Positions 1 through 64,000 of a DNA stretch of 64,000 nucleotides are shown here, one piece after another (the stretch's first letter is position 1; each line of letters opens with the position of its first letter). The DNA is taken from NCBI GenBank assembly GCA_947568835.1, contig OX387602.1:17845021-17909020 (forward strand). Reading direction: 5' to 3'. The notes under the pieces are model-generated. The model was not told the origin of the DNA. It ran no database searches and worked only from the letters and a program-made list of their open reading frames with translations. This DNA comes from Protonemura montana. Lineage: Eukaryota; Arthropoda; Insecta; Plecoptera; Nemouridae. The position numbers and the translations under genes were made by a program.

Positions 1-335
1 GTCTATTTTATCTTACCTTGGCACTAGTCTTCAAAAAATAAAAAAATATATATATTTATTTATTAACAAATGGGATTTGAATCTTAAGTAATAAAATCAC
101 TAGAAAATTAGTCGTTTTTTACTTGACATTCAAAACCCGTTGAAAATTTTTTTTTATAACTATTGGTATCATTTGTTACATACTTGTAAGATTTGAGTGT
201 AGTGATAAAAAAAAAAACTTGCTCATATAATTTTAATAACCAGCTGTGCCAAGTTGCTTTGATTTATTTTATAGTCTAATAATGGGTAAAGCTTCTTTGG
301 CTTGTAACTTACATTTTTATCTTCTTTCTCTTAAG

Positions 336-3300
336 ATTACCCTGGAAGCGATGAAGTCTGACATCGATGAAGTCTCGCTGCAAGGCGTTGAGTTCTGGTC
401 GAACGTTAGCGACGAGGAGGTGGACCTTGCGATTGAACACTCCGAGGCTCAGGAGTCTGGCCAGCCTCCGTCACGCACCTCGCAGTTCTACGCCAAGGGG
501 GCGCTTCAGTTTCTTGTGCCCGTGCTCATACAGAAGCTTACGAAGCAGGAGGAGATGGACGACGAGGATGATTGGAATCCCAGCAAGGCGGCCGGAGTTT
601 GCTTGCTCCTTCTCGCCACGTGCTGCGAGGATGACATTGTGCCGTTTGTGCTACCCTTCGTCAAGGACAACATTAAGAGTCCTGACTGGAGGTTTAGAGA
701 CGCTTCTCTGATGGCTTTCGGTGAGTTCAAACAGGAAAATTTGAGAAGGTTGCAGATTCTTAACTGTATTGGTAGTAAGCATGGTATAGGAAGGAAAGAA
801 GCCTATTTTGTCATTTAATAGTGATTATTTTAGCTGGGCTTGAAGTGTAATTTATTTAAACATATCATGTCAAAGGCTGCAAAGTTTGAAGAGTTAAAAA
901 GTTACTCGGCATTTGAACTCCTCTCGGGATTAAAGCTAGCACAATTATTTCTTAAAATATTCTTGCAGGATGGCTATTAAATACCATCACTTAGTCTAGC
1001 TCTTGCCACTCATCACCTGTTAACTCCTCCAGGCTCGATCATGGGCGGCCTGCAGCCGACAACTCTGAAGCCGCTGGTAGAGCAGGCGATGCCGACGCTG
1101 ATCGAACTGATGTACGACGAGTGCGTCGTGGTGCGGGACACGACGGCGTGGACCATCGGCCGCGTCTGTGAGATCATCCCTGAGGCAGCCATCAATGACA
1201 CATACCTTAAGCCGCTGCTCGAGTGTCTGGTCACTGGGTTAAAGTCCGAGGCACGCGTCGCATCCAACGTCTGCTGGGCGTTCACAGGTCTTGCCGAAGC
1301 TGCCTACGAGCAGGTGGGTCTTGTCAAGTAACTTCTGCTTGCTGCTATCAGATGCCTGGATTTTTTATCAGAGATTTTCACCCATAGTTCTTCACCTATA
1401 GTCAACATCAACTCAACATCTTACTGCTCAACATCTACTAAATTCAATATTTTTAGTAGCTATGTCAGTACTTCAAATTTGGCTAACCATTGCTTATCTC
1501 TACTTCCGTCATAGGTGGAAGGTAATGACGAGACAAACCAGCCGGAGACGTATTGCCTCTCGCAGTACTTTGAGTTCATCATCCAGCGGCTGCTGGAGAC
1601 CACTGATCGGCCAGACGGCGCCACCGGAAACCTGCGCTCGGCCGCGTATGAGGCTCTCATGGAAATAGTTAAGAACTCCCCTCGAGACTGCTACTACACC
1701 GTCCAGAAAACCACGATGGTGATTCTAGAGCGACTGCAGCAGGTGCTGCAGATGGAGACCCACATCCAGAACCACAGCGACCGTGCGCAGTACAATGACC
1801 TTCAGAGTCTGCTGTGTGCCACACTGCAGAGCGTGCTGCGCAAGGTGAGTCCTGTAGCCCAAGCGATTCTTTTTAAACAGTCGGTTCAGCATTTCATAAG
1901 ATTGTGTGTCTTTAGATGTAGAAATAGGGGCTCTAAAGACGGAGTAATTACTAGAACTCCTACTTTGCAGGTGACCCCAGAGGATGCGCCGCAGATCTCT
2001 GATGCAATCATGACAGCATTGCTGCAGATGTTCAATTCTAACTCGTGCAAGGCTGGTGGTGTGCAAGAGGACGCGCTGATGGCCGTCTCCACCCTGGTGG
2101 AAGTGCTCGGAGACGGGTTCCTGAAGTATATGGATGCATTCAAGCCGTTCCTTTACCTGGGTCTCAAAAACCATGCTGAGTATCAGGTGTGCGGCTCGGC
2201 GGTGGGCCTCACCGGAGACATCTGCCGTGCGCTTAAGGCCAAGGTGCTGCCATACTGCGATGAGATCATGACACTGCTGCTCGCCAATCTGGGGGTGAGT
2301 CGCCAGTGAGACGTGGGATTTTCCATAAGCATGACATACAGAATGTCCCTAAGGTCTGCAGTTTGCACAGAAATAAACTTCCTATATCTTCAGAAACATC
2401 GTCCGTATTCCAGTGAGAATCTTATGTTTTAGGGCAAAGATAATAACTAATAACTTATTAGTAATAAGCCATGCGTTAACATTTTGTGTTGAGATGTAGA
2501 ACTTCTCGTAGTAAGATAAACTCGTTATGATCTAATTGCTGAGAAAATCCATGCGATCCAATGGTTGAGGAAGATTTGCTGAACATTTTTATGCTGAGGT
2601 AGTGTACAGAAAAGTGTGTCTTTGCAGGCATGTGTTATTTTTATCAAACAGCTATTTACTTTTTCTCTCTACTATGTATATGAAGACAGTAGAAAAGAGA
2701 TGTCCAGAGATTATAGACTACCTACCAGAGAATAGAAAGTAGCCAGCATATCTTGGAAAACTTCTGAAACTCCTTTCTAGCTTCTCCATATTCATAATCA
2801 TATCAAGCATTTGGACATTCTTCACACCAGTACGCTATAACACAATGTCGATATAACATCCATAATGTACCTTTGGCTAAAGCGGCATTTCAATATCTGC
2901 AGACTGGGCCCCAGGGAACCTCTTTTTTTTATTCCTACTAATATAAAATTATCTCATCTTTGCAGGATAACACAGTACACCGAGGCGTGAAGCCACAGAT
3001 TCTTTCGGTGTTTGGTGATCTGGCCATCAGCATTGGACCCGAGTTCAAGAAGTATTTAGAAGTCGTCCTGCAAACTCTGACACAGGCATCGCAGGCCGAT
3101 GTCGATAGGGTAAGCAACATGCACATGTGGCAAAGGTTGCACTAAAGGCAAATGTTTGTCATAACTCGATGTTTGCAGCGTGCTTTAGACTCCCGTCATT
3201 TCCTTAAGAGTGCATTTTTTTGAGAAACAGATGTTCCTAGTATGATTATTTAAGAGTTGATATTTTTCACAGAACGACTATGACATGATCGACTACTTGA

Positions 3301-5208
3301 ATGAATTGCGCGAGGGCGTTCTCGAGGCGTACACGGGCATCCTTCAGGGCCTGAAAGGCGATGGAGAATCCCCGAGTCCAGATGTGATGCTCATCGAGCC
3401 CCATGTGCACTTTATTGTCTCCTTTATAACAGCTGTTGCCCTCGACCCCGATCACTCGGACGGTAACATCTGTGTCTGCACCGGACTCATCGGGTACGTC
3501 CAGCTTGCACCAAGTTATAGGTTTCTTCTTTGGGTACTAAGGTTAGGTCAGATGGGGGAGATATACCCTAATATAGTAGTCGTTGTTTCCATATCTCAGG
3601 TGAACTGGTCAGCATAGGCTCCATTGACCATTGTATATCTTGCATTCTTATTTCTTGGATTATTTTTTGTTCATTTGTGTTATTTACTAGAGAGTGGTCA
3701 GCTTTTCACTTAAGTGCCTTCTCTGCAATTGGCACTTAGTCTAGTTGTTTTCTCTGTAGAGAATGTTGATTTAGCCACAAGATTTTTTTTTACTCCTTAT
3801 GGTTAAAAAGTTCCGGGGGGGGGGGGGGGGGGGGACTAGTTACCCTGCGCATGCTTTGACTCCCCTTTTCCTTAAGATCTTGGGTTGTATGGTAGCTACA
3901 GAGTTCTAATAGAGCTCAAATGAAAGCTAATTGCTTGCTCTGTGAATATAAAAGAACATCTGACATTTTGTGGAAACTTATTTGATTTTGATTTTTTACA
4001 TCTATATTTTCCAAAATGTCCCATCTGAATTTTTTTTTATGTTGACAACATATGCATTGTTATTTGTGCCAAAGTTTAAGATTGGCCTTCCACCAGTTTC
4101 CTTGGAAAAAATATTTTGGGTGTAATGTTGATTTTTTGTCACATACGAAGCTTGGTCCATCTATTATAAAACAACATTGATATACTGGTTAGCTTACTAT
4201 CATATAATTCCACACCAGTAATATGATAAGTAATAAGATTGTTGAATATTCTGCATAGCGCATAGCTGCGTAGTATGCTTTGCCGTTTTAAATCACATTT
4301 TTGGTAAGCGCTGCCCTGCTGGTGCCTGCAGCTGACACAACGTGTGTTTGACCAGTCACTGTGTTGGGGTCAACCAGTGATAACAATAATCTAATTACTC
4401 GTCTAATTACTGGTGTAGAATTATACCATTTCAGATGGTCATCTCAGATGGTCAGATTATATCATCTGGTAAGTTAACCATTACATCAATTTTGTTTTGT
4501 AATGGGTGGACCAAGCTTCGTACGTGACACAAAATCGACATTACACTCAAAATATTTTTTTCTTTAGAAACTGCTGGAAGGCCAATCTTAAATGTTGGCA
4601 CAAGTAACAATGCATTTGTTGTCAACATTAAAAAAAATATATTCAGATGAATCAGAGAATTCTTTTCTTATGTGGCATTTTGGAGAATATAGATGTAAAA
4701 AATCAAAATTAAATAAGTTCACCCAAAATGTCATGTGTTATTTTATATTCAGATAGAGCATGAAATAGTTCTCATTTGAGTTCTGTTGGAACTCTGTAGC
4801 TTCCATAGAACACAAGATATTAGGAAGTCAATGCACGAGCAGGGGGTAAAATGACCCCATTTTCCACCTCCTGTAACTTTTGAACCCTCGAGTAAAAAAA
4901 ATTAAAATAAAAAGAACTTTGGCCAAATCCACAGTTCATACAAGTGCACCAAATTTCATCAAAATTGAGTCGGTCATTGCCAAAGATGAGTGATTTGACA
5001 TAGAATGACCCTATTTAGTTTCTTTTTCTCGCCCAACAGTGATTTGTGCTTGGCTTTTGGCCGTCCGATGCTGGCTCTGTTGGACACCGAACCAATCAAC
5101 AATCTGCTCGCACAAGGGCGCCGCTCGCGCACTTCCAAAACCAAGATGTTGTCTTCGTGGGCGTGCAAAGAGCTGCGTAAGATCAAGACCGCTGCCTCAA
5201 GCTGGTAA
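336..5208 (+). CDS. Importin subunit beta-1 (karyopherin beta-1), C-terminal ~70%, seven exons
   Basis: This nuclear import receptor is built of HEAT repeats; the family binds importin-alpha/NLS cargo, RanGTP and FG-nucleoporins. Exons are 336-720, 1033-1313, 1515-1844, 1971-2294, 2966-3109, 3273-3493 and 5040-5208. All junctions are GT-AG and all phases agree, giving 617 residues; the N-terminus lies left of the window. Diagnostic stretches are [20 protein letters not shown], an acidic loop ([11 protein letters not shown]), [77 protein letters not shown] and the terminal [20 protein letters not shown]; all align with animal KPNB1 in order. The 126-nt intron at 1845-1970 stays open in frame, so a naive ORF runs through it. 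The stop overlaps a perfect splice-donor-like CTG/GTAAGT, so an alternative C-terminus is possible. Identity is very sure; it is a single-copy housekeeping family, the fly orthologue being Fs(2)Ket. Confidence 0.97.
3815..3834. repeat. Homopolymer (G)20
   Basis: Twenty consecutive G directly abut the left end of the foldback element in the importin intron. Length is probably polymorphic or error-prone in assembly. Confidence 0.95.
3836..4856. repeat. Foldback (long inverted-repeat) element in importin intron
   Basis: The left arm (about 3836-4230) and right arm (about 4410-4856) are imperfect reverse complements. Matching blocks include GATTGGCCTTCCACCAG versus CTGCTGGAAGGCCAATC, GAAGCTTGGTCCATC versus GGTGGACCAAGCTTC, and ACCCTGCGCATGC versus GCACGAGCAGGG. 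Arms are about 400 bp and diverged, with a short spacer. No transposase ORF is present, so it is a non-autonomous foldback or MITE-type element. I could not define a target-site duplication because the left end abuts the G run. Confidence 0.8.
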
Positions 5209-5685
5209 GTTTGTCAATGCTTTGTGTGCTTTCCTCTCGGACCATGCGAATGCTTAACTCAAATACCTCCTAATGTCTAACATCGATAACAGTACCTGGT
5301 TTTTGAGTTCGTTTGGGCGAGATTTGGTCGGTAATGCTAGTATCCAGAAAAAAGGGGGATTAAATACATCGCCCCTAGCAAGTGTCAATAACACAGATCC
5401 AACACTAAATTCCCCCTCTCCTCTTGTTTGTAGCAGTGAAATTCCACCTGGCGAATAATGGGGCGCTAATCGATAGGCGTGCATGGTAAGATGGCATGAT
5501 ATCTTACCGATTAACTAACCTAGCCTAACGTAACTTTCTAGAAACGTAGCAGGTAGTTGAAGCACGTGGGGATATGAAGATGACGCGAGAATAATCATTG
5601 CATGTTACCTCTAGTCTGTGATATTTTGCATGATCTATTTGGAATCTATACTTTTTGTTATCTTCTGTATTTTTATGTACGAAGA

Positions 5686-5691
5686 AATAAA
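5686..5691 (+). terminator. Poly(A) signal of importin beta-1
   Basis: AATAAA lies 478 nt downstream of the importin stop codon and is the best hexamer in the 3' flank. Confidence 0.6.
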
Positions 5692-5709
5692 ATAATGGAT
5701 TTTAATTTT

Positions 5710-8700
5710 ATACAGTGAAGGAAATAAGTTTGCCGGTGCTGTTGTGGGTTATCCTAGATATTTAGACTGAATATGAGTAAAGTATTTGGGCATTGGAAAC
5801 GACAAGAATTTATTGTAATTATTTGTATTTCTTGTAGTTGTTACAAAAGAGGTATAGATTGGCCCAGTTAAAGAGAGGCACCTCCGTTTCAAGGATTTTT
5901 TTCATTTGCAAGATTCGTATCGGGTTTTTGTCCAGGAATTCTTCTGATAGTAGTTGGTAATTAAGTAATTGCATCTCCCTTCGGCCCAGTTTTTGTTCTA
6001 GTCGTGTCTTGTGTGCTTGCTAGTATTAGTCATTTTTCCACCTCTCCTCTTAACCATATTTTAACTGGCTATGACTAAAATTGATCAAATAGGTCATCGA
6101 CAGTCTGTGCATCAGGTAAGCATTGTTGGTTTCGGTTAGAACATTTGGTGGGAACCAGAAAAAGCTTTCCCCTCACAAACACATTTTCTTTGCTCAGCAG
6201 AGGTGGCACTTCTTCTTGCAATTAACTCTACTTTCTTCATCAGAATGGGCAGTTTCCACGCTCATTTGTCTCTTTGTAAATAGACTCTCGTAGCATCTTG
6301 ATTAATATTTCCTGCTGTGTGAAAGCAAGCGTTCACTAAGATGGGGATGTGAGCGGGAGAGGGAATGACTGGAGTAAACTAGAGACGAGCATTGAGCGGA
6401 CTGTGGTGTGAGGAAAAGCCAGAAGTATCCAAATTTAAACCTTACTTTTTCTAAACTAAAAAGTGGGTAGAAACACAACTAGCAAGTCATTTTCCATTTG
6501 CAGATCCAACTCTTATTGTATAACCCGGGCGAAGACGTTTGGATTGGATGAACACTTTCTGAAATATTGTATTCCTACTTTTGGTTGTCTGCAAATCCCC
6601 ACTCCACTCTGAGGGCTCGTCAGGGTGTATAAGCAGAGCAACGAGGCGAGCGATTGATTCCAAATGAACTACAGATAAATCAAACAAATGCGGTGTGATT
6701 GTGATGCGTGATAAGTGTACAAGTAGGGACGCACAACTGAGTGTGAAACGAATGAGAAGACTTCATACCGAACTGCAAATCGGCGACAGACTCTACAAAT
6801 GAAATGCCAAATTATAGGTTTACCTACCAAAATGTTTCGATGAGAGGTGTCCTAGAATTTCTTCTCGGCACATACGACGACGACTTGTGGTGTGGACGTG
6901 TTTTTTCTTGCTCAGGTAGAAAAAAATTAACAAATATTTTTAAATTGTATTTTCCTGTAAAGGTGGAAAATGAGAATTTTGAGGAGTAAATGACATATCT
7001 TGCTAAACTGGTCATTTGTTACCAAGAGATGAAGTGCTGTGGTTAATATTATTGTAATATGTTAAACAAGGGTGCACTACGGCAAAACATAAAGGCACTT
7101 CACTCGGTTACCAGTTTTAGATGTGTGTGAATTCCAATGATTGAAGTGCCTTTCGATAATAACGAGCCTTTCAGTATGTTGCTACCGCCGACGCTGCAGC
7201 GGACAGATCGGCGGGGTGCATTCTGTCGTTATTATACCAATACAAGTTTAGGTTTTACAAAATTTCCTTTGATTCAAAATGTTTGGAAGCATGTGATCTG
7301 AATTTTCGAAAAATTGCAAAATTTATATTATTTGTATGATTGATTTGGCATTTATTTGTTAGGCTCTTTAGTTTGACATGTTAATATTCTTGGTAAGAAT
7401 TGATTTATTGTAATTTATGTTTGGTGAGTGATGCAACTTTCGGTAAATTGGTGGTCGCCATCTTCCTCTAAGCATCATCACAAGCCAAAGTGATGCTCAT
7501 TCTACTGAAAACAAAATGATAAATATTCTGTGATTTGAGGTGGTCCGTGCAATGCCGCCAATATTTGCACAAAATCCCTAAACGTCCTCGTTGACTGATA
7601 TCCACGCAAGCCGTTGGATCGAAATTGCGAATACTTTTTTAACGTACTATTAAACTTCCGATTGACGAGCTTATTCTGACGGACCACCTCATCTTTTCCT
7701 GACTGATATGGGTGATCAAAGCGTCCCTACGCAGTGTGCCTGGAATCATTCCATGCCTGCCGAAGCAATATTCCTATCTTCCGACGGCATGGATATATTA
7801 GTAATTGCATTGTATCAATGAATGACACCACGTCAGTGTCCGTAGTGTGAAAGAACAGAATCTGTTTGTCTTATGCCAGTGTGTAAATGAGTGAGAAAAT
7901 GTGATAAACCTAACTATAAGGTCATGGTGATTAGCCTGTGAAGGATTTCACTTTGCTTATAAGTCTTTGAATAGATGTTTTTGATGATTGTTACTAAATG
8001 CTGTATGGTAGATTTAGTTCTTAATTTTTTATGAATGTTATGTGTGAACTGTGTTTAATTGCTAAGCTGTGTGTGCCATTCGAAGTAACGTTAGCATGCA
8101 AGCTTGATTCTTCGGAAGTTTCACTGGAGCCTGTTGCTTCCCACCCGCTTATCTAGAGAGTTTCCAATACAGAAAACCCCCAAAACATTAACTTCCCGAT
8201 TCATGGCTTAGGTATATATTAAGAGAGAATAATGTAGATAATGATTGTAACTTTTTGGCTTCAGTTTCAAATCTCGGTCTCTTAAGGGTAATTTCAAGAT
8301 CTAGGCATTTCCTGGATCCTTTATAATATGATGATAGGTTCTTGCGGTATTGTAATCATTGGAGCTCGAACAAGCTCATTTTATATTGAATAAGCAAATT
8401 TGATTTTTTTTTGTTTTGTTATCCCAGACCAATAAAATGATCTTAGTCTGTAGCAACCACTGTCTTTTTTATGGTGTAGTTTTTAGTCTCAAAACACTTC
8501 TGAAACCAATAATACCTCTATTCCACAAGCAATTGGAAATCAAGCAATATTACTTCTTTTCATTAATTTTGTTCATCATTCTACTTGCAACCTCTTGTTA
8601 TTAATCCACATCCTGCAATCCACGATTCCCTTGCTACGTTGAGTTTTAGCTTCCTACCTCATTCAGTTCAAATACACCTTTGATGCTGCATTGGTTTTAT

Positions 8701-8870
8701 ACCCACAGAAAATGCACCCCTTCTTATTATGCCAAATTTAAGCTGAAAGAAGCTTGTGGAGTTTGTAGCTTTGCATTATTGACTAGAAGACTAAGCTGTT
8801 GGTAATAAGGGCCTTTTTGTCGCAAAACCATGTGACCACGCTTCTAAGGTTTCCCTTGCCGCGACACTCG
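5710..8870. other. Intergenic region between importin and the SLC22 gene
   Basis: About 3.2 kb of AT-rich DNA without a supportable coding exon; ORFs are short and lack family resemblance. It contains a 12-bp inverted repeat (AAAGGCACTTCA near 7092, TGAAGTGCCTTT near 7143) and a short TIR-bounded segment (next entry). The promoter of the downstream transporter should lie in the right-hand part, but I see no clear TATA box. Confidence 0.6.
7540..7692. repeat. Short segment bounded by 13-bp inverted repeats (MITE-like)
   Basis: TGAGGTGGTCCGT at the left edge is matched by ACGGACCACCTCA at the right edge, about 150 bp apart. The interior is non-coding apart from an incidental minus-strand reading frame. 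Size and ends suit a tiny MITE, but I cannot assign a superfamily. Confidence 0.45.
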
Positions 8871-8875
8871 ACTCC

Positions 8876-8956
8876 ATGCCAGTAATTTCTAATGGAAAGG
8901 CTAAAGGATGTCGCCAGAGCATCAAGGAAAAGCTCCCACTGCAGCAGAAAATGTCA
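8876..8956 (+). CDS. Candidate first coding exon of the SLC22 gene
   Basis: ATG at 8876 opens 27 codons ending at a TCA/GTATAC donor. Splicing to the acceptor at 9201 is phase-compatible and continues into DDGMDLDDLLPHVGEFG. The exon encodes a basic, non-hydrophobic segment (MPVISNGKAKGCRQS...). The donor is weak, and the ATG at 9211 alone would give a normal SLC22 N-terminus, so this is tentative. Confidence 0.3.
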
Positions 8957-9210
8957 GTATACCAGTCTCATTATTTTACAACTTAATTGTGCCTTTTTTG
9001 TTAGTGTTCTCTTTCATAACATATCTTTTTGGTGGTTGATCCTCTCAAATTTCTCTTAGCTTTGAGTTCATTCAGAAATCTTGTTCATTTGTTGCCTCTT
9101 GTTATGTAGTTCAATGTCCTTTACCTTCACATGACTTTGCTTATCACACATCCACCTTGTTTGGAGTGTAGTTCCCAATTTTTTGGTGTGTATCTTCTTA
9201 GGATGATGGC

Positions 9211-12200
9211 ATGGATCTGGATGATCTACTGCCTCATGTTGGAGAATTTGGTCGTTACCAGAAGTTGCTACTCTGGTTCGTCTGTCTGCCTGCTTGCATC
9301 CCATGTGGGTTCTGTGCATTCAACCAGCTCTTCATGGCAGATATTCCAGATCATTGGTGTAGAGTGGACGAGCTGAAAGATTTGTCTTTAGAGTTGAGAC
9401 GCTCACTGGCCATTCCTTCGCAGGTATGTACACAAGTGTTTTATTCTGGACGCATTTAACTTATTAATTCTTAATGGGTTAAGTTGGCTTTCTCCAATTT
9501 TTGCATGTCTTCAAATGCATCCAAACTTAATCTTATTGTGCATAGAAGACGTGACAGCATCGTCGCTAAATACAGATGCTAATGCTTCTCATTATCGTGT
9601 TAACAATATTCATACTTTTGGGGCGGGCGAAGTAAAATAGCAGATATCCTATCTTGCAGAGTTTGGTTTTTTTGCAAACCTCTATGGCATAAAACTGTCA
9701 GAGGTTTCATTATCACCAGCCATATTAGATAATCAATAGATTGCTAATCTTTTGATTTTATATGGCTCTTGCTTGGCCATAATCTGCCAAGAAGCCCATC
9801 AAAGTCTAATTTGATTAGGAATCATTTTTATTATCATCCCATGACAGTGGAGAAATTTTCTATCTACCATTTATGCTAGAGTGGCTTTTTGCCACTAGTT
9901 TTTTTGGTAATATTAGCTTCCTTGAATAAGATAAAATATTATTTTGAATGTATGACATCTTGGGAAGTATTTTATGATTTGCTCTTCAGGACTCAACAAA
10001 TGCAACATTTCAACACTGCCACCGCTATGCAGTTAATTGGTCCGAGATACTGAGCAACACGAGTCTTGCAGAACTCAAAGCGGATCCAGCTTGGCCAACA
10101 GAATTCTGTCCAAATGGATGGGAATATGACTTATCAGACATAACTTCATCTATAGTTATTGACGTTAGTTCTACTTACCACATTTCAAGACCTTACCAAC
10201 CAGAATTCGACCACTGTCATTTGTAACCCCCACATTCTGTGTTTTCTGTAGTTTGACCTGGTGTGTAACTATGCTATCTACCCAACGATTGGATTGGCTG
10301 CCCTAAATACTGGTGGTCCTATTGGAGTGTACCTCTTCGGGGCTCTCAACGACAGGTATTGAAAGATTTTTACTCGGAAAATGTGTTACTGCCCAGTGAC
10401 TATTTGTTCTACATTAGTGCTCGGTTCTTAGGATTGGTCGGCGGCTGTCGTTCTTTTCATGCCTGGCAACGTTGATCGCAGGCAGTTTTTTGACGGCTGC
10501 TGCAAGGGACTTTTGGTCATGGGCCACTTGTCGACTGTTGGTTGGACTGACCATACCTGCCATTTACCAGATTCCCTTCATTATATGTAAGACTTATGTT
10601 AATGTATCACTTATTTTCTTGAAGAATTACTTGTTTTTGCATTTATTTTTTAACGATATCTTTTTTTCCCCCCACAGCTTTGGAGCTGGTTGGTCCAAAT
10701 TATCGCTCCTTTGTCACAGTTATGACTTGTTTGTTCTACACTTTGGGTCTGATTCTTCTTACGGGTGTAACATACTTCATTCGCGATTGGGTGATGTTAG
10801 CTGTAGCAACTTCGGCTCCATTCCTTCTCTACTTCATCTACTGGTGGTATGTAAACATTTTTACAAATGCTGGTTAGGAATTTAAAAGATATTTTGTAGC
10901 TAAACTTATTTTATTTTTATTACTTTTTCATAACGTTATATAATCATATTTTTATGTCTATATTTTTTGTAGGTTTCTACCCGAATCTCCTCGCTGGCTC
11001 CTGGCCAAAGGCCGATTGGAAGAAGGGTCCAAAATCCTCGAGAACCTTGCTCGAGTCAATGGGAAGGAGTTGCCGCCCAGCTTTGTACTCAAGTTGAAAC
11101 AGCGCATGATGCTTCATCGAAGTCGCAGCGAAGAGAGGCGTCTTCGCGAAGGTCCTAGCGTCACAGCGTTGTGTGCAACGCCCAACATGCGGCTAAAAAC
11201 TGCGCTCATTACACTTAACTGGTAGGACTGCTTTTAATGATGGTATGAGATATCAACATGTGCTTCATTTTGTGGAAACACATCATCCATTTCAACGAGA
11301 GAGTAATTTTTCATTGATGCAGCAATTCAGTTCAACGAAATTGATGCCTTTTGAATTCTTGCCAGTGTACCCTTCTGTGCAAACTGAAATCTCTTGCTTC
11401 CTTCAGAGTATTTTCAATTCTGTTAAAATTCTTAACTAAATGCTTTTGTCGTTATGGAATAACGTCGCCCAATCAGTGCTTTATGTGGAACAGCACCATA
11501 ATATCTGATACAAGTCTAGTGTTACAGGTTTGCCAACCAGACTGTGTATGTTGGACTGAGCTACTACGGGCCTGCCTTGGGTAACGACCGCTATCTCAGT
11601 TTCCTGCTCTCGGCAGCTGTGGAGATCCCGAGCTACCTCACGTGCTGGGTAGTTATAGACCGCTGGGGCAGGCGATGGCCACTAGCCATCTCCATGATCT
11701 GTAGCGGCATCAGCTGCATTATCACAGTGCTTCTGCCCGAAGGTCAGCTAAGCTCATAATCAAGTATCTCTCATTTACTAATATCACTATTTTGCCTTAT
11801 AGTGGGAATAGGAATAAAACATGTCTCCCAAAATGTTTGCACTATATTGTTAGTTGTTATAGGTCTCATTTTAGAGATAAATATTTCTAATAGCAACATT
11901 AGTGATGATGGGTGGGTTAGGGGTATACTAAGGAATAGTTATGTAATATGTACTATCTATGTATATTCAATCCAAAGCCAGAATCACAAGAAAAAGTTTC
12001 CCATGCAATATATTAACAGTTTTTTTCACCCATTGAAATGCTGTTGTAGTGTAAAGAAAGGTTAATGGCAAAAGCTGCTTGTGAAATAGCTTACAGAGTT
12101 AGTATGTACAGTAATCATATCTTTTATGACACTTACTATGCTCTTCTAACTTTTATCTTATTTTGGGCTTGACAGATGCAGTGGTGGCAACGTTGGTCCT

Positions 12201-13198
12201 ATTTCTCTTCTCAAAGTTCGCAATTTCGGCTTCGTTCCTCATCATTTACCCATTTGCGGGCGAGCTTTATCCGACCAATCTTCGTGGAATCGGCATTGGA
12301 TTCTCAGCATACATCGGTGGTCTTGGCCTCGTAATAATACCGTTCATTACTTACCTGGTATGTCCATGAACTTGCATTTTACTTGAGCCCAATTTAACAT
12401 CAATTCACTTATCTTTGTTGATTTTTTCTATTCCTTTCTCATTTTTAAACAGGCATGATTTGTCTCTAACAGGGAGCAGAGATCTTGGTGCTCCCGCTGG
12501 TGATCATGGGGGTGGTGTCTGTTATTGGTGGGCTTTCCGGCCTCCGACTTCCAGAAACTTTGCATCATCGCCTACCACAAACCGTCGAAGAAGGAGAAGA
12601 ATTTGGACAAGACTGGACAATGGCAGACTGCTTGACCTGCATTCCAAAGAAGTACACTATTTTGAATTCATACTTATTCTGAAATCGTGTTAAAAGATGT
12701 TCAGCTGCTAGCCAAGTTGAGCTCAGGTTTTCAGCTAGTGGATCTATTAGGTTTTTGCTTGTTGATTTTGAGGCCCTGCATCAGTAAAATCAGCTGTTTC
12801 AAAAATAGTATTTTACATTAGAACTGTTTAATTACTCTATTACTTGTAAGTCATTACTCAATATAAGAGATGCAGATATATAGGTTTTCATCATCAAATA
12901 AAAAATAATAAAAAATACGTATTCAAAATAAACTAGAACACTTCAAAATAAACAGGAAATTGACCATCATTGTTGATTTGTAATCAGACCATCAGTGGCT
13001 TCGTATGAAGACCTAGCTGCACCACAAGAATTGGAGCTGTCCCTTCGACGCATGTCCAGCACCCGAACGACCAGAGGAGAAGGTACCCCTTTGAGCAGCG
13101 GAGAAATTTTCCGACCACCTCGGCTCACGCGACAGGCAAGCACCATGGAGACTCCAGTCGACTCATCAGGTGCGCTCAAGATGACCTACTGGTTCTAG
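9211..13198 (+). CDS. Organic cation/carnitine transporter-like protein, SLC22 family (MFS)
   Basis: Twelve-helix plasma-membrane transporter of organic cations, anions or carnitine; the substrate cannot be predicted. Exons are 9211-9423, 9990-10163, 10252-10355, 10432-10586, 10678-10846, 10973-11221, 11528-11742, 12176-12357, 12473-12651 and 12988-13198, phases consistent, 616 residues. Seen: N-terminal DDLLPHVGEFGRYQ; a large Cys-containing extracellular loop with N-glycosylation sequons (NAT, NWS, NTS) ending CPNGWEYD; MFS motif GALNDRIGRRLS; PESPRWLLAKGR after helix 6; VVIDRWGRRW; ELYPTNLRGIGIG; and the post-helix-12 GLRLPETL. The tenth exon encodes a Ser/Arg-rich cytosolic tail ending in TYWF. 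The start is uncertain: the reading frame stays open to an acceptor at 9201, and 8876-8956 could be an upstream coding exon joining in phase. Fly relatives are Orct and Orct2. Confidence 0.93.
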
Positions 13199-13246
13199 TG
13201 AAAACCAACTGGTTTTCTTGTAGTCATTCTTTTTAAAGTGTGCAAA

Positions 13247-13252
13247 AATAAA
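13247..13252 (+). terminator. Poly(A) signal of the SLC22 gene
   Basis: AATAAA lies 49 nt after the TAG at 13196-13198. It is separated by only about 260 bp from the convergent poly(A) signal of the coiled-coil gene. Confidence 0.75.
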
Positions 13253-13513
13253 TATCTGATGATGACATGGCATATAAATGATACATTCTTCTGATCTGAA
13301 TACAAAAGTAGCCTAACACTAGTGGTATTTGATAACTGATCTGCTTCTTTGCTCTTCAATATTCCTTATAATTTATAAGGTACCATGGATTTTTGGTCTT
13401 ACACTTGAAACAATTTGTTTCGACATTTATTGAATACTTTCCTACTGAAATCAAATATTTTACATGTTACAAATTAACCATCAACTCTATTCTAAATTCT
13501 TAATAGATAAATA

Positions 13514-13519
13514 TTTATT
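13514..13519 (-). terminator. Poly(A) signal of the coiled-coil gene
   Basis: TTTATT on the plus strand reads AATAAA on the minus strand, 52 nt beyond the TAG stop at 13571-13573. Confidence 0.7.
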
Positions 13520-13570
13520 ACTTGTTTGAAGGAACACATTTGTGCTAGACATAATAACAGATGTTAATTT

Positions 13571-16500
13571 CTATTTAACTGTGGCTGAGTCGTCGACAGT
13601 TTCAAGGTCTGATGCGCCAGTCTGTTGCAAGAGACTGGCCTCTACTTCGGCAATGTTGCACTGTACGCCGCGTTCCACACACTCTGCTTTCTTGGCAAGC
13701 TCTCGCTCAATCTGCAGAGACTTCTCAAGTGCCCTAAAATAATTGCACACTCAGGTATCTACTTCCAAATTCAAAATCAATTCCAGAAGTATCACTTCAG
13801 ATATTGATGCAAGTACTGGTAAATATTTAATATACCAATGGATATACCAATGGGAGAGCCATTTAAAACATAGTTGCCATATTTTACCCTCGAGTGTTAG
13901 CCATATTCCTGGTATGAAGCAAGCAAGGTTGAACAAAGTCATGCAGCTGGAAGCCACCAACTGAGGTTCAACTCTAAGAACTATCTTACATTTATTTATT
14001 TCCAAAAAGGTTTTCAGAACGGACCTTAGATTCTCCTTGAGCTGTAGGTTCTCGATAGCCAGTGTGCTGTTGCTCTCCTCTAATTGCAGCGCTCGTTTCT
14101 CCTCCACGACAAACTTCTCACTGGCTTCTTGCTCCATTTTCTTAAAAATTTCTTGTTGCTTGACGGCTACCTGTTGCTGAGCGCTAAGACTAGAGCTACA
14201 CTCTATCTCGTCAGCCAAGCGACCTTCGAGTTCCCGGATTTGCTGAAACATTGCAAAGCACGACATTCATCAATCCTGGTCTTCACTTTGTCCCTACAAT
14301 CCTTATGATTTTTGGCCTACCTCTTTTAGAGCAGCTACCTGTCCTTCATTTGCCGTGCTCGATATACCTGAAGATGCGCTGTTTGACATTTGCATAACTT
14401 CAATTTTGGCTGAAACCAACATGATTCTTAATTTACTCATTTTTAATTTACTTACTGACCATATTGCATATAAATAATTTCAAGTAGCAGTTTCACATGC
14501 CATGATTAAAATAATTGCAACTGATTCTCTTAAGCTAGTAAAAATTGAATGCCTCACCGCTAAGGTGCACCACTTTCTCCTCTAGTTCCGTGCGTTCCAT
14601 GTCAGCCTGGTTCCGTAGGCACGCATGGTGTTCTGCACACAGCAACGCATGGGACGCTCGTAACTTGGCAACTTCCATCGTCTGCTCCAGCCGCTTTTGG
14701 TCTTCTTCGAGGCGGTGCACCTCACTGAAATATTAGGTAGACCTTATTTCTACTTCCTGGTTTCTCATTTTACTAACTAGATAGATTAGAGATAGGAGGA
14801 AATTGAGAAAACATAAGAATAAGTCAAATGCTGAACCATGTTTTTTCTGGTGTTTGGCAAGCAACTTTTTAAAGTTTTACCATTACACTATTATGATATT
14901 ATTTGTATTGCTTCTAAACGCTTCTACTCGACATGAACAAGGCAACATAACCTAAACGTCATACCACGTCATTGCCACCAGCTCTTTCAACTTTGGTAAG
15001 TTGTGTTCCTTCTTTCCTTATTCTCGTTGTATACATCAGCATTTTGGTACTCTTACCTTAATTATTATTCAAATCATGTATGTCGGCTGTGAGCGACTGC
15101 GTTTACCTGACAATTTGCTCGTGAATGGAGCGTAACTTGTTCTGCCCGTTTGTATTGCTCTCTTGGTAAGTCACCTGGTAACGCAACTGTCCATCCACCT
15201 CCTCAGCCTTGCGTCGAAGCTTCATGTTTTCCATCTGACAAGAATCAGAATTACTATTTGGGTTCTAGAGATAAGTAGACCACAGACTGCACGAGCCCAC
15301 GTAAATACTACTCATCAACTAGGATTTCAACTCTTTCAAATGTAGAAAATTTGAACTTCTGCACACCAAAAAAAACATCAGACATCTTTCAACAACCATA
15401 CAGAAAAACTTATTGAACAGTTTGGAGTCGAGGTTGTCCGGTTGTGCTTTTTCGTGGAATGCAGTTTCCCACTTGTAAAATTACTCTTCAACGTTTTTTA
15501 TTATTATGAACATTATAACCGTCTCAAAAATTTGATGTCCAAACAAGGAATCGAACCCCGATCTCCAATTATCAAGGTGTTGCTCTAACCCATTGAGCTA
15601 CTTGGATACCTGCTTTTTGAGACGATTTAAGTGTATTTGGTTCTACTCCTGGAGATCTGTCATTCTCATCAAATACACTAAAATCGTCTCAAAAAACAAG
15701 CAAGAGTCCAAGTAGCTCAATGGTCTAGAGCAACACCCGCGATAGGTGGAGATCGGGGTTCGAGTCCCCGTTTGGGCATTAATTTATGAGACGGTTATAG
15801 TGTTCATAATAATAAAATACCCTGCGTATTTCGAGCGTTTGCAATTTAAATACGATTCCATCTAAACTGTTCAACATTATTGGGATATATATACTTTCTA
15901 CTACAGAGTATCAGTGGGAAGAATATAACCCATTGGTTTATTTAACAGCTCTGCTTAACACCAATAAAACATTTATAATTAACCATTTTTTTCATTAGAA
16001 ATAAAATAGTATCCGCAAAAAAATAAACAAAAATCTTAAAAAATATTTTAATTATGAAAGAGTCGAGTCAATCACAGTGATCGGAGTGAGCGTGACCTCG
16101 GATTTCAAAGAAACTGCAAACCTGTAAATCTCGTGCCTGATCCTTGAGCATGTCCCTCTCGGCCAACGCTGCATCCAGCTGCACACGTTGGCGAGATGCG
16201 GTCTCACGCACTCCACCCCGCTCCTCCTCCCAGCGGCGGAGCGCCCCGTTGGCCAGCTCCAGCTGCAGCTGCACTTCCTGGTTCTCTCGACGGGCGCGGT
16301 CCAAGGAACGTTCCAGCTCATGGCGTGCCAAGTACGCGGCGTTCAGCTCCTTACGGGACTCTTCCAGTGTGTTCTGTACACGAAAGCCGGGATTCACATA
16401 TTACCCTATCCGTGACATAAGCCGCAAATGAACAGGGGGGTGCAAATGCTTCCAAGAATATCGACAAAAGGGCTTCAACTGGTTGGGGGGGGGGGGGGGG

Positions 16501-19500
16501 GGAGAATCGCACGTATTAAATATTTAAATATGTTGAATGAAAACTAGTCTGGGCGAAACACTCGCCTACCGCCACTGTGCACGTCAGCTTTGTCAAAATT
16601 GCCTACACGTATTATAATGTTTGCCATTCAATAATCATTAAATCCATCCACTTTAGAAAGATAAAAATAAACAAGAGTTAAAAGTTTGTAAACGGTTTGT
16701 TTGTCAACCTTTGACAAAACTGTGAATCTAATTTCTTTCCTTTATGAAATTTACTTGGGAGTGCATATACAACTTTGGGCAACATTTCTTCCAACGGGCA
16801 GTTTTAATATGTCCAACTTAATTTATTGGATAAGTGCTAAGGATAAATCACGTAGACATGAGTCTAAAAACCATCATAATTTATTAGACTCATCCCCATG
16901 GTTACACCTAATCAGATACTTCTGTTTTCATCTTAACCTGCTTCTTGAACTGGCATTTAGCATTGTGAAAACGGTGAGAATAGAAATAGAAAAGTTCGGC
17001 TGAAATTTAAGTATTTTTCAGGAAGGCTTTCAGGAAGGTGCAACTCGAACAGCAGGATTCCTCCACAAATCCATGCAGTCGAGTGTTTGATAAGCATTAC
17101 TATGGGATTTGCAAGGCTAATGAAGTTGATGTAGTAATGAAGTTTCATTCCTCCAACCTCTCCCCCGAACATAACTGATTAGTGATCATGTGTATGATGG
17201 TCACCCATCCAATATCTGACCCAGCGCAGTGTTGCTTAACGTCGGTGATCTCACGAGAACCGGTGTTTCCAGCACGCCAAACCGTTCGGTGGGACGATTC
17301 GAGGAGGGCTCGTAAGCAATTGGACCACCCGCTGTGTGACTTGATTTGGTCAAGAACACTCACATCTAACAAATGCTAACATAGTTAAAATAAATCTAAT
17401 TAAACATCCGCAATTAAAGTACGAGAATTTGCAGTTGTTTAGCATCTGCATGCCTGGAAAACATTTGGTCTGTGATAGCAGCCGTGGACGCCATTGCTGT
17501 TATCACCTCGATCCACTTCGAAAACCGGTCAGTCAATAGGAACCGAGCTTCAGTCGATCGAAACTACGAGGCGGGGTCGATCGAGCACGTGTTGTGACGT
17601 CACTTGAACAGCGATGCTGTCGGTTTCAGGCGATACTCTTCTGTCGGCTACTCGCCTGGTACGAAGAGACAAATTTTCGCCTCGTTTTAGACGATTATTT
17701 CAGTTGAAACTTGTCATGGTTGGATTAACCGTACGTATAGGCAGTCCCGTGGCACTCCGCAATTGAACAATTGAACAATTGACAGCAATCGAAAAAATTG
17801 AAGGACGGTACAACTCGAACCACAGGATTTCTCCACAAATCCATGCTGTCGAGAGGTTGATAAGCAAGGCGAGTTAAGTTGCTGAACTAACTTTCAACCC
17901 TCTTACCTCTCTCCCGAACAGAACTGGTCATGTGTATGATGGTCACCCATGTTTCAGAAGTCAAATACAAAAGCTGACAACCATGTGAAAGTATTTAAAG
18001 CATAGATTTAAATTGCAAATGGGGTTGGATTGTTTCGCTCGCTACGCTCATCAAACACATACCATTTCAATTTTTGAATGTCGAAGTCGTTACGGGAAAA
18101 ATAACTTCAATAACCACAATTTAAAGGTCAAATTAAGTTGCAGGAGACATTTTGCATTACATGCATGCTCCCTTATGATATCACAGATCAGAGGCGCCGG
18201 AGCAGCGATCATATTTCAGAGATCAGCCAGATCAGTGAACTCCAGTCTGCTAGAGCCTCTCTTGCAGTCCTGGAACATCAAACACGGAGAGAAATTGTTC
18301 TGCTTTTTCGACTGCCGAGTTAAATTTTAACCAGTGGACTTGTTTCGCGGCGACCAGCACTACAGCGAAATGAGTAATTCGGCTCTGGATGGGCGCGGAG
18401 TTTCGTATCTGCAAGATAGCCGTCAAAAACAAGGTGTGAGCTTACAGATTCTTTTAAAATAAGGAACCTGGACCAATACTTTGTTCGCTGCCGGCAAAAA
18501 TTAAAAATTGATTTCGTTGCGTGGAGCGAAACAAGCACGCTGTTACGGAATGTCCTGCACAGAGGCGACGGCGAATGTTATTTCCAGGGGGGTGCAAGCG
18601 CACTCCCTTACGCCCCCCTCCGGGCGCCCATGCTTACAATAATGCGCCTGCGTGTGAGCTTACTTTCCGTAAGAACTCGAGTCTTTATGCGTTTCTAAAG
18701 TTTTTGAGATTTGCATTCGAAACTCTTTGGAACGTCTTGGAATCGACGATTTTCATTGCTAAGTCGAGGTCGCGACACCTTTGGGCAAATTTTGGGTAGT
18801 TCTGGGGGGTGCATTTTGTTCATTGTTTGTTTTTTTGGAAAACACACGTTGAAATTCGTTTGAAACGGTGCAACCTTCAAATAAAATTTAAGTTGCTGGA
18901 AAATGGGATTGATTCTGAGGACTTCCAGTCCTTGTCTAGTTTCAGGTCCGGGATTTTCCCCTGGTACCCAGAATTCGATTTAAATTGCCGATCCATGACT
19001 ATAATGATGACATGGATGACTATCCATGATTATGTATCATGACGTTCCTTATATAATCTATGTATTATCAACAGGAAATAAAGAGAAATTGAAAAAAAAA
19101 TTAAGGGTAGTTAAACGAGTAGCGAAACATCATGAGGCTGAGATCCTGTTCCATGCCAAGACGAATGAAAATGCCTCCGAACTATAAAAAAGAGTCCAAA
19201 AAATATCACGCATTGCATCAAATACATTTTCTCTCGTTTCATGACCTGTTGATTGTATCGCTCAAGGTACTTGAAATGAACTTTGAAGAGGTTGCTGACC
19301 AGCTATCGCGGAAACAATCAATGATTGGACGGCTTTTGAACACAAAATAATTCGACCCCCAAATGCGTTGTCCTTTTTTCTTCGTATATCTCCCGACAGT
19401 AGACGCTAATCACAAATTGTGAGTAAAATTACAAGATCTCCGATTGCAATCTATCAATAGTCTATTGTGTGAATTAATGAATGCACCACTCAATATTGAG

Positions 19501-22500
19501 TGCATACGAATTTAGATATGACCACTCTTGCTGTAAGTATTCGACATTGAGTTAATTGTACCTACGATATGGCAATGGTCGATATATTCAAGCGATATCC
19601 TGGACCGTCATATCTCCGACGTTTAATTATTGGTGTGATTGCACCGCTATGAACTTGAATTTACTTAGTAAGACGATTACGCCATCTAAGATGACAAATC
19701 AAAACTTTTCAGGCTGTCTAAGATAACAATATAATGGGAGTAATTTACTCAAAAAAATCCATCAAAAGAAGGTGATATAAGTAAGAAACCACCTTTCATC
19801 GCCGACATTCGTCTACGAAGCACGCATTCCAGAGTTACATAACTAACAGCAAAAAGGTAAGCCAGAAAAATAAATATTTTTTGTTCTTGCAACGACTAAT
19901 TTTACTCGAGAATACATTTTCGCTTGTCCTCTAAATGGCTCAGCTCTAGCGCGTTCTTGATGACTGTTGTTTTGCAGATACTGCCATCATCGGCCTTCAC
20001 TATGGCCACCGACTGCTGCTCGTGCTCGTTCACCGATACCTCCTACCTGGGCAACACTTGCGGTGCCAGTTTCACCCTCTTCATGGGCCTAATTGATATA
20101 ATTATTCGGAGTCAGTGTGACATCGCCGAACCCTGCCTCCGTACCGGAACCAACTCCCTTGAAGACGAACCGGCGATCTATGACTTCATCGTGGTGGGCG
20201 CGGGAGTAGCCGGCCCAGTGGTGGCGACCCGACTCAGCGAGGACCCTGCCAATCGCGTGCTGCTCTTTGAAGCCGGCCCAGAGGAACCCAGCACGACGCT
20301 GCTTCCGGCATTCGCCACGGCCGCTGTCGGTACCGAACTCGACTGGAAATACTATACTGTTGCCCAGGATAATGCGTGTTTGTCCAAAGGCGGAATTTGC
20401 TACTGGCCTCGTGGCAAAATGATTTCGGGGACGTCTGGTATGCAGGGGATGATGTATACGAGAGGCCATTCCAGCATTTTTGACAACTGGGCAGCTGCTG
20501 GTAACACTGGATGGAGTTTCGAAGATGTTCTTCCATACTTTAAGATGTCGGAAAACAATCAGGACAGGGACATCGTCGACGAAGAGTACCATGGATTTGA
20601 TGGCCCTCTGACCGTGGGTCAGTTCCCGTATCACCCTCTGCTGGCCGAAACGGTAATTCAGGCCGGCGTGGAGTCTGGGTATTTGGAACTAGACGTAAAC
20701 GGCAAAAACCAGACAGGATTCGCCATCGCGCAGATGATGGTATCCGAAGGACTCCGCGGCAGCACTGCGAGGATGTATTTGCGCAAAGCATCTACTAGGG
20801 AGAACCTACACGTAGCCATCAACAGTTATGTGGTGAAGATTCTCACCACAGACAACAGCGTGGCGTATGGGGTACAATACTTCGACACCAATGGTAACAA
20901 CAAGACAGCCTACGCCCGCAAGGAAGTGATTCTTTCGGCCGGTGCGATCGGCTCTCCCCAGTTACTCCTCCTCTCTGGCATTGGACCCAAAGAAGATCTC
21001 GAAGCCCTGTCGATACCAGTGGTTCAGGATCTCCCTGTCGGAAGGAACCTCAGAAACCACGTATCAGCGCCTGTCCATTTCACGATCAACGACACCTCTT
21101 ACGAGAGCTTGAACCTGGAGGTGCTCGACCAGTTCCTTCGAAACCGAACCGGGCCTCTGACCTCGACGGGGGTCACCCAAACGACCGGCTTGATGCTGTC
21201 CAAGTACGCCACCGAAGGCGTCCCCGACCTACAGGTCTTCTTTGATGGGTACAGCGCCCACTGCTCCAGGACCGGCCTGAACGAAGAATGCACCAGCGGA
21301 GAGATCGCTGCAGAATGTGGCAGAAGAGCTTTGACATCCCGGCCAACCGTCGTTATGCCACGCAGCGTTGGAACCATTAAGTTGAAATCCGCCGACCCTT
21401 TCGAGTACCCGCTGCTCGACCCCAAATACTTCACAGCGACCATCGACGCGGACATCCTCGTCGACGGACTTAAGCAGGTGGTCAACTTCGTGGACACGGA
21501 GGCGTTCAAACAGTGGGGCTTCGAGGTCGTCGCGGAGGTGACTGAAGGCTGCGAGGCGTTCGAGTTCGGCACTGATGATTATTGGCAATGCCATGTGCGT
21601 CGTTCAACGGGAGCGGAAAACCACCAGGGAGGCACGTGCAAAATGGGCCCGGCCGGCGACGTGGAGACGGTCGTCGACCCTGAGCTAAGGGTGCTAGGTA
21701 TCCCAAACCTAAGGGTGGTCGATGCGTCTGTGTTCCCAGTGATGTATTGGTCAATGCACGCGGGTGTACGCAGTCCACCCACTATTAATTTTATTTTTGG
21801 CCGTACCCCCACTTTGAATTTTTGAGGGAACGCAGGTGAATGCACGGGAAAGCAGTATTAAATTATGATTATTCGGAATATCCTGCACTTCTTTTTTTAA
21901 AAGCCGAAAATATCCCAGTTAAGGGTTTTATTTCTAATAATCCACTTACTTAAAAATAGACCTAGCAAGATTGCCACTGTATGCGAACGTACTAAGAGTA
22001 GGTAGGCTGGAACTATGTCGGCGTCGCGACTTGCAACAAAGGGGTTAGTTAGAACCATATTACTGTTATCACGTAGGGAAGTCGGTAGCCGCTTTCGCGG
22101 CGTCGCACGGCGGTGCAAGCTCTCAGAAGCAAGCCCGCTTCAAATAATAAGAATTCGCAGGAAAGACAAAAATACAAACAATAACCAAATTGCCACATAC
22201 GAGCCACACTGGACGAGTTAGTTCAATTCAAGATACAGAAGAGGAAGCAAGTGGATTTGCATTCCCTTTCGGGCCTTGCCCCTCCTAAAAAACCAAAATT
22301 TGGTTTGGGAGAAGTTGAAGACACCACCAACGTCGAATGAAGAAGAGTTCAATGAAAAAGAGTCATTGTGGAAACTGATGTAATCTCCTCAACGCGAAAG
22401 TACGCGCGTATCTATGGATAGTTTCAACAAAAATTTAAACCAGTATTCGATTAAAATGATTAGACTTTCTTTTACCAGATTCCCGAATCCCCACCAAATT

Positions 22501-22733
22501 TCAAGACTGCAACAATGTGGGAAGGTGTAGACATGAGAGGGCGGCATTAATTTAATTTTCTCAAAATCATTACGTAATTAAAAATGCAGTTCTGACCATG
22601 TCATTCCAAGCCCAATTTCATCGTAAACTCGTAGATTGGCTCCAAAAGAAACCTTAGAATAAAAATTCACTTGGAGCTGCGCCCGAAGCCCCCTATTTCC
22701 ACTCTTTCGGTGCATTCGCCTTGGGTCTCCTCC

Positions 22734-22771
<38 letters not shown>

Positions 22772-23662
22772 CCGACACAAAAAAATGGGTCATTTTTGCG
22801 TACCCCCACTAAAAATTTTACGAATACATCACTGTGTGTTCCCGTACATGCCCAATGCCAACCCGACGGCGGCGATTATCATGGCGGCCGAGAAATGTGC
22901 GGACATGATCAAGGCCTCGTGGAAGTCGCTGATTAAGCAGGACACAAATCACAGAAATGTCGATCAATAACAGGATCGTGGGCGTTTTAATTCGTTGTTA
23001 ATTTATGCTATTCACTTGCACCTTTTATACCATTGCATTACAAACCTGATTGGTTATCTTCTTGTACCATAGTTTATGTTAATTTACATAAAATGATTCA
23101 CATTACTCACATATTTTTTTTTCCTTACCTACTCAGTCGCTCCTGGCTGGGAAGTTCTTTTATCCAAATATATATATGGCTCGGAAATTTCAATTTTAAT
23201 CTGAGCCATGTCTCACCGACACTGGGTTATAATTTACAACTGTCAAACAGACAGACAGATAATTCATTCTTTTAAGGTTTCGGTCACACATATGGCTTGT
23301 CGCTGGCCGAAAATGTGGGTTAAATACACCAGACAATTTCCACATTGACCAAGGAATATTATTAAACTTTGAAATGATATCTGCTGTAAATTTCCCATGC
23401 AGCTGGTTCAAATAAAGCCTTCTAATGGAAACGGTTAGTTTCTTTGAAGATTGAAATATTCGAACTCATGTGTATCAATGTCGCTGGAGATGTTTTTGAC
23501 CTTATAAGAGCAGTCTCACGAGTGTCCTACTCCTAGAGTCTAGACGATACTCACCCTCTTGAGATGTAGCTGATGCAACGACTCACAAAGCCGTTGCTCC
23601 AGGTGGCGTAAGTCCGTGTCGTCACCTGCCACCTGTCCCACCGCCTTCAAAGAAAACTCCAT
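13571..23662 (-). CDS. Coiled-coil protein of ~374 residues, family not recognised
   Basis: Read on the minus strand, exons are 23662-23555 (ATG at 23662), 16373-16122, 15234-15107, 14724-14558, 14409-14321, 14242-14025 and 13733-13571. Phases agree throughout and give a protein starting MEFSLKAVGQVAGDDTDLRH and ending DDSATVK. Nearly the whole chain is charged heptad-type coiled coil (LEESRKELNAAYLARHELER, RRWEEERGGVRE, LEEDQKRLEQTM, QQEIFKKMEQEA, LEKSLQIERELAKKAE), broken by a Ser-rich linker (MSNSASSGISSTANEG) in the fifth exon. No enzymatic or membrane segment is visible. The donor after the 14242-14025 exon (AG/GTCCGT) is weak but the junction is in phase. A structural, centrosomal or scaffold role is only a guess. 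The 7.2-kb first intron contains a GMC oxidoreductase gene on the other strand. Confidence 0.85.
15495..15819. repeat. Head-to-head pair of tRNA-like repeats forming a ~145-bp-arm inverted repeat
   Basis: Arms 15495-15640 and 15670-15819 are reverse complements at about 80-90% by eye, with a ~30-nt spacer. Each arm carries a tRNA-like core. On the plus strand 15706-15778 has a pairable acceptor (GTCCAAG/TTTGGGC), D-arm GCTC...GAGC and T-arm CGGGG-TTCGAGT-CCCCG. On the minus strand 15608-15537 has the same layout with GGTTCGATTCC. The cores are flanked by shared sequence (GAGACGATTTTAGTG, GAGACGGTTATAG), as expected of SINE or foldback copies rather than plain tRNA genes. It lies in the second intron of the coiled-coil gene. 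Confidence 0.75.
16485..16502. repeat. Homopolymer (G)18
   Basis: Eighteen consecutive G within the first intron of the coiled-coil gene. Confidence 0.95.
17030..17290 (-). mobile_element. 5S rRNA-derived SINE, copy 1
   Basis: Read on the minus strand, the head resembles animal 5S rRNA: AACACCGGTTCTCGTGAGATC, then a GTTAAGCAACACTGCGCTGG box-A/intermediate region, then the box-C-like GGATGGGTGACCATCATACA. A unique tail follows that is shared with the other two copies (AATCCTGCTGTTCGAGTTGCACC). This is the organisation of SINE3-type elements with an internal 5S promoter. It lies in the first intron of the coiled-coil gene. Confidence 0.8.
17802..17950 (-). mobile_element. 5S rRNA-derived SINE, copy 2 (5'-truncated)
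   Basis: The tail matches the other two copies (GAAGGACGGTACAACTCGAA on the plus strand). The match stops abruptly inside the box-C-like GTCACCCAT at 17950, so the 5S head is missing. 5' truncation fits target-primed reverse transcription. Confidence 0.75.
19776..19781 (+). promoter_or_regulatory. TATA box candidate for the GMC gene
   Basis: TATAAG lies 80 nt upstream of a strong donor (AAAAAG/GTAAGCC at 19856/19857). That donor would end a 5' non-coding exon starting near 19805, spliced to the acceptor at 19977 (GTTTTGCAG). Confidence 0.5.
20002..21825 (+). CDS. GMC oxidoreductase (glucose dehydrogenase / ecdysone oxidase-like), 3' end disrupted
   Basis: FAD-dependent alcohol or sugar oxidoreductase. 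The substrate is unknown; insect members include glucose dehydrogenase and ecdysone oxidase. The start at 20002 (MATDCCSCSF) lies just after an acceptor at 19977 and matches usual family N-termini. An in-frame ATG at 19960 is possible only without splicing. Seen: Cys-rich N-terminus with a hydrophobic FTLFMGLIDIIIRS segment, Rossmann FAD motif VVGAGVAGPVVATRLSEDP, GMC signature 1 around YWPRGKMISGTSGMQG, signature 2 GAIGSPQLLLLSGIGP, and catalytic His in ENHQGGTCKMG. Coding is one uninterrupted exon of about 578 native codons. The last ~29 codons (from 21737) are transposon sequence and the normal end lies at 22843-22970, so the in-window ORF loses the final active-site region. It is nested in an intron of the coiled-coil gene, opposite strand. 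Confidence 0.92.
   Translation: MATDCCSCSFTDTSYLGNTCGASFTLFMGLIDIIIRSQCDIAEPCLRTGTNSLEDEPAIYDFIVVGAGVAGPVVATRLSEDPANRVLLFEAGPEEPSTTLLPAFATAAVGTELDWKYYTVAQDNACLSKGGICYWPRGKMISGTSGMQGMMYTRGHSSIFDNWAAAGNTGWSFEDVLPYFKMSENNQDRDIVDEEYHGFDGPLTVGQFPYHPLLAETVIQAGVESGYLELDVNGKNQTGFAIAQMMVSEGLRGSTARMYLRKASTRENLHVAINSYVVKILTTDNSVAYGVQYFDTNGNNKTAYARKEVILSAGAIGSPQLLLLSGIGPKEDLEALSIPVVQDLPVGRNLRNHVSAPVHFTINDTSYESLNLEVLDQFLRNRTGPLTSTGVTQTTGLMLSKYATEGVPDLQVFFDGYSAHCSRTGLNEECTSGEIAAECGRRALTSRPTVVMPRSVGTIKLKSADPFEYPLLDPKYFTATIDADILVDGLKQVVNFVDTEAFKQWGFEVVAEVTEGCEAFEFGTDDYWQCHVRRSTGAENHQGGTCKMGPAGDVETVVDPELRVLGIPNLRVVDASVFPVMYWSMHAGVRSPPTINFIFGRTPTLNF
21737..22834. mobile_element. hAT-like non-autonomous element (1098 bp) inserted in the GMC coding sequence
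   Basis: The element begins CAGTGATGTATT and ends AATACATCACTG, 12-bp perfect terminal inverted repeats with further subterminal similarity (GGGTGTACGCA versus GGGGGTACGCA read inward). It is flanked by an exact 8-bp duplication, TGTGTTCC, at 21729-21736 and 22835-22842. Removing the element and one repeat restores an open GMC reading frame. TIR form and 8-bp TSD indicate the hAT superfamily. No transposase is visible. A short open stretch near 22210-22338 (encoding QKRKQVDLHSLSGLAPPKKP) may be captured or residual coding sequence. A run of 36 C sits near the right end. Confidence 0.9.
22735..22770. repeat. Homopolymer (C)36
   Basis: Thirty-six consecutive C inside the hAT-like element. Reading frames through it give meaningless polyproline or polyglycine. 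Confidence 0.95.
22843..22970 (+). pseudogene. Displaced C-terminal end of the GMC oxidoreductase
   Basis: This segment encodes YMPNANPTAAIIMAAEKCAD and a further 21 residues to a TAA stop at 22970. It aligns with the family C-terminus (usually ...NTNAPTIMIAEKAADMIK...), including the Asn region that complements the catalytic His. It resumes the GMC frame exactly at the target-site duplication of the hAT-like insertion. No promoter of its own is seen. Confidence 0.88.
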
Positions 23663-23699
23663 TTCCTTTCACGTGACCTGCAGGGTTCAAGCCGGTGGT

Positions 23700-25500
23700 A
23701 TCTACAGAAGAAAATGACTTGGCAGTTAAGGAATAAGAAAAACTCTACTTTTTAATCGAACCAAAACATGCAATTGAAGATACTGGGTATGCCAGGGTAT
23801 CGATTGTGGAATGTCGAGTGCAGTAGCCTTATCATTGTACTTGGGCGTAAAATTGCAACTGGAACGCTCATATCTATAGGTACAGAGGTACTTGTTAAAA
23901 GACAAAATAAGATGTGAGATCGTAATCTAAAGGGTCAGCTAACGGTATAACGATTAGACACATATCTCAATTTTATTTTCGATTTGGACGATTGTGAACT
24001 AAGATAAGGCCTTCTCGTGTGAATTATGTTCAATGACTCGGAAAAATTAGATTTAAAAATAATTTTCCTCTTAATTCTTGCAAAATCTTCAGCAATATCA
24101 ATATTTGTCGACAATGGAATATAGGGGTAATAAAGAGGGATTGATTGTGTGGCTCTCACGCAGGCGTGTTCGTTCCCCCTTTTCCAGTTTCTTTGATTTT
24201 GTCCTATTATAATTTTTCCAGCGCGTAGAAAGAGAATGAAATCTAAGCTTAAAAGCTCAAGTAGATAATTTGTTGTCTGAGCCACACAGTGAAGAAAATT
24301 TTGAATTAGCGAACCCACGCTTTGAAGTTAGCCTAACATGGGTCTGCATTCGACTTGATTAGAACTCAGTCTATTTGAACTTTAATTTATCCAAGTTATG
24401 GAAATAAAAAGACAATATGAGAAACTCAAAGAGATGTTATTTTGGAATCTTCGCGTTCTTTTTATAAACAGCCCTCAAAGCAACGTTCCCCAATGCCGAG
24501 CAGAATGCTAAGCTTCACACTTTCTAGGGGACTTTACAAATTCAATCAATATCTTCCCCAATTGGTATTCCAGTATATGCTGATTAGACCCTTTCTAGGG
24601 TTACGCAAACGTGTTTTAGCTGTAGATTGCCGTTAGGCCTCAAGGAAGCTTGTCATTATGTGTAGCAGAAGGGTCACCTACAGTTTACAATTACAGCGAG
24701 ATGCACAAAGTAAACTACAGTGGCACACAGTTCATGACGAACGATAGCCGATACTAACGGCTAGTGTCCCCTGTTGTAGTGCGAATACACTGATAGGCCC
24801 TACGCACATCGACGAAAGGTAAACTTCCATTTGCTGATCGTTAGATTCATATTCGATTCAAATTTCCTACACCATTCACATCGTAAGTCGTGAGGAGAGA
24901 GAGAGAGAGAGGGGGGGGGGGGGCTCCGATGGCGTCTGAAGACCTGAAATTTATAGCGAGACGTGTGGAATTTTGAAATCAGGACACGATCTATCGCCTC
25001 AGAATTTCATTTGCCTCGATCACCGATTGCCCTTTTTTCGCATCAGATGTCACATTAGGGATGTCACACAATTACCGTCTGCTACTTTTGCTTACCATGG
25101 TTTTCATGAAATTAAGTGGAATTTTAGTGTTCAGGAACGGGCAAAGAAATTGCAGGGTATAAAATGCGTTAAAAACAAAATGTAAAGTAAAATTTATACA
25201 ATGTACGTCTAAGCAGAGGTATGAATAAAAATTTCAGTCTTCAAAATAATGAAAAGCTTTTGAAAATTAAGACAACGCTAAATTACTTCCATCATCCAGG
25301 TATTACCAAAACTATTTTAAAGTTTTAAAAAAATCTCGCGTTAATTTAACATTATTTTGCACTAGTTACTTGTTGGTAATATTGCACAACGCCTCGATCC
25401 TCAATTATTATGTTCCCATGAATGAGTTTAGTATTCAATCCTATCAATTTTATAATTTTCAACCCTCTTGATTCTGATTTCAATTCGCATGTCCAACCAC
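23700..25500. other. Region upstream of the coiled-coil gene, no gene seen
   Basis: This stretch should include the coiled-coil gene's promoter and 5' UTR (ATG at 23662, minus strand). It otherwise lacks coding exons that I can support; ORFs up to 127 codons show no family resemblance. A (GA)n tract running into 13 G lies at 24897-24923. Confidence 0.5.
24897..24923. repeat. (GA)7 followed by (G)13
   Basis: A dinucleotide tract merging into a G homopolymer. Confidence 0.9.
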
Positions 25501-25525
25501 ACAAAAATCTTCAATAACATTCACA

Positions 25526-26194
25526 TCAGTACACTGCCACTTCCGTCTTATGCGTCTCACGGAAACTGTCAGAGATTCCTCTCTCAAATGTCAACAATAC
25601 AGCCGGCCACATCGGGTCCGTAATCTTGTCGCCGCCAACCACGCATCTCCTCTTCTTCCTCAGACTCTTCTTCCCGGACTTGCTTCTACGCAGACTGCAC
25701 GGTTCATCACACTTGCTCGCCACCGGTTTACACCCCGATTGCGACAAAGGGCGATGATTGTCCAAAACCTCGTCAGAGCTTCCAACCTCGTAGATGTCAC
25801 CCGCGACATTGTCAACTTCATAGTCAGCGTCGTCGTATCTAATTTGACAGTCGTAGACGCATGCGGTGCAATGATTGTTACACTGATTGCAGATGCTGTC
25901 CATTATCGTGTGCAGTTTGTCGTTATGAAACGCGACGTTGTCCTTGCCTATGATGCTCTCCCGAAGTCTTTCTTCGCCCTTCGGCAGAATGGTTATGGTT
26001 TTGTATCCCGACGTCGTCCTCCATCCGTCTTCGGCTTCGCCTAGCAAGGGTGTCGTCTGGTTTCGCCGACCTCTCAATTTTGTGTACCCGTTGCAGTAGG
26101 CAGCGATCCTGTCGATTCGGGTAGAGATCCAGTCGGAATCTCCACCCTTCAAGACGATATGTCGTCTCGTCTTCAGAAGACTTAGCCCCAACAT
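25526..26194 (-). CDS. Orphan single-exon ORF, 222 residues, Cys cluster
   Basis: The ATG at 26194 opens an uninterrupted 222-codon frame, long for this AT-rich intergenic sequence. A TATA box lies upstream with spacing that gives a ~70-nt 5' UTR. The product has no signal peptide or membrane segment. It has a central Cys/His cluster (CNQCNNHCTACVYDC), an acidic stretch (YDDADYEVDNVAGDIYE) and a basic tail (LRRSKSGKKSLRKKRR) that could be a nuclear localisation signal. I do not recognise a family. The antisense frame (164 codons at 25550-26044) is less convincing because it has no promoter-like context. It could be lineage-specific or a chance ORF. Confidence 0.5.
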   Translation of the reverse strand: MLGLSLLKTRRHIVLKGGDSDWISTRIDRIAAYCNGYTKLRGRRNQTTPLLGEAEDGWRTTSGYKTITILPKGEERLRESIIGKDNVAFHNDKLHTIMDSICNQCNNHCTACVYDCQIRYDDADYEVDNVAGDIYEVGSSDEVLDNHRPLSQSGCKPVASKCDEPCSLRRSKSGKKSLRKKRRCVVGGDKITDPMWPAVLLTFERGISDSFRETHKTEVAVY

Positions 26195-26293
26195 GATTAC
26201 GTTCTCAATTCGGTGCTTTTTAGGTGTTAGTTAGGTGAGACCACCACACGGAGACACCGACAGTTAAATGTGGGGACAATAGTTCCGCGGTGC

Positions 26294-26301
26294 ATTATAT
26301 A
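26294..26301 (-). promoter_or_regulatory. TATA box upstream of the orphan ORF
   Basis: On the minus strand the sequence reads CCTATATAATGC, ~100 nt before the ATG at 26194. A start site ~30 nt downstream would fall near 26265. Confidence 0.5.
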
Positions 26302-26932
26302 GGAATTCCTAATGCTAAGCTTGTTACAACCGCAAGGTTCGCTGGTTATTACATTGCCTCCCCTTGCACAACACACATCTGACATGATCCAATTATCCAT
26401 AGCTATATAGTAATCAGCCCTTTGCCAGTCTTCTTTTTGTTTGGGAACTGTAAATGCAGGATTACGTAATGCTGGGTCAGAGAAGGATTACCAGGAAAGA
26501 GTTATGCACCTAGTAGAAGTTTCAAAAGTGCAGATATTGACCACTAAGATGACATTGAGTCCCTTCAAGATTTAGTCAGTAATTGTGTGTGGGACGACGT
26601 CGATTGGAACAGATGTGGGGGTGGAATTTTCAATGGTTAATATTTAATATGCTTGGTATGTATGTTATTGTAGTCTTTGTGTTACTAGGTTCGAGCAGTT
26701 GATTGAATTAGGAGGGAATAACGGTAAACTCTGCGCTTTACTGTCTTTGTGATGCTCATCATGTAGCTTCACTGCTACGTTAACAGATTAGGAAAACTGA
26801 TGTTCATTTTAACAATTTTCTTGGGAAATTTACAAAATGTATTCTGATTGGCGCCCTTTTTAAAGCTCCGCCTCTGAAAAATTGTTAAAATATCGGCAAT
26901 TCGTAAAGGAACATAAATCTCAGGGGAGATTG

Positions 26933-26940
26933 TGACGTCA
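26933..26940 (+). promoter_or_regulatory. Consensus cAMP response element (TGACGTCA)
   Basis: A perfect 8-bp palindromic CRE lies 18 nt upstream of a TATA-like AATAAAAG (26958-26965) and ~0.8 kb before the sulfakinin start codon. CREB-type control is common for neuropeptide genes; its use here is inferred. Confidence 0.5.
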
Positions 26941-26957
26941 GTTCTTCTTGCGAGGAC

Positions 26958-26965
26958 AATAAAAG
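26958..26965 (+). promoter_or_regulatory. TATA-like element, putative sulfakinin promoter
   Basis: CAATAAAAGC is followed ~30 nt later by a plausible start region (~26990). A donor-like AAATA/GTAAGTGAG at 27058/27059 could end a 5' non-coding exon, joined to the acceptor before 27774 (TTAAATTATAG). Confidence 0.4.
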
Positions 26966-27778
26966 CGTAGGAACGAAAGCTATGGTAGTGAGTTTGTCAC
27001 GAGCATCGGGGACGATAAGATTTTCTACTCTTTCAGCAACAAAATATCATCGTAAATAGTAAGTGAGTGCATACCTCTAGTTATAACTTAAACCTAACCA
27101 CAAAAATAATATTTGCATGCGTTAAGATATGTACGAACATTTCAATTATTTTGCTCACGTGAAGTGACTCAAGTGTAGTTAGAACGCAACCAGGCTGCAC
27201 GTATATTTCCTTTCTTGAGTCCCAAGTTAGTCTATCAATTCAGATAGATTATTTAAATCTATTCAGACAGATTATTTAATTCCGAGTCGTCTATGTGTTT
27301 GAAGCACGTTTTTATCCCAGATAACAAAGGTTACAAATCTGAAAGACCTAGTTTAGAAATATCGGAGTGCTATCAAGAAGGCTGTGGACCAACTGAGGAC
27401 CCATTTTATTTGAATTTGAAATAACGGGTTTGAAATAGAAGTATTTAAAACAAGACTATCGTTTAAATAATAATTATATATTACGAGTCTTATCACAAGA
27501 AAAGTCAAAACTCTAGACCTAGCGTCATCGCGATTTGTTCTTCAACAAAACAAACGCATATTTTACCCTCGGTCACTATGCAGTTGAATGAACCTGAATG
27601 TAAATACCCTTATTATCTTCCGTGGCAACCCATTTCCTACACTCAACGCTCATACCCTCGCTGTTTTATGGACCTTCCTGCCTCCCGGTATGGAATGTTG
27701 CCTTATCTAAAATAACGGCGATCCAATCAACATTTTATTGCAAGATAATAACAAACGTTATTTTAAATTATAGGTACA

Positions 27779-28153
27779 ATGGGTTGCAGCGCAGTAACTG
27801 CATTCGTTGTAACGATCGGTGTCTACATTTTGCTACAACACTCTGTGCAGTGCGCTCCGTCGGCGTTCGATACGATCTCGGGGAATGGAAATCTGGAGAC
27901 CACGGAACGTCTTCGAAGGCCACACCTAGCTCCGCGAGTTTCTGGTTTCAGGGAGACTCAGTTCCTCAGGGGTCATCTACTGCCGTCGCCAATCGAGCAG
28001 CGTAATTCCGCGAACGATTTTCAGATCGACGACGAAGAGGCAGGTGAAATTAGCAAGCGACAGTCCGAAGATTACGGTCATATGCGATTTGGGAAACGAG
28101 ACCAGTTTGACGACTACGGCCATTTGAGATTCGGACGGAGCTTGGAAGATTAA
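27779..28153 (+). CDS. Sulfakinin neuropeptide precursor (124 residues)
   Basis: Prepropeptide of arthropod sulfakinins, the CCK/gastrin-like peptides that signal satiety and act on gut muscle through a GPCR. Seen: hydrophobic signal peptide at residues ~1-25 ([18 protein letters not shown]), a spacer region, dibasic KR at 93-94, then [11 protein letters not shown] (95-105), [14 protein letters not shown] (108-119), a single Arg, and a 4-residue tail SLED. Each Gly would become a C-terminal amide. Gln95 can cyclise to pyroglutamate after KR cleavage. Tyr99 and Tyr113, in acidic context, are the expected sulfation sites. The second peptide has HLRF instead of the usual insect HMRF. The acceptor (ATTATAG) lies just before the start, so the whole precursor is in one coding exon. 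Confidence 0.96.
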
Positions 28154-28272
28154 CAATTTGGCGACACTTCATGACACTCACAAATCACCTGCCAATTTGG
28201 CATCGATATTTTGATGATTATTGAACAAAAATATGACTGAAAATAATTATTGTGTTTTTGTCAGATTCGTGT

Positions 28273-28278
28273 AATAAA
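28273..28278 (+). terminator. Poly(A) signal of the sulfakinin gene
   Basis: AATAAA lies 120 nt after the TAA, followed by a GT-rich stretch. Confidence 0.7.
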
Positions 28279-28811
28279 TCACATAAGTGTTTATAAGTAC
28301 AGAAATGTGTTATTACTTTCCATGTACTTGAACTCCGACTCTATTTTCGATAACGACGTTTGTTAGGATATTCTAGAATCTAGGTAGACCAATGGAAAGT
28401 GTTCCAGCACATGGCCCTTCGAATGTCGAAAAGGGATTTGTGTTTTCACCGAGAATGAATCAAATGTTGCCGTATTTTATCCAACCGTACAGACTACAGA
28501 CATGATATTTCGCCTCTAATTTTTGCTTCACATAAACATAACCACAAAATCTAATAAAACCCTTCCCCGCTACCCGAGCCAAGCCGAAATATACTCATCC
28601 GCCGAAGAGAAGGGGAATGATGGCTACCCCCACCACTGCCTTGACCGGCCTGGGCCAGAAATTCCAGATGGCTGCCGACGGAACATCGGCAACGAGGTCG
28701 CCTCCTAACTTATTTTCAATTAGATCATATTGTGTGACAATATTGAACACAAGAACAGTCCGAATAATGTAAAAGCTTTGGTGTTATCAAGTCAAGAATA
28801 ATTAATAACTG

Positions 28812-28952
28812 GTGCCCTCTATTGCGGGGTTGACATCTTAGCTAAGTTGGGACACGTGGCTGTGGTCATTAGCAATGTATCGTGGCAGGCAATATTGGGC
28901 GAGATTGTCATGAAGGAAATCAAGGTGAAGCACCAGGAACATCCACTAAAAG
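28812..28952 (+). other. Exon-like open segment with strong donor
   Basis: An open frame encodes ALYCGVDILAKLGHVAVVIS and continues to LKE, ending at a good donor AAAGAG/GTACGTGAG near 28952. I found no partner exon and no family. It may be a fragment of a mobile element or an unannotated gene. Confidence 0.2.
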
Positions 28953-29612
28953 AGGTACGTGAGTTTAATTTGTATCTCTTATGTGTGATTTTATTTCACG
29001 TCTCGATGCATATTCCGCTTATTTCTAGTTATTTCTAGCATACATCACGTGATGTTGGCAGTTATAGTGTAAATGAGCAATAGGTCCTAGCCGATAACCA
29101 TTCTCATACAACCGTGACATTAGTAATTACATGTTGACATGCATGGTGTGCATTGTATTAACCCTGTGCAAATCGTTAGCCGCCCTTGATTTGATATATT
29201 AATTTGTTCAAACAGTTTTACGAAAGTTAAACGAACTGCTGCTGAACCATACTATATACAGCTGGAGACCGGAACTTTGTATACGCTGGGTGATGCGTTT
29301 TTTGATACGATTTTAGTGATTTTTTTGGGAGGGGGGTAAGTGTGGCAGATTCCAAGATTAAAATTAAGATATACACGGTAAGCGAGTAAATGTGTACGCT
29401 TGGAATAACCTGCCTCAAAATGCAATCGTTTGAGCTCAGAATTTCACGAATTAGGTACTAGCGTTATTACAAGAGGATTGGATTTTTTTATTTTATGTAT
29501 TTATTTTTATATATCTGTTTTTTCCATACATGTTATGCATATAAACATTGTCTGTAAGCTTACATCGAGTAAAAATGTACATTGATTATACTAAGAACAG
29601 TTGATGAGTAAA

Positions 29613-30050
29613 TTAATCGTTAAGGAACTCGTCTATGTGATAAAAGCGTTTTTTTATCATGTAGTCGTGGATTTTGGATTTGAAGCCTTGTCGATTTTCC
29701 TGTTCTTTGATTACTGCAGGCAGCTTGTTATATAATTTTCGACCCACGTTGAGGATGTTCCTAGCGGTAAGTGTCAGTTTGCAGTTACCCGTCGACAGGT
29801 CTGTAGCTCTCCTTGTGTAATGGTTATAACTGCTGTTCGGGAAGAGGTGACGATTATCCCGAGTTAAGATTCCAGCTTGCTTCATGAATAGGCTGGGTAG
29901 AGGAAGAATCTTTAGATTTTTGAACGATGTTTGGCAGGACTCTCTAGACCGCAAGTTTGACATTATTCGTATTATTTTCTTCTGAGCTTTGAAAACCCTG
30001 TCGCTCTGTGGAGTGGCTCCATTTGGGGATTGCCAGTCCGTTCAAGGTTG
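29613..30050 (-). mobile_element. 3' fragment of a LINE (non-LTR retrotransposon) ORF2
   Basis: On the minus strand the frame reads DRVFKAQKKIIRIMSNLRSR, then FKNLKILPLPSLF, RNILNVGRKLYNKLPAVIKE and ends HDYMIKKRFYHIDEFLND before a stop. This is the typical C-terminal tail of jockey/CR1-like reverse transcriptase proteins. Everything upstream, including the RT domain, is missing, so it is a dead 5'-truncated copy. Confidence 0.82.
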
Positions 30051-30516
30051 CTGGGTCACGTTCGTTATCTCTGGCGAAAAAGTTACACGACCCCTATTCT
30101 ATCATTTCTTTTCAGTGGAATAGAACAAAATTAGATTAAATAGGCAAATTCTCTAATGCTAAGGAATTAATGAAGGTCTCAATCCATTTCATTTCATTGG
30201 AAAAAAGTTACAGATAAGGGGTCAGTACCAAATTTCGCCAAATGGCAACAATTATACATAATATGTACCATGTCACAGCCTGATCAACGCACAAAACTGC
30301 ACACATCCCAACTACGATCCCATGAAATTGGGATACGATGCATCCCAAGTATGCACCCAAACATGCACCCAAACTATGATATTCCATACTTTTTTATGTC
30401 AGTGAACCCATTTGACTCATTCACTCTTTCCAGATTTTCTCCCGACGTCACCAATGCGTGATAAAGTACCCTATCTCCAGCAGCTGATTTTATGTTCGCA
30501 TGTAGCTTCGCCACAG

Positions 30517-30598
30517 CAGACCGTGGACGGCGTCGTAGTGGAGGTGCCGTGATCGAGCAGACCGTCGACTGCGTCGTAGTGGAGGTGCCGTGATCGAG
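30517..30598. repeat. 41-bp tandem duplication
   Basis: Two adjacent units (30517-30557 and 30558-30598), each beginning CAGACCGT and ending GTGCCGTGATCGAG, differ at two positions. Confidence 0.9.
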
Positions 30599-30718
30599 TC
30601 GAGATCTCCTTTCGCCTGGTGCGGTTTTATTTTCTTCTAAAAGAGTCGTAATTATGCCACGGGTTGTCATTTTATTTTCTGTCTGGACTTATGTGAAAGA
30701 GCAGCGTAACAATACGCA

Positions 30719-31480
30719 CATAGTTGCGGAAGATCGTTTTGAAATCGATCTCTTAAAAAGGTCAAAATCGTCGTCAAAAAACGATCGCGATCGAAGATCG
30801 AAGTTCGCGATTTTTTTTTAAAGATCAAATTTAAATTCTTTTCAATAAAAGATCAAGTTCGCTTAAAAGATCGTTTTCGAAAAAAAATCATGTGATTTCT
30901 GAAAAAAAAACGAGTTTTTTAGCACCTAGGACATAGGTGCTAGGACCTAGGACAAAATGCGACGAGGACTAAGACTTAAAGTCAAGAATACAAGAAGAAA
31001 ATTAACAGCCTGTTAACACTTAACAGGAACAAAAATGCCTTGCATGTTGTCTACAACAGACAGTGGTCAGTGGAACATGACAGAAAGGTAGCCTCGAATC
31101 TCGATGACCCAATTTGAGGAAAGCTGTGGTCGTGGACAGGCACGACGGACATACTAGGCAGCATTTCCACGCATTAATACAACTAATTAAAGTAAAACTA
31201 ATAACCATTTGGAATCCTGGAAACGCTTTCAAGTCTTTGAAGGAAACTGGAAGCTATGAAAAATATTTCCATTTGCCACATTCACATTTCAATTGTCAAG
31301 TGTTGTACAATAACAAACACTAAAAAAGGAACGATTCTGCAAACGATCTTGATCTTTTAAAACTATCTTTTAAAAAGATCGTGGACAATCCGATCGCGAT
31401 CGAATTAAAAGATCGTGAGATACAAAAAAGATCGCGATCGCACGATCGTGATCTTTTTGAAAGATCCTAACCCAACTATG
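30719..31480 (+). mobile_element. hAT-like MITE, copy A (762 bp)
   Basis: It starts CATAGTTGCGGAAGATCG and ends GATCCTAACCCAACTATG. It is flanked by an exact 8-bp duplication AATACGCA (30711-30718 and 31481-31488). Both ends are dense in GATCGCGATCG-type palindromes. The centre shares a ~200-bp block with copy B. No transposase is present. The 8-bp TSD and CA...TG ends point to hAT. Confidence 0.88.
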
Positions 31481-31488
31481 AATACGCA

Positions 31489-32549
31489 TAAAGATAATTT
31501 TGGTAAAATAAATATATATACCAAGATGAAATCTAATAAAGTAAGGCAATGTAAGAGGTACCAAAGAATTATTACTCACAGTATAGGAGAAATCCCACAA
31601 CGGTTTCACGGTCTAATCCGATACTGATTATTTGGTGACATCCAGATCAGGCACATGCTGCAATATTTTGAGTAACATCAGATCCAAAGTTGTCATCATT
31701 GCTTCTCGATAATCCGAACTCTTGCTACACATTTGCTAGAGCCATTAGGGCCACGAGAGCTTTGCCTACGAGTCGCATCATAGTTGAATTTCCTACGCCG
31801 TTACAAATTCACATCGATGCTTAAGAAATAATTCAAATTTTCCAGAATTAACTGAGTAAAAGGCACTTTCATCGGTGTTTTCTTGACGTCCGCATGTCGA
31901 GAGCAGCTGAACAAGAAAATATCAAGCTAACAAACGAAAAAGGCTGGGGCTGGCTTTTGTCGCGAACAGCGTTGCCGGCCCACGGATGCAGACGGGGACG
32001 CACACCGCTTCCAACATTCGGTTAGAGTCTTGTGGCTCGTGGCTGGTTTCTAGTTTCTACACAAAAGCATCCTCTTCAAGGACACTTCCCGACAAATGCC
32101 TCATGACCAAAGACGCTTCCATGAGGACACTCGCCAGGTGGTCCTCTACAGCCTTGGACCTGAGCGCGCACCAGGTTCTCACCGAGCCTATGTACTATTC
32201 GCCTTGCCGGTAACACTAGTTCCTGATTAAATTTACCGTATTTATGTAACGTGGGTCGCACCTTTGAGTACAATTATATTCTTTGCGTATTTACCGTTCA
32301 AACATAGATCCGCTGCTGACAAGAAACGCGTTTGTTTTGACCTAGACATAGTTCTAAACCAAAAAGTAGAACTAGCTAGGGACCTAACGGACTACGTTAA
32401 AGTCTCGGGAAATGCATGTACAAACACGTCAGGTTTTTCAGGGGTTAGTTGTGAAGGGGGGTCAACGTTTAGAGTCAATCGTAAATAAATAAATAAATAT
32501 CGTAAATAAACAGACTTTATAATCTAACAGTAAGAAACAGTGATAATGA
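31489..32549. other. Spacer between the two MITEs
   Basis: About 1 kb with no supported gene. Frames of up to 75 codons near 31986-32213 have no family resemblance. Confidence 0.5.
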
Positions 32550-32557
32550 TCGTCCTC

Positions 32558-33282
32558 CATAGTTGGAAAAGGATCTTTTAAAAAGATCACGATCGTGCGA
32601 TCGCGATCTTTTTTTAGTGCTCTTCGATCTGATCGCAATCTTTTTTGTATCTCACGATCTTTTAATTCGATCGCGATCGAATTGTCTACGATCTTTTTCA
32701 AAGATAGTTTTAGCTTCCAGTTTCCTTCAAAGACTTGAAAGCGTTTCCAGGATTCCAAATGGTTATTAGTTTTACTTTAATTAGTTGTATTAATGCGTGG
32801 AAATGCTGCCTAGTATGTCCGTCGTGCCTGTCCACGACCACAGCTTTCCTCAAATTGGTTCATCGAGATTCGAGGCTACCTTTCTGTCATGTTCCACTGA
32901 CCACTGTCTGTTGTAGACAACATGCAAGGCATTTTTGTTCCTGTTAAGTGTTTACAGGCTGTTAATTTTCTTCTTGTATTCTTGACTGTAAGTCATAGTC
33001 CTCGTCACATTGTGTACCTACTATTTCACTACTACTATACCTACTTTACCTTTCATTACCTACTATTATTATTAATATTGCATTTCCCAGCACCTATAGG
33101 TGCTAAAAAACACGTTTTTTTTTCAGAAATCACATGATTTTTTTTTCGAAAACGATCTTTTGAATGAACTTAATCTTTTAAAAAAAACGATAGCGAACTT
33201 CGATCTTCGATCGCGATCTTTTTTTGACGACGATCTTGATCTTTTTAAAAGGTCGATTTCAAAACGATCTTCCCCAACTATG
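32558..33282 (-). mobile_element. hAT-like MITE, copy B (725 bp, inverted relative to copy A)
   Basis: It starts CATAGTTGG and ends CCCCAACTATG, flanked by an exact 8-bp duplication TCGTCCTC (32550-32557 and 33283-33290). The internal sequence is the reverse complement of copy A: for example a 70-codon incidental frame differs by one residue between 31232-31020 (minus) and 32735-32947 (plus). Different TSDs show two independent insertions. Confidence 0.88.
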
Positions 33283-33872
33283 TCGTCCTCTATATACTTC
33301 CAGAAGCGTGGACGTTGGAGCCTCTACTCCTGGCTCCGATCCCAACTAAGACGTCGCCGCCACTCGCTGCTCTGCGATTTTCGGAATAGAACGATGCTTT
33401 GGAAGCATCCCTACACACTGCTTGTCCAACAGGCAACAATTTGCCAAAGTGTGCAAAGTAAGTAAGTAAGTAAGTATTTTTTGTCTTTAAAATCAATTTG
33501 ATGTACAAGACATGGTTAAACATAAAAATTTAGTACTACAAAAAAAACTTGTAACATTTTTCGAAAAGCTATCTGGCCAGGAAAAATACGCATATGAAGC
33601 TACCGCATTGAAGCAAATGTGGTAACACAAGAATTCCGTGCTTTTAGAAAAGACCAGGACGCCACCTGAGAGACGCCACCTTAGTACACGGACGTGGTTT
33701 TAACGACGCAGTGTTTTGACAACGCGGCCTGTGGCACTGGTCTAATGGCGTCGGTGAATGAATGGATGAGGATGATGAACCTAACCTAGCCTAGAAGGAG
33801 GGGAAACTCGATGCCGGCTTGTAGCCTCCCGTCGAATAGCACTAAGGGGACCACCGGCTTAACGTCCATTCC

Positions 33873-34100
33873 GAAGGACGGTACAACACAAACTTCAGGA
33901 TTCCTCCTCAAATCCATGCTGAGAAGCACCGGATGATAAGCCGGTGCCAGTGAAGTTGTAATAACTTTCATCCCTCCAGCATCTCTCCCGAACAGAACCG
34001 GTCTCGCGTATGATGGTCACCCATCCAATACCTGACTCAGCGCAGTGGTGTTTAACTTCGGTGGTCTCATGAGAACCGGTGTTTCCAACACGCCAACTCT
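33873..34100 (-). mobile_element. 5S rRNA-derived SINE, copy 3
   Basis: On the minus strand: GTTGGAAACACCGGTTCTCA, then GACCACCGAAGTTAAACACC, GTCAGGTATTGGATGGGTGA and the shared tail ending GTTGTACCGTCCTTC. This is the best-preserved head, alignable to arthropod 5S rRNA including the box-A (GAAGTTAA) and box-C (GGATGGGTGACC) regions. The sequence beyond the tail (33786-33872) may be a LINE-type 3' end used for mobilisation. Confidence 0.82.
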
Positions 34101-34534
34101 TTCTCCAGAGACACAGCGCCCGGCGTGGAAGGTGTTGTCTGCTTTCTTGTTTCTTGCCTGCCATGTTTGCTCGAACAATGCGTGTCTTGCTTGTAGGGCT
34201 TGGCGAATGCCGACTGCCGACATCTGTTACGCCAAAATACAGACAGCTGGTGTTGCCCTGAGACGCGGATCCCGAGCGACGTAGTCTGGAAGGTGCCGAG
34301 GCCCACGAGATCGTCGAGGGGAGAACTTGATTTGTTACCTTAGATCACTGGGCCACAGGCTCTTGTAAAAATCGTGTTGAAAAAGGCGGTGCCTATCCTA
34401 ATTCCCACTGGCAATGGCCGTGCTGGTCAGGTGCGATGTGGAGGTGCCCAGATCCGATCTCGTGATCGATAATGTCGTAAAATCTGTGGTCGTACTTTAA
34501 AACTTTTTTTAATTTTTGAACAATGAAATATGTA

Positions 34535-34615
34535 CAGTGTCGGACTGGCCAGGGCAGCCAGGCGGAAAATGCCGCCGGGGCCTCCAGCCGGCCGGGGCCC
34601 CTGGGACCCCCATTT
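34535..34615 (+). repeat. hAT-terminus-like sequence
   Basis: CAGTGTCGGACTGGCCAGGG followed by GC-rich sequence resembles the 5' end of widespread hAT elements. No matching right terminus was found, so it is probably a fragment. Confidence 0.4.
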
Positions 34616-34859
34616 ACAATAAGGAAGTTTTTTAAAACATTTTTTAATTTATAGTCATTTGATTATGTTGTCTTAATGTTGCAAATAGCCAGTGCTTGTT
34701 ATCATTGAGCCACGCTGCCCTGATGGCAATAGGTTGGTGGAAGTCGTATATAAACACTTGATTTTAGACTTGGTAAAAAAAAATCACAAAAGTTATACTT
34801 CGGATTATCTCTCCCCATCCCTTCACTTGATCCATGTTCCAGGTGAAGGGCTTTGAAAG

Positions 34860-34935
34860 ACAAAAGCAGCAGGTGCCGGGAAGCGAACTGCGGACCCCAC
34901 GCAATGGAACTCACGACCATCCCACTGCGCTACGA
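34860..34935 (-). repeat. tRNA-like sequence 1 (SINE head or tRNA pseudogene)
   Basis: On the minus strand: TCCTCGTAGCGCAGTGGGAT (box-A-like) and GGGGTCCGCAGTTCGCTTCC (degenerate box B). Not a foldable intact tRNA. Confidence 0.55.
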
Positions 34936-35454
34936 GGACAGATATGCTATAACGGATTTGTTATCAACATGCAAGTCAATAAAACAAGATGTAAATAAAT
35001 CACTTCCAGCAGTAATATTTATGTGTGAATCCTGATGGGTAGGCCACTCATCGTACACGTGTGCACTGACGTCGTGTTTACAGTCCAGGCGTTGGGTGTG
35101 CAGTCACTTCAATTTCCACTCAAAAAATATTGAAAAATCAATTGACGTTTTTTACGTTTCTTACGTTTATTCTTGATTTTTGAAGATTCGCCCATACTGT
35201 GGTCTATGGTGTAGTTTGCACCCCCGAACACGATAGGCTATTATGGGCACGATTCCGTTATTTTATAGCTTCAAGGTTGGCAGCTCAGCAAGGTGGGTAC
35301 ACGGGTTACCGACCGATGGCCGTGATTTATCGACATTTTAATTGATCAAGTACATTTGATATCCCGCAGATTGCGTTTGCGATGACTTTGTGCTTTAACT
35401 CGACTGCTGGTTCGGTGATACTTGTTTGGTATGGTTGACCAGGGGACTTGACTG

Positions 35455-35605
35455 CGAGCAACGGGGTTCGACTGGCGTTCCTCCAGTCGGACTTCAAGGC
35501 TTGCATTTTCGCGTTAGATCGTGGCAACTGGTGAAAGCCCATTTTTTGGAGTGGCCGCGTGCCTCAGCACTGCTTGGTGTTGGGGTCCGGTCCGGCATTT
35601 ACACA
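35455..35605 (+). repeat. Dispersed repeat X, copy 1
   Basis: This segment contains GTTAGATCGTGGCAACTGGT, TTTGGAGTGG and GCTTGGTGTTGGGGTCCGGT. It aligns over ~140 bp with the reverse complement of 37505-37650. Confidence 0.7.
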
Positions 35606-35647
35606 TCGTGTAGAAGCGAAACCTTCTCTCTCTATTAGCGCATGGTT

Positions 35648-35720
35648 GATATGGTGGTGGTGGTGGTGGTGGTGTTGTTGATATTAATGTTGGTAGTTTT
35701 AGTGGTGTTGGTGGTATTAG
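35648..35720. repeat. GTG/GTT-type microsatellite
   Basis: A (GGT)n run decaying into interrupted GTT/GGT triplets. Confidence 0.85.
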
Positions 35721-36049
35721 TGAACGTTAGTTTGTTGCTTGTGATAATGTTTGTTAATTTCTGTATATATGTCGTATGATTTTATATTCTAATTCTAATT
35801 GCGAATAAATTATGTATATTTTCATTTTTCCCCCTTTTCCTACTTCTTCTTACAAATTTACTTTTTATAATTTTTCGTACTTAAGTTACATTTCAGTAAC
35901 AGTAGCCATCTTTTCCTTTAGCGTTTCCCACCATGGCCAATATTGTTTCGTCTATGTTATCACCCCCTGGTAGGCAGGCTAGAAACTAAAACATAATTTG
36001 AATTTTTTTTCTTGCCCTGGAGGATGATTGGTGTGATTAAAAAAAGATG

Positions 36050-36128
36050 TAGGCAACGAGGATCGAACGCAGGACGTTTGATACCTGATACACCCTCAGA
36101 AACCGCTCGACCACAAGACCCGCTCTCC
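36050..36128 (-). repeat. tRNA-like sequence 2
   Basis: On the minus strand: GGGTCTTGTGGTCGAGCGGT (Leu/Ser-type D-arm, box A) and CCTGCGTTCGATCC (box B). The acceptor ends do not pair convincingly, so a SINE or pseudogene is likelier than a working tRNA. Confidence 0.55.
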
Positions 36129-36414
36129 ACGATACGTTTTTTTGGGATACAAAAACTGTTCAACTGTGACAACTCCGTCAAAAAATCCGAAAAAATCTCA
36201 AACACTGCCTCCACGATTTTCATTAAAAGATATTTCGATGAAACATTATAAACATCAGCTTCAATATTGCCCAACATCATACAAAATAAAAATACGTTCG
36301 AAGTCTTGTACAGTTTACTCATCCTGGATCTTTCACTATGTATGAACAGACTATCGTATAACACCACTTGGACACCCAGGACGACGGTGCCATACTCTGG
36401 CGCTGGCCCTTAGG

Positions 36415-36695
36415 TCTAGCATCAAGCGTATAGGAACGATTATAATTAGTGTTACGCATCATCAGCGCCACCTGTTGACAGGATTTTGTACTACACTTTG
36501 GACAAATATGTTGATATTTTCCTGCTGTATTTTCATAGTTATTTTCCGATTAGTTAATGAATTAGATTAAAAATCAGACTTGGAAAATGTCTTCAATTAT
36601 TACAAGTCCAGAGTATAGTACAAAATCCTGCCAACAGGTGGCGCTGATGATGCTTAACACTAATTATAATCGTTCCTATACGCTTGATGCTAGAC
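36415..36695. repeat. Foldback with ~89-bp arms
   Basis: Arms 36415-36502 and 36606-36695 are reverse complements with only a few mismatches (for example GTCTAGCATCAAGCGTATAG versus CTATACGCTTGATGCTAGAC). They enclose a ~103-nt AT-rich loop. The right arm ends 12 nt before the hairpin array. Confidence 0.92.
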
Positions 36696-36707
36696 GTAGG
36701 AGCCCGG

Positions 36708-36976
36708 GTGCGTGAGCGACTGGCGCTCCGCGCCAGTCGCTCACGCACGCTGCTGGGCCCTGGCGCGGAGCGCCAGGGCCCAGCAGCGTGCCGGTGCGCC
36801 CGTGCACCTGAGCGCGCTTCGCGCGCTCAGGTGCACGGGCGCACCGGCGTGCGTCCAAGCGCGCTCCGCGCGCTTGGACGCACACCTTTGCGCGCTCACG
36901 CGCGCGAAGCGCGCGTGAGCGCTACAAAATTGCGGAGCGCGACTGGCGCGAAGCGCCAGTCGCGCTCCGCAATTTT
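36708..36976. repeat. Tandem array of six perfect GC-rich hairpins with 3-nt loops
   Basis: H1 36708-36748 (19-bp arms, loop TCC at 36727). H2 36745-36791 (22 bp, GGA at 36767). H3 36790-36848 (28 bp, TTC at 36818). H4 36849-36883 (16 bp, TCC at 36865). H5 36892-36922 (14 bp, GAA at 36906). H6 36926-36976 (24 bp, GAA at 36950). Every arm is mismatch-free and every stem tip is GCGC-loop-GCGC. H1/H2 and H2/H3 share a few arm bases; H3 and H4 abut. H1 and H6 share an identical 11-bp inner stem (GCGACTGGCGC). The 109-codon frame through it is an artefact. Confidence 0.97.
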
Positions 36977-37035
36977 CGTGGTATCTTTACTGTGCGATCA
37001 GAAAAAAAAATAAGATGTGTGCCACTGCAGTAGTT

Positions 37036-37121
37036 GTGCTGACGGGATTCGAACCCGGGACCCCGGCAAACTCATGATTATTCACAAGTGGTAGTGCCTC
37101 GTACCGCACGACCACGCGGAC
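37036..37121 (-). repeat. tRNA-like sequence 3
   Basis: On the minus strand: GTCCGCGTGGTCGTGCGGTA (box A) and CCCGGGTTCGAATCCCGTC (perfect T-arm/box B). The 5' and 3' ends do not form an acceptor stem. Confidence 0.6.
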
Positions 37122-37210
37122 ATATAGTTACTCTGGCATTTTTATGGTATATAATTTCTTCAGACTGCAGCTACCATATGTGAATACTTTAAATGTCGTA
37201 TTCCAATAAT

Positions 37211-37308
37211 AAAATATCCTGTCGGTGAGCGGGATCGAACCAGGTCACAATGTAGCTTGATGGTTCCGATGTAACGACATGTCCATTGTGCTACGCAGAC
37301 GGTCGCCC
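37211..37308 (-). repeat. tRNA-like sequence 4
   Basis: On the minus strand: GTCTGCGTAGCACAATGGAC (box A) and GACCTGGTTCGATCCCGCTC (box B). Confidence 0.6.
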
Positions 37309-37504
37309 CTGCTGTGGTAAACTGAATATATTTTAATTTCATATCTGATGTCCCTGTTTACCGGGTTGACTATAGGCACATGTCACTGACGGCACTCAAT
37401 GTATACTACGGTTGGGAGTCGCATTCTTCTTTGCGTTTCAGTGAACCATCAATTAAGAAATTGAAGATATTATGACCGACTATGACCGACTTACGCAGCG
37501 AGCA

Positions 37505-37650
37505 AGAACTGGACCTGACCCCCGCACCAAGTAATGCAGGGGCAATCGTCCACTCCAAAGATACGGGCTACCACCAGTTGCCGCGATCTAGCGTGAAAGT
37601 GTCAGCTGATAGCGCCCTCTGCAGGGACGCGAGCCACACCCAGTTGCTGG
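37505..37650 (-). repeat. Dispersed repeat X, copy 2 (inverted)
   Basis: The reverse complement carries GCTAGATCGCGGCAACTGGT, TTTGGAGTGG and ACTTGGTGCGGGGGTCAGGT. It aligns with 35455-35605. The two copies flank three of the tRNA-like sequences, the foldback and the hairpin array. Confidence 0.7.
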
Positions 37651-37769
37651 TTTGTCGTTTTTTTTTTTGGCCTTCTTATCCGACCTCGGCAGCATGGAGA
37701 TCGCTTCACACTACATCGCCTCTGCCATGCACTATCAAAGATTGTGCAAGCTATGTCGTGAAGAACAAA

Positions 37770-37825
37770 AAGCGGAGCGGACAGGACTCGAACGCCTCGA
37801 TAAGGACTCGATAACAAGACGTAAC
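37770..37825 (-). repeat. tRNA-like sequence 5 (partial)
   Basis: On the minus strand only the 3' half is clear: GAGGCGTTCGAGTCCTGTCC (box B/T-arm). Confidence 0.4.
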
Positions 37826-37869
37826 GAGCTGAATAAAACTGAGTTCAATTCGGCAATATATCTTTAATC

Positions 37870-39251
37870 TTATAATCCCTATTAATAATATTCACTGGGA
37901 CAGAAATGACTCGCATGTTTTACATTTGTTAGATTATATAGCTAATTGTTAAACATTTTAAATGCATAACAATAATTTGATTATGTTATCCATCTACTTG
38001 AATTCATTAGAATAGATTTGAAGGCAATTTTAGCTCGAAAACTCATGCAAAATAAAAACTATTTCAAACGAATCATGATTATTGTCCTATAAGAACAGTC
38101 AGACATAGCTGATGAAATGACAACTGTTGTTGTACTAAATCAGAAACAAAGACAATCAAAATTCACACCCACATTTTCCACAAATAAACATAGCCTGCAT
38201 AGCATAGAGCAATACAACTAGAATAATTACTACTATATACAAATTTGTAAAATAATTGAAATAAAATGCACAGGTTTGCCAAACATTTGGCATAAATTTA
38301 CAACTGATAAAGTGTCACACATAATCAATCCTTCCTGATTGATGTGGAGCATAAATGAATGCCTTTGGTGCAATGGTTAGCTAATCTCACGTGATATGAA
38401 ATTATTTTGTAATCAGTGTAATTATTGTAAGAATTGTGGCATCGTTTTATTCTAGGCCAGCACGTTAAATTCTTTCTCAATCGGTAAATGCTTCAAAACC
38501 AATTCTTTTCTATTCGGTGTAGTATGTATATCAATATTTTTATATGTTTGTTTTGTTCTATCAGGTCAGTTTAGTTAATTACATATTAATGTAAAGCAGC
38601 CGTGAATTGGCAACATGATAATAAAACACAGCCAACCTGTTGATTAGGTATTTCAATAAAATTAAAATGTCTTATGGCTAGATCTGTATCTAAGAATTAG
38701 AGCCTAGCTGATGGCGTGATATGTATGAGGTTTAATTAATGTATTAAGGTTTAATTTATTATGCTTTTAATATGTGACATGTTTGAGGATTAATCAGGCG
38801 TAACTGTTTGGCAGGCTTGCGTCCACTTATGCCGGTGGAAAATTTACAACTGCTTAAGTGGGTGGTAAGGGGCTGAGAATCAATATGTCATGCAGCTAAT
38901 ATATAAAATGAAAAACTCTCAATCAGCAATAAGGCAACACTTTCCATAATTCGTTTCACTTTCAGGATCTCGTTGATCACTGATCACTCAGGCTGATCAC
39001 TCACTGATCTTAAACAACACACATATCCCTGCTAGATTGTTGAAAACACTTTCGTGAAATGGTACACTTTTGAAACTGCTTTGATTGAACAAATTTAAAC
39101 GATCCACCAATATAGATCATCTGTACCGATTTCCACATTACAACAATCTTTTTTATACATCTTTTGATTGTTTTGTCGGCGCCAATCCTATGAGGATCTT
39201 TCATGTAAATATGTTTTTACGTAACTTGTTTTAAATATAGGAATAGATGAC
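37870..39251 (-). other. AT-rich 3' flank / probable 3' UTR of tensin
   Basis: There is no coding exon here. Minus-strand AATAAA hexamers occur at 38755-38760 and 38446-38451; either could end the tensin transcript. Confidence 0.5.
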
Positions 39252-41006
39252 TTAAACGATGTTTGCTTTGATCGTTCCTGTGCTCATCATCACCTTGCAG
39301 ACAAAGTTGACGATCGCAGAGGCCGGTTGCTCGGGTTCGAGTTCGGCAAATATGTGGCACTGGTTGCTTGCTTGTTTGCTTGCTGGTTTCCTTGCGACAA
39401 ACCCGAAGCAGCGGCTGCAAAGATAATTCAAATATCAAGGAAAGAGCCAAAATATTGAAATCAAATTTCATTGTCTCCATTCTAGTTCTGCTTCCATAAT
39501 TTCATTCAAAATGTATTTTAAATTTACTTATCAATTTATCTTTAGAATGAAAAATGTCCAGACCGCTTGTACTTACTTAGAACTAATTGGCAATCCAGTT
39601 TCCTCGCTCTTTTGGCTCCAGCGGTGGTCGTCAGGGTCCAGTCCACAGTGCGAAATCGTGTTCGTGGGGTAATGCCGCCGGAAGAACAGCTGCCGTTTGT
39701 TGTCAGTCAGTGTAATTCCTTGACCAGACACCTTGAAGTGTACAACCGTTGCGTATGGCAGCGGCCTCGTCATGAACATGGCTTGTACTGCCTTCTTGAT
39801 GGCTTGCGGACCTAGCAAAACAAGATAATCAAAAACTTGTAATCAACTTTTAATCATCAGTAGAGCTAACTACTAGCTACTTCAAACTTCGCTTTACTAC
39901 CACATGTGTGCTAATTACTATTAAGGGCTATTTCCCATGCAGTTTAAGATCATGATTTAAAAAAAAAAATTTGTTTTACCTGTGAGCGATTCCATTTCTG
40001 TGGTGAACAAATAAAGAACATTGCATGCTGCTCCCTGAGCCAATAGCATCTGCGCCGTGCTCACGGCACCCGGACTGTCGACCAAACGGGATGAATCGCC
40101 CTCTGGGAGAACCAATCGGCAGGGCAGGGCCATTGGGATCAAAGAGTGCTGGTAGACAAGTGCTGACAAAGAACCTTAAAAGAAAAATAATTTTTTTATA
40201 AATTCAAAGTTCTATGTTTTTAAGTTCTATGTGGTCGCTTAGAGGTCGTCACTTAGAGATGAGTACGCACTGAAAACAGGCTCGTTGCTGCAACCCTTCA
40301 GCTTGACTCCTCTAGAGGTGGGCTCGATCAAGAAGTGCCGCACCAGCTCGTTTCCGGGGTCGGCGATCTTGCCCTGGACCGTGGGGGGCGGCGTTGACAC
40401 TTTAAGCGCAAGCCCGAATGCGCCTGGGAACGAGTTGGAATCGCGCACGACAAACGTTCCTGGCTGCTGGTCGCGCAGCAGACTGATGGCTGTAAAGATA
40501 GGCTACGTATTAGGCTAAAGTTGTTTTACTATTTTTTAATTGTATTGCATTCTATATTGCAAAAAATTCATATGAGATATTATTTAAACAAAAACATAGA
40601 AGTAATTGCAGGATATAAAAAAATGTACTAATTTGTGCATTGAGTGAGGCACCTTGATAATGAATGGAATAAATCAGTGGATTTTTAAGAATTTTAATTT
40701 GCTGGAAGGTACATACCTTCTTCCCTTGTGATCGTTGGCTTGTACCAGAAGCGGGATGTGTCCCTCACGAATTTGACGTGCACGGGTGAAACTTCCTGTG
40801 GTGGCTCGCTGTTCGAGTGCATGGACGAGCGCCGAGACTGGCCAAAGTAAACAGTGGGGGAAGAGCTGCCATTGTGGGTAGACGTCGGACTCTTGGGACT
40901 CTGCTGAAGCTCGTTGAAGCTGTTGGCCGATTGTGCTCCCGGTCGCACGCCGTTCAGAGACTGGCTGAGAACGTGTTCCGACAGCGGTGAAGGAGATAAG
41001 TCCTTG
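39252..41006 (-). other. Tensin SH2 and PTB exons
   Basis: SH2 is split over exons 41006-40717, 40489-40271 and 40174-39980, with the phosphotyrosine-binding Arg in FVVRDS and the tensin-type [23 protein letters not shown] and [20 protein letters not shown] begins in 40174-39980 ([19 protein letters not shown]) and continues through 39811-39577 and 39414-39252. The order and intron phases give the complete C-terminus, ending TGTIKANIV. Confidence 0.95.
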
Positions 41007-44000
41007 CTGCAATTTGCAAACACAATTTCATCAGTCAACAGGCCTTTATATTTATGTCTCATGCATAGCATTCGGCTGCTTAAAAAAAGAACACAGTTTT
41101 AATGGATTTCTACAATTTTGAATGGCTATTTTTGCAAGCAGCATGCAAGCATTCTGCAAGGCCCATGCAATTGTGAATTACTGTACCTAAATTCTGATGA
41201 ATTTGAGGGCCACTTTCGAAGAAATTTAAATGATGATGAAGTGCTCAAAGAACGTCTACAAAAATCAACAAATAAAAATGAAAAGAGAAGAAAAACTAAC
41301 TACAAAGATAGCTACAAAGAAACGGATAATTTCTGATTTAATTTCGGTGGTACTTATAAAAGCATGTTGTTAGCTCCCAGCAGAAAATATTCTACAATGA
41401 TGGAATAAGTTACCATTTAAACTGGTGCTAAAATACTCAACGAGCTGAATACTTGGGCATTGGAAGCAAAGCAAACTCCAGGACAATAGAGGCAAAAATA
41501 CCTGTGACATTACTTACCGTTGTGTTGTCGGACTCTTGGGAGGAAGCCCTGTTGCCGCCGGTGACTCAAACTGCGGTGTCGAGCCGTTGTTGACATACGG
41601 CGTTCGCGGGTGAACGGGGAATGCTGGTGTCTGTGGCCGAGGGCTGCTTGAACGGGCAGGGCTTTCCGGATCATCGCTGGTTGAAGTCGTTCGCCAGGAG
41701 GAAAAGCTCTCATCCCGCAACTGCTCAGTGAAGAAAGTAACGTCAAAATATTGTCTATTACAGGCACTTGACTTGGTGCAGGTGTCTTGATATTTATTTT
41801 TAGTCTATTTACATGATTCACTACATTAGTGTGTCAAGCATTTGCTTGTGAAGTGAAGAATTTTCAAAAATCAGCTGTCCAGAGAAAATTAGTGATCAAA
41901 ATTTTTGTTTTGCATCTCTAGGACGAAATTTCTCTACATGTTTAAACTTTTTGTGGATATGTTGAAGATTTATTACATTTAATTTACTACATATAATATC
42001 CAAACAAAGTTGTAAATTATTACATTATATTTACAATTTACAAAGAAAAATTTAGTACCTAATATCAAACATTGTACAAGCATTCAACGGAAAATTGTGC
42101 TTGCACTTTGCATGAAAGAACAAGGTAGAAGAAGATAGAAAGCATCCTTTGGGTAAGTCATAACAAGATAATTAATCATTTCTCAAATATAATTATTATG
42201 GTTATCTAGCAAGGTAGTCAAGATTAATTTAAAATAACATGTGAATGTTACACACATGATGCTTTTTTTTATTCTTGCATGTTGCACTCTGCAGCTAATC
42301 TATCTCTGTGGGTAATTTTGGCATGGTGTCAGTAATTTGCGATTTGTTAGGCATGCGTTATGCAAAAAGAGTGGAAGAAAAAAATAGGTATTTGCCATTA
42401 CATTGCCATTACTGTGCTAGCATGTTTGTGGGTCATAACTCCTGAATGCTTAGCACCAATATGATGTATCTCTGGCCCTGGCAATAATGCAAAGCTATTT
42501 ATACTGGCCAGTGTTTGTGGTGAATGTGTGAAACTCTTCAGAATTTTTAATCTACCTGGCATACATTGAAAAAAGCAAGTAGTATAAAAATATTTAAATG
42601 ACCGTAAGGAATATCAAAGTTTACAACAAGAGTAAAACTATCTTCATATTTATAAAAAAAAGGTTAAATATATTATGAGAAAAGGAATGATTAACGTGTT
42701 ATTCTTCAGTTTTCACTTCCATCTGCAATACTCCTGCTTAAGTTTGGATTCTCTATGCCTAGGTAGTAGTGTGTTGTTCGTTTACCTGAGATGGCTGCCA
42801 TGCAGGGGATGCCGAGCTGTTAGTGCTACTAGTGGCGGCAAGAGAAGCGATCAGGCTTGCGAGGGCATCCTGATGGTGATTGTTAGTGGCCGAGCTACCC
42901 ACCCCTCCCCTCAGCGAGGTTGCATTGCCCTGTTCGTGCTGTTGGCGCATCTCTTCCACCATCGTCGTCAGCAGGCCTGACGAATCCGTCTGATCGTTTA
43001 TGCGATTGTTTGCGTGGCCCGTCATGCCCAGAGGGTGCTCTGCAGGGGGGCTCTGTGTTGAAGCGTTAATCTATTAGTCTCACTCCGTTAAAGTCACTCA
43101 CACTGTATGGTGGTGTGGCCTGCACATTAGTATACCAATTAAGAATATTATTTTCTGAAGCGAGTTTGTGATTTTAGATGCCAAAATTGAAAAACTGTTT
43201 GGTATGTTACATAGTTACTACGCATGTGTTTGCATAGATTAAGTGAGTGGTTGAACTTTTAGTAACTTGATTAAATTTATCTATTAGATTCTGAACTGTG
43301 AGTTAATTCGCAAACCAAAGTCACCAGAGGTATGAATCAACGTACCGATTCATTGAATTTTCTATTCTGCTCGTGAGCCCGTTTGACTGCGACAAATGGC
43401 CTCTCCCTATCAAAGGAGTTTTCAGACCGTTGCCTGCCAAGTGGGCTTGTTCCGCTGCTACCGGCGATGTATGAGCCGGTCGTGTGACTGCCGATCGTGC
43501 TGTAGTTGCGCCGCGATCCCGAAGATCCTGTCCTGTTGGGCAGCATCGGAGATGCCGGTGCCGACCCTACGTTGTTCGGCTTGAGCGCAGCCGTCGGTGA
43601 GTGGCTAATGTTGATGTGCAGCGGCGTGGTAAAGTCCTCATCATCGTCGTCAGCAAAGTGAGTCGTGTCACTGGTGTACCCATCGCGGTGACTTGCAGAT
43701 GGCCGCAGCTCGCGGCGGTAGCTGTGCTGCTGGATTGTTCGCAGCTCCGTAATCAGTCGGCGCTCGGAGGGATAGCGGTCAACGCGGATCTGACCCTCGC
43801 GGCGTTCCCGCAGTTTCTGTTGCTGCCGTTGCAGCCACGTCAGGTTGTTGCCGTTGGTCACGCCGATGATGGAGCTGGAAGGAGAGTTTTTTCACGTGAG
43901 GCGTTCACTACCTGTTATTGGGTGCAGGTGATTATTATTTTTGGCATTGCAGGGCTTAATTCAGCCCATGTATTACTTCGAAAAGTTAACCTTGAAATTT

Positions 44001-47000
44001 TGAAGTGATCGCAATCATGTAATTAACAGTGGGATGTAAAACACCAGTCGCGACTTAGAAATAAGTATTAATTGTTTTTATTGTTACAGATGAAGTATAT
44101 TATAGCCCTGCCTCCTCGATGTTTTTTATGCGGGAGACATGAATGCACGACGGCGCGGTATTCGACCAATCCGTTTCTCCAGATGATTTTAATTGCGGCT
44201 ATTCAGAGTCGGGTAAATTGTGTGAGGGTCAATTAGTAATTGTTTCCTTGACCTAGCCGGGTGTTACCGCTAAAGTACGCCCAGTCATTTAGAGTTTGAG
44301 ATTAGAAATACCATTGTTTTCTTTATAAGTAAATAAGATATGAGACCGGTTGCGAGACCAATTGGGTTGGGCTGGCTGCTCGGTAATCGGTTTTAAAACA
44401 CGGAGCTGTGGGAATGATTGCCCTTCCATTTGCACGAGATACTGACCTATCAAAGGCGTAATGGTAATGCAATAGATTGCAGTGTAGAGGCGGCTATCAT
44501 TTTCAGATTACCTTTTTACGGTCTGCTCGCCGCTCATCGAGCCAAGGTTCTGTGTACTAATAGCCATGCTGCGCGACGCATCCGACTTCCAAGAATGAAT
44601 TGGAAAGAGATTTGGTGTTTCATTGGCGGCTGCCTATGCCGCCAACGTATTATTTCTCGTTTTCCTCCCAAATTTCCCAGTCTACACCAGAAAAAGTGTG
44701 TTTGGAATGTCGGAAGGCGACAGTCAGACGCAATACAGCAATAACTAGTCTCCTATTTTACTAACGAGGTAGTTACGCCTTATATTTCGTGTAATGCTAG
44801 TATTAAAAAGTTACAGCTCTACGAAGTGAAAACGAATGTATTCGCATTTTGCTCGGAAAGAAAATGCGCCAATTTGTCTCCACCATCGATTAGTCCCCAG
44901 TAAATAATTACCATGTTTACCCATCACAGCTGTCCCTCGATGGAAGTGTACAAGAAGGTACAAGCATCACTGCCATCCAACAGTTTATTTAATCACCTTC
45001 GGTGCTAATTTGGTTTTATTTTCAGTGTTAACATGCAATCTGAAGCCAGCGCGGTACAATCTTACGTGTCCATATAAACACCATTACGATCGTCAAACAC
45101 CATTGACGCGCAGTGCAGTTCGTTGTTGTGCTTTTTTCTCGGTTGTAAAATATCGCCAAGTTTCAAGTAAAGATGCAGACCAAGAAGGCAACAGCAAGTT
45201 GTGATTCATTCGACATCAGATCAGTGAACTATCAACCGTCGCCGAGCGGCTGTATCTGTAGCCAGGACATGACGATCCGCTGCGACGAGCCGCAAGGGAA
45301 ATAACAAACTAATATTGTCTATTTTCTGTTATGGTCAAGCAAGATACAATTCAAGAAGACTTAACCATAGTTTATCATCAATGATTGGAACTTAGCTTGA
45401 TTGAATCAATGATTGAACTCTGCGGAGTGCAGGGTATATTCCATCAACAGAGTTCACCTCTGCAAATCCAAAATCGAGTGCCAAGCCCCTTCGACCGTGA
45501 CTTTTCTTCCCACGTGTTTGATTACGATATGTGTCGTATCGTAAAACTAATTCTGACCCACACACAAACAAGGACCTTCTTCTGCTTTGGAGTTCTAGCC
45601 TTCATGACACGGCAGAGGCATGCAAAACTTTCAACAAAAAACGTGTATTTTAGATTTTCGCGTGGTAGATTATTTCAGTGCAGTGTAAGGTGTGTTCATA
45701 AATAGCTTGAAGCCTGGTGTGGTTGGCTATAAACGTGGGGTTTACGCTCAGTTTAGTTTGGATTTAAGCCAGTCGAGACTTCTCACGATCACGTCTCGGA
45801 CACTTTGCTTGCTACTCGCTATGCTGGAGGATCTTGAGGCCAGTGCCGATACCAATGCAGTCTTGAGTTTCCGAGGTATTGGCTCCGGTTTAATTACAGT
45901 TGTAAAATAGTTTATTAGTTGAAAGATTTCGCAATTAGGGACGCTGATTGACGTGGTTAGGTCTTACAGCTCGATATTGTATGCCACACGCTACGGCCGA
46001 GCATGCAACTCGTGCAAGGTTTTGACTGCGACCGCGTGCTTTACCAATAAACGTGCTATTACTATTTGTTGCAAAAACTGTTCATGCAAATTGACATGAA
46101 TAAAAAAAGACGTTCGCTGACCAAAAAATAGTTTCAAGTTCAACACGTTTTTGTAGCGCATTGTTAGGAAACCGGATACAATAACTTATTAGATATTTTA
46201 TTATCAGCATAGTCTACCCGCAAAATGTATTTTAAATATTTCAGATAATGGTAAATAAATCATTGTACTTAATTTTTAAAAATCTTTGCGTATGTACCAG
46301 TGTAATGAAAAAAATCTGATAACGCAACTTTATACTTCCTCTTAACTCCTGTAACATCAAAGCGTGTAATTACGTTTTTCATGTGTCAACTAACATAATA
46401 TATTGCAGTGAATTGGCAGCGTGATAAAATCAACGTAAATCATTAAAATTTTGCACGGAACGAGATGTTGGTAGGCCCGAGGAAAGCCCAGCCTAAGATA
46501 CTGCGATAGCCAAAGTGCTGGTGCTATCAACCTTCTCGAATTCACGTGAGAGAACGAGACAGTTTGACCACGGGCCAATTGGTAACAAACAGAGGGTCGC
46601 ATTACCAAACATGAAAGCAATACGTGTAGAAAAGTCCTTCGAGTCAGCACCAGACGAAAACCGGGACGTATAGAAATGTAATAGCGATCAGGTTTCAAGC
46701 GGACAGTTCGAATCAAATCGCAATGGACACGGCGGAATGTGTCTATATATTCTGTCGCCAACCCCAATGCAATTCCGAGGAAGATCTTCTGTGGCATACT
46801 TAGCAGGAACTGTGCTACCTTTGGGGGTCATAATGAAGCCCCCCTCCCCTCTCCCAATCCCTGAACCTGAGCACCAAATTGGTAATGAAAATTAATTGCT
46901 AAAAAAAGATTGACTTGCGATCAACGATTTATAACTAATTACCAGCGAAAGATTCTTGCATGGGAAATAAATCATAAGCACGTTCTAGGCTTCACCAACG

Positions 47001-50000
47001 CAACTGACTAATCGTTGGATAGCAGTGACCAACAAATTCTGTTAAGCCAAGCAGCTATCATTATCCCCTAATCGTGTGTCCATCTGATACGGCCTTATGA
47101 GGTGTTAATCTAAAAGCCCATTAAAGAGAATGATATTAAATCCCTGTGACGATGATTAGGTCCACTACAGGTTTCAAAGGACCAAGCAAGGGCCGTTGGT
47201 TATTACCAAAGAAAAATCAGTAACGAAATAATTATCGGTAACTTCAAAGAAATTATACAAGAAATTTAATGAATATGAATCTGTCACTAGCAGATACCGC
47301 AATTTGGGCAATCTAAAGCAAGAAAAAAAGTGGCACAGCAAAATAATTTGTACATTTGTGTGCACTTTACTGAAGACCGCTTCCTGGTAATCAGGTGACC
47401 AGAAACAAGTCGAGTGCAAACAGATTCCTCGCGAGCGCGTTTGCATAGAATGCAGTCCAGCTTTGAAATATGTCAATAACATATCGCGGCCTCGTCTGCC
47501 GTCGGTCAGGCTCGTCTCCCATCGGCAAAGCTCGTCTCCCATCGGTAAAACTCGCCGACGTCGACCGACGCACCAAGTTCGCAGCCAGACAATGCGGCGA
47601 GTATATACGTTCTTATTAACTTGTCTAGCTTTTCCGCGAGGACGTGGACGCGAAACCAGCAATGCGCTCAAGAACTCTTCGGGGCTCTACGAGAATCGAT
47701 TAGTAATTTATAACTTTAGCCAGGTTTTCTGCGTAGTTTTTCTCGAAAAGAAACAAAGTGATTAGATGCGAACCGGATTTACTTGTTTGCAAGACACACG
47801 ACTGTAAGTCTAGCTAGCACCAACTCGCCAATATGTGTCAGTATGTCCAAGCAGCCGATAGTTGCCCAAGCAGTGGATGGACACCAGTTGCGCTATTTGC
47901 TTGCTTGCTTGCCTTCGTCGTAAGGTCACCCGAGGTCGCCGCGTTGATCTACCTTGAGATGTACAAAGTGTGCATCACGATCCGCATGCATCTGAGCGCG
48001 CAAAGCATTACTACATTGCAAAACCGTTGCACCACCAGGAGTATTATATTTTAGTGTACAATGCAACTTTGGCATTATTGAAAGTCAAAGACAATTTTTC
48101 AGCTGAACTAAGTCCAAAAGAAAACGGTGTGCAATCCAGAGCTATCATGGTAACTGAATTGGAGATTCAGTGGAGGTGCCGAGTTTAAAGCTGAAGTAAT
48201 TTACACTAAAAACAATTTTGACTTAATGTAATACCACAGGTAATACGCTATTCGCACTGCTCACCGTTAAATATAGCAGCCTCATAAGTCAGTGCAGAGA
48301 ATGCAATTCCTTTCGTATAACATGCGAAATCCATCTCTAGGTTTTTCGGTGAAGGCATTGCTGTACATAGGTGTGCGTAATGCAGCAATGACTGTTGCAT
48401 GCTTATTCCATACGGCTCATTAAATATTTCACATGCATCTCCCAAGAAGATGTTAAAACATTCATAATATCTCAATGGGCACTAACAATTTTACACCCGC
48501 TCGCCGTGCTTCAAAGTTGAAACGAGAAATTGAGTTATGTTAGATGTGGGTAGTTTTATTCAGGGGTTAAATTAAGAAATTCGTGGATTTTACGAGCCAG
48601 ACATGACTTGGCTGTGGTGGCTATGCATTTTTGTACATTTTTAATTGCAGTCTCAAATTCAATGAAGCCACATGTTATTTTTAAACATATGATATTGCAT
48701 TTTTAGACTATGTGTTTGCGTGCACACAGCTCTCTATCACACATTTTCGGAATTTTATTTACAAGCAATTCTTATCGTGTTGTTTCCTCTTGAAAGTAAA
48801 TTACTACTGCAGCTAATAAGTATGCAATAGTTTAAAAATCGAAAGTAATGCTACTAATGGCGAAATAATTGCCGATTACCGGAGGCTGGAGCAGTAACTA
48901 GAAAATGCACGGGTATATCTGCGAAAACCATCATTAAAATACGAGTCCGCGTTTTACTTTACGATAATTGGTTGCCCCAGGATCGGCAACTCGTCGCTTT
49001 TTGCGTTTACCAGCACCCGAGGACGTCCATTTGAAAGCGATTTATTTGCACTTAAATTAGCATCTCGCCAAGACAACCATTTTTATGTTTTAGTTTCTTG
49101 TGTGATTTGTGAAACGCAAAGAAATCCTGCACTGTGCAATATGGCTGCACTGCACACCTTTCCAATTGGTTTCAAACATGAAAAACTATTTGCCGATAGT
49201 AAGACCGATGTTATATTTTTAAGTCAGCACAGCTAACCCCATTTCTCAATTGCGTGGTTCCGAAATATCCTCAGAATATATTGTTATGTCTGTTTCAGTT
49301 TGACCTAGCAGTGTTCGCATGAATAACAAACAAGCGGTTCTGCATCCTCAGATCAGAATGCATCGCTTGCTTCACGATTTTGGCATCTTGGTCGAGGAAA
49401 ATTATTTTCCTAAGGCATCTGTTCCTCTTTGGAATCGCTCTACATTTTCCCACTGTTTATACTTCTTTTGCTCCTGGTCTTCAACATCCACAGAGGCTTT
49501 TACAAGTCTGTTAAATCCACTGCATTATCAACAAACGCATACTTAACACTCGCATTGAGTTTTGATTGCTGGCTTTTGCTTTAGTTATTTCTGATTCGAT
49601 GAAAGGAATAAAATCTTTTCATCTCTCCGTTATTTCATTTAATGACTTCCTGAGCCCAATTGATTCGAGACGCCGCAAATAACTAGCTGATTGGGAGAAC
49701 GAATAAGCCCGGAGAACGAATAAAATGAAAATATATATTTCGGTACGGAAATAGTTTTCTTCATTCGCAGTGTTGATGGATTACTAGCTCATTTCTGTGA
49801 AGAGAAATATCCGGGAGCCAGCAAAATTGGCGCTCTGCAATCTTTAAAATATCTTCAAAGAATAATTAAAAAAAAAAAATTGGTGGATATGTCAGTGGCC
49901 AGAACAGAACCAAACCTGCACGCGAGTGTAACCGCGATCAACGTCAACGCATGTGCATCGAGGTCTCCGGGTGGAAAACACAATTACTTTCACAATGCAA

Positions 50001-53000
50001 TCACGCCTATATTTAGAGATTCACCATAAAATCCAACCAAACCTTGCGAAGAACACTTTTACGGCAGGCGACTAATTTAATTTCTCCCGCCGACTTCGTG
50101 AACAAATTACAAGCGGAGGAGCGACAATCTATCACCTACGACCTGTCGATACTTAAAAAGGGGCACACATGTAAATGACATCTGAACAAGGATGTGCCAG
50201 GTAATTCTGCAGCTCTTCTCGTTGCTTCACAGTTCACACGGACTTTGCACGTTGAGTCCACGGTGACCTGGATTCCTGACAGAGGGGGCGCTAAATATGG
50301 TCATCCTCGTTCAACTGTGGTCCGTCCCTTTGCGAGCCGTTCTCAGGACATTTCGCCGACGTGGACACCGATTGTTTCCACTCGATCATTGCCAAATTAA
50401 AAGAAACGTTCTTAGATTGAACTTCTATGGAATCCTTGTCATGCAAGGTCAAGCAGCTTGCTGCAAGTCCGGTATGGCATGTGTCTAAATCGCGGACAAG
50501 ATTTTAGGATATGGACCAGTGAAAGAGGTTTTGCGTACTTGGATGTTGGTGATAGGTGTCTGGTCGAGCAAAATACTCGATTATTTAGATCAGAAGCCTT
50601 CCAGCTTCGTATAGAATTTATTTCCACGTCACTTTTCATTTACTATACGACGGTTTTGATGGACGTTTCCTTACAAGGAAAGGGCGACAAGAATAAGTTA
50701 ATCCAGAGCTGCATCTTAATTTTCCGCCCACAAGTCGGACCTCAATGGAAATCTCATCTGTGAATCTTCTTTTGGTTCGGGCGTGTAACATGATACTCGA
50801 TAGATTAATTTAAGGTGAGGCTTCAAGGAAATTAATTGCTGACTTACTAGCAGTGTTAAATACCTGGAAGACATGACCACAGTTCAAAATCGAGGTGCCG
50901 CATTTAATTACTGGACGCCAAAGATTAAAATATTATGCAGAGCGAGTCGATTTCTTGGAGATACGGGGCGGTCATAAATATGTCAAACAAATGGGAAACC
51001 TATGTCCTTTCTAAGGATAAATCAGATCAAGGACGAATGCGTGGGACTCATGTTGACAGGGGAAAGTTGAAAAAGTGTTTTTACAATAAAAAGCTGTAAT
51101 ATGATCGCGTCTACTTGAGAGTGGAGACAATGAAGCGGTATGCTTTACTATGGTAAAGTGATATGCATAACACGAGCCTGAGAGGTTTCTCATGCCGATG
51201 ATTTAATCAATTATTCCATGACTGCGCTGCGGACCACCACGAAGATTGATTTGCAATTAGCATAAAAATCCTGTGCACGTGATTCGATTAGCTCGGGATA
51301 ATAAAAGGAAACTGGTAAACTGATGTCTTGTTCAATAAATGGATGGACTTTGGATTACTGGATATGCCTTTGGTAGCTCCAGTGTAAAGGCACCACTCGG
51401 CACGATACAGCGGGACATTGAAGAGAATTACACGGTCCGAGAAGTTATGCTAATATTGTTTACTTACTCTAATGCGGATTACTGTTCTTGACCAAGATGG
51501 AATGTCGGTACTTTTACAGGTGAAATTCCAACATCTTATTGCAACGTGTGTGTCTGCTTAGCTATGGGTTAAAGGTGATTTTCTCTGATGTTCGAAAGAA
51601 AAGAATGGTAGGCAGCAGATAATAAAATAGAGGAAGAAAAACTTGACTGTGACATTTCATCCCATGTTTAAGTTCCTTCGAGTGTGAAAACAGCATTTAT
51701 CAAGATGAAAACATCAAAACGAGAAAAAAAAAGTTAAACGAGAAAAGGCTAAGAGCGACAAACGATGGTCGTTTTTGAAAAAAATAAAAATAAATGCCGA
51801 CAGTTCACAAATGCGAATCGAGACAGGATCTTCTTCTTGTTGCGTCGTCCGTTTCTGCCAAGTCACGAACCACGAGCCAAGAAGATGCATTGTTGTGGGT
51901 CTGGGGGCACACTCTTAAGGTGCTAAATGTCGACCTAATGGACCCTCCCTGGATGGCGAAGAGCACCTTTTGGTACCACACCTCAGGCTGCAGAGATGTA
52001 CACGTCGATAAAGAAAAAAACTAGGCCCGTTGGACGGAATTACGATTGACTCGAGCAGAACGGATTAGGAGAAACAGAACAGCGCAGACGAATGTCGGAA
52101 CTTTTCAAGTTTAAAATCACTCATAATTTTATTCCTTGTGATTTGACCCCCGAAAGTTTCTGGACATGTTATGTTAGCCAATGAAAATTAAGTGTTACAC
52201 ACTCGGATGAAAAAGAAGATCCACATCTGCACAAACATTTTTAAGAGCGTAGCTTGGGATTAAAAAAAAATGAACTGTTGACTGCTAAGCGCCGGCTGAT
52301 GGTTACGCCACTGAGCCTTAAAGGCACACGCACTGACACAATGCGTAGGTACACTGCAATTACGATTTCCCATCATCGTCGTTGCAGAAGCTAGATCCAT
52401 AATCCGCGACCATCTCACTGACGGGGACCGGGTTCATTGCTCATTGCTGACCGGACCGCACTACAGTTGACTCAAAGCATTTACATACATTTCAATAGCT
52501 CCTCTATATTTGCTTCGTCATGAAAACCCTAATAAGGAAGCTAACTTTTATAACAAAAATTTGTTATGACGAACATAGCTATAAAAATCTTTTGCGGCAT
52601 AAATTTTATACCACGAGGATAAACAAGAAATCTCATTGTCGGAATGGATTTAAAATTCCTTCCAGCGAGTTACACAGCTCTCGCAAACAGCCCAGCGTGG
52701 CGCGCCACAAGATATTTAAGTTGTCCACCAACATCTGCACAGATCCAGCATTCCTTTGACCAGCGCAATCCCCCGAAACGCAAGAGGGATGCGCGCAAAA
52801 AGTGTGCACTCCTGCAAATGCGACGCCTGCGACTAAAGTAAACGTGCAAAATCAATCAGTTCGCTATCGTGACATTATTTGCGATGCCAATCTCGCGCAG
52901 ATGGTCACAGGTAGGACGGGATTTATGGCCTAGTTCACAGAACGCGAGGTGAGGCCAGCAGAACCGAACGCGAGACCGATGAGGCACACTCATGCCGTAA

Positions 53001-54617
53001 CCCCGCGAGGACCTATTGTGGCTGCGTTCGCTATTTATTGGTGGCCACAAGTCGCAGCGTGCAATTACAGACGACGAAGGCAACTAGATCGATGAGCTAT
53101 CGGGTTCGGTTATCGATGCATTGGGAAACTGACAGCCTCAATCATGCCATATTCCGACAAGTTTCGGAGAAAGAGGTGTTGGTGGGAAATTGCGAAACGA
53201 TGGAATCTTTTATTACCGCAGATCTTGTAAAACTTTATGCAACTTCAATTGGCCGGCTAATAGATTGGGTTGGTTGACGAGGTTGTAAAATAGCTAATCG
53301 AGTTTCTTAATTGATTCAGGTCGTTAAAATATGTAATTAGAAGTGTATTCACGCGAGCTATTTTAATTGAAAAAAGGAGTTTGAGCCCTGACTGGTGTTT
53401 CATAAGTCACACACCTAATTTATATTAATTGGATAATTGGGTCATGTTTGTATAGCAAATTAACTGGATCAACTCCATTGTGGATCGATAATGACTTAGA
53501 GTCCGCCGTAAACTGACGAGTCCTGACAGCTTTCAACGGGATTAGCAGCTGGCGACAGGAAAGAGGTCAGGCGACCGGTGGGGGGGTTGATTGATTGCCA
53601 GGGATCACTTACCCGTCGTGGAACTCTGGAGACCTCGGGGAGGTGCTGCTGCTCCCGTTCAGGTAGTCGCTGGTCGGCGATGACAGCACCTCGGCGTCGA
53701 TAAAGTCCAGCGGCGGCGATGTTAGCGGCGACGTCTGCGTTTTACGCAGCGTCGGCCGCGTGTCTATCACCGGCGGCGTCTTGTACAACGGCGTTGACGT
53801 CGGAATCGCGTTCGACGACCCGTTGAAGTGCGGGGTACCTCTCGAGCCATCGTCACCCTTGTTGAAACTAGCTTTGCGCACGAGACTTGGGCTGGCGAGC
53901 CCCAAAGGCATTTGCTTCATCATCGTGCCGTTCTTCGGCTGGTGCTGAGGGGTAGACGAAGCCGGCACTGGCCCGTACGTGAACGGCCTGCTGTCTTGCC
54001 GCGCGTGGTAAGGGATGTTATCGGGATCGACCTCGGCGTCGATAAAGTTGACGTCCAAATCGCTAAACACTAAGCCTGAACCCGCACCGTTGCTCGCACT
54101 CGCCGTGTCCGTCGGCGCACTGACGTAGCCGTTGTGGGTCTTGCGCGGGGCTCGAGCGCCGGGGTACGAACCGACAGAGGCGGAGCGTGGTACGCCGCCG
54201 CTGACGTCACCCGGATCGCGCGGGTAGAACTGCGACGACGACGTCTGAAGGCCATCTTTTTGTCGAGATGCTAATGAGGAGGTTGTGCTGTAATGGTGAT
54301 GATGGCCATATGGGGTAGAGGACGGCGTCGGTGGCAGGTCGGGTATGTTCTCGACGGTCAGGAGCATGTCGTTGAGGAGCTCGTCGAGAGCGCGGTGGTG
54401 GTCGGCTGGGGATATGGGAGGTGACCGGTGGCCATTGCAATTCGGCGATGCCGACTCGTTGGAGGTGTTGTTGTTGGAGGTCTTGTTGGGGTGCACGGCA
54501 AGTCCGTTGCCCGCCGAGGAAATGCCCGAGTCCATCGAGACGGTGTGGGGACTGCCTATCACAGGGACGACGGCCGAGTTGGCTTCGCGCGCTGCGGACG
54601 CCCGGTCAGCAGCCTCC

Positions 54618-54652
<35 letters not shown>

Positions 54653-57600
54653 TTGTTGCTTCTTCGAGATGGTCGCATAGATGGAGCCGTCCAGCGGACC
54701 GTACGTGTGGTTTAATTCAGCGTCCTCGCCATCTGCAACGAACGAAAGACGTTACTCTGCTGTTCGGGGTAACAGTAAACGTAATTCGCAGGGACGTTCT
54801 ATAAGGCTTGCGGTCGAGGAACAGGTCTGCAGGAGCAGTGTCTATAAATTAATGTAATTTTTATGATTAGTAAGAAATGGAGGTGATCTTGAAATGCAAC
54901 GAAAGGCTGCATCGACCTTTTAACGCAAGTAAACTCAATAAAGGTCGCAGAGCGCGGTTCTTAAGCAAAAAAAAATATATATATATATATCAGGATACAT
55001 TTTGGTCTAAGAATGGCACAAAACCAAAAATAATAATTGGCATCCAGTCGAAGATGAGTTACAATTCAAAAATAAATTGTGTTTTCAAAACAAACACGTT
55101 AGTCACACCAAAAGCAACATTGCTGAAATAGCACGAATACAGCATAATTCCTAACCAAGAAGAAATTACCATTATTCATTTTCCAGGTGCAATTACAACA
55201 TTACATGAAATCATTGCAATTCAATACGCTTTCCATTCCGCATTTATAATCAATTTACTAAATACCATCGACCTTATCGATGATAAACATCACAAATTAA
55301 GTAGATACAGAATCACCACGTACAGCTGGTATCGATGTAGCGTTTGCGCATTTAACGACCGTTTCCGATGACCTTATCGCCATTTACGTATGAAACCGAT
55401 TCGAACCCACACGTTTAGCGAACGCTGGGCCAGCCAGTCGCACACACCCTCCTGCACGGCCACGGACCTGTCCTGTCGCGATCGGCTAGCGTAAGATGGA
55501 GGCTCCTACGTCCCGGACTACCCACACGCTACGCAGACTCTCGGCAGGTCCAGTATTGTTGTCGACTGATCTGCCAGTCTGCAAAACTCAGCTTCGAACC
55601 GCCAGTGTGGGCCGCTGCCTGGTGTGACGTCACGCGAGGAGGGATAACGAGGTGTTTTCACGACCGCTAGGTGGGGGGGAAAGGGTCAATTCCCAATACC
55701 CATACAAGGTAACTCGTTCAAGGTAATTCTAACTCTGCAGCCGGTCGCAGAGATGGTGGATGCTGCGGACTTGAGTCCTCGACTACAGCAGCGGTCACGG
55801 CTGTGCAAGAAAGATTCGCGCGGCATTGATATGTTGATAAACAAATTTGCATCAATTGAAAAGTGGCTTCAAGTCAATCGGATCCTGATTGACCTGATTG
55901 ATTGGATCATTGACCATACCAGCGAGAGGGCTAATTTCTGTTATGTGTAGCTATACGCTCTTTCCGCAAAGAAGTTTTTTCTGGAATCGAAGTAGCTGTA
56001 ATTGGGTGAGATGTTGTGAATCCTATTTCAGTACGAACTTTAAATTTCATGGTCTATGAACATGAAATCGCACATTTTCAGCGGCAACCGGAGAGGGTTA
56101 TTTCCTTAAAGGAAATTTTCCGCGGACACGAAACTAATTTTCCTCTATCGTCGGCTTTCCGAAATTTTCCACACGCAATCCTCAATGACTGCAGCAACTA
56201 TTCCGCGTTGAGTATGGTTAGTTGAAGAATGCTCGGTCTCATTCCGCTTATCAGAAAGGATCGCAGTTAGTAGTACGTGATGAAACTATGCCAAATATCC
56301 GCACTGCTCTGGCACATGCAAATAGAAAGGAACTCTTAATAGTGAATACCTATTTCCATGTAAATATTTAAAGGTGTAGACAGAAACGCCACTCTAGCAG
56401 CAATCTTAAATCTAGTCAACATAACAAGGTTGCAGTCCTTAAGAGGAACCAAACGTTACAAAATCAACAAATTACAATCTTGGTTGCGCTTGAGAGAGAA
56501 ATGTTGAAATTAACAATCAAGTGGTACAATTACAACGTTGAGTAGTTCTTTACGCAATTCAAAAATAGATCCGAGCATTTGCGCAATGTGGAGTAAACGA
56601 CGTGGAACAATTCGCCGCCTCCGGAAACCGACGTCGCATCTGCTCCTCGCGCGCTTCGAAGTTCAAGAGTGTCGCAATCGTTGACGGCATTTTCGTGCAA
56701 AACCGACCCGATCAGGATGTTATGTCATCTGTGGTCGAGAGGGATGGGCAGTGGGCATGGTGACTTAGGCAAACGATACGGAACTCCGACACAGAGGCGC
56801 CCGGAACGGAAAGTGTAGGCACCTGACGGCAAAGTTCTGCCACTTTTTCGGCCACAGGTACTGGAGACCGTCGGGTGTGGGCAGCGCTGCACCGAGCAGC
56901 ATTAGGCGCTGCCCACGACATGTCAATACTGACTACATGCCCCGCTGTCATCTGATGCTCGTATATACACACGGAAAACAATATCAGCCCACTAGCTGAG
57001 AGCAAGAACAAGTGCCAATTAAAACCTCAAAAGGATTTGTGTAGTTATGCGCGTTATTCTAGTTCTGCACAAGGGTTTTTTTTGCTTTGATGCAAGGGGA
57101 TCAGTAAACGAACAGGAAAAATAAATGCCACGTGGCGGAACCCTTATTAAGTGACAGCTCGACTTACATCCACAGTCGTTATTAGCTCCTTTGCGTACAC
57201 CGAACACAGAAGTTATTTAAGAAAAAGAGAGGATCACTGATTCCCCTTTTGTAGTGGAGCAAAGATGTTGAACACAGAGACGACACCCGCCTACTGAATA
57301 CAAATATCGCAGTGCCAGCGGCGGTGGCGACGGCGGCGGCGGCGGTGGCATCAGTACGTTCCTCACTGGTTGCCTTCGAGCGCTGTTCAGAGAGGGTGAC
57401 GGAAATACACCCACTAGATGGAAATAGAAACGGAGGCACGAGCCTCGTCGTGAGACGACGCGATGACGATGACAAAAAAATATTCTAATAAATTGAGATG
57501 CTTTTAATAAATTTGTGTTGGCAATAGAAGGAGATATTTCCCAAGTGATACATCGCCGTACAGACGTATCGAACTAATTGCAGGGTATACGCTGAGGAGG

Positions 57601-60600
57601 TTGGTCAGCGAGGGACTTGGAACCACAAATCGTAGCGTGGTTTTCCTGGCACGACCGGGCATTTCGCTCGACGGCGGAAAGCCGTCCGTGTGACCAAATG
57701 CCGCAATTCTATTGGCGCACGAGGGAGTTTATCAAAAGGTAAACAGGTGTTGGAGCCAAAAAGCTAACAGGGAGATGACAGCCAATGATGTAATTCGTGT
57801 ACAATACAATTTGCATGGCAAAATTAGCCTCAATTTGGCCATGGCCGAGCGATTTGGGACGACAACGCTTTGATTGAATAATCGGAACATGGCGGATATG
57901 AAATTAGTATAGCAGAGTTCAATCACACGAGGTATTTTGAATGGCTTCAGCCTCAAGAAGGCCACTCGAATATGATAGGGGAAAACCGTGGAGCGCGCAT
58001 CAAAGAATATCGCTCACAAGCAGGAAAAAACGGGTGCTTCGAGTTTCAAAAAGAAAACAAAGCAACGAACGAGAGGCGATTTTTTTTCTCAAGGGACTCA
58101 TCTGATAGGGAAATTAAAGCCGACAAGAGGCAAGAAGATTTTCTTTAATCACGGTGGTGCAGCCTGTAAATCGCTCGAACGGGCTAACTACGATCCATCA
58201 CCGGACAACTGAGTAGGAAAACAACAACAGACAAATTGCAGGCACTCCTTGCTCTTATTACACGCGATGCATTAGATGCAGAATCCTTAGATAAACGTGG
58301 CAACGGTCCATACAAGGATAAGCGAAACCCTATATCGCATATCATTAATAAGCAAGTGTTCTCCACCCAAGAGATAAATACAGATTTGCATACCTGATTC
58401 GGTTATGATTTTTTTTTTGCATCGAGTCCCGAGTCGCTTTTAACTGCTAATACGTATGATTTAAACATGAAAAAGTGGGCGGTTTTAGGCACACTTGCGG
58501 TTGGCATAGACTTTTTTTTTACTACCGAACAAAACGGTCTGCTTTTTTGAAGCAGTTCAAGCGAAGACCTCTCAAAGCTCAGCCACGACTGTTGCAAATT
58601 ATTCTGGGAGCATTGTTGTCGTTGACTGCCAAGCTGAAAAGCTCAGATCGAGTGACTGCAAATTGTAATGACTGGATGTGACTGCCCCTTCATGCGACCG
58701 GTGTGCAATTAGTACCTACCGTCCAAAATCAAGACCCGAACTTCATAATCGCGGCACATTCCATCTCACCTTGACCATTTCAAAGTCAAGAATTAGACTG
58801 TAATTTATTATTCGTAATAACAAAACATGCAAATCATCGGCGCCGATGCCTACACGTCAAAACCGATCGACCCTTCATTGCCAAATGTGGCTGCGCGAGC
58901 GGCCAGCCTATCAAAGGAACACGCTGTGCTGATAGCCCGTGGGTATCGAAAGTTTGTTTGCACCAAAAACTCTACCGTGAGATCCGAGATGCCTCTTTAA
59001 TTGGTTATTTGCTCTTCAAGAAACCTCGCCCATGATTTGAAAACTGATCGAACATTCTTGTTTATGATTTCAGGATAACGACCGTGTAATTTTGCTCGTA
59101 TTTGCATTGCTACTAGTTAAAAGGAGCGTGTTGCTCAAATAACTCGCATGTCGTTTGTCCGATGGAGGCGCCGGGTTTATCAAGAAGATCGCCCCCCCCC
59201 CCCCCCCCCCCACCCTTCAGCTTCACGGCTGGCTGCAAATGGGAACCGGTTGGTCGTTGGGAGATCGGGACCGGAGGCACGTCGTGCATCATTTCATCTT
59301 ATTGACCAGCGAGACTTACGGCTTGGACTTACGGTGCACAGGTTAGCTCGCCGTCTATTTCACTGCAAGGTCGCCGCAAAAAAAATAAAAAAATAAAAAA
59401 ATAATCGCTCGTCGCGTATATAATATCTATTATTAATGTATTTTAGTGAAATGCCTAAATTTACACGCTAAAAATGAAGGCACCTTGAAAATTTGGCAGC
59501 TAAATATAACATTTAGCAGTCTGGCGGAGCTACCTGTCTAACAGAACAGTCCAGCGTCAATAGACAAGATTATAAATACCGTTTTTTTTTCTAGGTTTGA
59601 AAGTTTCGTAATAAAGTCAAAAATTTGATCTAATTTTGTCTAGAATGAAACCAAAGGAGAAAAATGACACATAAATAACATTGTCTGAAGGTTTGAATGA
59701 GAGTAAATATTTCCCGTTTCCTTCCAGGCGCCGAACACGCCTAAATTAGAAGCGATTAATCACTCTGATAGTGTAATAACATAATTAGAGCTCCATAATT
59801 AGTTTCGAACGCACATATCTCGCGCGTATTACCAAAGATTGGTGGTAATTATTACCGGTGAGTTATTAAGTCGCCATTTCTGCAGCAATGCGATCGTTAC
59901 TTTTGCAGGCAAGAAGCTTGATAATACCCGCATTACACAAACGTAACGCAAGTGGTCTGCACCACAGGGGCAGCTAGCTTCGTCATTGCATTTCGCACGC
60001 GATCCTCAACGGCACCGACGTGTTTGTCAATTATAACAACCAATTACTCGACGAAACGAATGAAGTGACCTCCCAATCTTCCAGTTAAATGATCATTAAT
60101 TTTCCTCTTTCAAGATAGATTTTCTCGCATTCCCAATCTTATTTGTTTGTTCCATTTGGAAAGATGGATAACATTGGTCCATGCTTTTCGTGTATATTGT
60201 CTGTCATGTTTATAGAATTGGGCTGACAGGGCATTTGTCAATGCCTGTCTGATTTAATTAATGTGTTCCATCGGACTCATCTAGGAACCTCTTACATCAT
60301 CCGATGATATAGACATCAGAACACTGCCATCAGAATATGACCGAACATTATTACTTCATCAATTAACGCCTAAAAGTTTTACTTTAAAAAATGTGCTGAA
60401 GTATCTTGCAAATCATTTTGTACTCCTCCGAGCAGCACTTCTTAACAGTCAAGCTGATCCACACGGTATGTAAGTCTTCCCCTTTCGTTAATGAACTCAA
60501 AAACAGGGAGGAAATGAAAAAAAAAACACAAATAGAGCAAGCGTTCATCACGGTTGAAAAGGCGAGATATTCAAAGCAGGCGACTCAATACTTCATTCAC

Positions 60601-63600
60601 TCGCCGGATATCTGTGTTTTTATAGCCCAATGCACAATGATTTCCACGGCAGTTCCTACTCCTTTGCGCACGCTCTCCGACACACCCCACATGTCGCTCT
60701 GGCGCGCTCTCCGAACAAGTGTTCCGTGACGCTGGAGTGGCACCCAATCTGTCTCCAAACACCTTCACGGCGTCTTATCTGTCACTTGGCTCGGAGGCGG
60801 CCGTTTGCAAGGCGGACTCTTGCGATCGATAAATCACCGTTCATCTTTTTAAAAACATGCTAGTTAAAAGTAATTGCATGACATTTCGCCGCGATCGCGC
60901 GCGAATAGACGCGTGTTTGAGTTAGTGTGATACCACTTTTGAGGCTATTCCCACGCTGGTTTGCCAAACAAACGATGTTGATTTTACTATTTTCCTTGCG
61001 GCCCAGACTTTGATGTGGACTGAAATTTACTCGCCCGTCCGCGATGGCGCCGGCTCACGAAACACTGGTCGAGTTTAAAAAGATCCTGTCAGAATCGCGG
61101 GAATTAATCTGAAGAGCTGGTGATACTTAGAAAATAATAAACATTTTATAATACGGCTTCCTGCACGATTTAAAGATGCTTTTATCCGGCGAACGAGCAA
61201 AAAAAAAATACTGGCGGGTTTCAAAATTCTATTTCCGATTTGCCGACGGCCGACGCCGGCCGACGCCTTCGTCGCGTTACGGCGTCGCGACGCTAGGCTA
61301 GCGTCGGTGGTTTCGTCTTATTTTAGGCCTGGCGTCTGCCGAGCCAGCGTTTGATGAGATGAGACTCTGACGAAACGATTTGTCTGCCAAAACAATGGAC
61401 AGACCACGCCGATCGTGAAGATGGTTGGAGGGGGAGGGGAGGGGCACCCTTGAACCCGCGGCATTACCGGTCCACCCTATCGGTGTAGCACTCAAGTATA
61501 GACTACAAAAACGGTCACACTCAGTTGTGCCACAAGATTTATCTGTTATAATTGGCTTTCGCGTAAGAAAGGAAATTTATTTGTCAAGTAAGAGATCATT
61601 AAATTTCAAAGAGTTGTGCCCTCGGCCAATTTATAATGATTTATTTGTATAACCCAGGCCATTCTTTTTTTTATCTTCCCTTCTGTGATAGTTTATTCCC
61701 AGTACTATAATAATTTGGGTTGACTTTTGTTGGTTTATTGTTATTTATATTGTCTGATGACTGTAATTTCTTCACCTGTTCTGGAGTAAATCAATTTAAC
61801 AAAAAGTGGATCATTGATTTACTGACTGTTGATCTACCGCCAGACCGCCACCTACAGCAGTGGTCAATTTGGACAACAAATTTTGGTCGCAATCAAATTG
61901 AATTTGCATAGGCCAAATTTTCTTTCATTTTTCACTCATTTCACTCTCCTTGTCATATTATTATTTTGTTAAACTGCAAGCAAAAATTTTGCAGTGACTA
62001 TAAAAAGCGCAGATTTTTTGAATCCCTCTCAGAAGGCCACAATTTTTTCAAAATCAGTGTTTTACTGACGCTACAGCAAGAAAAAATGCGTTCTGACAAC
62101 ACACCCATTGACGATAGGGGAATACATGTGAGGATTGATGGCATACACCTAAACCATTGACTTTATAGTTTACAGTTGGTTCACTAGCACTAATATAAAA
62201 CTGGCTTTGCAATAAAAAACTAGCTGGTAACTACTATGCTGATGCAAATAGTGGTCGCCCAGAGGTGAAACACTATCATTTTGAGTGACAAGAACTTGAA
62301 TATATTTTTTTCAGATAATTCGTATTTGAGACAATTTAATTTGGTTATTGATTATTGATTAATTTAACAAATTTATTGTTAATTTTTTGTTAATTGTAAC
62401 AATTAATTTGAGACGATTTTAGACAATTCATATTAAATTGCTCAATTAATGTTTTTTAATGCTGTAACCTCGACGAGTTATATACATGTATTGATTTGCT
62501 TAGCCCTAATTATATAATTGTAGAGGTTTTTCCGACAACACACCCATTGACAATAGGGGAACACATGTGAGGATTGATAGCAGACCAGTACTACTGTTGC
62601 CACCTGTCGGAGGATTGTTTGCTCCAAAGAGAGTTCAACAGCACTATGACTGACTAAACCTATAAACTCAACGCCCAAGCTAAGCACAGCTAGTGAAGTG
62701 AAAGCGCACTCACCAACAGTGTCCTCCGTATCAGTGTCTCCGTCAAGCGGCGACTCAATGAGGCTGAGGTTCTCGTACGAATCCCACCGCGTGACGGGAT
62801 CGTCGCTGTGGTCAACTGTCACCGCCGGTGTTGGCGCCGGCGAGGGCAGCCGCACCTCAGGTGTGGGGGAGAAGTGAAGCTCTACGGCGCCGTCCAGAGG
62901 GAACCGCAGGTCTGCAACCGAGGAAAAACATGCTCAGAGTCAGCGGAACAAAATTCAAGGTGGATAATCGTTTTCTTTGGAGAACGTCTTGAGAGAAGGT
63001 CTACATTTTTTCTTTTCTGGAATTGAGACCTGGTTTCAGCCTTCAGAATCAAAAGTATTTCACTGCTCTGTTCCAGTGTTGGTCAGCCTAAGGGCCTGTT
63101 TAACTGCCGACAATTGCAACTTCGGATTACGGCTTGTCAGAAACAATCGAACCTGCATACGAGTGGTTGTTGACATGCTACCGAGCATGTCCACCAAATT
63201 TTTAAAAGTTAAGAAAGTTGTAGAACAAAACCAACTTTCTACATTTAATTAAAACTGGTTCATTACTAAATAGTCCTATTTTTGTTTTGTTTAAAAAGAC
63301 TCCACTGAGAATCTCTGAATGAATCTGATAGCAGTGGCAACCATAGCAATCAGTTGAATAAAACACAGGGAACTAACCAGTGCATGCAGCGTCGAGTTCC
63401 TGCCTTGTAAAGCTCAGCGTGTAATCAGAAACTGCACACGTATGGAACTGGCACGCAAATATCAGCTCTCGCTGCGGCCTCTCGACGGTGCTGCTCGCAC
63501 CGCTCATTGGCGTGGTGCTCCGCGTCGGCGAGTCGGGTGCAGGGATGGGTGCCGTGTATCGGTGGTAGCACTTGACCAGGATATCGCCCCGCAGTTTGAG

Positions 63601-63853
63601 TCCACGCCGCTGCCGTTCCCCAGCAACATTCACAGTGAACTGGCGTGTTCCGGCGGCAACGCCGTGGATGCCCGACGTGTAGACCGGAACAAGACCCTCG
63701 TAGACCTTGAGGAACGCTCGGCAGCCACCGCTAGCGTCGTTCTCGGCAGACTCGAACGACGGGGCTCCCAGGACGGTGACATGTGTCAGGTACAGCGGTG
63801 CAGAGTTGATGCGGATGCTGCCAGAGAGGAGGCCCGAGAAGTACTCGACATAT
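39252..63853 (-). CDS. Tensin, 5'-partial (PTEN-type C2, disordered region, SH2, PTB), eleven exons
   Basis: Focal-adhesion adaptor linking actin and integrin-beta tails (PTB) with phosphotyrosine signalling (SH2). Minus-strand exons: 63853-63378, 62911-62714, 54732-53613, 43874-43346, 43052-42786, 41720-41518, 41006-40717, 40489-40271, 40174-39980, 39811-39577 and 39414-39252 (TAA). All phases agree; about 1297 residues are visible, and the N-terminal phosphatase-like domain lies right of the window. Seen in order: C2 domain ([20 protein letters not shown]), [28 protein letters not shown] followed by a 14-Gln run, Ser/Pro-rich linkers, SH2 ([13 protein letters not shown]...[11 protein letters not shown]), PTB ([20 protein letters not shown]...[13 protein letters not shown]...[17 protein letters not shown]). 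Fly blistery has the SH2/PTB part; this gene also keeps the C2 domain, like vertebrate tensins. Confidence 0.97.
43875..53612 (-). other. Tensin intron (9.7 kb), no gene supported
   Basis: No exon-like segment joins the tensin frame here and no independent gene is convincing. A minus-strand 135-codon ORF at 46390-46797 has no recognisable domain. A short imperfect tandem repeat (GCTCGTCTCCCATCGG units) lies at 47488-47550. Alternative tensin promoters could lie here, but none is evident. Confidence 0.6.
53613..54732 (-). other. Tensin large central exon with polyQ and two FIDAEV motifs
   Basis: This 1120-nt exon encodes the disordered centre. After [11 protein letters not shown] comes a 14-Gln run encoded by mixed CAA/CAG. 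It also contains SMDSGISS, an amphipathic [20 protein letters not shown], a HHHH tract, and two copies of a short motif: [13 protein letters not shown] and [13 protein letters not shown], about 100 residues apart. The rest is Ser/Pro/Thr-rich. Confidence 0.92.
59192..59211. repeat. Homopolymer (C)20
   Basis: Twenty consecutive C in a tensin intron. Confidence 0.95.
62095..62590. repeat. Direct repeat pair (~52 bp) 440 bp apart
   Basis: GACAACACACCCATTGACGA...GGATTGATGGC at 62095-62146 recurs at 62535-62586 with about five differences. The intervening DNA is very AT-rich. Confidence 0.85.
62714..63853 (-). other. Tensin C2-domain exons
   Basis: Two exons (63853-63378 and 62911-62714) encode the PTEN-type C2 domain and its C-terminal linker. 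[46 protein letters not shown] and [18 protein letters not shown] match vertebrate tensin block by block. The linker between CYHRY and the QFHTC strand is longer than in vertebrates (Pro/Ser/Thr-rich, [16 protein letters not shown]). The window shows no PTP-like domain upstream. Confidence 0.93.
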
Positions 63854-64000
63854 CTGTGGAGAGGATATGAGATATAATCTGGGAACTCCTTGCTCTTCTT
63901 TGCCAACTTAAATGCTGTTTTAGAGATGCTGTAGTGATGTTGCTTAAAATACTAATGAACTAGCTAACCACCTGCATGTATTCTTCTTAGTGCTTAGTGC

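Follow-up and report, generated by a model that had tools for sequence, protein, structure and literature searches.

One question raised by this locus is how a row of perfect DNA hairpins can keep its pairing while its sequence changes, and whether the responsible process acts on the DNA itself, on a transcribed RNA or through a bound protein. The window, that is, the whole stretch of 64,000 nucleotides analysed here, comes from Protonemura montana (contig OX387602.1, positions 17,845,021 to 17,909,020), and an earlier note on this DNA had placed six inverted repeats within its positions 36708..36976. All six were recovered, free of mismatches and with 3-nt loops (Table 1); likewise, the strands to which GNA loops had been assigned (plus for H2, H5 and H6, minus for H1, H3 and H4) and the 11-bp inner stem GCGACTGGCGC common to H1 and H6 were found as described. 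A GCGC-loop-GCGC core is common to all six hairpins. The back-to-back layout stands as far as the row of six is concerned, but H1 and H2 overlap by 4 bp and H2 and H3 by 2 bp, so that full simultaneous pairing of all six is impossible. Within the 64-kb window there is no other perfect hairpin with an arm of at least 12 and a loop of 3 or 4 nt, and the block, folded as single-stranded DNA, reaches -184.3 kcal/mol as against -88 ± 3.6 in 200 shuffles (z = -26.8). The right arm of the large palindrome lying directly upstream overlaps the conserved core (CCAACAGGTGGC, CTTGATGCTAGACGTAGGAGC) of a single-hairpin repeat family, to which H6 is also homologous. The word CCAACAGGTGGCGCT in this arm (36631-36645), which presumably resembles the CTCF core motif, is invariant across 37 array copies and has an inverted copy, matching at 14 of 15 positions, at 36464-36478 in the other arm.

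Table 1. Features of the hairpin block and its surroundings, in window coordinates
Feature	Position	Strand	Description
hAT-type transposon copy	34535..37795	+	complete at the left end; lacks the right part after 37795
Left terminal inverted repeat CAGTGTCGGACTGGCC	34535..34550	+	188 exact copies in the genome
Inner ~75% inverted repeat, left arm	35457..35593	+	homologous to ends of a single-hairpin family member
Palindrome left arm	36405..36503	-	99 nt, 93% complementary; directly upstream of block
Palindrome right arm	36606..36704	+	99 nt, 93% complementary to left arm
H1	36708..36748	-	arms 19 bp, loop TCC (GGA on minus); single orientation, 36/36 scored copies
H2	36745..36791	.	arms 22 bp, loop GGA; orientation 23 plus, 14 minus
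H3	36790..36848	.	arms 28 bp, loop TTC; orientation 27 minus, 10 plus
H4	36849..36883	.	arms 16 bp, loop TCC; orientation 16 minus, 20 plus
H5	36892..36922	+	arms 14 bp, loop GAA; single orientation, 26/26 scored copies
H6	36926..36976	+	arms 24 bp, loop GAA; single orientation, 37/37 copies
Inner ~75% inverted repeat, right arm	37511..37648	-	partner of 35457..35593

To judge from the sequences of its boundaries, the block is the internal cargo of a non-autonomous DNA transposon of hAT type. In 22 of the 30 compared loci homology to the window copy sets in no more than a few bases from 34535, and in 25 it extends to 37792-37795, beyond which the other copies continue with sequence absent from the window. 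Both ends of the element were found in two of 30 scanned loci, L026 (4652 bp) and L034 (4733 bp); in the others no right end occurs within the fetched flank, which may stop short of it. The termini of these two elements, CAGTGTCGGACTGGC...GCCAGTCCGACACTG, are CAGTG-type terminal inverted repeats (TIRs) with 15 identical terminal bases, and both insertions are bordered by 8-bp target site duplications (TSDs), TTGGCAAC in L026 and CTTATGTC in L034. Short CAGTG...CACTG TIRs combined with an 8-bp TSD are the signature of the hAT superfamily. The 16-mer end CAGTGTCGGACTGGCC has 188 exact copies in the genome, with none for the reversed control; at G000:C5:921508-921659 it is repeated five times with a spacing of 34 bp. 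Since the longest stop-to-stop open reading frame inside L026 is of 153 aa, the element looks non-autonomous, and at least 77 matches to the hAT dimerisation domain PF05699 (among the best 150 of 177 candidates scored) occur elsewhere in the genome. The element thus resembles non-autonomous hAT transposons in its ends, its TSDs and the lack of a long reading frame in L026, and differs from the usual ones in its hairpin array, its large palindrome, its Pol III-box-like words and its size of 4.65-4.73 kb.

Other assignments were considered and rejected. Miniature inverted-repeat elements (MITEs) measure about 600 bp or less, and both complete copies exceed this size. Helitrons carry a hairpin near the 3' end and have neither TIRs nor TSDs, so that the internal hairpins, the TIRs and the 8-bp TSDs rule them out; Foldback elements are defined by long terminal inverted repeats, whereas the termini of L026 and L034 share just 15 bases and the larger inverted repeats are internal. 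Similarly, the suggestion of an element mobilised by its hairpins finds no support here, since the array lies within an element whose ends are of hAT type and are bordered by 8-bp TSDs.

Words resembling Pol III B boxes occur on the minus strand at 36060-36068, 37046-37054, 37232-37240 and 37785-37793, with A-box-like words upstream of them (a loose pattern). The window element holds five such A/B-box matches, one of them on the plus strand, as against 0.7 in shuffles (maximum 4 in 200), and L026 holds seven as against 1.0. Intact tRNA genes can be discounted in the elements scanned: ARAGORN found none in L026, L034, L009, L012 or L017, and the Rfam tRNA model gave no match at E <= 1 in L026, L034 or L009. 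Outside the element, 5S rRNA-like sequences lie on the minus strand at 33990-34103, just left of the transposon, and at 17174-17289 (46-47 bits), and a divergent pair of tRNA-model matches occupies 15536-15607 (minus) and 15706-15778 (plus).

Other such arrays, for which the earlier note had proposed a search, do occur. The 258-Mb, 34-contig genome holds at least 37 copies, the one in the window included, with near-full cover of the 481-base query, a count that is a lower bound because the best candidates were scored. For the loop, orientation and stem counts 37 of 42 blocks were kept, the incomplete arrays L046-L050 being removed; the H5 loop is missing in 10 of these 37. The most divergent copy (L045, 70%) still has five perfect hairpins, whose stems differ in part. 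Measured over 21 copies, divergence from the majority is 3.8-8.6% in the three 100-bp bins of the array, and among the other 30 bins it is 0.9-5.3% in 26 and 6.4-12.9% in four, the latter being those of 35635-35835, a GT-rich repeat stretch, and of 37035. The array is thus not conserved in sequence, yet its divergence is not unique among the bins of the element. In one copy (L018:2761-3282) H5 has expanded to a series of GCGCGCTC units that is asymmetric and contains two GAA centres, possibly a product of hairpin slippage.

What is conserved in the array is the pairing. Across the 37 aligned copies standard pairs occupy 98.5% of 4165 cells. The stem counts rest on 118 pairs; they omit the four outer pairs of H2 that are incompatible with H1, and also pair 28 of H3, which is G·T in 29 copies and which another count over the same 37 blocks retains. 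Both sides have changed at 36 of these 118 pairs, as against a shuffle mean of 10.4, and the cells changed on both sides number 101 as against 14.9; none of 500 shuffles reaches either value, a fraction that is not to be read as a probability because the shuffles ignore the relatedness of the copies. When the partner is slid by one to three columns, just two to five two-sided pairs remain. The proposal that pairing is kept while sequence changes is in this respect borne out. Counted as pair-by-type events, the residual mismatches are evenly divided, with 14 of the kinds G·T and T·G against 16 of A·C and C·A, and 16 purine-purine against 14 pyrimidine-pyrimidine. The equality of G·T and A·C argues for a process at the level of DNA, since selection at the level of RNA would be expected to leave an excess of G·U on one of the strands. 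H6 alone departs from this symmetry, all five of its mismatch events being of the plus-favoured kind. Among mirrored clusters picked out by eye, adjacent bases of H4 have changed together from CCA to TTT in L026 and L034, and the arms of H1 are longer in L019 and L027 (23 rather than 19 bp) and in L032, where H2 contains a mismatch; the mirrored H4 changes and the longer H1 arms look like template-switch events.

The loops are more constant than the stems would lead us to expect. The sequence is GRA (GAA or GGA) or its complement in 209 of the 212 scored array loops, so that of the GNA loop initially proposed the C-closed G..A frame stands and the free central base does not, there being no GCA or GTA among the 212. 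Loss of the outer G or A would be expected about 8 times at 2% per site and about 15 times at the 3.7% of the arms; the observed departures number three. The orientation of the loop is a different matter, for H2, H3 and H4 occur both ways round and H1, H5 and H6 in one. On a tree of the flanks the minimum number of flips is 10 for H2, 8 for H3 and 5 for H4, and the means with shuffled labels are 11.4, 9.1 and 11.9 respectively; the value for H4 lies below all 200 shuffles (minimum 8). The orientation of H4 follows the flank tree, and that of H2 and H3 hardly does so, which means that exchange from copy to copy may add to the true flips. Gene conversion between copies could in this way spread a few old flips, and the number of independent flips is to that extent uncertain. 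Nevertheless close relatives do differ: L040 and L043, 1.6% apart, by a flip of H3, and L029 and L031, 2.3% apart, by a flip of H2, and a single H2 arm haplotype present in eight copies carries TTC in four and GAA in four.

The single-hairpin family to which H6 belongs is far larger than the array family. The motif GCGCGRAGCGC has 905 sites in the genome, compared with 183 for the reversed control; of 20 stretches around these sites, all on contig 1 and among the matches listed, 17 match the core region of the element, most of them with a hairpin homologous to H6. The common form is GCAAAATTG-GCGGGCGC-GA-CTGGCGC[GRA]GCGCCAG-GA-GCGCCCGG-CAATTTTGC, which on the GRA strand gives a tandem G·A pair and one G·G; H6 retains this G·A form in L031, L036, L037 and L038. 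With DNA parameters the hairpin is more stable on the plus strand (-31.3 kcal/mol) than on the minus (-27.0 kcal/mol). The exact core GACTGGCGC-NNN-GCGCCAGGAG occurs 563 times, with GRA in 532, GYA in 16, TNC in none and other loops in 15, so that 548 are GNA. Orientation can be read against the G-rich tract upstream in 456 matches; of these, 455 have GNA and one has TNC, this sole flipped hairpin, with a TTC loop, lying at G000:C1:22623574-22623638. Many copies belong to tandem arrays that repeat about every 1.7-1.8 kb, and the family counts are therefore inflated and not independent. Such arrays are seen at G000:C1 28.8-31.2 Mb and C3 22.73-22.74 Mb, with one GNA hairpin per unit at the places listed; all five units listed at C1:30.578-30.585 Mb have GTA loops.

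When distinct modules are considered, the loop core is present in 43 of 44, and GRA lies on the plus strand of the module in all 43. In 20-column bins over 40 modules, four of the 44 being left out, the stretch that begins at CTTGATGCTAGACGTAGGAGC, takes in the GGGG-rich tract and closes with the hairpin is 94-99% conserved, forming a core of about 140 bp; the flanks are conserved at 62-79% on the 3' side and 69-92% on the 5' side, the edges of the alignment possibly depressing the first bins of the latter. The tract GGGGTATAGGTGGGGTTTGGGGTCGTGGG, which presumably could form a G-quadruplex, ends about 8 bases before the hairpin in L071 and its relatives, in bins that are 96-99% conserved. Searches for the family in viruses and prokaryotes gave no match for two parent-core words in viral_contigs and none for one of them in genome_contigs. 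We infer that the array descends from the single hairpin. Both H6 and the parent hairpin seem to be locked to one strand, and may be functional.

The reading that we favour, at a probability of roughly 0.6, is that the C(GRA)G hairpins extrude, correct themselves and invert within a hAT-type transposon, with the H6 side locked by selection. The arms that change together and the loops that are turned suggest that the hairpins form in living cells and there rewrite themselves. The C(GRA)G loop would ease the extrusion of short palindromes from supercoiled or replicating DNA; template switching on the extruded hairpin, or cruciform or hairpin repair, would then copy one arm onto the other, giving mirrored mutations, and occasionally the hairpin would be turned round, so that the loop is flipped and the arms remain as they were. 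As long as the GRA loop is kept, extrusion and correction could continue, and once it is lost the palindrome would decay, such that perfect arrays would be self-maintaining. Growth of the array may have proceeded from an H6-type hairpin through duplication in inverted orientation and the formation of new palindromes. In H6, and within the array also in H1 and H5, orientation would be fixed by selection, the hairpin of one strand being recognised by some reader, and H2-H4 would be free to flip. That H6 and its relatives keep one orientation despite the 24-bp, mostly perfect stem of H6 suggests selection on the element; were a long perfect stem sufficient for flipping, H6 (24 bp) and H1 (19 bp) should flip as well, which would point to selection at both. 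The earlier suggestion of single-stranded hairpins with a template-switching type of replication is thus one that the pattern of the array fits.

The nearest alternative retains the DNA-level process and dispenses with template switching; cruciform cleavage with mismatch repair, or else gene conversion between copies, would keep the arms alike. Symmetric mismatches and mirrored changes fit this account and template switching alike, and the mixing of sequence among copies would also explain why the orientations of H2 and H3 hardly follow the flank tree. The longer H1 arms of L019, L027 and L032, however, look like copying from the opposite arm, and the presence of both orientations within a single arm haplotype also speaks against it, so that we consider it somewhat improbable.

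Another possibility is that the hairpins are selected sites for a protein that recognises dyads or binds cruciforms, such as a transposase or a chromatin or origin factor. The core shared by the six hairpins, the conserved words flanking the hairpin at the parent core and the single orientation of H1, H5 and H6 would agree with such a site, but the outer stems vary among hairpins while staying mostly perfect within each copy, other parts of the transposon are more conserved than the array, and the orientation of H2-H4 is free; on balance this is unlikely.

Selection on a transcribed structured RNA or on small-RNA precursors would equally produce compensatory changes. It could draw on the conservation and strand-locking of the parent hairpin with its core of about 140 bp, on the parent-hairpin mismatches (G·T at seven pairs and A·C at three by hand count), on the plus-favoured mismatches of H6 and on the Pol III-like boxes nearby. 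Against it, the array as a whole shows no excess of G·T over A·C mismatches, the loop flips of H2-H4 would turn GAA into UUC in the RNA, and neither inside the element, where there are sub-threshold matches only, nor in the scanned loci (11 of the 14 loci L071-L084) does any Rfam family attain its gathering score. The RNA of stacked hairpins that had been proposed is for these reasons disfavoured for the array, and RNA-level selection in general is, in our estimate, distinctly unlikely. A structured RNA comprising the whole parent core was also rejected: the outer stem of the plus-strand minimum-energy fold is absent from the RNAalifold consensus (39 distinct rows), and its 3' half, CTACTGTCTA, is missing from the array alignment. 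Finally, palindromes are hard to sequence, but an artefact of assembly or amplification is very improbable given 37 copies at separate loci with different yet mostly perfect stems and outer flanks that differ in most of 30 loci.

Several known systems resemble the array in part. In the small inversions of chloroplast DNA the loop is inverted between palindromic arms, and the array resembles these in having small inversions at hairpins; they are organellar, whereas the hairpins described here are nuclear and arrayed and their loop is conserved. The REP palindromes of bacteria, with their TnpA-REP enzymes, are likewise high-copy palindromic repeats possibly moved by a dedicated enzyme, but they are prokaryotic and the array eukaryotic.

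The arm-correction mechanism itself is already published. According to Monttinen and Loytynoja (2022; PMC8794818), both the correction of stems and the inversion of loops can result from template switching in rRNA and miRNA genes, and GNRA and CUUG loops, both of which are stable in DNA, show an enrichment of instantaneous corrections. The same study reports that full loop inversions are very rare in the rRNA data and that 3-nt loops are depleted among corrected hairpins (3.5% versus 6.1%), 4-nt loops being enriched (PMC8794818). Compensatory changes and loop inversion, the marks of hairpins maintained by template switching, are both found in the array, which shares with those hairpins the mirrored multi-base changes, the loop inversions, the copying of the opposite half and the DNA-stable loops; it differs from the rRNA and miRNA cases in being a transposon-borne array of six hairpins with 3-nt GRA loops, three of them in mixed orientation. 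In the early promoters of phage N4 extrusion requires the closing C-G pair together with the 5' G and 3' A of a 3-nt loop, and the A or G at the loop centre is recognised by the polymerase (PMC4496689). Nearly all of the array loops and parent cores counted above have this composition; the C(GRA)G loop is the same as in N4, and in both cases the hairpins of the two strands differ (PMC4496689). The N4 hairpins serve as promoters in a bacteriophage, have a short stem and are used by a dedicated RNA polymerase, whereas those described here are eukaryotic repeats with stems of 14-28 bp. By analogy with N4, we would put forward, tentatively and at less than even odds, that the parent hairpin may be a strand-specific signal, C(GRA)G with the tandem G·A pair beside the conserved G-rich tract, extruded in vivo and read in single-stranded form, which the transposon would have multiplied into a self-correcting, inverting array.

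The open-licence literature yielded no description of such a hairpin array or of a strand-locked parent hairpin. Extrusion of short palindromes in normal eukaryotic chromosomes is hard to demonstrate, and the 37 natural copies of the array may have recorded it; if the N4-like reading is true, the genome would constitute a natural record of hairpin extrusion in vivo. Arm correction and loop inversion can be counted in these copies site by site, with the neighbouring one-orientation hairpins as internal controls. Ultimately, an orientation ratio of 455 to 1 in the parent hairpin suggests that it matters which strand bears the loop, and this would make a reader of single-stranded DNA in a eukaryotic mobile element a testable proposition.
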